Part shown: piece by piece, positions 1 through 32,311 of the stretch | How positions within the stretch are numbered: the stretch's first letter is position 1 | How the letters are laid out: each line of letters opens with the position of its first letter | DNA from: Candidatus Faecalibacterium faecigallinarum | GTDB taxonomy: Bacteria > Bacillota > Clostridia > Oscillospirales > Ruminococcaceae | Direction: 5' to 3' | DNA: 32,311 bases | Assembly (NCBI GenBank): GCA_019119685.1 | Contig: DWWN01000001.1 | Span: 1 to 32,311, forward strand | Made by a program: the position numbers and the translations under genes | The notes under the pieces: model-generated | Told to the model about the DNA's origin: nothing | What the model saw: only the letters and a program-made list of their open reading frames with translations | Databases searched by the model: none

Positions 1-4
1 CGGA

Positions 5-30
5 CGGGGGCGGGGGAGGGGGAGGGAGGA
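5..30 (+). other. G-run tract (possible G-quadruplex)
   Basis: Four guanine runs (6-10, 12-16, 18-22, 24-26) are separated by single bases, which fits the canonical G-quadruplex pattern. It lies at the very edge of the window, upstream of the small DNA-binding protein gene. No gene is visible in 1-165. Any function is unproven. Confidence 0.4.
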
Positions 31-100
31 GATTCGGGCGGTCGCGGCAGGGCTTTTGCGACGACGGATGCGGAATGTGAATTTTTTCTGAAAAGAAAAT

Positions 101-131
101 TTTGCATTTTCGAGAAATTGTCTTAAATTAG
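101..131 (+). promoter_or_regulatory. Bacteroidota-type promoter
   Basis: TTTG at 101-104 is followed after 19 bases by TAAATTAG at 124-131. This is seven of eight matches to the Bacteroidota -33/-7 consensus (TTTG, N19-ish, TAnnTTTG), and nothing like TTGACA/TATAAT is present. It would start transcription about 30 bases upstream of the ATG at 166. It supports a Bacteroidota origin for this end of the window, unlike the sigma-70-like promoters further along. Confidence 0.55.
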
Positions 132-165
132 TGGTGCAGAACTATCAACTTAAAACTCATAAGGT

Positions 166-405
166 ATGATTATCACATTTAACGAATTGCGCCGTATCAA
201 GGACAAGCTGCCCAGCGGCAGTTCGCAGCGCATTGCAGACGAACTCGGAATCGACGTGGAGACGGTCCGGAACTATTTCGGAGGCCAGCACGCATGCAAG
301 AACGGCGCGGGCGTTCATTTCGAACAGGGACCGGACGGCGGGGTGGTTACGCTCGACGATACGGCGATTCTGGATGCTGCGATGCGTATCCTGAACGAAA
401 AATAG
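166..405 (+). CDS. small HTH DNA-binding protein, Bacteroidota type
   Basis: This 79-residue protein has an N-terminal helix-turn-helix-like region (about residues 4-40: NELRRIKDKLP, then GSSQRIADELGIDVETVRNYF). A short C-terminal part ends in a helix (AILDAAMRILNEK). From memory it matches a small conserved protein of Bacteroides/Alistipes-type genomes, annotated only as DNA-binding protein. The target is unknown. A Bacteroidota-style promoter precedes it and the Shine-Dalgarno is poor, as usual in that phylum. A hairpin terminator follows at 438-467, so it is probably monocistronic. Confidence 0.7.
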   Translation: MIITFNELRRIKDKLPSGSSQRIADELGIDVETVRNYFGGQHACKNGAGVHFEQGPDGGVVTLDDTAILDAAMRILNEK

Positions 406-437
406 AACGATATACGATGCCGGTCGAACCGGTCGGA

Positions 438-467
438 CGGGCCTGCCGCAAGCGGGTCCGTTTTTTT
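438..467 (+). terminator. intrinsic terminator after the small HTH gene
   Basis: CGGGC (438-442) pairs with GTCCG (456-460) with one G-T pair. An inner CCG/CGG stem closes a CAAG loop, with a small bulge on the 5' side. Seven T residues (461-467) follow directly. Confidence 0.6.
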
Positions 468-825
468 ATGGTATTGTGCATCGGCCTCGGGGGCTTTGCA
501 TCGGCTGCCCGCCTGCGGAAATTCTGCGGGCGGATCGGCGGTATCCGGGCGGACGGGCTTTTCGGCGAGCGCGGGTGCCCCCCCCCTCCTCCGCTGCCGC
601 CGGAATCTTTCGTGTCTTTTTGGCAGAAACCGCTGCACGGACGGCCGATTCCGGCAGCCGATCTGTCAAAATGGCAGGCGATTGTCAGAAAACTCCGTTT
701 GGTACAACCTTTGTTCGTTAGACGGGCGTGTCGGACAGCTCCGGGCTGCGATGGCGGGGAGCCGGGCCGATGGAAATCAGAACGGTCGCAAAAACAGGAA
801 AACGATTAAACACATACAAAAGACT
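468..825. other. gene-free stretch upstream of dnaK
   Basis: I see no convincing gene here. The several overlapping reading frames lack ribosome sites and protein-like composition. A C-rich tract lies near 578-595. A Bacteroidota-like TTTG at 710-713, preceded by TACAACC, might mark the dnaK promoter, but its spacing does not fit the consensus well. Confidence 0.5.
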
Positions 826-2709
826 ATGGCAAAGATTATTGGTATCGACTTAGGAACTACGAACTCGTGCGTGGCGGTGATGGAAGGCTCGGAGCCCGTG
901 GTGATCCCCAACTCCGAGGGACACCGCACCACGCCCTCGATCGTGGCATTCACCGACGGCGGCGAGCGCAAGGTGGGCGACCCCGCCAAGCGTCAGGCCA
1001 TCACCAATCCGCAGCGCACGATCTTCTCGATCAAGCGTTTCATGGGCGAACCCTACGACAAGGTGGCGTCGGAGATCGCACGCGCTCCCTATAAGATCGT
1101 GCAGGGCCCCAACAATACGCCGCGCGTGGACATCGACGGCCGCCAGTACACGCCGCAGGAGATTTCGGCCATCATTCTCCAGAAGATGAAGAAGACGGCC
1201 GAGGATTACCTCGGACAGGAGGTTACGGAAGCCGTGATCACGGTGCCGGCCTACTTCTCCGATTCGCAGCGTCAGGCCACGAAGGAGGCGGGCGAGATCG
1301 CGGGTCTGAAGGTGCGCCGGATCATCAACGAGCCGACGGCCGCCGCCGTGGCCTACGGCCTGGACAACGAGGCGGCCCAGAAGATTCTGGTCTACGACCT
1401 GGGCGGCGGCACCTTCGACGTGTCCATCATCGAGATCGAGGACGGCGCGTTCACGGTGCTGGCCACCGGCGGCGACACCCGCCTGGGCGGCGACGACTTC
1501 GACGCCCGCATCGTGGACTGGCTGGTGCAGGAGTTCAAAAAGAGCGACCGCATCGACCTGAGCCGCGACCCCGCCGCCATGGGCCGGCTGAAAGAGGAGG
1601 CCGAAAAGGCCAAGAAGGAGCTTTCCAGCGCACCCTCGGCCCAGATCAACCTGCCCTTCATCGCGGTGGGCCGGGACGGCCCCCACCACATCGACGTCAC
1701 CCTGACCCGCCCCCAGTTCGAGATGATGACGGGCGATCTGCTGGCCCGCACCGTCGAGCCGGTCAACAACGCCCTGCGGGACGCCGGGCTCTCGGCGGCC
1801 GACCTGGGCCGCGTGCTGCTGGTGGGCGGCAGCACCCGTATGCCGGCGGTGGCCCGCCAGGTCAAGGAGCTGCTGGGCAAGGAGCCCAGCCACGCTTTGA
1901 ACCCCGACGAGTGCGTGGCCATGGGCGCGGCCATCCAGGGCGGCCTTCTGCAGGGGGGCGGCAAGCTGGCCGGCGCCACCGGCGCGGCGGCCCAGGGCCT
2001 GGTCCTGATGGACGTCACCCCCCTCACCCTCTCGATCGAGACGCTGGGCGGCGTCGCCACCCCCCTCATCGCCCGCAACAGCATGATCCCCACCCGCAAG
2101 AGCCAGATTTTCACCACCGCCCGCCCCATGCAGACCTCGGTGGAGATCAACGTCCTGCAGGGCGAGCGCCGCTTTGCCAAGGACAACAAGTCCCTGGGCA
2201 AGTTCAAGCTGGGAGGCATCCGGGCGGGCTTTTCCTCCAAGCCCCAGATCGAAGTCACCTTCGACATCGACGTCAACGGCGTGGTCAAGGTCTCGGCCAA
2301 GGACCTGGGCACCGGCCGGGAGCAGAACATCACCATTACCGGCTCCACCAACCTCTCGGAGAGCGAGATCCAGCGGGCCATGGCCGCCGCCGCCGCCTAC
2401 GAAGCGGAGGACAGCCGCCGCAAGGGCCGCCTCGAGCTGCACAACCAGGCCGAGATCCTGGCCTACAAGGTGGACGAGGCCCTCTCCAAGTGCAAAAAGG
2501 AGATCGACAAGGACGAGAAGAACCGCGTCAAGACCGACCTTGCCAACCTGCGCCGCTGCATCCGCAAGGACCACCCCGAAAAGATGAACGACGCCGAGGA
2601 ATCCGCCCTCCGCGCCGCCAAAGAGACGCTGGAAGCCAGCGCCAGCCACCTGATGGTCCTCTACACCCAGCAGACCGGCACAGACAGCACGGACGGGGAG
2701 ACGCTTTGA
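826..2709 (+). CDS. dnaK: chaperone DnaK (Hsp70), hybrid of two lineages
   Basis: This is a complete 627-residue Hsp70: an ATPase domain (about 1-380), a substrate-binding domain, and a helical lid. Seen motifs are [11 protein letters not shown] at the N terminus, [10 protein letters not shown] near 191-200 and the VGGSTRMP phosphate-binding stretch. The start is the ATG at 826; in-frame ATGs further upstream belong to a non-coding-like stretch. Residues 1 to about 170 are Bacteroidota-like. They include the extra segment around 76-101 that Gram-negative DnaKs carry and Gram-positive ones lack, and they often use ACG for Thr. From about residue 180 the sequence is Firmicutes-like ([10 protein letters not shown], then [17 protein letters not shown]) with mostly ACC. 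No grpE or dnaJ lies nearby. The gene product call is certain; whether this gene exists as one piece in any cell is doubtful. Confidence 0.8.
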
Positions 2710-2724
2710 GGTTATCCGGTTGCC

Positions 2725-2905
2725 GCCCTCTCCGTCACGGCGCTGAAGCGCCGCGCCACCTCCCCCGCACGCGTGGGAGGTAGCCCTCTCCGTCATGTCG
2801 CTTCGCTCCATGCCACCTCTCCCGCACGCGGGAGAGGCTAACGTAACCTGTAGGTTTCGGCCTCCCACGTTTACGGGGGAGGTGGCCCGCAGGGCCGGAG
2901 AGGGC
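2725..2905. repeat. palindromic intergenic repeat, copy 1
   Basis: The copy is bounded by CCCTCTCCGTCA on the left and its mirror image GGAGAGGGC on the right. It contains modules such as CACCTCCCCCGCACGCGTGGGAGG and CCTCCCACGTTTACGGGGGAGGTGG. The same modules recur in at least six other gaps of this window, and the copy could fold into several stem-loops. It lies between dnaK and the small membrane peptide gene. Confidence 0.75.
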
Positions 2906-2931
2906 CCATACCGGGAGGAGGTGAAAAAGCA

Positions 2932-3051
2932 ATGTCACCCACCATCATGGTCGGGGCCGGCATGGTCCTGACCGCCGTCATGAACCTGCTGCGGTGCGGC
3001 TGCTACCTGGCCGTCATCCTGGCGTGTATCAAGTATCTGCGCAAAAAGTAA
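2932..3051 (+). CDS. 39-residue putative membrane peptide
   Basis: The ATG at 2932 follows a perfect AGGAGGTG ribosome site (2916-2923) at 8 bases, as strong as any in the window. The frame runs 39 codons to TAA. The peptide is hydrophobic from about residue 5 to 33 (IMVGAGMVLTAV and YLAVILACI), with Cys22 and Cys24 near the middle. It ends in a basic tail (KYLRKK), the pattern of a single-pass or hairpin membrane peptide. I do not recognise a family. It sits between two palindromic repeats and is followed by a hairpin at 3055-3084. The strong ribosome site and clean composition argue for a real gene. Confidence 0.6.
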   Translation: MSPTIMVGAGMVLTAVMNLLRCGCYLAVILACIKYLRKK

Positions 3052-3054
3052 AAA

Positions 3055-3084
3055 CATCCGTCCCGGCGGCCTGCCGGGCGGATG
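3055..3084. other. hairpin after the small membrane peptide gene
   Basis: CATCCG-T-CCCGGC (3055-3067) pairs with GCCGGG-C-GGATG (3073-3084) around a five-base loop. No T tract follows, so it is not a standard terminator. It may stabilise the 3' end of the short mRNA. Confidence 0.5.
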
Positions 3085-3335
3085 CCCTCTCAGTCACAGG
3101 CCCCTGACGGGGCGCTGTGACAGCTCTCCCGCACGCGGGAGAGCCAAAGATGAACCTTAGGCTGCATTTGCCTCCCACGCGTGCGGGGCATGAACAGCGA
3201 CCGCTGCCAGCGGCAGAAACAGGGAGCTGTGAGTGGCGCCACGCTCCGGTTTTTGCAAGCGGGCGTTGTCCCGCGCCGCAAAACCGGCTAAGCGCAAGAG
3301 GAGGTGGCACGGCCGAAGGCCGTGACGGAGAGGGC
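3084..3335. repeat. palindromic intergenic repeat, copy 2 (long form)
   Basis: The copy begins CCCTCTCAGTCAC and ends GTGACGGAGAGGGC. It contains CAGCTCTCCCGCACGCGGGAGAGCC and a ~90-base internal core (3212-3302). That core recurs in opposite orientation at about 19594-19690. It fills most of the 336-base gap between the small peptide gene and the ABC ATPase, and I see no gene in it. Confidence 0.75.
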
Positions 3336-3342
3336 AATATAG

Positions 3343-3385
3343 AAAAACGCCCGGCGGGACATTTCCTGCCGGGCATTTCTTTTTG
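3343..3385. terminator. bidirectional terminator
   Basis: GCCCGGCGGGA (3349-3359) pairs with TCCTGCCGGGC (3364-3374) in an 11-bp stem. T-rich tails lie on both strands: TTTCTTTTT on plus, and TTTTTC reading minus. It ends the ABC transporter operon on the minus strand and can also stop transcripts from the plus side. Confidence 0.75.
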
Positions 3386-3387
3386 CG

Positions 3388-4161
3388 TTATAACATTTTG
3401 GAGAGGAACGCCTGCAAACGCGGGTTCTTGGGGTGGGCGAACAGCTCCTCGGGGGGCTCGTCCTCCTGGATGACGCCCTCGTCGATGAAGATGACCCGGT
3501 TGGAAACCTCCCGCGCAAAGCCCATCTCGTGCGTCACCACCAGCATGGTGATGCCGGTGTGGGCCAGCTCCTTCATCAGAGCCAGCACCTCGCCCACCAT
3601 CTCGGGGTCGAGGGCCGAGGTGGGCTCGTCGAACAGGATGACGTCAGGGTCCATGGCCAGCGCCCGCGCGATGGCGATGCGCTGCTGCTAGCCGCCCGAA
3701 AGGCTGGCCGGGTACACGTCCGCCTTGTCCGAAAGGCCCACGCGGGCCAGCAGCTCGTCGGCCCGCTTGGAGGCCTCCTCCTTGCTTTTCAACTTGAGCA
3801 GGACGGGGGCCATCTCCAGGTTCTGCTTGACGGTCATGTGGGGGAACAGGTTGAAGTGCTGGAACACCATCCCCATCTTCTGGCGCAGCTTGTCGATGTG
3901 GGCTTCGTCCACCAGCGCGCCCTCAAATTTGATGGTGCCGCCGGTGGGCTTTTCCAGCCGGTTCAGGCACCGCAGGAAGGTGGACTTGCCGCAGCCCGAC
4001 GGGCCGATCAGGCACACCACGTCCCCGCGGTAGATGTCGATGTCGATGCCCTTCAAAACGTCCAGGGTGGGGGTCAGGCCCTTGTAGCCGCGCTTCTTTT
4101 CGCCGCCGTAGGTCTTTTTCAGGCCCCGCACCTCGATGATCTTTTCTCTTTTACCGGTCAC
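3388..4161 (-). pseudogene. amino acid ABC transporter ATPase with in-frame TAG
   Basis: This is a GlnQ/HisP-type ATPase of 257 codons, the family's normal length, except that codon 158 is TAG (3688-3690). Walker A is GPSGCGKST (53-61), and Walker B with the D-loop ([12 protein letters not shown]) lies beyond the stop. The stop falls exactly on the Gln of the LSGGQ signature: the frame reads SLSGG, stop, [11 protein letters not shown] single CAG-to-TAG change would explain it. The 3' part stays in frame and undamaged, pointing to a recent mutation, a base-calling error or read-through. The GTG start (4161) follows GGGAGG at about 10 bases and overlaps the permease end. An internal ATG start for the 3' half would yield no working ATPase. 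Confidence 0.85.
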
Positions 4162-4861
4162 TGCGCGCCAGCCTCCCTTCCATATAGCCCAGCAGTTTTT
4201 CCAGCACCAGCACCAGCGCCAGATACATCAGCGCCACCGAAATGTAGGGGAAGAAGGGGCTGTAGGTGCGGCTGCGGACGATGTCGCCGGCCTTGGTCAA
4301 GTCCTGCAGGGCGATGTAGCCGCTGATGGACGTTTCCTTCAGCAGGACGATCACCTCGTTGCCCAGCGCGGGCAGCACGTTCTTGACGGCCTGGGGCAGG
4401 ATGATCTTCCAGGTGGCCTGGGTGTAGTTCAGGCCCAGGCTGCGGGCGGCCTCCATCTGTCCCGGGGGGATGCTCATGATGCCGCTGCGGAAGATCTCGG
4501 CCACGTAAGCGCCGCTGTTGATGCCAAAGGCCAGGATGGCCACCGGCACCTTGTCGATCTTGACCGAGCCGAACACGATGAAGTACATGATGAGCAGCTG
4601 GATCATGGTGGGGGTGCCGCGGATGACGGTCAGGTACAGCTTGCACAGCCCGTTCAAAAAGCGCAGCCGGCCGGTGTGGTCGTGGGTGGTGCGGATGTAG
4701 GCGATGACGAAGCCCAGTACCACGCCCATCGCCGCCGCACCAAACGCGACGATCAGGGTGGTCTTGAGGCCGTTCAGGAACAGCAGGTACCGCTGTTCAG
4801 TGATAAAGGTGGCGGTGAACTCGCTGACAAGCTCCGCCCACAGGTTTTGGAAAAATGCCAT
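4151..4861 (-). CDS. polar amino acid ABC transporter permease
   Basis: This 236-residue protein is a His/Glu/Gln-type inner-membrane permease. It has a periplasm-facing N-terminal stretch, a TM helix beginning LNGLKTTLIVAFGAA, and about five TM segments in total. The EAA loop (EAARSLGLNYTQATWKIILPQA) that docks the ATPase lies near 135-160. The ATG at 4861 follows AAGGAGG at 7 bases. Its 3' end overlaps the ATPase start by 11 bases, indicating translational coupling. A single permease gene suggests a homodimeric channel. The exact amino acid cannot be read from sequence. Confidence 0.9.
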   Translation of the reverse strand: MAFFQNLWAELVSEFTATFITEQRYLLFLNGLKTTLIVAFGAAAMGVVLGFVIAYIRTTHDHTGRLRFLNGLCKLYLTVIRGTPTMIQLLIMYFIVFGSVKIDKVPVAILAFGINSGAYVAEIFRSGIMSIPPGQMEAARSLGLNYTQATWKIILPQAVKNVLPALGNEVIVLLKETSISGYIALQDLTKAGDIVRSRTYSPFFPYISVALMYLALVLVLEKLLGYMEGRLARSDR

Positions 4862-4949
4862 GGAATTCCCTCCTTGCGGGACAGATGGGGTGGATGGGGC
4901 TGATATACATAAAAAACTGAATTTTTATGCATATATACACAAAGAGAAG

Positions 4950-4980
4950 GGACAGAGCCGGCATAGAACCTGCTCTGTCC
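4950..4980 (-). terminator. intercistronic stem-loop between binding protein and permease
   Basis: GGACAGAGC and GCTCTGTCC form a 9-bp perfect stem around a 13-base loop. On the minus strand a pyrimidine-rich CTTCTCTTTG follows. It lies in the 219-base gap after the binding-protein gene. It probably acts as a partial terminator or RNA stabiliser that makes binding protein more abundant than permease and ATPase. Confidence 0.5.
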
Positions 4981-5080
4981 TCTGCATCTCCTATCAAACC
5001 ACAAAAGCTGCGATTTGTAAAGAGGTTTTTTCAAATCTGTCCAGACTGGCTGCATCCTGCCGGGAAAGCAGGCCGCTGGT

Positions 5081-5974
5081 TTACTTCAGAACGATGATGT
5101 TCTGGGCGGCGGTGCAGTAGGTGTCGGTGAAGTCGATCTGCTCCTCGCGCTCGGGGGTGACGGTCATGCCGGCCATGCCGAAGTCGGCCTTGCCGCTGAC
5201 CACAGCCGCGATGATGGAGTCGAACTCCATGTCCTCGATCTCGAGGTCGTAGCCCAGCTTGTCGCACAGGGCCTTGGCAAACTCGGCGTCGATGCCCACG
5301 ATCTCGCCGTTCTCAATGTACTCGTAGGGGTCGAAAGCGGCGTTGGTGGCCATGACCAGGGTGCCGTTGGGGTACTCGGTGCCCTCGGGGCTGACGTAGC
5401 CGGTGGCGCCCTCCTCCTTGGCGATGTACTTGTTCAGGATGGCGTCCAGGGTGCCGTCCTCCTTCAGCTCAGCGATGGCGCTGTTCAGCTTCTCGGTCAG
5501 CTCGGGGTTGTCCTTGCTGACGGCGATGGCGTAGCTCTCCTCGGAGTAGGCGGTGTCCAGCATGGTCAGCTCGTCGGGGTTGGCGGCGACAAAGTTCTTG
5601 GCCACCTGGTCGTCGATGCAGACGGCGTCGATCTTGTTGGTCAGCAGGGCCTGCACAGCGTCGGCAGCCTTGCTGTACTGCTCCACGCCGGCCAGGTTCA
5701 GGCCGTCGGCCTTGCCCACTTCCTCGCTCATCATCAGGTCGCCGGTGGTGCCCAGCTGGACGCCGACGGTCTTGCCGTTCAGGTCCTCCAGGCTCTGGAT
5801 GGCCTGGGTGGAAGCCTCGCTGGCAGCCCCGGAAGCGGCGCTGCTGGCGGCCTCGGAGGCGGTGCTGGAAGCGGAAGCTGCGGTGGAAGAGCTGGTGCTG
5901 GAGCAGGCGGTCAGGGCCAGGGCGGCGGACAGACCGGCAGCTGCCAGAAAGCTGCGGCGGGTGATCTTCTTCAT
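5081..5974 (-). CDS. polar amino acid ABC transporter substrate-binding lipoprotein
   Basis: This is a SBP_bac_3-type extracellular solute-binding lipoprotein of 297 residues. The signal peptide has a twin-arginine motif (TRRSFLAAAG) and a lipobox LTAC with Cys24, followed by a long Ser/Ala linker to about residue 60. The binding domain starts at LEDLNGKTVGVQLGTTGD and ends with typical DFGMAGMTVTPEREEQIDFTDTY. I chose the second ATG (5974). AGGAG lies 9 bases upstream of it but only 3 bases from the ATG at 5980. It is the first gene of the transporter unit and has its own strong promoter at 6093-6121. Confidence 0.9.
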   Translation of the reverse strand: MKKITRRSFLAAAGLSAALALTACSSTSSSTAASASSTASEAASSAASGAASEASTQAIQSLEDLNGKTVGVQLGTTGDLMMSEEVGKADGLNLAGVEQYSKAADAVQALLTNKIDAVCIDDQVAKNFVAANPDELTMLDTAYSEESYAIAVSKDNPELTEKLNSAIAELKEDGTLDAILNKYIAKEEGATGYVSPEGTEYPNGTLVMATNAAFDPYEYIENGEIVGIDAEFAKALCDKLGYDLEIEDMEFDSIIAAVVSGKADFGMAGMTVTPEREEQIDFTDTYCTAAQNIIVLK

Positions 5975-6092
5975 ATTCATACACTCCTCTTAGATCTGCA
6001 ATAGACAAACAAGCAGGGGGACGGGCGCGCCGTCCCCGGCCGCAAACAGACGATGCGGCGTGCAGCCGGGCATCTTCCCGGCGACAACCTGT
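5975..6092 (-). promoter_or_regulatory. structured 5' leader of the amino acid transporter mRNA
   Basis: From the promoter to the start codon the minus-strand RNA contains two GC-rich hairpins. They are CCGGG/CCCGG near 6066-6081, and GGGGACGG/CCGTCCCC near 6017-6038 followed by CTTGTTTGT. The second resembles a weak attenuator. I recognise no known riboswitch here. Confidence 0.35.
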
Positions 6093-6121
6093 AGTATAGT
6101 TTGTACAAATGTAAATGTCAA
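6093..6121 (-). promoter_or_regulatory. promoter of the amino acid transporter operon
   Basis: On the minus strand TTGACA (6121-6116), 17 bases, then TATACT (6098-6093) form a near-consensus housekeeping promoter. It reads into the binding-protein gene. Confidence 0.85.
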
Positions 6122-6203
6122 GTCTTGTGCAGAAAAGCAGGCCAAATTGAAACCGAATTGAGATAACTTATGCAAAATCCTCCAATATTCGGCGCATATA
6201 TGC

Positions 6204-6235
6204 AAAAATCCCCCGCCCGCACGCGCGGACAGGGG
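6204..6235 (-). terminator. terminator of the methionine operon
   Basis: On the minus strand CCCCT-GT-CCGC pairs with GCGG-GC-GGGG around a GCGT loop, followed by GATTTTTG. It lies just after the nitroreductase gene and is the first clear terminator downstream of the T-box-led gene set. Confidence 0.65.
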
Positions 6236-6243
6236 AGGCTGGC

Positions 6244-6819
6244 TCAGACAAAGCGCGCGATGCCGGCGGCGGCCCGCTTGGGCACGCAGTAGTCGCGGTT
6301 TTCGTCCAGGTAGTACTTCACGCCGGTGGCCTCGGTCAGGGGGACGACGCGGGAGGCGTGGGCGGGGTAGCCCAGGGCCACCATGCTGTGCAGCTTTTCG
6401 TTTTCCGAAAGGCCCAGCAGTTCGGTCAGCCGGGGCCGGTCGATGGCCCCCATGATGCAGCTGCCCACCCCCTTGGCCCAGGCGGCCAGGGTCAGGTTGG
6501 CCAGCGCGATGCCGGCATCGCTGTCCTTGTCGCCGGGGATGGAGGCATCCTGGACCACGGCCACGAACAGGACGGGCTGTTCACCGGGCTTCGGCACACC
6601 CTGCTCGGGGGGCAGGTAGGCCGCCCATTTGACCAGGGGCTGGACTTTGGCCACCATCGCGGGGCTCTGGACCACCACCAGGCGGATGGCCTGCCGGTTG
6701 GCCCCGCAGGAGGACAGGCGCACCGCCTCCACCATGTCGGCCACGACACCGGCGGGCACCGGCTTTTGCAAAAAGCGGCGGTAGGTGCGGCGGCCGGCGA
6801 GCAGTTCCATGATATCCAT
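6244..6819 (-). CDS. nitroreductase family flavoprotein
   Basis: This 191-residue protein belongs to the FMN-dependent nitroreductase superfamily. The N-terminal RRTYRRFLQKPVP is the usual FMN-phosphate-binding start. A central GIALANLTLAAWAKGVGSCIMGAID and LGYP near 150 are typical of the family. Such enzymes reduce quinones, nitro compounds or flavins with NAD(P)H; the substrate cannot be told. The ATG at 6819 follows AAAGGAG at 8 bases, and the upstream peptidase gene ends at the adjacent base. It appears to be the last gene of the methionine operon. Confidence 0.85.
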   Translation of the reverse strand: MDIMELLAGRRTYRRFLQKPVPAGVVADMVEAVRLSSCGANRQAIRLVVVQSPAMVAKVQPLVKWAAYLPPEQGVPKPGEQPVLFVAVVQDASIPGDKDSDAGIALANLTLAAWAKGVGSCIMGAIDRPRLTELLGLSENEKLHSMVALGYPAHASRVVPLTEATGVKYYLDENRDYCVPKRAAAGIARFV

Positions 6820-7866
6820 TCAGCATTCTCCTTTCGCTTCACGCAGCAGGTCGGCCAGGCTGCGGACGGTCCGCCCGCCCCGGCCGGTGACGGTCTCGGC
6901 GTGCAGCAGCGAGGAGAGGACGCTCTCCTCCACGCATTCGGCCGCGGCCCGGAAAAACAGGTCGATCCGGTCCTCGTGGATGGCCTGCAGGGCTACAACG
7001 TCCCCCTGCGGATAGTGGGGGATGCGGTACCCGGTGGAAAAGGCGATGACGATCTCGCCGCTGCCGTTGCCGCAGTAGGAGCCGGTGCGGCTCAGGCCCA
7101 CGATGGCCCGGCGGGCCACCCGGCCCAGCTGGCGGCAGGTGAGAGGGGCATCGGTGGCCAGCACCGTGATGATGGACCCCCGGTCCTGGTGGGGCGGGAC
7201 GCTGGCGGCAGCCAGCCGCTCCCGGATGGGGACGCCCGCCAGGATCAAATCGTCAAAGCGGGCGTGGTTGGAGAGGACCAGCGCCCCCAGATGGTAAGCA
7301 CGGCCGTCCAGTTCCAGCCGGCGGGAGGCCGACCCGATGCCCCCTTTCAGCCCGTGGCAGCGCATCCCGCGGCCGGCCCCCACCGCGCCCTCGGCAAAGC
7401 CGGCGCGGCAGCCGGCCAGGGCCGCCCGGACGTGCTCCCCGGTGACGTGGAGGCCCCGGATGTCGTCCAGGCCGCTGTCGTTGCACTCGCACACCACCGG
7501 GTTGACGCTGCCGGTGGTCTCGCAGATGTCGGGGCACAGCGCCAGCATATGGCGCACCAGGGCGTCGTACACCGCGCCCACGCTCAGGGTGTTGGTGAAC
7601 AGGATGGGCGTCTCCAAAGTGCCCAGCTCCTGGATCTGGACAAGGCCGGTGGTCTTGCCAAAGCCGTTGATGACGTGGGCCGCCGCCGGCACTTTTTCGT
7701 GAAAGAGATCGCCGGGGTGGGGCAGAAGGGCGGTGACGCCGGTCTGCACCTCCCCGTCGGCGAGGGTGCAGTGGCCCACCGTCACCCCCGGCACGTCGCT
7801 GATGAGGTTGCGGGGTCCGTGGGGCAGGCTGCCCACGGCAAAGCCCCAGCTTGCTTCAATGCCCAT
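6820..7866 (-). CDS. P1 family (DmpA-type) aminopeptidase
   Basis: This 348-residue self-processing Ntn-fold peptidase belongs to family S58 (DmpA/BapA), which removes N-terminal residues, including D- or beta-amino acids, from small peptides. Visible motifs are DVPGVTVGH near 24-32, GAVGAGRGM..G.KGGIGSASR near 160-181, Asn200, and RGSIITVLATDAPL. In that last motif Gly230-Ser231 is the expected self-cleavage site and Ser231 the new N-terminal nucleophile. Length is normal for the precursor. The ATG at 7866 follows GGGAGGT at 8 bases, 24 bases after metA. Its place behind methionine genes suggests peptide salvage, but this is inference. Confidence 0.88.
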   Translation of the reverse strand: MGIEASWGFAVGSLPHGPRNLISDVPGVTVGHCTLADGEVQTGVTALLPHPGDLFHEKVPAAAHVINGFGKTTGLVQIQELGTLETPILFTNTLSVGAVYDALVRHMLALCPDICETTGSVNPVVCECNDSGLDDIRGLHVTGEHVRAALAGCRAGFAEGAVGAGRGMRCHGLKGGIGSASRRLELDGRAYHLGALVLSNHARFDDLILAGVPIRERLAAASVPPHQDRGSIITVLATDAPLTCRQLGRVARRAIVGLSRTGSYCGNGSGEIVIAFSTGYRIPHYPQGDVVALQAIHEDRIDLFFRAAAECVEESVLSSLLHAETVTGRGGRTVRSLADLLREAKGEC

Positions 7867-7890
7867 AAGAATATACCTCCCGGTAAGCTG

Positions 7891-8820
7891 TTACGGCGTG
7901 GCGTCGTTCAGAGTGTCCAGGTCGTAGGGGGTGTTCTGGTAGACGTAGTAGTTCAGCCAGTTGGAATAGAGCAGGTGGGCGTGGGCCCGCCAGCGAAAGA
8001 CCGGCGGCTGGGACGGGTCGTCGCCGGGGTAGTAGTTTTTCGGGGGCGCGATGGGCAGCCCCCGGGCCACGTCCCGGCGGTATTCGGCGTCCAGGGTCAG
8101 CTTGTCGTACTCGGGGTGCCCGGTGACGAAGATCTGCCGGCCGTTCTCGGTGCTCAGCAGGTAGGGGCCCGCCTCGTCGCTGGCGGCCAGGATGCGCAGG
8201 GCCGGGCACCGGGCGATGTCCTCCGCGCACACGCCGGTGTGGCGGCTGTGGGGGGCGTAGAACACCTCGTCAAAGCCGCGGACCAGCGGGTTCGACGGCC
8301 GGGTGACCCGGTGGGGGAAGATGCCGAACATCTTGGCGGGCAGCAGCTGCTTGCGCACCCCATAGTGGTGGTACAGCCCCGCCTGCGCCCCCCAGCAGAC
8401 GTGGAGGGTGGAGTAGACGTTGGACTTGGAGTAGTCCATGATCTCGCACAGCTCGTCCCAGTAGTCCACCTCCTCGAAGGGGATGGTCTCCACCGGCGCG
8501 CCAGTGATGATCATGCCGTCGAAACGGCGGTCCCGCACCTCGTCGAAGGTCTTGTAAAAGGCTTCGAGGTGGGCGGCGGAGACGTGGGTGGCCGCGTGGC
8601 TGGCCGTCTGCAGCAAGGTCATGTGCACCTGCAAAGGACTGTTGGCCAGCAGCCGGGCGATCTGCGTCTCGGTGGCGATCTTGGTGGGCATCAGGTTGAG
8701 GATGGCGATCTCCAGCGGCCGGATGTGCTGGGACAGGGCCCGCTCCCGGTGCATGACGAAGATGTTCTCCGCGTACAGCGCGTCGTAGGCGGGCAGGGTC
8801 TTGGGGATGATGAGGGGCAT
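7891..8820 (-). CDS. metA: homoserine O-acetyltransferase (MetA family)
   Basis: This 309-residue MetA-type enzyme acylates homoserine to start methionine synthesis in the cytoplasm. The catalytic Cys142 (HVCWGAQA), His235 and Glu237 (VTGHPEYD) are all at the standard positions. Residue 111 is Glu (TGAPVE). In this family Glu111 selects acetyl-CoA whereas Gly111 selects succinyl-CoA, so acetyl transfer is expected even though annotation often says succinyltransferase. The ATG at 8820 follows AAAGGA at 7-8 bases. The upstream neighbour metY uses O-acetylhomoserine, which agrees with this assignment. Confidence 0.93.
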
Positions 8821-8837
8821 GGCAGATTCCTTTCAGA

Positions 8838-8950
8838 GCCCTCTCAGTCAGCTGCGCTGACAGCTCCCCCGTAAACGTGGGAGCCTAAGAGGTATGGTTT
8901 TGGATGCCTTCCTGACAGCCTCCCGCACAGGCGGGGAGGCGGCCCAAGGG
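8838..8950. repeat. palindromic intergenic repeat, copy 3
   Basis: The copy begins CCCTCTCAGTCAGCTGCGCTGACAGCTCCCCC and has a GTAAACGTGGGAG module. It ends with CCTCCCGCACAGGCGGGGAGG. It fills the 136-base gap between metY and metA, so it would lie inside the operon mRNA and fold into stem-loops. No T tract follows it. Confidence 0.7.
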
Positions 8951-8956
8951 TCTGGA

Positions 8957-10231
8957 TCAGACTTTGTCCAGGGCCTGGGCGATGTCGGCGATCAGGTCCT
9001 CGCTGGACTCCAGCCCGCAGCTCATGCGGACCAGCTCGGCGGGCACGCCGGCGGCCTTGAGCTGCTCGTCGTTCATCTGGCGGTGGGTGCTGGAAGCCGG
9101 GTTGAGGCAGCAGGTGCGGGCGTCGGCCACGTGGGTCTCGATGGCGGCCAGCCGCAGCGACTTCATAAAGGCGCTGGCGGCTTCGCGGCCGCCGGCCAGG
9201 CCGAAGGACACCACGCCGCAGCTGCCGTTCGGCAGGTACTTCTGGGCCAGGGCGTGGTAGGGGCTGGATTCCAGCCCGCAGTAGTCCACATAGGCCACCT
9301 TGGGGTGCTTTTCGAGGAAGCGGGCCACGGCCAGGGCGTTTTCGCAGTGGCGGGCCATACGGACATGGAGGCTCTCCAGGCCCAGGTTGAGGATAAAGGC
9401 GTTCTGCGGGGACTGGCAGCAGCCGAAGTCCCGCATCAGCTGGGCGGTGGCCTTGGTGATGAAGGCCCCGCCCTGGCCGAACCGCTCGGCGTAGGTGATG
9501 CCGTGGTAGCTCTCGTCGGGGGTGGTCAGGCCGGGGAACTTGTCGGCGTGGGCCATCCAGTCAAAGTTGCCGCTGTCCACGATGGCGCCGCCCACACCCG
9601 CGCCGTGGCCGTCCATATACTTGGTGGTGGAGTGGGTGACGATGTCGGCGCCCCACTCGATGGGCCGGCAGTTGACCGGGGTGGGGAAGGTGTTGTCCAC
9701 GATCAGGGGCACGCCGTGGGCGTGGGCCGCCTTGGCAAACTTTTCAATGTCCAGCACGGTGAGGGCGGGGTTGGCGATGGTCTCGCCGAACACGGCCTTG
9801 GTGTTGGGGCGGAAAGCGGCGTCCAGCTCTTCCTCGGTGGCGGTGGGGGAGACGAAGGTGACGTCGATGCCCATTTTGGCCATCGTGACCGAGATCAGGT
9901 TGAAGGTGCCGCCGTAGATGGTGGAGGAGGAGACGATGTGGTCCCCGCACTGGCAGATGTTGAACAGGGCCAGGAAGTTGGCGGCCTGCCCGCTGGAAGT
10001 CAGCATGGCGGCGGTGCCCCCTTCCAGGGCCGCGATCTTGCGGGCCACGGCGTCGCAGGTGGGGTTCTGCAGGCGGGAATAGAAGTAGCCGTCGGCCTCC
10101 AGGTCGAACAGCTTGCCCATGTCCTCGCTGGTGTCGTACTTAAAGGTGGTGGACTGGATGATGGGGATCTGGCGGGGCTCGCCGTTGCCGGGCGTGTAGC
10201 CGCCCTGTACGCAGATGGTATCGCGGTTCAT
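8957..10231 (-). CDS. metY: O-acetylhomoserine sulfhydrylase
   Basis: This 424-residue PLP enzyme of the Cys/Met metabolism family uses O-acetylhomoserine and sulfide to make homocysteine. Features seen are the N-terminal QGGYTPGNGEPRQIPIIQSTTF, YSRLQNPT and the phosphate-binding SSGQAA. Asp and the NTFPTP stretch precede the PLP Lys204 in HSTTKYMDGHG. The long insert (about 424 residues rather than ~390) separates MetY from cystathionine synthases and lyases. I place the start at 10231 because AAAGGAG lies 8 bases upstream; an in-frame ATG at 10249 lies before that site. It sits between the methionine transporter and metA. Confidence 0.93.
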   Translation of the reverse strand: MNRDTICVQGGYTPGNGEPRQIPIIQSTTFKYDTSEDMGKLFDLEADGYFYSRLQNPTCDAVARKIAALEGGTAAMLTSSGQAANFLALFNICQCGDHIVSSSTIYGGTFNLISVTMAKMGIDVTFVSPTATEEELDAAFRPNTKAVFGETIANPALTVLDIEKFAKAAHAHGVPLIVDNTFPTPVNCRPIEWGADIVTHSTTKYMDGHGAGVGGAIVDSGNFDWMAHADKFPGLTTPDESYHGITYAERFGQGGAFITKATAQLMRDFGCCQSPQNAFILNLGLESLHVRMARHCENALAVARFLEKHPKVAYVDYCGLESSPYHALAQKYLPNGSCGVVSFGLAGGREAASAFMKSLRLAAIETHVADARTCCLNPASSTHRQMNDEQLKAAGVPAELVRMSCGLESSEDLIADIAQALDKV

Positions 10232-10279
10232 AGGAAAGTCTCCTTTCATGGCCCTGCCCTCTCAGGGGAGGGGGGCGGT

Positions 10280-10936
10280 TTATTTTCTCAATCTCTTGTC
10301 GCTGTGGGTGGCGATGGCGGTGCCGATGGTCTGGAACAGCTGCACCAGCACGATCAGCAGCACGACAGCCACCAGCATGATGCCTGCCTGGTAGCGGTAG
10401 TAGCCGTAGGAGATGGCCACTTTGCCCAGGCCGCCGCCGCCGATGGCGCCCGACATGGCCGAATAGCCCAAAATGGTGGTCAGGGCGGTGGTCATGCTGG
10501 AAACAAGGCTGGGCATACTCTCGGGGATCATCACCTTGGTGATGATCTGCAGGGGGGTGGCGCCCATGCTCTGGGCGGCCTCGATGACGCCGGCGTCCAG
10601 TTCCCGCAGGCTGGTCTCCACCAGGCGGGCCACAAAGGGGAAGGCCGCCGCCACCAAAGGCACGATGGTGGCGTTGGTGCCCACCGTCGTGCCGACGATC
10701 AGCCGCGACAGGGGGAACACGCAGATCATCAAAATCAAAAAGGGGATGCTGCGCAGGATGTTGATGACAAAGTTCAGCGCGTGCATCAGCCAGCCGGGCA
10801 GGGGCAGGACGCCGTCCTTATCCCCGGCCACCAGCAGCACGCCCAGGGGCAGCCCCAGCACCAGGGCAAAGGCGGTGGAGAGGACGGTGATATAGAACGT
10901 CTCCCACACCGCAAAAGCAAAATCCATAGCGGTCAC
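10280..10936 (-). CDS. metI: methionine ABC transporter permease
   Basis: This 218-residue MetI-type permease has about five TM helices. Its coupling loop is GVIEAAQSMGATPLQIITKVMIPESMP. The start is best placed at the GTG (10936). It overlaps the metN stop as GTGA and lies 8 bases after GGAGGTG; the ATG three codons later is too far from that site. Together with MetN and MetQ it imports methionine. metY follows after 48 bases, which hold a fragment of repeat-like sequence. Confidence 0.93.
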   Translation of the reverse strand: MTAMDFAFAVWETFYITVLSTAFALVLGLPLGVLLVAGDKDGVLPLPGWLMHALNFVINILRSIPFLILMICVFPLSRLIVGTTVGTNATIVPLVAAAFPFVARLVETSLRELDAGVIEAAQSMGATPLQIITKVMIPESMPSLVSSMTTALTTILGYSAMSGAIGGGGLGKVAISYGYYRYQAGIMLVAVVLLIVLVQLFQTIGTAIATHSDKRLRK

Positions 10937-11946
10937 AGGCCGGTCACCTCCTCTACCGTCACGCCGGGCTGGGCGCGGATGTATTCCGTCGCCCGGCGGG
11001 CCTCGTCCACATCGCGGGGCAGCCGCAGCAGCATGCTGCCAAAGCACTTCTGGTTCAGATCGCGGGTGTCGGCGCTCAGCACGCTGACCAGAATGCCCGT
11101 CTCGGCGGCCAGGCAGGCCACCAGGGGCTTTTCGGTGGAAGAACCGTTGAAGGTCAGGCGGATGACGTGGTCGTCCGGCGCGAAGGAGGCCAGCTCACGG
11201 GAGGAGCGGCCCCCGCTGGGGGCGACCAGACGCCGGGCCGCGGCGGTCTTGGGCCGGGCAAAGATCTCCTGCACCGTGCCTTCCTCCACCACCTGGCCGC
11301 CGTCCAGGATGGCCACCCGGTCGCAGATGGCCTCCACCACGCTCATCTGGTGGGTGATGACCACCACCGTGATGCCCAGCTTCTGGTTGATCTCGCGGAT
11401 CAGGCTGAGGATGGAGCGGGTGGTGTCGGGGTCCAGGGCGCTGGTGGCCTCGTCGCACAGCAGCACCTTGGGGTCGGTGGCCAGGGCGCGGGCGATGGCC
11501 ACCCGCTGGCGCTGCCCGCCCGAAAGCTGGGCCGGGTAGGCGCCGGCCTTGTCGGGCAGGCCCACCGTCTGCAGCAGCTCCCGGGCCCGCTTTTCGGCGT
11601 CGGCCTTTTTGACGCCGGCCAGCTCCATGGGGAAACAGACGTTGGCCAGGCAGCTGCGCTGCATCAGCAGGTTGAACTGCTGGAAGATCATGGCGATCTT
11701 CTGCCGGCGCTGGCGCAGCTGGGCGGGGGTCAGGGACTGCATCTCGGTGCCGTCGATGATCACCTTGCCCTCGGTGGGCCGCTCCAGCAGGTTGATGCAG
11801 CGGACCAGGGTGCTCTTGCCTGCGCCCGACATACCGATGATGCCGTAGATCATCCCGTCAGGGATGGTCAGGCTGATGTCCTGCAGCGCCTGGACGGCGC
11901 CGTCCTTCATCTGGAAGGTCTTGGACAGATGTTTCAGTTCGATCAC
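10933..11946 (-). CDS. metN: methionine ABC transporter ATPase with NIL domain
   Basis: This 337-residue ATPase has Walker A GMSGAGKS (38-45), signature LSGGQ (141-145), Walker B LLCDEATSALD (162-172) and switch His199. A C-terminal NIL domain (about 258-337) binds methionine and inhibits transport when the inside pool is high. The NIL domain is characteristic of MetN and fixes the substrate. The start is GTG at 11946, 9 bases after CCGGAGG. The frame continues upstream only as a shadow of metQ. It overlaps metI by 4 bases. Confidence 0.95.
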   Translation of the reverse strand: MIELKHLSKTFQMKDGAVQALQDISLTIPDGMIYGIIGMSGAGKSTLVRCINLLERPTEGKVIIDGTEMQSLTPAQLRQRRQKIAMIFQQFNLLMQRSCLANVCFPMELAGVKKADAEKRARELLQTVGLPDKAGAYPAQLSGGQRQRVAIARALATDPKVLLCDEATSALDPDTTRSILSLIREINQKLGITVVVITHQMSVVEAICDRVAILDGGQVVEEGTVQEIFARPKTAAARRLVAPSGGRSSRELASFAPDDHVIRLTFNGSSTEKPLVACLAAETGILVSVLSADTRDLNQKCFGSMLLRLPRDVDEARRATEYIRAQPGVTVEEVTGL

Positions 11947-11968
11947 AGCGGGTATCCTCCGGTATCTG

Positions 11969-12838
11969 TCAGCCCTGGATGGGGTCGAGGCTGGTCTGCT
12001 TGCCGCCGTAGATGCCCATGGGCTCGATGTGGATGCCGGCGACGGTGACCAGGTGGGTGCCGTTCTGCTCGTTGAAGTCGTCCAGGTAGGGCTGGTGCTG
12101 GAAGTAGTTGGTGTCCACGGTGCCGTCCTCGACCACGTTGTTGGGGATGATGTAGTCGTCGTATTCCTGGATGTCCAGGGTGACGCCTTTGGCCTCCAGG
12201 ATGGGCACGCAGACTTCCAGCACTTCGCAGTGGGGGGCGGGGGTGGCGGCGCAGCTGACGGTCTGGCCGGCCAGGGCGTCGTAGTCCACCTCGGGGTCAT
12301 AGCCGTCGGTGGGGTTTTCCACCACCGACACCACCGCGCCGCCGTACTGCTCCAGCATGAAGTCCTTCACCTGCTGGCTCTCCAGGGCCGCGGCCAGGGC
12401 CTTGATGAGGGGCTGGTTCTCATTGCCCTCCTTGCACACCAGCACGTTGACGTAGCTGGAAGTGCCGTCCTCCATGGCCAGGGCCTGGGTCATGGGGTCC
12501 AGCCCGGCGGCGATGGCGTAGTTGGAGTTGATGACGGCGTAGTCCTCGTCCTGCAGGACGTTGGGCACCTGGGCGGCCTCCACCTCGTCGATGGTGATGT
12601 TGTGGGGGTTGTCCGCGATGTCGTTCTTGGTGGCGGTGATGCCGGCCCCTTCCTTCAGGGTGAAGAAGCCGTTCTTCTCCAGCAGCTGGAGGGCGCGGGC
12701 CTCGTTGGTGGTGTCGTTGGGGACGGCCACGTGGAAGCTGGCGCTGCTGCCCGTGCCGCCCGAGCAGGCGGACAGGGCGGCGGCCGCGGCGGTCAGGCCG
12801 GCGGCTTGCAGGAATGCGCGGCGAGAGATCTTGTTCAT
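11969..12838 (-). CDS. metQ: methionine-binding lipoprotein MetQ
   Basis: This 289-residue lipoprotein of the NlpA/MetQ family delivers methionine to MetNI. The signal peptide holds a twin-arginine motif (SRRAFLQAAG) and lipobox LSAC with Cys25. VAVPNDTTNEARALQLLEK and the NITIDEVEAAQVP region are typical of the family. The ATG at 12838 follows AAGGAG at 7 bases. It is the first gene behind the T-box leader and would be controlled by uncharged tRNA-Met. Confidence 0.95.
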   Translation of the reverse strand: MNKISRRAFLQAAGLTAAAAALSACSGGTGSSASFHVAVPNDTTNEARALQLLEKNGFFTLKEGAGITATKNDIADNPHNITIDEVEAAQVPNVLQDEDYAVINSNYAIAAGLDPMTQALAMEDGTSSYVNVLVCKEGNENQPLIKALAAALESQQVKDFMLEQYGGAVVSVVENPTDGYDPEVDYDALAGQTVSCAATPAPHCEVLEVCVPILEAKGVTLDIQEYDDYIIPNNVVEDGTVDTNYFQHQPYLDDFNEQNGTHLVTVAGIHIEPMGIYGGKQTSLDPIQG

Positions 12839-12900
12839 AGCAAAGCTCCTTTTTGTATCCATTGTTGTTCCATGCTTCGTGTGTACAGACGGGATGGGAA

Positions 12901-13214
12901 GAAAAAAGCTCCCGTCCCCACAGGTATAAAACACCTGCAAGGACGGGAGCTGGAATGCTTCCGTGGTACCACCTTGGTTCGCCGGCCTCTTGCGGGGCGC
13001 GGCCTCAGCGCTGCGGCGGGACGCAAAGGACCCGCGTACAGCCGGACGCTGTAACGGGCGCACCCGTCGCAGGCTTGCGGCTCTTGCCTCTCGCCCGCGC
13101 AGCTCCAAGACCATTTTCAGCCCCCTGTTCCCCGCCTGCTTCCACCATCCAGGCTCTCTGGTTGGGGTCAATGCGAAGGCCTACTCTTCTCTTCACAGCC
13201 AATTTTGTGATATT
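12901..13214 (-). ncRNA. T-box leader, methionine specifier
   Basis: The minus-strand leader contains the T-box sequence AAGGTGGTACCACGG (12975-12961). A strong terminator follows it: GCTCCCGTCC at 12908-12917 pairs with GGACGGGAGC at 12941-12950, next to six U. A second small stem (CAGGT/ACCTG) lies in the terminator loop. Stem I elements are visible (GAGAGCC, GGTGGAA). The specifier region reads CTGAAA-ATG-GTCTTGGAGC, placing an AUG codon at 13114-13112. Uncharged tRNA-Met should bind and prevent termination, so the downstream genes are induced by methionine starvation. The specifier call rests on the context before CUUGGAGC, which is the usual layout. Confidence 0.92.
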
Positions 13215-13221
13215 GTGTTTT

Positions 13222-13250
13222 ATTGTAGCCCGCCCGGGGCGATTTGTCAA
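13222..13250 (-). promoter_or_regulatory. promoter of the T-box/methionine operon
   Basis: On the minus strand TTGACA (13250-13245), 17 bases, TACAAT (13227-13222). The -35 box includes the TGA stop of the preceding thrE-like gene, so the two units are packed end to end. Confidence 0.85.
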
Positions 13251-13696
13251 GGCTTTTTCTTGCGCGGGGGCAGGGGCAGGCCCAGCACCAGCGAGATGCC
13301 GATGGCCAGCGCCGCCGCGATCTTGACCGTCTCGGCGGCCGTGGCGGCCATCTGCAGGTTATCGTTCTGGATAAAGTAATAGGCGGTGTAGTAGATGCCC
13401 GCCCCCGGCACCAGCGGGAAGATGCCCGACAAAAGGAACACCGTCACCGGGGCCTTGAGCCAGATGGCGAACAGCCGCGCCAGCAGCGTCAAAGGGATGA
13501 CGGCCAGGAGGTTGGCGGTCACGGCCCCGACGCCCAGCATGACGGCCAGCTCGTAGGCGAGCCAGCCCACCGCGCCGGTGGCGGCGCAGGCTAAGTAACA
13601 CTTGCGGGGGATGCCGAACAGCATCCCAAAGCACAAAGTGCCCACCCCGCCCAGCAGGAACTGCCGCAGCAGCTCGAAAAACTGCGCGCCCGTCAT
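13247..13696 (-). CDS. threonine/serine exporter, small subunit (ThrE C-terminal type)
   Basis: This 149-residue membrane protein matches the C-terminal half of ThrE exporters (DUF3815 type), with about four to five TM helices. SGIFPLVPGAGIYYTAYYFIQ is a family hallmark. The ATG at 13696 overlaps the stop of the larger half as ATGA. Longer frames upstream are shadows of that gene. The two halves should form one exporter of Thr/Ser or related small amino acids. Confidence 0.88.
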   Translation of the reverse strand: MTGAQFFELLRQFLLGGVGTLCFGMLFGIPRKCYLACAATGAVGWLAYELAVMLGVGAVTANLLAVIPLTLLARLFAIWLKAPVTVFLLSGIFPLVPGAGIYYTAYYFIQNDNLQMAATAAETVKIAAALAIGISLVLGLPLPPRKKKP

Positions 13697-14478
13697 AGCA
13701 CCGTCACCCCCGTCAGCAGGGTGTGCATCCGCAGCACAAGGCCGGCCCCGCAGGCCAGGCAGGCCGCCACCAGCACCGCGTCGATCAGCCGGATGGTGCC
13801 CGAGAGGTAATCGCCCCGGACAAAGTCCCGGATGGACATGGTAAAGGCGACGCCGGGGGTTAGGATCATCAGCGCGCCGATGGCCGCATGGTTGACGCTG
13901 GCGGCCAGCACCCCGCTGGCCAGAATGCACACCAGGGTGATGAGGGCCGCGCCGGTCAGCTTGAGAAAGAGGGCGGGCAGGCGCCGGCACACCCACAGGT
14001 AGACGCTGACGATGCAGCCCGCCAGGGCGGCGGCCGCTGCCTCGCCCGGCCCCCCGCCGAACATCAGAGCAAAGGCCGCCGACCCCACCGTCCCGCTGAG
14101 GACCTGGGCCGCCGGCCGGGGAAAGGGGATGCGCCGGGCCGCCGCCAGCTGCAGCTCGGCCTCGTCCAGGCCCACCCGGCCCTCGGCCAGCTCGCGGGAG
14201 AGCTCGTTCACCGCCGCCACCCGGCCCAGATGGATGGTGCGGACGGGGACGTTGCGCACCTCGCTGATCTCGGCGGTGCCCGCCGACGCGAAAATGCCGT
14301 TGGTCAGCACATAGACGTGGAACTCCCGCAGGTGGAGGCTGCGGGCCATGATCTGCATGGTCTGCTCGACCCGGAACACCTCGGCCCCGTTTTCCAGCAG
14401 GGTCTGCCCTGCCGCCATGATAAAGTCCATGATCCGGCGGCGCTGTTCGCCGTCCGGGTGCAGCTGGATATCAGCCAT
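13693..14478 (-). CDS. threonine/serine exporter, large subunit (ThrE N-terminal type)
   Basis: This 261-residue protein matches the N-terminal ThrE domain (DUF1212). It has a cytoplasmic start with GQTLLENGAEVFRVEQTM, then VYVLTNGIFAS and PVRTIHLGRV, followed by about five TM helices from residue ~128. A TPGVAFTMSIRDFVRGDYLSG loop is characteristic. The ATG at 14478 follows AGAGGA at 7 bases, 12 bases after the flavin reductase. It is coupled to the small subunit by a 4-base overlap. Confidence 0.88.
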   Translation of the reverse strand: MADIQLHPDGEQRRRIMDFIMAAGQTLLENGAEVFRVEQTMQIMARSLHLREFHVYVLTNGIFASAGTAEISEVRNVPVRTIHLGRVAAVNELSRELAEGRVGLDEAELQLAAARRIPFPRPAAQVLSGTVGSAAFALMFGGGPGEAAAAALAGCIVSVYLWVCRRLPALFLKLTGAALITLVCILASGVLAASVNHAAIGALMILTPGVAFTMSIRDFVRGDYLSGTIRLIDAVLVAACLACGAGLVLRMHTLLTGVTVL

Positions 14479-14490
14479 CGTTTTGTCCTC

Positions 14491-15111
14491 TCAGTCTTGC
14501 TTGGTCCGCCGGTGTCCGGCCGCTTCCGGTCCGCCGCGCCGGCGGGGCGGGCGCTTTTTGACCGTATAGCCAAAGGTGCCCAGGCACCGGCCCAGGGCGC
14601 GGTATTCCCCGTGGCTGTAGGCGATCAGCCGGGCGCGGTCCAGGCAAAGGCGGCCGTCGCCGTCCAGCAGGTCCTCGTCCACCATCACCCCTGCCACCTC
14701 GGCCAGAAACAGCTCGTGGCTGCCCAGCGGGATAGTCTGGGTCACCCGGCACTCGAGGGCCAGGGGGCTCTCGGCCAGGATGGGGCAGTCCGGGTGGACT
14801 GCGCCCGGCTGGGCGTGCAGGCCCAGGGCCGCGAATTTGTCCACGTCCCGCCCGCTCTTGACCCCGCACCAGTCCACCGCCCGGACCAGCGCCTCGGTGG
14901 GCAGGTTGACGGCGAACAGGCCGCTCGTTTTGATCAGGCCGTAGCTGTACCGCTCGGGCCGCAGGCTGATGGACACCATGGGCGGCCGGGTGCAGACGGT
15001 GCCCGCCCAGCCCACCGTAATGAGGTTGGGCTTTTCCATGCCGCCGCAGGACACCAGCACCGGCGGTACCGGGTTCAAAAGGGCCGAGCCCTTCCAGCTT
15101 TGTTTCGTCAT
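14491..15111 (-). CDS. flavin reductase family protein
   Basis: This 206-residue protein has the FMN-binding split-barrel flavin reductase fold. Seen are SCGG..KPNLITVGWAGTVCTRPPMVSISLRPERYSYGLIK, FAVNLP, and LGSHELFLAEVAGVMVD. Such enzymes reduce or carry FMN; some small clostridial versions act as electron-transfer flavoproteins. The ATG at 15111 overlaps the glycosyltransferase stop as ATGA and follows AAAGGAAG at 8 bases. The far longer open frame upstream is an artefact of high GC. The C-terminal tail is very Arg-rich (KKRPPRRRGG). Confidence 0.85.
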   Translation of the reverse strand: MTKQSWKGSALLNPVPPVLVSCGGMEKPNLITVGWAGTVCTRPPMVSISLRPERYSYGLIKTSGLFAVNLPTEALVRAVDWCGVKSGRDVDKFAALGLHAQPGAVHPDCPILAESPLALECRVTQTIPLGSHELFLAEVAGVMVDEDLLDGDGRLCLDRARLIAYSHGEYRALGRCLGTFGYTVKKRPPRRRGGPEAAGHRRTKQD

Positions 15112-16088
15112 CCGTGGTACTTCCTTTCGTAGGGGGCCCAGGTCCGCTCGCTGATGATATAGCGGGGCCGGGCCTTGGTCTCCATATAGATCTTGCCGAT
15201 ATATTCGCCGATCACCCCGAGGCAGACCAGCTGGATGCCGCCCATCAGGCAGACGATGCAGACGGTGCTGGCCCAGCCGGCCACCGTGCTGCCCAGCATC
15301 GCCCCGATGAAGGCCCACACCACCCCGATGAAGCTGAGGATGCTGAACAGCATCCCGATGCCGGTGATGAGCCGGATGGGCTTGTTGGAAAGGCTGGTGA
15401 TGCCGTCGAAGGCCAGCGCCAGCATTTTGGAAAGGGGATAGTGGCTCTCGCCGGCCAGCCGCTCGTGCCGCTCGTAGGCCACGGTATCGCTGGCAAAGCC
15501 CACCAGCGGCACCATCCCCCGCAGGAAGATGTTCACCTCGCGGTAGTCGGCAAAGCTGTCCAGCACCCGGCTGCTGATGAGGCGGTAGTCGGCGTGGTTG
15601 AACACGATGTCCGCCCCCAGCAGGTTCATCAGGTGGTAAAAACCCTCGGCGGTAAAGCGCTTGAAAAAGGTGTCGGTGTCCCGGCGGCTGCGCACCCCGT
15701 ACACCACCTCGGCCCCCGCCAGGTACTTGCGGATCATCTCGTCCATGGCGTTGATGTCGTCCTGGCCGTCGCAGTCGATGGAGATGGTCACGTCCACGCC
15801 GTTGTCCCGCGCCTCCATCAGGCCGGCCAGCACGGCGGCCTGGTGGCCCCGGTTGCGGCTCTGGCTGATGCCGATATAGTGTTCGTCCTGCCGGGCAAAG
15901 CTGCAGATCAGCTGCCAGGTGGCGTCCTTGCTGCCGTCGTTGACAAAGCAGACCCGGCTCTTGTCGCTGACAAGGCCCGCCGCGGCCAGGTCTTTCACCT
16001 TCTGCAAAAACTGGGGCGCGGTGATGGGCAGGACCTCCTGCTCGTTGTAGCATGGAATGACGATCCAGAGGATGGGTTTTGCGGTCAT
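15108..16088 (-). CDS. GtrB/DPM1-type glycosyltransferase family 2
   Basis: This 326-residue enzyme has a GT-A domain (about 1-225) with IVIPCYNEQEVL, FVNDGSKDATW, QSRNRGHQAAVLAG and the metal site ISIDCDGQDD. FNHADYRLISSRVL and the FLRGM motif follow. Two TM helices lie near 233-255 and 267-290, and the basic tail ends at the Tyr-Ile-Ile-Ser-Glu-Arg region. This matches polyprenyl-phosphate sugar transferases (GtrB/ArnC/DPM1) that load a sugar onto undecaprenyl phosphate. No flippase or acceptor glycosyltransferase is adjacent. The ATG follows AAAGGAG at 8 bases. Confidence 0.88.
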   Translation of the reverse strand: MTAKPILWIVIPCYNEQEVLPITAPQFLQKVKDLAAAGLVSDKSRVCFVNDGSKDATWQLICSFARQDEHYIGISQSRNRGHQAAVLAGLMEARDNGVDVTISIDCDGQDDINAMDEMIRKYLAGAEVVYGVRSRRDTDTFFKRFTAEGFYHLMNLLGADIVFNHADYRLISSRVLDSFADYREVNIFLRGMVPLVGFASDTVAYERHERLAGESHYPLSKMLALAFDGITSLSNKPIRLITGIGMLFSILSFIGVVWAFIGAMLGSTVAGWASTVCIVCLMGGIQLVCLGVIGEYIGKIYMETKARPRYIISERTWAPYERKYHG

Positions 16089-16151
16089 GGTCTTTACTCC
16101 TTTGTTTGCTTCCGCAGCCTTGCCGCGTGCTTTGCCGGGGCCGGCGGCAGC

Positions 16152-16829
16152 TTATTGCGATAATTTTCGCAGCGCGTCGGGCTGGAGCAGCTTGAAGCTG
16201 CTGCGGTAGGTATCCAGCAGGCCCTCCCGCTGCATCCGGCTCAGCTCCCGGCTCAGGGCGCTGCGGTCGCAGTTCAGGTAGTCGGCCAGCTGCGCCCGGG
16301 TGAAGGGGATGCGGAAGGTCAGCTGCCCGGCCCGCTCGGCCTCGGCCAGCAGGTAGGCGGAGACCTTGGCCCGCAGGCTGCGCAGCAAAAGCAGGTCCAC
16401 CCGCCGCGCCAGCAGGAAGTATTTGTCGCTGATGGTGCGCACCAGGTTTTGCAGCACCTGCTGGCCGGCGGCGCTGCTGTCGGGGCGCAGCAGCCGGTCG
16501 TAGGGCACCAGCAGCACCTCGCAGGGGGAGCGGGCCGTCACCGTCACCGGGCTGGTCAGGCTGGAGCCCCCCAGCACATCCCCGAACACCCCGCCCGGCC
16601 CCATCCGGGTGATGGGCAGGCGGCTGCCGTCGGGGGCCAGCCGCACGGCCTCGATGGCCCCTGCCAGGATGATCCCCACGCTGCGGCTGGGCTGGCCCGC
16701 CTGGACCAGCACCGCGCCCCGGATATAGCTGCGGCGCACCGCGCCCAGCCGGCCCAGAAGGCCGTCCAGGGCCTCGGCGCTCAGGCCGTGGAAAAGGGAA
16801 GTCGATTGTAAGATGGAAAAGTCGTCCAT
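16152..16829 (-). CDS. Crp/Fnr family transcription regulator
   Basis: This 225-residue regulator has an N-terminal cyclic-nucleotide-binding-like barrel (about 10-125) and a long dimer helix. A C-terminal winged HTH follows, with FTRAQLADYLNCDRSALSRELSRMQREGLL near 180-212. There is no N-terminal Cys cluster, so it is not an oxygen-sensing iron-sulfur Fnr. Its effector is unknown. The start at 16829 is the ATG just before the conserved domain; the ribosome site is weak. Divergent placement next to an ABC transporter suggests that it controls that transporter, the downstream minus genes, or both. Confidence 0.85.
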   Translation of the reverse strand: MDDFSILQSTSLFHGLSAEALDGLLGRLGAVRRSYIRGAVLVQAGQPSRSVGIILAGAIEAVRLAPDGSRLPITRMGPGGVFGDVLGGSSLTSPVTVTARSPCEVLLVPYDRLLRPDSSAAGQQVLQNLVRTISDKYFLLARRVDLLLLRSLRAKVSAYLLAEAERAGQLTFRIPFTRAQLADYLNCDRSALSRELSRMQREGLLDTYRSSFKLLQPDALRKLSQ

Positions 16830-16890
16830 AAGGCTGTCCTGTCCTGCACGGGAGGGGCTTTGTTGCCCCTGCAACGGTAATTTCCCTCCC

Positions 16891-16919
16891 ATTATAGTAG
16901 AATGATGGCTGCAAAGCAA
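16891..16919 (-). promoter_or_regulatory. promoter of the Crp/Fnr regulator gene
   Basis: On the minus strand TTGCTT (16919-16914), 17 bases, then a perfect TATAAT (16896-16891). It reads into the regulator and probably the four genes behind it. I see no equally good promoter for the divergent plus-strand transporter in the same gap, and no obvious Crp/Fnr half-sites. Confidence 0.65.
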
Positions 16920-16970
16920 ATGGTTTTGTGGCATTTTGAAAAAATTTTACAAAGAAGGGACTTTCCAACC

Positions 16971-18029
16971 ATGAAAAAACTTGCTTCCCTGCTCTTGTCG
17001 GCGGCCATGCTGCTCGGCCTGGCCGCCTGCGGCGGGACTTCTTCCAGCGTGACGGCGTCGTCTGAGGCCACTTCCGAAGCTGCATCCAGCAGCGCCGCCA
17101 GCTCTGAGGCTGCCGCGGAGGAGAACACCCTCTCCACCGCCGGCCCGGTGCGGATCGCCGGCCTGAAGGGCCCCACCACCATGGGCCTGGTCAACCTGCT
17201 GCCCATGCAGGAGGACGGCACCGCCAACCTCAGCTATGACCTGCAGCTCTACGGCACGGCGGACGAGATCGTCCCCCTGCTGACCAAGGGCGAGCTGGAT
17301 ATGGCGGCCATTCCCGCCAACCTGGCCGCCACCCTCTACCAAAAGACCGAGGGCGCCATCCAGGTGATGGCAGTCAACACCCTGGGCGTGCTGTATGTGG
17401 TGGAAAAGGGCGACACCGTCCAGTCGGTGGCCGACCTCAAGGGCCGGACCATCCTGTCCACCGGCAAGGGCACCACCCCGGAATACGTCCTGCGGTACAT
17501 CCTGGCCCAGAACGGCATCGACCCTGACAACGACGTGACCATCGAGTTCTACAGCGAGGCCACCGAAGTCACCGCCCAGATGGCCGTGGCCGGGGACGCC
17601 ATTGCGGTGCTGCCCCAGCCCTACGTCACCAGCGCTTCGATGCAGGACGACACCCTGCGGGTGGCCCTGGACTTGACCGCCGAGTGGGAAAGGGTCTGCG
17701 ATACCCAGCTCATCACCGGCGTGACGGTGGTCCGCACCGCCTACGCCGAGGAGCACCCCGATGTGGTGGCGGCCTTCCTGGAGGACTACGCCGCCAGCGT
17801 GGACGCGGCCAACAACGACCTGGACGGCACCGCCGCCCTGTGTGAGGAGCAGGGCGTGGTGGCCAAAGCCGCTATCGCCAAGGCCGCCCTGCCCGAATGC
17901 AACATCGTGTGCATCACCGGCGAGGACATGAAGGCCGACGTGGCGGGCTATGCCCAGGTGCTGTACGATGCCGACCCCGCCTCGGTGGGCGGCGCCATGC
18001 CGGACGACGGGTTCTATTATCTGGGCTGA
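16971..18029 (+). CDS. NitT/TauT-type ABC transporter substrate-binding lipoprotein
   Basis: This 352-residue lipoprotein has a Sec-type signal MKKLASLLLSAAMLLGLAAC with Cys20, then a Ser/Ala/Glu linker to about residue 48. The binding domain belongs to the SsuA/ThiY/NMT1-like group: VRIAGLKGPTTMGLVNLL, ADEIVPLLTKGELDMAAIPANLAATLYQK, and a central VADLKGRTILSTGKGTTPEYVLRYIL. The group handles sulfonates, nitrate, pyrimidine precursors or other small molecules; this ligand is unknown. The ATG at 16971 follows AAGGGA at about 10 bases. Upstream in-frame ATGs would place the signal peptide internally. Confidence 0.88.
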   Translation: MKKLASLLLSAAMLLGLAACGGTSSSVTASSEATSEAASSSAASSEAAAEENTLSTAGPVRIAGLKGPTTMGLVNLLPMQEDGTANLSYDLQLYGTADEIVPLLTKGELDMAAIPANLAATLYQKTEGAIQVMAVNTLGVLYVVEKGDTVQSVADLKGRTILSTGKGTTPEYVLRYILAQNGIDPDNDVTIEFYSEATEVTAQMAVAGDAIAVLPQPYVTSASMQDDTLRVALDLTAEWERVCDTQLITGVTVVRTAYAEEHPDVVAAFLEDYAASVDAANNDLDGTAALCEEQGVVAKAAIAKAALPECNIVCITGEDMKADVAGYAQVLYDADPASVGGAMPDDGFYYLG

Positions 18030-18042
18030 GTTTCCGAGCCAG

Positions 18043-18077
18043 AACGGGACGCCTCTTGCGGGGCGTCCCGTTTTCGT
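18043..18077 (+). terminator. intercistronic terminator after the binding-protein gene
   Basis: AACGGGACGCC (18043-18053) pairs with GGCGTCCCGTT (18062-18072) around an 8-base loop, then TTTTCGTTT. It lies between the binding protein and permease genes. It should lower downstream expression relative to the binding protein. Confidence 0.75.
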
Positions 18078-18084
18078 TTATACT
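18056..18084 (+). promoter_or_regulatory. possible internal promoter before the permease
   Basis: TTGCGG, 17 bases, TATACT. The -35 box lies in the loop of the terminator at 18043-18077. The -10 box is good and the -35 box poor, so this is a weak suggestion. Confidence 0.3.
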
Positions 18085-18108
18085 GCTTTCAGGAAAGGAG
18101 GCTGTGCG

Positions 18109-18894
18109 TTGAAAACATCCAAAAAATCCCTCCCCGCCCGGCTGGCCGCGGCGGCCTTCTGGCTGGCGCTGTGGCAGTGGGCGGCCGTGGCCGTGGGGCA
18201 GGAGGTGTTCCTGGTGTCCCCCCTGCGGGCGCTGGACACTCTGGTCCGGCTGCTGCCCACGGCGGATTTCTGGGGGAGGGTGGCGTTTTCCAGCGGGCGC
18301 ATCCTGGGCGGGTTCGCGCTGGGGTGCCTGTGCAGCGTAGCGCTGGCAGCGGCGGCCCGGCTGTCCCGCACGGTGGAACTGCTGCTCGACCCCGTCCTGC
18401 AGCTGGTCAAGGCCACCCCGGTGGCCAGCTTTGTGATCTTGGCGCTGGTCTGGGTGCGGGGGCGGGAGCTGTCCATCCTCATCAGCTTTCTGATGGCGCT
18501 GCCGGTCCTTTACAGCGCGGTGCGCACCGGCATCGCTTCGGCGGACGTCCAGCTGCTGGAGATGGCGCGGGTGTTCCGCATCCCGGCCGGGCGGCGGCTG
18601 CGGGCCATCTGGCTGCCCGCCGTCCTGCCCGCCTTCCGGGAGGGCTGCCGCACGGCCCTGGGCCTGTGCTGGAAAAGCGGCGTCGCCGCCGAGGTGATCG
18701 GCCTGCCGGACGGCAGCATCGGGGACGCCCTCTACCGGGCCAAGATCACCCTCTCGACGGGGGAGCTCTTTGCCTGGACGTTCGTCATCATCTGCTTGTC
18801 GGCCGTGTTCGAGCGGGCCTTTCTGGCCCTGCTGGATGCAGCGGTGCGGCGGGTGTGCGGCGCGCCGCCGCCGGAACAGGAGGCCCAGCCATGA
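18109..18894 (+). CDS. NitT/TauT-type ABC transporter permease
   Basis: This 261-residue SsuC/TauC-like permease has about six TM helices. Its coupling loop (QLLEMARVFRIPAGRRLRAIWLPAVLPAF) lies near 155-185, followed by LGLCWKSGVAAEVIG, a group hallmark. The start is TTG at 18109, 7 bases after AGGAGG. No ATG lies near the N terminus of the conserved part, and the open frame upstream overlaps the binding-protein gene. The stop overlaps the ATPase start as ATGA. Confidence 0.88.
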   Translation: MKTSKKSLPARLAAAAFWLALWQWAAVAVGQEVFLVSPLRALDTLVRLLPTADFWGRVAFSSGRILGGFALGCLCSVALAAAARLSRTVELLLDPVLQLVKATPVASFVILALVWVRGRELSILISFLMALPVLYSAVRTGIASADVQLLEMARVFRIPAGRRLRAIWLPAVLPAFREGCRTALGLCWKSGVAAEVIGLPDGSIGDALYRAKITLSTGELFAWTFVIICLSAVFERAFLALLDAAVRRVCGAPPPEQEAQP

Positions 18895-19460
18895 CCCTGC
18901 AGATCGAAAACCTGGCCAAGCGCTTCGGTGCGCACACTCTCTTTGAAGGGCTGAGCCTGACGGTAGAGGCCCCGGCGGTCCTCTGGGCCCCCAGCGGCTG
19001 GGGCAAGACCACCCTGCTGCGCATCCTGATGGGGCTGGAAAAGCCCGACGCCGGCGCTGTGACCGGCGCGGGGCGGGTGGCCGCCGTCTTTCAGGAGGAC
19101 AGGCTCTGCCCCCAGCTCTCGGCCGTGGAAAACGTCCTGCTGGTCCTGCCCGACGGCAAAGCCCGGCGCGGGGCGGTGGAGGCCGATTTCGCCCGTCTGG
19201 GCATGACAGGGGAGGCCCTCGCCCTGCCGGCGGCCCGGCTTTCGGGCGGGCAGAAGCGCCGTGCCGCCCTGCTGCGGGCGGTGTGGGCCAAAGCGGACAC
19301 CCGCTTGTTCGACGAGCCCTTCACCGGCCTGGACCCCGTATCCATGGGGCAGGCGGCCGCCCTGCTGAAAGAGCGGTGCGCCGGCAAGCCTGCCCTGCTG
19401 GCCACCCACGACCGCGCCGCCATCGAGGCCCTGGGCTGGCCGGTGATCGAGCTGGGGTAG
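18891..19460 (+). CDS. short NitT/TauT-type ABC transporter ATPase
   Basis: This ATPase has 189 residues against about 250 in the usual family. It keeps a P-loop (APSGWGKTT, with Ala where the first Gly is usual), the Q-loop FQEDRLCP, signature LSGGQKRRAALLRA, Walker B TRLFDEPFTGLD and a switch His in ATHD. It ends soon after the switch. The shortening comes from trimmed loops and a missing C-terminal tail, so it may be a compact but working version. It overlaps the permease by 4 bases and is followed by a terminator at 19535. Confidence 0.88.
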   Translation: MTLQIENLAKRFGAHTLFEGLSLTVEAPAVLWAPSGWGKTTLLRILMGLEKPDAGAVTGAGRVAAVFQEDRLCPQLSAVENVLLVLPDGKARRGAVEADFARLGMTGEALALPAARLSGGQKRRAALLRAVWAKADTRLFDEPFTGLDPVSMGQAAALLKERCAGKPALLATHDRAAIEALGWPVIELG

Positions 19461-19534
19461 ATCAGCTCCTGCTCCGCAGGTGACTGGAAGGAGACAAAAT
19501 ATACATTTCCGGCTTATCCGCAAAAATGTTGCAG

Positions 19535-19567
19535 AGCGTCCCGAAAACGGGGCGCTTTTCTTTTTGC
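19535..19567 (+). terminator. terminator of the NitT/TauT-type operon
   Basis: AGCGTCCCG (19535-19543) pairs with CGGGGCGCT (19548-19556) through one G-T pair around an AAAA loop, followed by TTTCTTTTT. Confidence 0.8.
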
Positions 19568-19760
19568 TCCCCTCTCAGGCGCTGCGCGCCATTCCCTCTT
19601 GCGCTTAGCCGATTTTTGCGGCGCGCCGCGGCGGGCGCTTGCAAAAACCGGAGCGCTGCGCCAGTTTCGCCTCCCTGTTTCGTCCGCTGGACGCGGTCGG
19701 CTCAACTGCCCCCGCGGGGGAGCAGCCTTGCCCCTTACAGGAAAAGAGAGGCGCAGAAAA
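19566..19760. repeat. palindromic intergenic repeat, copy 4 (long form, inverted core)
   Basis: The copy begins CCCCTCTCAGGCGCTGCGCGCC and ends in a GAAAAGAGAGG stretch. It holds the same ~90-base core as the copy at 3084-3335 but in reverse orientation. CGCTTGCAAAAACCGGAGC here is the reverse complement of the matching part there. It fills most of 19461-19799, where I see no gene. Confidence 0.7.
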
Positions 19761-19799
19761 AGCCCGCAGGGCGTCCCCTGCGGGCGGTATGGGCAAGCG

Positions 19800-20180
19800 T
19801 TATGCCAGGAAGGTAAACCAGACAAAGGAGGCGGCCACGGCCAGCATCATCAAGATCAGTGCGCCGTTGGCAAACCCTTTCGTCACCGATGTTTCACAGT
19901 GTTCAAACAGCAATAGTTTGCGGCGGTCGTCAAGGATTTCCTGGTCCACAAAGCCGTTCATCTTCTGCCAGGCAATGTCGTGACCGTTCAAAAGGAACCA
20001 ATCCTGTAAAAGATTTTAAAAAATGACGGCGGCAAACATAAAGGAAAAGATCCATAGTTCATTCCATTGAAGATTGTTTACAGCCTCTTTAAATCCAGCT
20101 GGCCTCAGTGCAGCTACGCTGCTAACATACAGCACTGTATTCAGAAAATGGTTCGTCAATGGACCTTTTTTCAATTCCAT
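19800..20180 (-). pseudogene. small membrane protein gene with in-frame TAA
   Basis: One frame of 127 codons is interrupted by a single TAA at 20016-20018. The 5' half (54 codons, ATG at 20180, 9 bases after AAAGGAG) is hydrophobic, with NTVLYVSSVAAL and ELWIFSFMFAAVIF. The 3' half reads in the same frame. It has a charged stretch (QEILDDRRKLLLFEHCETS) and then a C-terminal TM helix (ALILMMLAVAASFVWFTF). The joined protein looks like a three-TM small membrane protein; the D-x-R-R then A-rich helix layout recalls DUF2178-like proteins, only loosely. A TTG at 19991 could restart the second half. Base composition is much less GC-rich than its neighbours, suggesting acquisition. It may be decayed, read through, or two small genes. 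Confidence 0.5.
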
Positions 20181-20312
20181 CAGTTACGACTCCTTTCTTT
20201 CAGCACAGAAGATACAAACGGATTCTCAAAGTGAAACGGTGGACGAACATACGGCCAAAGCTCACCTCCCGTCAAGCGTGAAGAATAAGAGTCATTCGGC
20301 GGCCGTTGATTG

Positions 20313-20333
20313 TATACTTGTATTACAAGTATA
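20313..20333. promoter_or_regulatory. perfect 21-bp dyad, likely repressor operator
   Basis: TATACTTGTA (20313-20322), one central base, TACAAGTATA (20324-20333) form two perfect 10-base arms. It begins at the last base of a -10 box on the minus strand and covers the expected start point. A dimeric repressor of GntR/YtrA or similar type would fit. No such regulator is encoded in the window. Confidence 0.65.
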
Positions 20334-20361
20334 TTATAACGCATCGCTGTTTCGTTGTACA
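20333..20361 (-). promoter_or_regulatory. promoter of the small membrane-protein unit
   Basis: On the minus strand TGTACA (20361-20356), 17 bases, then a perfect TATAAT (20338-20333). It reads toward the broken small membrane gene, about 145 bases downstream. Between them one frame (LTGGELWPYVRPPF.., ending at TGA in 20180-20182) overlaps that gene's ATG by one base. It could be a remnant or a short leader gene. Confidence 0.6.
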
Positions 20362-20502
20362 TACACAATTTTCGCATGCTTTTAACACAATTTTATACTG
20401 CTTGCACAAAACACCCCGTTCGGGAGAGTTTGGAAGGACAAAGCTGCAAAAAAGTTTGCCTTACCACAAAGTTTGCCTATGTCCACGGGCGTACACTTGG
20501 CT

Positions 20503-20690
20503 CTCCCTCCGGGAGAGCTGGCACAGGGTGCGTAAGCGCCCTGTGACTGAGAGGGGAGCAAAAGGGCGCGCTTGCCCTCTCCGGCCCTGCGGGCCACCTC
20601 CCCCGTAAACGTGGGAGGCCGAGCCTAAAGGTTACGTTTTGGCTCCCACGCGTGCGGGGGAGCTGTCGAGCGGAGCGAGACTGAGAGGGT
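20503..20690. repeat. palindromic intergenic repeat, copy 5
   Basis: Modules seen are GGCTCTCCCTCCGGGAGAGCTGGCACAG, CTGTGACTGAGAGGGGAGC, CCGGCCCTGCGGGCCACCTCCCCC, GTAAACGTGGGAGG and CTCCCACGCGTGCGGGGGAGCTG, ending ACTGAGAGGG. The long gap 20181-20744 otherwise holds the promoter and dyad above and an AT-rich stretch (about 20391-20480) with an 11-base direct repeat AAAGTTTGCCT. I see no convincing gene there. Confidence 0.75.
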
Positions 20691-20693
20691 ATG

Positions 20694-20740
20694 AAAACGG
20701 CTCCTTCTGCTGAAAACATCCAGCAAAAGGGGCCGTTTTT
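20694..20740. terminator. terminator of hemW, likely bidirectional
   Basis: AAAACGGCTCCTT pairs with AAGGGGCCGTTTT through one mismatch around a loop that itself contains CTGCTG/CAGC. T runs flank it on plus (TTTTT), and on minus the AAAA arm gives TTTT. It lies just beyond the hemW stop. Confidence 0.7.
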
Positions 20741-20744
20741 CGCG

Positions 20745-21836
20745 TTAGATCAGCTCTTCCAGAATGGCGTTCTGGACGATCATCCCCAGGGGGGTGAGGG
20801 TCAGGCGGTCCGGGGTGAGGGTGAGGTAGCCGGCCTGCTGGCAGTGGGCCAGAAAGGCCCGCTGATGGGGCGTAAAGGCGGGGCCACCCCGGCGGCGGTA
20901 CTCGGCCAGGTCCAGCCCGGTGGACAGACGCAGCTGTAAAATGAGGTAGTCCTCGGCGCCGCAGTCTCCGTCGGGCGCCGGCCGGGACGTCCCGGCGAGG
21001 AAGGCGGCGGTGTCGGCGGGGTAGTAAAAGCGCTTGCCCCCGAGACAGCTGTGGGCGGCCGGACCCAGGCCCAGATAGTCCCCGCAGTCCCAGTAGATGC
21101 GGTTGTGCCGGCCCTCAAAGCCCGGCCGGGCAAAGCTGGAGATCTCGTACTGGCGGTAGCCGGCGGCGGCCAGCTGCTCGACCGCATAGAGGTAAAACCC
21201 GGCGGCCTCGTCGGCGTCGGGCAGGCCCTCGGGCGGGCGGCGGCCAAAGGCCGACCCCGGCTCGATCTTGAGCAGGTAGGCCGAGATATGGTTTGCGCCG
21301 CCCGCCTGGATGAGGGCGAGCGTCTCGTCGAACTCGGCCCGGCTGTAGTGGGGCAGGGCCAGCATGATGTCTCCGCTGAGGTTGGCAAAGCCCGCCTGCC
21401 GGGCCATCTCGAAAGCGGCCGCCGCCTGACGGGCGGTGTGGGGCCGGCCGAGGGTGCGCAGCTGGCTGTCCCGGGCCGACTGCACCCCGATGGACAGTCG
21501 GTTGACCCCGGCGGCGCGGTAGCCCCGCAGCTGCTCCGGGGTGACGGTTTCGGGGTTCGCTTCCAGCGTCACCTCGGCGCCGGGACGGGGCGCGGCGGCC
21601 GCGAGCAGGCGCTCCACCTGGGCGGGCGTCAGCAGGCTGGGGGTGCCCCCGCCGAAATAGACGGTGTCGGGCGGCCCCGGCAGGGCGGCCGAAAAGCCGG
21701 CCAGCGCTTGCAGCAGGGCGTCCACATAGGCGTCCGGCACGGCGCGGGAGGCCCCGGCGGCGTAAAAATCGCAGTAGCGGCACCGCGAAAAGCAATACGG
21801 AATATGAAAATACAAACCAAACGGCAAAACAGTCAC
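20745..21836 (-). CDS. hemW: radical SAM heme chaperone HemW
   Basis: This 363-residue radical SAM protein has the cluster motif C15-x3-C19-x2-C22 (HIPYCFSRCRYCDFY), then YFGGGTPS near 59-66 and EANPETV. INRLSIGVQS follows in the form VNRLSIGVQSARD, and the HemW-type C-terminal domain (YEISSFARPG, HNRIYW) is present. HemW inserts or carries heme; members are often misannotated as coproporphyrinogen oxidase (HemN). The lack of the extra N-terminal region and of the HemN CxxxCxxCxC pattern favours HemW. The start is GTG at 21836 very close to AAAAGG; a TTG at 21827 has better spacing. Confidence 0.92.
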   Translation of the reverse strand: MTVLPFGLYFHIPYCFSRCRYCDFYAAGASRAVPDAYVDALLQALAGFSAALPGPPDTVYFGGGTPSLLTPAQVERLLAAAAPRPGAEVTLEANPETVTPEQLRGYRAAGVNRLSIGVQSARDSQLRTLGRPHTARQAAAAFEMARQAGFANLSGDIMLALPHYSRAEFDETLALIQAGGANHISAYLLKIEPGSAFGRRPPEGLPDADEAAGFYLYAVEQLAAAGYRQYEISSFARPGFEGRHNRIYWDCGDYLGLGPAAHSCLGGKRFYYPADTAAFLAGTSRPAPDGDCGAEDYLILQLRLSTGLDLAEYRRRGGPAFTPHQRAFLAHCQQAGYLTLTPDRLTLTPLGMIVQNAILEELI

Positions 21837-21840
21837 AGCC

Positions 21841-21869
21841 TTTTCATGAATCGTTCATTTCTCTATAGT
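21841..21869 (+). promoter_or_regulatory. promoter of the BI-1 family gene
   Basis: TTTTCA (21841-21846), 17 bases, TATAGT (21864-21869). It overlaps the hemW promoter on the opposite strand, so the two divergent genes may interfere with each other. Confidence 0.5.
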
Positions 21870-21895
21870 ATACTGTAAGCATCAAAGCGGGGCAA
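21867..21895 (-). promoter_or_regulatory. promoter of hemW
   Basis: On the minus strand TTGCCC (21895-21890), 17 bases, TATACT (21872-21867). Confidence 0.55.
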
Positions 21896-21934
21896 GAGGC
21901 CGTAGCCCCCGCCTGCAGAAAAAGGAGTGTCACT

Positions 21935-22648
21935 ATGAACTACTACAACAACGATTACGACCGCGGCTACACCGAAGCGACGATGTCCGCAGCCGATTAT
22001 ATGGCCCGGACTTACCGCTGGATGGCCGGCGGCCTTGCCGTGACCTTTGGCGTGGCTTTGCTGACCGCGGCTACGCCTCTGTTTTACCTGGTCAATTCCC
22101 TCTACCTGCTGCTGACCATCGCCGAGCTGGGCCTGGTGTTCTTCCTGAGCGCCCGCATCCAGCAGATGTCGGTGGGCACCGCCCGCGGCGTGTTCCTGGC
22201 CTACTCGGCCCTGAACGGCATGGTGCTGAGCTATTACTTCCTGCTGTTCTCGGTGGGCACTTTGGTGATGGCCTTCCTGAGCACGGCGGTCTACTTCGGG
22301 TTGATGGCGTTCTACGGCCACACCACCAACCGCGACCTGACCAGCTGGGGCCCCAAACTGATGATGGGCCTGATCGCCATGCTGATCACCGGCCTGGTGG
22401 GCAGCCTGTTCGGCTTTGGCATCGGCTCGGTGCTGCTCTACTGCGGCATCGGCCTGGTGGTCTTTATGCTGCTGACCGCCTACGATACCCAGAAGCTGCA
22501 CCAGATGTACGCCTACTACTCGATGGACAGCGCCCTGGCCGAGAAGGCCAGCGTCTACGGCGCACTGACGCTGTACCTGGACTTCATCAACATCTTCCTG
22601 TTCGTGCTGCGCCTGCTGGGCATGGGCGGCCGCAGCAACAACGACTAA
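21935..22648 (+). CDS. Bax inhibitor-1 / YccA family membrane protein
   Basis: This 237-residue protein has a Tyr/Asn-rich cytoplasmic N terminus (MNYYNNDYDRGY) and seven predicted TM helices. The family motif YDTQKL appears in LLTAYDTQKLHQMY near 185-198, and LYLDFINIFLFVLRLLG closes the protein. BI-1 homologues are inner-membrane, pH-sensitive calcium leak channels (BsYetJ type). The two Asp residues of the C-terminal part (in AYDTQ and LYLDF) match the known sensor pair. The ATG at 21935 follows AAAGGAG. A terminator at 22703 closes the unit. Confidence 0.92.
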   Translation: MNYYNNDYDRGYTEATMSAADYMARTYRWMAGGLAVTFGVALLTAATPLFYLVNSLYLLLTIAELGLVFFLSARIQQMSVGTARGVFLAYSALNGMVLSYYFLLFSVGTLVMAFLSTAVYFGLMAFYGHTTNRDLTSWGPKLMMGLIAMLITGLVGSLFGFGIGSVLLYCGIGLVVFMLLTAYDTQKLHQMYAYYSMDSALAEKASVYGALTLYLDFINIFLFVLRLLGMGGRSNND

Positions 22649-22702
22649 AATCCGCCCGCCCTTCCGCGGTATCCCCCGCGGGAAAAATTGAATCGACCAA
22701 GC

Positions 22703-22745
22703 AAAAGCGCCTGTCACGCGGTTTCCGCGCGGCAGGCGCTTTCTT
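22703..22745. terminator. bidirectional terminator, left copy flanking the toxin-antitoxin pair
   Basis: AAAAGCGCCTG-TC pairs with GGCAGGCGCTTT, with an inner CGCGG/CCGCG stem. T-rich ends are present on both strands. It is similar in sequence to the hairpin at 23491-23532 on the other side of the toxin-antitoxin genes. Confidence 0.75.
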
Positions 22746-22749
22746 GTGC

Positions 22750-23073
22750 TCAGCGGTCCAGACGGTATTTTTGGATGCGCTTTTCGGCCAGCTCATAGAC
22801 CTCCTCGTCGGCGCGGACGCCAACGACGATGACCAGCATGGACGTTTCGGTGCGCTGGAGTTTGTAGACAGCGCGCAGCCCGGCGGTGCGCAGCTTGATC
22901 TTACAGCAGCCCGCCAGGCTGCCGCTCAATGGCTTGCCGTAGCCGCCCTCCGCGGCGGGCAGCGGGTTCTGACTGACCTTTTTGAGCGCTTTCTGGATCA
23001 AGCTCCATTGGCTTTTGTCCAGGGATTTGATGTCTTTCTTTGCTTCCGGCAGGAAATCAACCGTCCAGTTCAT
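22750..23073 (-). CDS. RelE/ParE family toxin
   Basis: This 107-residue protein has the RelE/ParE fold. It starts WTVDFLPEAKKDIKSLDKSQ with a helical pair, then beta strands with KIKLRTAGLRAVYKLQ and MLVIVVGVRADEEVYELAEKRI. The GLRAVY stretch is where active RelE-type mRNA nucleases keep their basic residue. The start overlaps the antitoxin stop by 4 bases (ATGA), the standard arrangement. A RelE-like ribosome-dependent nuclease is more likely than a ParE gyrase poison, but sequence alone does not decide. Confidence 0.88.
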   Translation of the reverse strand: MNWTVDFLPEAKKDIKSLDKSQWSLIQKALKKVSQNPLPAAEGGYGKPLSGSLAGCCKIKLRTAGLRAVYKLQRTETSMLVIVVGVRADEEVYELAEKRIQKYRLDR

Positions 23074-23393
23074 TCAACCTCTACGTCCTCCCAGCCGGCT
23101 AAATCGTCCTCGGTGAGGCCCAGTTCCTGCATCATCTCATCCCAGGAAACCAGCGTTTTGGGGTCGTAGTGGGCCAGCCGTTCGGCGGCGATGGCTTCCA
23201 GCTTGGCGTCGTTCACCGCGTCCATCAGCCGGACGTATTCCTCCGGCGAGAGAAGGACGCACTCGGCGACGTTGTTCTTCATGACCACCTTTGCGCCGTT
23301 CTTGCGGACATCTTCAAAGATTTTGCCCGCCTGCCCTCGGTTGAACAGCGAAATGGGGACGGTGTTCTTGATTGCACTGATTACAGATGCCAT
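23070..23393 (-). CDS. Phd/YefM family antitoxin
   Basis: This 107-residue protein has an N-terminal Phd-type DNA-binding and dimer domain (SLFNRGQAGKIFEDVRKNGAKVVMKNNVAECVLLSPEEYVRLMD). The acidic C-terminal part (EDDLAGWEDVEVE) would bind and block the toxin. The ATG at 23393 follows GGGAG at 8 bases. Such antitoxins repress their own promoter. The inverted repeat at 23412-23429 in that promoter is a likely operator. Confidence 0.85.
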   Translation of the reverse strand: MASVISAIKNTVPISLFNRGQAGKIFEDVRKNGAKVVMKNNVAECVLLSPEEYVRLMDAVNDAKLEAIAAERLAHYDPKTLVSWDEMMQELGLTEDDLAGWEDVEVE

Positions 23394-23411
23394 ACAAATC
23401 GCTCCCTTCTA

Positions 23412-23445
23412 CCTATAGTATAGCATAGGATGGAGAAAAGAACAA
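23412..23445 (-). promoter_or_regulatory. promoter and operator of the toxin-antitoxin pair
   Basis: On the minus strand TTGTTC (23445-23440), 17 bases, TATACT (23422-23417). The -10 region lies in CTATA-G-TATAG (23413-23423) and between CCTAT and ATAGG (23412-23429), which suits autorepression by the antitoxin. Confidence 0.65.
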
Positions 23446-23490
23446 CGGATTTGTCGATGAATTTGCTGTCAAATAGGAATGGTATGTAGA

Positions 23491-23532
23491 AAAGCGCCTG
23501 CCATGTGTTCCCACGCGGCAGGCGCTTTTTCA
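23491..23532. terminator. bidirectional terminator, right copy flanking the toxin-antitoxin pair
   Basis: AAAAGCGCCTGCC pairs with GGCAGGCGCTTTT around a 14-base loop, with T runs on both strands. It serves the DUF6506-like gene on the minus strand. Confidence 0.8.
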
Positions 23533-23544
23533 CGTGTTACCCGC

Positions 23545-23829
23545 TCAGCCAAACACCTCGGTGTACAGGCTGTCCTGTTCGGGCAGGTGGGTGACGTAGC
23601 CCACGGGGATGGCGCCGCCGGTGGCGTCGATGACGGCCCGGGCGCCCTCGGGGCCGAACGCCCCGCACAGCTCGATGCAGCCGGCCCCCTCGGCGGCCAG
23701 CTGCCGGGCGGCCGCGGCGGCCTGGGCCAGGCTGGCCACCCCGATGATCTGAGCGTCGCCGCCGTGGATGGAAGCCTGGTCGGCGGCGCTGTCAAAGCGG
23801 CTGTCCAGGATAAGGAAAGCGAATTTCAT
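23545..23829 (-). CDS. DUF6506-like small protein
   Basis: This 94-residue soluble protein has the conserved pattern of a small Firmicutes family I recall as DUF6506: MKFAFLIL start, IHGGDAQIIGV, GCIELCGAFGPEGARAVIDATGG and a closing PVGYVTHLPEQDSLY. Its function is unknown. The conserved His, Cys and Glu residues hint at a ligand or metal site, which is inference. The ATG at 23829 follows AAAGGAG at 7 bases. It lies downstream of uxaC, with a terminator between them. Confidence 0.75.
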   Translation of the reverse strand: MKFAFLILDSRFDSAADQASIHGGDAQIIGVASLAQAAAAARQLAAEGAGCIELCGAFGPEGARAVIDATGGAIPVGYVTHLPEQDSLYTEVFG

Positions 23830-23846
23830 ACAAAAACTCCTTTGGC

Positions 23847-23884
23847 AGAAAAGGTCCCCCCGCCGGAGGAGGCGGGAGGACCTT
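23847..23884 (-). terminator. terminator after uxaC
   Basis: On the minus strand AAGGTCC-TC-CCGCC pairs with GGCGG-GG-GGACCTT, followed by TTC. The poor T tail suggests partial termination, so some transcripts may continue into the DUF6506-like gene. Confidence 0.6.
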
Positions 23885-23927
23885 GGTTGTTCAGGATGCC
23901 GCCGGCGCGGGCCGGGGCAGGGGAGCG

Positions 23928-25361
23928 TTACAGGTTGAAGTAGCGCTTGGCGTTGTCGAAGCAGATGCCGCGGACGATCTTCTCCAGGGCCTTCTCGTCG
24001 TTGGGATACTCGCCGTCCTCGACCCACTGGCCGATGATGTTGCACATGATGCGGCGGAAGTAGTCGTGGCGGGTGTAGCTCAGGAAGCTGCGGCTGTCGG
24101 TCAGCATACCGATGAAGTTGCCCAGCAGGCCGAGGTTGGCCAGGGACTTCATCTGGTTCTCCATGCCGATCTTCTGGTCGCAGAACCACCAGGCGCTGCC
24201 GGCCTGGATCTTGCCGGGCACCTCGTCGGACTGGAAGCAGCCGCAGATGGTGCCGATCTGCTCGTTGTCGATGGGGTTCAGGCTGTAAATGATGGTCTTG
24301 GGGCACTCGTCGGTGTCGTTCAGGGCGCTGAGCAGGGCCGCGATGGCGCCGCCGCAGGTGTTCTGAGCGATCATGTCAAAGCCGGTGTCGGGGCCCAGCA
24401 GGGCGTTCATCTTGCGGTTGACGCCGCGCAGGCAGGAGTAGTGCAGCTGCATGGCCACGCCGTGCTTGTGGTACAGCTTGCCCAGGTGGATCAGGATGGC
24501 GGTCTGGTACTTCTCGGCCTCCTCGGTGGTGACGGCCTCGCCGGCCATGGCCTTCTTGTAGATGGCGTCCACTTCCTCGATGGTGGCCTCACGGTAGGGC
24601 ACATAGTCCAGGCCGTGGTCCGCAGCGCGGCAGCCCATCTTGACGAAGAACTCCAGCCGCTCGGTCAGGGCGTCCATGACGCAGTGGATGCAGGCCAGCT
24701 TCTCTTTGCCGACGCTGGCGGCCAGCTTGCCCATGTACTCCACGAAGCCGGGCTTGTTGATGTTGATGGCCTTATCGGGGCGGAAGGAGGGAGCCACGGT
24801 GAACTTGATGGTGGGGTCGTTCTTGATCTTCTCGTGCCACTCCAGGCTGTCGATGGGATCGTCGGTGGTGCCGATGAAAGCCACGTTGGACTGCTCGATC
24901 AGGCCGCGGACGGTCAGCTTGGGATCGTTCTGCAGCTTCTCGTTGCACAGGTTCCACACTTCTTCAGCGGTGTCGCCGTTCAGCACGCCGTCGTAGCCGA
25001 AGTAGGTGTGCAGCTCCAGGTTGGTCCAGTGGTACATGGGGTTGCCGATGGCCATGGGCAGGGCCTCGGCGAACTTCTGGAAGCGCTCGCGGTCGGGCTT
25101 GGTGCCGGTGATGTACTCCTCGGGCACGCCGTTGGAGCGCATGACGCGCCACTTGTAGTGGTCGCCGAAGATGGTGCCGTCGGGGTTGCGGCCGCCCAGC
25201 CAGACCTGGGTGATATTTTCAAACTTGCGGTTTTCGTAGATCTCGCGGGGAGGGATATGGCAGTGGTAGTCGCAGATGGGCATGCCCGCTGCGTATGTAT
25301 GATACAGATGCTGGGCGGTAGGTGTCTGAAGCATGAAGTCCTTATCCATAAATGCTTTCAT
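23928..25361 (-). CDS. uxaC: glucuronate/galacturonate isomerase UxaC
   Basis: This 477-residue metal-dependent isomerase of the amidohydrolase superfamily turns D-glucuronate into fructuronate and D-galacturonate into tagaturonate. Seen are the N-terminal CDYHCHIPPREIYENRKFENI with the HxH metal motif. NIGGTTDDP appears here as FIGTTDDPIDSL, followed by MQLHYSCLRGVN and TDSRSFLSYTRHDYFRR. The length is normal. The ATG at 25361 follows GGGAG at 10 bases. It is read from the divergent regulatory region shared with uxaB. Confidence 0.95.
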   Translation of the reverse strand: MKAFMDKDFMLQTPTAQHLYHTYAAGMPICDYHCHIPPREIYENRKFENITQVWLGGRNPDGTIFGDHYKWRVMRSNGVPEEYITGTKPDRERFQKFAEALPMAIGNPMYHWTNLELHTYFGYDGVLNGDTAEEVWNLCNEKLQNDPKLTVRGLIEQSNVAFIGTTDDPIDSLEWHEKIKNDPTIKFTVAPSFRPDKAININKPGFVEYMGKLAASVGKEKLACIHCVMDALTERLEFFVKMGCRAADHGLDYVPYREATIEEVDAIYKKAMAGEAVTTEEAEKYQTAILIHLGKLYHKHGVAMQLHYSCLRGVNRKMNALLGPDTGFDMIAQNTCGGAIAALLSALNDTDECPKTIIYSLNPIDNEQIGTICGCFQSDEVPGKIQAGSAWWFCDQKIGMENQMKSLANLGLLGNFIGMLTDSRSFLSYTRHDYFRRIMCNIIGQWVEDGEYPNDEKALEKIVRGICFDNAKRYFNL

Positions 25362-25435
25362 GGTGGTGATACTCCCTTTCCTTGCTTTGTAAGAACTTGA
25401 CAGTCCGGCCTTTGGGCAGACTCTCACTTATCCAT

Positions 25436-25465
25436 AGTATACTCTAAATCTGCCTTTGTATACAA
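25436..25465 (-). promoter_or_regulatory. uxaC promoter
   Basis: On the minus strand TTGTAT (25465-25460), 18 bases, TATACT (25441-25436). The -35 box is part of the palindrome at 25456-25465, so a bound regulator would block it. Confidence 0.6.
25456..25465. promoter_or_regulatory. TTGTATACAA palindrome, operator 1
   Basis: This perfect 10-bp palindrome fits the TNGTNNNACNA-like pattern of FadR/UxuR-type GntR regulators. It overlaps the uxaC -35 box. An identical site lies 113 bases away. The sites share CTTTGTATACAAC. Confidence 0.65.
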
Positions 25466-25559
25466 CTGAAAAATTGCCGAATTTTTATAGAATTCCTTGT
25501 TGAAACCGCTGGAATTTGTGGATAGGGCCTCTTTTTGACGGAAATTCCAAAAGAAACAC

Positions 25560-25589
25560 TTGACTTCTTTGTATACAACATTCTAAAAT
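25560..25589 (+). promoter_or_regulatory. uxaB-uxaA promoter
   Basis: TTGACT (25560-25565), 18 bases, TAAAAT (25584-25589). The second operator lies in the spacer. The rest of the 305-base gap (25362-25666) is AT-rich and holds no gene. Confidence 0.65.
25569..25578. promoter_or_regulatory. TTGTATACAA palindrome, operator 2
   Basis: This is identical to operator 1 and lies between the -35 and -10 boxes of the uxaB promoter. That position suits repression relieved by a hexuronate-derived inducer. Confidence 0.65.
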
Positions 25590-25666
25590 AGAGGAAGGAA
25601 CCCGGCGGGGCCTGTCCCTGCCGGTGCTGGCTAGAGAACGTGTAAACGTGTAAAGGAGATCGTGAG

Positions 25667-27181
25667 ATGGAAACTTTGAATTATAAGGTACTCGCGCAGA
25701 CCGGTTACGACGGGTACATCCTGAAGGACGCCCCCATCAAGGTGATGCAGTTCGGTGAAGGCAACTTCCTGCGCGCCTTTGTGGACTACTTCTTTGACAT
25801 CGCCAACGAGAAGGCCGGCTGGAACGGCAAGGTCAGCCTGGTGCAGCCCATCGGCAACTTCCCCCAGATGGCGGACTGGATCAACGCCCAGGAGGGCCTG
25901 TACACCCTCTACCTGCGCGGCAGCGAGAAGGGCCAGAAGGTGGACGACAAGCGCGTGATCTCCTGCGTGGCCAACTGCGTGTGCCCCTACAGCGAGGGCA
26001 AGTGGGCCGAGGTGCTGGCCCTGGCCGCCAGCCCCGATTTGGAGATCATTGCCTCCAACACCACCGAGGCCGGCATCGCCTACACGAAGGGCGACAGCGC
26101 CTTTGACCAGGTGCCCCCCAACAGCTTCCCCGCAAAGCTCACCCGCGTGCTGTACGAGCGCTACAAGGCTTTCAACGGCGCCGCCGACAAGGGCCTCATC
26201 ATCCTCTCCTGCGAGCTGATCGACAACAACGGCAAGGAGCTGCAGAAGTGCTGCAACAACTACGCCGCCGACTGGGGCCTGGAGCAGGCCTTCATCGACT
26301 GGATGAACAACGCCAACACCTTCTGCTCCACCCTGGTGGACCGCATCGTCCCCGGCCGCATCCGCGACCCGCAGGAGATGGCCGCCATCGAGCAGGCCAA
26401 CGGCTACCACGACCAGGTGCTGGACGTGGGCGAAGTGTTCGGCGTGTGGGTCATCGAGGGCCCGGCCTGGCTGGAGGACAAGCTCCCGTTCAAGAAGGCC
26501 GGCGTCAACGTCATGGTGGTGCCCGACGTCACCCCCTACAAGAAGCGCAAGGTGCGCATCCTGAACGGCGCCCACACCGGCTTCGTCCTGGGCGCTTACC
26601 TGGCCGGCTATGACATCGTCCGCGACTGCATGCACAACGACACCATCCGCGAGTTCATGAACAAGATGCTGTATGAGGAAGTCATCCCCACCCTGCCTCT
26701 GGACAAGGACGACCTGATGCAGTTTGCTGCCGCCGTGCAGGACCGCTTCAACAACCCCTTCATCAACCACGAGCTGATGAGCATTTCTCTGAACTCCACC
26801 TCCAAGTGGAAGGCCCGCAATATGCCCAGCTTCCTGGAGTACATCAAGGAGAAGAACGAGCTGCCCAAGTGCCTGACCATGAGCCTGGCCGCCTACATCG
26901 CCTTCTACTCGAACGACATCCAGGAGCGCACCGAGGACGGCCTGATCTGCAAGCGTCCCAAGGGCAACACCTACAAGATCCAGGACGACGCCTGGGCGCT
27001 GGACTTCTACTACGCCCACAAGGACGACTCGGCCGCCGGTCTGGTCCACGCCGTCCTGACCAACACCCAGATGTGGGATCAGGACCTGACCGCCATCCCC
27101 GGCGTGGAAGCCGCCGTCCTGGCCGATTTGGAGCTGATCCGCACCCAGGGCGCCGAGGCCGCCTACAAGAGCTGCCTCTAA
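25667..27181 (+). CDS. uxaB: tagaturonate reductase UxaB
   Basis: This 504-residue NADH-dependent altronate oxidoreductase of the polyol-specific long-chain dehydrogenase family reduces tagaturonate to altronate. An N-terminal nucleotide-binding part (VMQFGEGNFLRAFVDYFFD) is followed by EIIASNTTEAGIAY. The catalytic K-x4-N-x2-H motif is Lys295, Asn300 and His303 (KVRILNGAH). The fructuronate reductase UxuB belongs to the same family. The FGEGNFLRAF start and the adjacent uxaA favour UxaB. The ATG follows AAAGGAG at about 9 bases. Confidence 0.92.
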   Translation: METLNYKVLAQTGYDGYILKDAPIKVMQFGEGNFLRAFVDYFFDIANEKAGWNGKVSLVQPIGNFPQMADWINAQEGLYTLYLRGSEKGQKVDDKRVISCVANCVCPYSEGKWAEVLALAASPDLEIIASNTTEAGIAYTKGDSAFDQVPPNSFPAKLTRVLYERYKAFNGAADKGLIILSCELIDNNGKELQKCCNNYAADWGLEQAFIDWMNNANTFCSTLVDRIVPGRIRDPQEMAAIEQANGYHDQVLDVGEVFGVWVIEGPAWLEDKLPFKKAGVNVMVVPDVTPYKKRKVRILNGAHTGFVLGAYLAGYDIVRDCMHNDTIREFMNKMLYEEVIPTLPLDKDDLMQFAAAVQDRFNNPFINHELMSISLNSTSKWKARNMPSFLEYIKEKNELPKCLTMSLAAYIAFYSNDIQERTEDGLICKRPKGNTYKIQDDAWALDFYYAHKDDSAAGLVHAVLTNTQMWDQDLTAIPGVEAAVLADLELIRTQGAEAAYKSCL

Positions 27182-27188
27182 GCGGGCT

Positions 27189-27365
27189 CTAGGGGGAACC
27201 CATTTCTGCCTGCTGCGCAGGACAGAAATTCCTTCCCCCTAGTATTCCCCTGGGGACAAAATTTGCCGCAGAACCGTGCACTCGCCGCAAGGCGGCTCGC
27301 ACACTCTCTGCGGTAAATTTCCCTGTATGTGTCCGGCCTGTACGCACATGTCGTCCAGGCCGGAC
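27189..27365 (+). other. three consecutive stem-loops between uxaB and uxaA
   Basis: Loop 1: CTAGGGGGAA (27189-27198), ATTTCTG and CCTG pair with CAGG, CAGAAAT and TTCCCCCTAG (ending 27242), 21 pairs in all. Loop 2: AAATTT-G-CCGCAGA (27259-27272) pairs with TCTGCGG-T-AAATTT (27307-27320) and encloses GTGC/GCAC and CGCC/GGCG around GCAA. Loop 3: GTCCGGCCTG (27331-27340) pairs perfectly with CAGGCCGGAC (27356-27365). None is followed by a T run. They fill most of the 228-base gap and are probably RNA structures that set processing or stability. No known RNA family is recognised. Confidence 0.65.
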
Positions 27366-27409
27366 GAATGGAAAAACAGCTTCCTGAACAACTGACGAGG
27401 AGAACTGCT

Positions 27410-28900
27410 ATGGCGCAGGCAATTCATATCAGCCCCATCGACAACGTAGTGGTCGCGCTGCACCCCATCGCCAAGGGGCAGCTGGTGGAGACCGACGGCC
27501 TGTCGGTGACCGCCCTGGAGGATATCCCCCAGGGCCACAAGATGGCGGTCAAGCCCATCAAGGCAGGGGAGGACGTCATCAAGTACGGTTTCCCCATCGG
27601 CCATGCCACCGAGGACGCCCAGCCCGGCCGCTGGATGCACACCCACAACATCAAGACCAACCTCTCGGGCGAGGTGGAGTATACCTATAACCCCGCCCCC
27701 GATCTGGCCCCCCTGCCCAAGGTGGAGCCCGAGACCTTTATGGGCTTCCGCCGCAAGGACGGCCGGGCGGCCATCCGCAACGAGATCTGGATCATCCCGG
27801 TGGTGGGCTGTGTCAACGAAAACGCCAAGAAGATGGTGCAGGACAACCAGGATCTGGTCACCGGCAGCATCGACGGCCTGTACACCTTCCCGCACCCCTT
27901 CGGGTGCAGCCAGACCGGCCATGACCACGCCCAGACCCGCAAGCTGCTGGCGGCCCTGGTCCGCCACCCCAACGCGGCCGGCGTGCTGGTGCTGCACCTG
28001 GGCTGCGAGAACATCCAGCCCGACCAGTTCAAGGCCGAGCTGGGCGAGTACGACCCCGACCGGGTCAAGTTCCTGGTCTGCCAGGACGTGGAGGACGAGT
28101 TCGCCGCCGCCCGCAAACTGCTGGAAGAGCTGGCCGATTACGCCCGCCAGTTCCAGCGGGAGCCCATCCCTGTGTCCGAGCTGGTGGTGGGCATGAAGTG
28201 CGGCGGTTCGGACGGCCTGTCCGGCATCACCGCCAACCCCACCATTGGCCGCTTCTCGGATATGCTGGGCCAGCGGGGCGGCTCCACCGTCCTGACCGAG
28301 GTGCCCGAGATGTTCGGCGCCGAGGGCTTTTTGATGAACCGCTGCATCAATCACAGCGTGTTTGAAAAGGCCGAGCATATGCTGAACGGCTTCAAGAACT
28401 ACTTCATCAGCCACAACGAAGTGGTCTACGACAACCCCTCGCCGGGCAACAAGCAGGGCGGCATCACCACCCTGGAGGACAAGAGCTGCGGCTGCGTCCA
28501 GAAGGGCGGCACCGCCCCCATCATGGACGTGATCGACTACGGCGACCCCGTGGTCACCAAGGGGCTGAATATGCTCTACGGCCCCGGCAACGACCTGGTG
28601 TCGGCCACCGCGATGACCGCCGCCGGCGCGCACATGATCCTGTTCTCCACCGGCCGCGGCACGCCCTTCTCGGCCCCGGCCCCCACTCTGAAGATCTCCA
28701 CCAACACCCCGCTGGCGGAGAAAAAGCCGGGCTGGATCGACTTCAACGCCGGCGTCATTGCCGACGGCAAAAAGACCATCGACGAGACGGCCCAGGACCT
28801 GCTGCAGCTGGTGATCGACACGGCCAGCGGCAAGCAGACCAAGGCCGAGATCAACGGCTTCCGCGACATCTCCATCTTCAAGGATGGCGTAGTGCTCTAA
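27410..28900 (+). CDS. uxaA: altronate dehydratase UxaA
   Basis: This 496-residue iron-dependent dehydratase converts altronate to 2-keto-3-deoxygluconate. An N-terminal SAF domain (about 1-100, with GHKMAVKPIKAGEDVIKYGFPIGHA) precedes the main catalytic domain. That domain has FRRKDGRAAIRNEIWIIPVVGCVNE, HPFGCSQTGHD, GMKCGGSDGLSGITANP and the conserved Cys/His set. The ATG at 27410 follows GAGGAG at 7 bases; earlier in-frame ATGs overlap the third stem-loop. A terminator follows directly. Confidence 0.95.
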   Translation: MAQAIHISPIDNVVVALHPIAKGQLVETDGLSVTALEDIPQGHKMAVKPIKAGEDVIKYGFPIGHATEDAQPGRWMHTHNIKTNLSGEVEYTYNPAPDLAPLPKVEPETFMGFRRKDGRAAIRNEIWIIPVVGCVNENAKKMVQDNQDLVTGSIDGLYTFPHPFGCSQTGHDHAQTRKLLAALVRHPNAAGVLVLHLGCENIQPDQFKAELGEYDPDRVKFLVCQDVEDEFAAARKLLEELADYARQFQREPIPVSELVVGMKCGGSDGLSGITANPTIGRFSDMLGQRGGSTVLTEVPEMFGAEGFLMNRCINHSVFEKAEHMLNGFKNYFISHNEVVYDNPSPGNKQGGITTLEDKSCGCVQKGGTAPIMDVIDYGDPVVTKGLNMLYGPGNDLVSATAMTAAGAHMILFSTGRGTPFSAPAPTLKISTNTPLAEKKPGWIDFNAGVIADGKKTIDETAQDLLQLVIDTASGKQTKAEINGFRDISIFKDGVVL

Positions 28901-28905
28901 AAAAC

Positions 28906-28939
28906 AAGGGCCATGCTCCAAAAGGCATGGCCCTTTTTT
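28906..28939 (+). terminator. terminator of uxaB-uxaA
   Basis: AAGGGCCATGC (28906-28916) pairs with GCATGGCCCTT (28925-28935) around an 8-base loop, followed by TTTT. Confidence 0.9.
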
Positions 28940-29006
28940 GCAAAATCTGCTACAATAGAGGAAACGGGGCCGCCGTCACGGCCCGCACCTACAAGGAGGT
29001 ATCTTT

Positions 29007-29888
29007 ATGAATCAGATCAGCACCCGGTACGTCACCGAAGGCGAGGCCTGCTACGAGCAGTACGTCATTTCGGACCCGGCCGCCAAGACCGAACTGGTCA
29101 TCACCCCCGAGCGGGGCGGCATGATCACCGGCTTTACCCTGGACGGGGACGAGTACATCTGGGTCCGCCGCCCCAACTTCAGCGAGTGCAACCGCCCCCG
29201 CTTCGCGGTGCCCATTTTGTTCCCCAGCTGCTCCAACCCAGACGGCGGCGTCCATATCTTTGACGGCAAGCCCTACCCCATGGAGACCCACGGCCTGGCC
29301 GACCTGTGCCCCTGGGAGGTGGACAGCGTCGGGCCCGACGGCGTCACCCTGATGCTGCAGTCCACCCCGCTGACCAAGTTTCTCTATCCGTTCGACTTCA
29401 CCCTGCTGGTGACGTATAACCTGGCGGGCCGCACTGCTACCATCGACCTGACCGTCATCAACGACGGGGACAAGCCCATGCCGTTCAGCTTCGGCTACCA
29501 CCCCTATTTCGTGGCCAGCAAGCTGGAGAACGTAGACTTTGACATCCACTGCGCCACCTGCTCGGAGGACGCCAAGGGCGAGCAGCCCGCCGCCCCGGAG
29601 AAGATCACCCTGACCCGCAAAGAGGGCGCGGACAACTCCATCCGCCTGCTGACCGGCGTGGAGTTCCCCATGGTCTTTACCGACAGCGGCAACGGCCACA
29701 AGGTGACGGTGGACGCCGATGACAGCTTCACCAACGGCGTGCTCTGGCAGCAGGACGCCGAGAGCTTCGTCTGCATGGAGCCCTGGAACGGCTGGGCCAA
29801 CAGCGTCAACGAGGAGGGCAGGCACGAGGTGCTGGAACCCGACGAGGCCATGACCAGCACTTGGTCCATCACGATCGACAAAGTGTAA
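29007..29888 (+). CDS. aldose 1-epimerase family protein
   Basis: This 293-residue mutarotase-fold protein has ITPERGGMITGFTLDGDEYIWVRR at the start, METHGLADLCPWEV with the first catalytic-type His, and FSFGYHPYF with the second. Glu in VCMEPWNGWANS stands at the usual base position. It resembles the bacterial subgroup that acts on sugars or sugar phosphates. Its place in the hexuronate island suggests a uronate or keto-sugar anomer as substrate, which is inference. A TACAAT box at 28951-28956 might start its own transcript. The ATG follows AAGGAGG. Confidence 0.88.
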   Translation: MNQISTRYVTEGEACYEQYVISDPAAKTELVITPERGGMITGFTLDGDEYIWVRRPNFSECNRPRFAVPILFPSCSNPDGGVHIFDGKPYPMETHGLADLCPWEVDSVGPDGVTLMLQSTPLTKFLYPFDFTLLVTYNLAGRTATIDLTVINDGDKPMPFSFGYHPYFVASKLENVDFDIHCATCSEDAKGEQPAAPEKITLTRKEGADNSIRLLTGVEFPMVFTDSGNGHKVTVDADDSFTNGVLWQQDAESFVCMEPWNGWANSVNEEGRHEVLEPDEAMTSTWSITIDKV

Positions 29889-29904
29889 GGCCCCACCCGC
29901 CCGC

Positions 29905-29957
29905 CCTTTGAGAGGTGCCCCCACCGGCCCTGCGGGCCGACTCCCCGGTGGGGAGTG
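29905..29957. repeat. short palindromic intergenic repeat, copy 6
   Basis: GGTGCCCCCACCGGCCCTGCGGGCCGACTCCCCGGTGGGGAGTG shares the GGCCCTGCGGGCC module with the copies at 2725 and 20503. It lies just past the aldose epimerase gene. Confidence 0.55.
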
Positions 29958-29965
29958 AATCAACA

Positions 29966-30018
29966 AAAAACTGCTCCCTTTTCCATTTACGCAATGGTCG
30001 AGGGAGCAGTTTCTCTTT
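29966..30018. terminator. bidirectional terminator between convergent genes
   Basis: AAACTGCTCCCT (29968-29979) pairs perfectly with AGGGAGCAGTTT (30001-30012). T-rich tails are TCTCTTTTA on plus and TTTTTTG on minus. Confidence 0.8.
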
Positions 30019-30022
30019 TATT

Positions 30023-30077
30023 TACCCCCCGTCAGGGGGGTGGCATGGCGCAAGCCATGCCGGGGGGATTCCTCTAA
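30023..30077. repeat. palindromic intergenic repeat, copy 7 (CCCCCCGTCAGGGGGG type)
   Basis: CCCCCCGTCAGGGGGG is followed by GGCATGGC-GCAA-GCCATGCC and GGGGGG. It is a related but distinct palindromic unit next to the dehydrogenase gene. Confidence 0.5.
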
Positions 30078-30095
30078 CAGGGCGGGTGGGTGGGT

Positions 30096-30896
30096 TTACT
30101 GCGGCTGGTGGCCGAGGTAAGCCAGGATGCCGCCGTCGGCGTAGAGGATCTGGCCGTTGACAAAGTCGGAGGCGTGGGAGGCCAGGAACACGCAGGGGCC
30201 CACCATATCATCGGCCTCGCCCCAGCGGCCGGCGGGGGTCTTGGAGATGATAAAGGCATCGAAGGGGCTGCGGCTGCCGTCGGGCAGGCGCTCCCGCAGA
30301 GGGGCGGTCTGGGGGGTGGCGATGTAGCCGGGGCCCATGCCGTTGCACTGGATGTTGTACTGGCCGAACTCGGAGGCGATGTTCTTGGTCAGCATCTTCA
30401 GGCCGCCCTTGGCCGCCGCGTAGCCCGAGACGGTCTCGCGGCCCAGCTCGCTCATCATGGAGCAGATGTTGATGATCTTGCCCGCCCGCTTTTCGATCAT
30501 GGCGGGCAGCACCGCCTTGGAGCAGTTGAAGGCGCCCACCACATGGACTTTCAGCACCTTTTCAAAGTCCTCGGTGCTGGTCTCCAGCATGGGCTTGCGC
30601 TGGATGATGCCGGCATTGTTGACCAGGATGTCCACCGGGCCCACATCGGCGGCGATCTGGTCCACCATCGCTTTGACGGCGTCCCAGTCGGTGACGTCGG
30701 CTACATAGCCGCGGGCCTGGATGCCGGCGGCCTGGTAGGCTGCCATGCCCTTTTCGTAGCTTGCCTGGGACGAGCAGTTGAAGCAGACCGTCGCGCCGCA
30801 GCGGGCCATCCCTTCCGCGATGGAAAAACCGATGCCGTGGGCGCCGCCGGTGATCAGCGCGACCTTGCCGCTCAGGTCAAATGCAGAGAGTTCCAT
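30096..30896 (-). CDS. KduD-like short-chain dehydrogenase (gluconate 5-dehydrogenase type)
   Basis: This 266-residue classical SDR has the NAD(P)-binding TGGAHGIG (16-23) and NNAG (93-96). Its catalytic residues are Ser146, Tyr159 and Lys163. It closes with FVNGQILYADGGILAYLGHQPQ. In pectin and glycosaminoglycan clusters this subgroup is annotated as 2-deoxy-D-gluconate 3-dehydrogenase (KduD) or gluconate 5-dehydrogenase. Next to kduI, reduction of 2,5-diketo-3-deoxygluconate to KDG is the best guess. A GTATAC core like the uxa operators occurs at 30933-30938 upstream of its start. Confidence 0.85.
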   Translation of the reverse strand: MELSAFDLSGKVALITGGAHGIGFSIAEGMARCGATVCFNCSSQASYEKGMAAYQAAGIQARGYVADVTDWDAVKAMVDQIAADVGPVDILVNNAGIIQRKPMLETSTEDFEKVLKVHVVGAFNCSKAVLPAMIEKRAGKIINICSMMSELGRETVSGYAAAKGGLKMLTKNIASEFGQYNIQCNGMGPGYIATPQTAPLRERLPDGSRSPFDAFIISKTPAGRWGEADDMVGPCVFLASHASDFVNGQILYADGGILAYLGHQPQ

Positions 30897-30954
30897 GGGG
30901 GTAGCTCCTTCCTTTCTGTTGTATCCTTCGATGTATACTAGATAAATGTTTCAC

Positions 30955-30991
30955 AAAAAGCCCCGCACCCGGCGTGCACCGGATACGGGGC
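30955..30991 (-). terminator. terminator after kduI
   Basis: On the minus strand GCCCCG-TAT-CCGG pairs with CCGG-GTG-CGGGGC, followed by TTTTTG. The dehydrogenase downstream therefore needs its own promoter or read-through. Confidence 0.75.
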
Positions 30992-31071
30992 GTTGTGACC
31001 CCGGTCAGCCCGGAGCTGTGTTTTTCTGGCCTGTCCGGGCGTGCGTGGCGTCCGGACGGGATAACTGGCCT

Positions 31072-31920
31072 TTACCGCAGGTCGGTGGTGGCGATGTTGT
31101 CCATGTCGTCAAACTCCATGTTCTCGCCGCCCATGGCCCAGATAAAGGTGTAGTTCGAGGTGCCCACGCCGCTGTGGATGCTCCAGGAGGGGCTGATGAC
31201 AGCGTCCTCGTTGTGCATCACGATGTGACGGGTCTGGGTGGGCTCGCCGCACATGTGGAAGACCACCTGCCCCTCGGGCAGCTCGAAATAGGTGTAGATC
31301 TCCATCCGGCGCTCGTGGGTGTGGCTGGGCATGGTGTTCCAGTTGGAGCCGGGCTCCAGCTCGGTCATGCCCATGCTCAGCTGGCAGGTCTTGAGCACGT
31401 CGGGATGGATGAACTGGTTGATGGTGCGCTTGTTGCAGGTCTCGGTGCTGCCCAGCGGCCGGTGGTTGGCGTCCGCCATCTTGATCAGGCGGGTCTCATA
31501 GGCGCAGTGGGCGGGGGCCGACACCATGTAGAACTTGGCAGGGTGGGCGGGGTCAGCCGAAGCGAAGGTGACTTCCTTGGTGCCCTGGGTGATGTACAGG
31601 CAGTCCTTGTAGCCCAGCTCGTACCGGACGCCGTCGGCCACCACGATGCCGGTGGAATCCTTGCCGATGTTGAACATGCCGATCTCGCGGCGCTCGAGGA
31701 AATAGTGGGTGCCGAAGTTGGCCCACACGTCGATGCCCTTGTCGATGGACACCACCTCGTTCACCGGCATGCAGCCCAGGGTGACCATGCGGTCCACATG
31801 GCTGTAGACGGCCACCACCTGGTCGGCCTTGTACAGGCCGGTGATGAGCATCTCATCCCGCATTTCCTCGGTGGTGTAGCGCTTGAAGTCCTTCTGGTTG
31901 CAGGAATAACGGATATCCAT
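31072..31920 (-). CDS. kduI: 5-keto-4-deoxyuronate isomerase KduI
   Basis: This 282-residue cupin-fold, zinc-dependent enzyme converts 5-keto-4-deoxyuronate to 2,5-diketo-3-deoxygluconate in breakdown of unsaturated uronates from pectin or glycosaminoglycans. The metal ligands are His200, His202 and Glu207 (SHTHERRMEIYTYF) and His249 (WSIHSG). These are four residues offset from the known E. coli set. Length and the Arg-Tyr-rich start (MDIRYSCNQKDFKRY) are typical. It lies 28 bases behind kdgK. Confidence 0.95.
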   Translation of the reverse strand: MDIRYSCNQKDFKRYTTEEMRDEMLITGLYKADQVVAVYSHVDRMVTLGCMPVNEVVSIDKGIDVWANFGTHYFLERREIGMFNIGKDSTGIVVADGVRYELGYKDCLYITQGTKEVTFASADPAHPAKFYMVSAPAHCAYETRLIKMADANHRPLGSTETCNKRTINQFIHPDVLKTCQLSMGMTELEPGSNWNTMPSHTHERRMEIYTYFELPEGQVVFHMCGEPTQTRHIVMHNEDAVISPSWSIHSGVGTSNYTFIWAMGGENMEFDDMDNIATTDLR

Positions 31921-31948
31921 AGCGGTATGCCTCCCGTGCAGCCGGTGC

Positions 31949-32311
31949 TCAGCGCTGGATGCGGCCGGAGCCGTCGCCGCCGGCCAGCTTCTCGACCTCG
32001 GAGACGCTGACCATGTTGTAGTCGCCCTCGATGGAGTGCTTCAGAGCGGAAGCAGCCACCGCGAACTCCACGGCGTCCTGGGTGCTCTTGCCGTTCAGCA
32101 GGGCGTAGATCAGGCCGCCGCCGAAGCTGTCACCGCCGCCCACGCGGTCGATGATGTGCAGGTCGTACTTCTTGCTGAAGCAGTACTCGCCGGAAGCCAC
32201 GTCGTACAGCATGGCGCTCCAGCCGTTGTCAAAGGCAGAGTGGCTCTCGCGCAGGGTGATGGCCACCTTCTCAAAGCCGAACTTGTCGGCCAGCTGCTTG
32301 GCGACGCTCTT
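31949..32311 (-). CDS. kdgK: 2-keto-3-deoxygluconate kinase, C-terminal part
   Basis: The open frame runs to the window edge, so the 5' end is missing; about 120 C-terminal residues are seen. This is a PfkB/ribokinase-family sugar kinase. The signature [18 protein letters not shown] carries the anion-hole Gly residues and catalytic Asp (GGGDSF), followed by [14 protein letters not shown]. Next to kduI the likely substrate is KDG, giving KDPG for aldol cleavage. Any start codon inside the window would be internal. Confidence 0.85.

Follow-up and report, generated by a model that had tools for sequence, protein, structure and literature searches.

The question raised by this locus is whether the dnaK gene at the left end of contig DWWN01000001.1 (Candidatus Faecalibacterium faecigallinarum, assembly GCA_019119685.1) is a natural gene of mixed ancestry or a product of assembly. 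The window (the whole stretch analysed, 32,311 nucleotides) begins with Alistipes DNA, which is joined inside dnaK to the dnaK of an unrelated bacterium. The contig is, with high confidence, an inter-species assembly chimera. The coordinates of the features are listed in Table 1.

Table 1. Features of the window, with positions counted from its first base.
Feature	Position	Strand	Remarks
Foreign stretch, Alistipes DNA	1..1346	+	Bases 15-1346 align; 1-14 lie outside the local alignment
79-aa Alistipes gene, upstream of dnaK	166..405	+	100% identity to L049 5001-5237
5' part, Alistipes dnaK, with Gram-negative-type insert	826..1346	+	Codes for residues 1-173; ends after the second base of codon 174
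Crossover zone	1321..1346	+	Bases exactly alike in the Alistipes L049 dnaK and the same-genus dnaK of G010
3' part, the genome's own second dnaK paralogue	1347..2709	+	430/454 residues (174-627) identical to the G001 dnaK
Native flanking DNA from the window's own genome	2710..32311	.	Blocks collinear with G006:C26, mostly also with G001:C45

The source of the left end was sought by scanning genome contigs with the 79-aa gene. A relative is encoded in 286 stretches, of which the best 80 were taken, and the top one (100% identity) belongs to Alistipes sp. CHKCI003 (NZ_FCNT01000065.1, locus L049). According to PMC4882955, this strain comes from chicken caeca. Over window positions 15-1346, 1325 of the 1331 aligned bases are identical to L049 in three blocks; the mismatches are at 17, 40, 477, 523, 577 and 637, and the run from 638 to 1346 (709 bases) is exact. 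The foreign stretch matches one place in the CHKCI003 genome, at 99%, and no other match to window 1-1000 was found in the window's own genome. The next Alistipes locus by bit score among the matches listed (L051) reaches 73.9% identity over 1545 bases; by identity, the best of the other Alistipes loci among the 60 matches listed is L058, with 80.4% over 560 bases. Since these loci fall far below L049, the source is the species of CHKCI003 or a very near one. No match was found between window 1-1400 and phages, or between window 826-1320 and plasmids. The 79-aa gene had been described in the initial annotation as a Bacteroidota small DNA-binding protein gene; its Alistipes origin is confirmed by the full identity to L049, whereas the DNA-binding role is only putative, no Pfam or NCBIfam family being matched at E 0.001. 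A promoter-like motif was seen by eye within the Alistipes-identical DNA (TTTG at 101-104, a 19-base spacer and TAAATTAG at 124-131). It is presumably of the Bacteroidota type, with one mismatch to the consensus.

The two parts of the encoded protein also differ in their relatives. DnaK residues 1-173 are identical to those of L049 (173/173), whose dnaK is intact (642 aa); whereas only 219 of the 454 residues from 174 to 627 are identical. The likeness to CHKCI003 thus extends over 0.8 kb of upstream DNA and residues 1-173, but the sequences diverge from base 1347. The Gram-negative-type insert reported earlier is present, and the SIKR-QEISA spacer of 39 residues equals that of L049. This spacer has 17 residues in 23 of 29 same-genus loci (L016-L044) and 39 in none measured; the remaining six gave no measurement because of a cut gene, an internal stop or a miss by the regular expression. 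The second dnaK paralogue of the genus (e.g. G001:C45, G010:C40 and G025:C192) therefore differs from the hybrid in that the insert is absent (23/23 measured) and the native 5' half is kept. The shift in threonine codons holds as well: ACG and ACC account for 10 and 3 of the 14 codons in residues 1-173, against 6 and 23 of the 30 in the remainder, residues 174-627; the two parts differ in their use of ACG versus ACC (Fisher p = 0.0013). ACG makes up 29 of the 39 threonine codons in the L049 dnaK.

The 3' part belongs to the genus of the window's own genome. Residues 174-627 share 418-430 of 454 positions with six same-genus dnaK loci, and only 238 of 454 with the genome's own other dnaK (C24). 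Against the eight other genomes of the genus that score best, the 3' part has 92-95% amino acid identity. Each of the 31 genus genomes searched, that of the window among them, contains a match to the dnaK 3' half, and in 29 of these the best match reaches at least 79% over at least 430 of 441 residues; the matching genes of G022 and G026 are partial. Moreover, the gene order downstream is common to the window and the second-dnaK loci of G001, G006 and G023. A single closest relative for both halves would have spoken against the initial reading; instead, residues 1-173 are closest to Alistipes L049 and residues 174-627 to G001, and the two sides of the join come from different species-level sources. 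As a separate observation, the second dnaK in the single-contig genome G014 (G014:C1:2163910-2165223, L032) carries one TAA inside the matched stretch.

The switch, previously placed at 1310-1390 and described as one from Bacteroidota to Firmicutes character, could be located more narrowly. The first differences from L049 are at 1347 and 1348, and past 1347 the identity falls abruptly to about 70-85% of aligned bases per 50-base bin. Among seven same-genus loci, the exact match spanning 1346 that reaches furthest left is that of G010 (1321-1346, 26 bases); the match of G001 starts at 1339. Since the window equals L049 up to 1346 and matches G010 from 1321, the crossover lies within about 1321-1346. 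The 26-base word is that common to L049 and G010; the native bases of the window's genome (G000) at this place are absent from its contig C37, described below, and indistinguishable on C65, the window contig.

The native 5' half of the gene was found elsewhere in the same assembly. Contig C37 (5968 bases) ends in an insert-free dnaK 5' part, which reaches the equivalent of window 1290, where 92 foreign bases take over. The native sequence from 1291 to the join, about 30 to 56 bases, was found on neither C37 nor the window contig. C37 probably derives from the same strain as the window, since the two were binned together and resemble G006 to a like degree (C37 at 90% identity, the window's two longest blocks at 90-93%). 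In G001 and G023, C37 (93/94-5455) and the native dnaK and downstream DNA of the window are collinear around one dnaK (606 and 605 aa, respectively). The same collinearity is seen in G025 (dnaK of 602 aa), where the stretch taken covers C37 93-4085 and the window DNA to 3602. The native order is accordingly C37, dnaK and window 2710 onwards. The C37 genes also lie 5' of dnaK in G002 and G015, with gaps; the window DNA beyond dnaK is unmatched in the stretches taken from these two genomes. The different sources of the two halves, the native 5' half left on C37 and the intact syntenic genes in relatives all support the earlier preference for an assembly chimera over a recombinant gene.

We infer that the join was made during assembly and not in the cell. 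The assembler might have passed from the native dnaK 3' half to the Alistipes dnaK via identical bases in the codons of the conserved motif INEPTAAA, and would then have run on through 1.3 kb of Alistipes DNA until the contig stopped; the native 5' half would have remained at the end of another contig, C37. A short-k-mer misjoin at the 26-base word common to G010 and Alistipes is a plausible route, and a short-k-mer de Bruijn assembler can cross a shared word of such length. The window's genome appears to be a metagenome bin, as indicated by its 71 contigs and 84.93% completeness. Inter-species chimeric contigs occur in metagenome assembly; the present case resembles them in that its join falls within conserved sequence, the native half was left on a different contig and related assemblies have the same gene broken, and it shows nothing out of the ordinary.

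This breakage was seen in 3 of the 31 genomes, namely G000, G004 and G006, in which the second dnaK is broken or misjoined at residues about 155-174. This part of dnaK is therefore a spot of repeated breakage or misjoining among the genomes searched. The G004 gene is split, with C21 stopping at the equivalent of 1315 and C5 at 1342. In G006 the gene lies on two contigs, C16 and C26. The dnaK sequence of C16 breaks off at about 1305 and gives way to 65 unrelated bases; that of C26 extends upstream as far as 1264, but its tip, up to about 1387, is a poorer match to the family than the remainder and may come from another dnaK. The alignment of such foreign contig tips is forced, and is meaningless past the breakpoints. 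Both G006 tips look chimeric (L131 about 10096-10220 for C26; L132 11239-11303 for C16). The second dnaK of G022 and G026 is broken elsewhere in the gene, and the other dnaK of G018 is cut off by a contig end at residue 159.

A real recombinant, in which the recipient took up Alistipes DNA carrying the dnaK 5' half and this became joined within its second dnaK, is highly improbable. It would agree with the reading frame, which stays open across the join, and with the product, which gives a full-length Hsp70 match and lies above the cut-offs of two NCBIfam DnaK equivalogs (NF001413 and TIGR02350); however, any crossover between aligned homologues yields an open frame anyway. The native 5' half and its own upstream flank still persist in the assembly, which makes a real recombinant unlikely and argues against simple replacement: if C37 is correctly binned, the recipient kept its 5' half. 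The foreign DNA, the Alistipes upstream DNA included, also runs unbroken to the contig end, with recipient DNA seen on its right side and no left boundary. In addition, the junction 42-mer was found in only 1 of the 31 genus genomes, the window's own, and was absent from the 30 others searched.

It is very unlikely, too, that a real insertion disrupted the native dnaK, with its edge in the 92-base tip of C37, and that a separate misjoin occurred on C65. The non-dnaK bases past the equivalent of 1290 could be read in this way; but the tip resembles the interior of an unrelated open reading frame in G217 and not a recognised mobile-element end, and the G006 contigs C16 and C26 bear odd tips too, at nearby but different positions. 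The tip occurs in 3 of 197 family genomes, the own one included, and the other two matches are partial (83% over 54 bases in G217; 82% over 39 bases). It is present once in its own genome, as itself. It has no match in plasmids and phages, and an exact pattern of a 23-base piece was not found in viral contigs. The tip was thus rejected as a mobile-element end. Its sequence (L008 1-92, G000:C37, + strand) is VDQVMDYALDLHNFHEYSHMAHLFPLLVCTE; the G217 frame that it resembles by eye is 622 aa long (L140) and contains a Walker-A-like GVPGAGKT.

Very improbable, too, is a genuine inter-phylum recombination in which a 5' fragment from Alistipes entered an additional copy of the recipient's second dnaK. 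The hybrid dnaK is almost certainly an assembly artefact rather than a real feature, and holds no new biology. Its record could mislead, because it might be mistaken for a case of gene transfer between phyla, or might disturb phylogenies based on the DnaK insert.

No second species switch was seen in the window. Its part from 12400 to 32311 matches six same-genus genomes in long blocks, collinear with G006:C26 among the matches listed, and 19456-20731 is without a long block among these matches. At about 19449-20742, some 1.3 kb separates blocks whose spacing in G006, G016, G021 and G023 is only about 20-35 bases, which looks like an insertion in the window or a loss in these genomes. The segment contains a low-G+C bin (20001-20500, 0.416) and a dispersed repeat (19568-19888). 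Another dispersed repeat of about 170-180 bases, at 27186-27365, has at least dozens of same-genus matches (81-91%), several of which, among the matches listed, lie at G006 contig starts.
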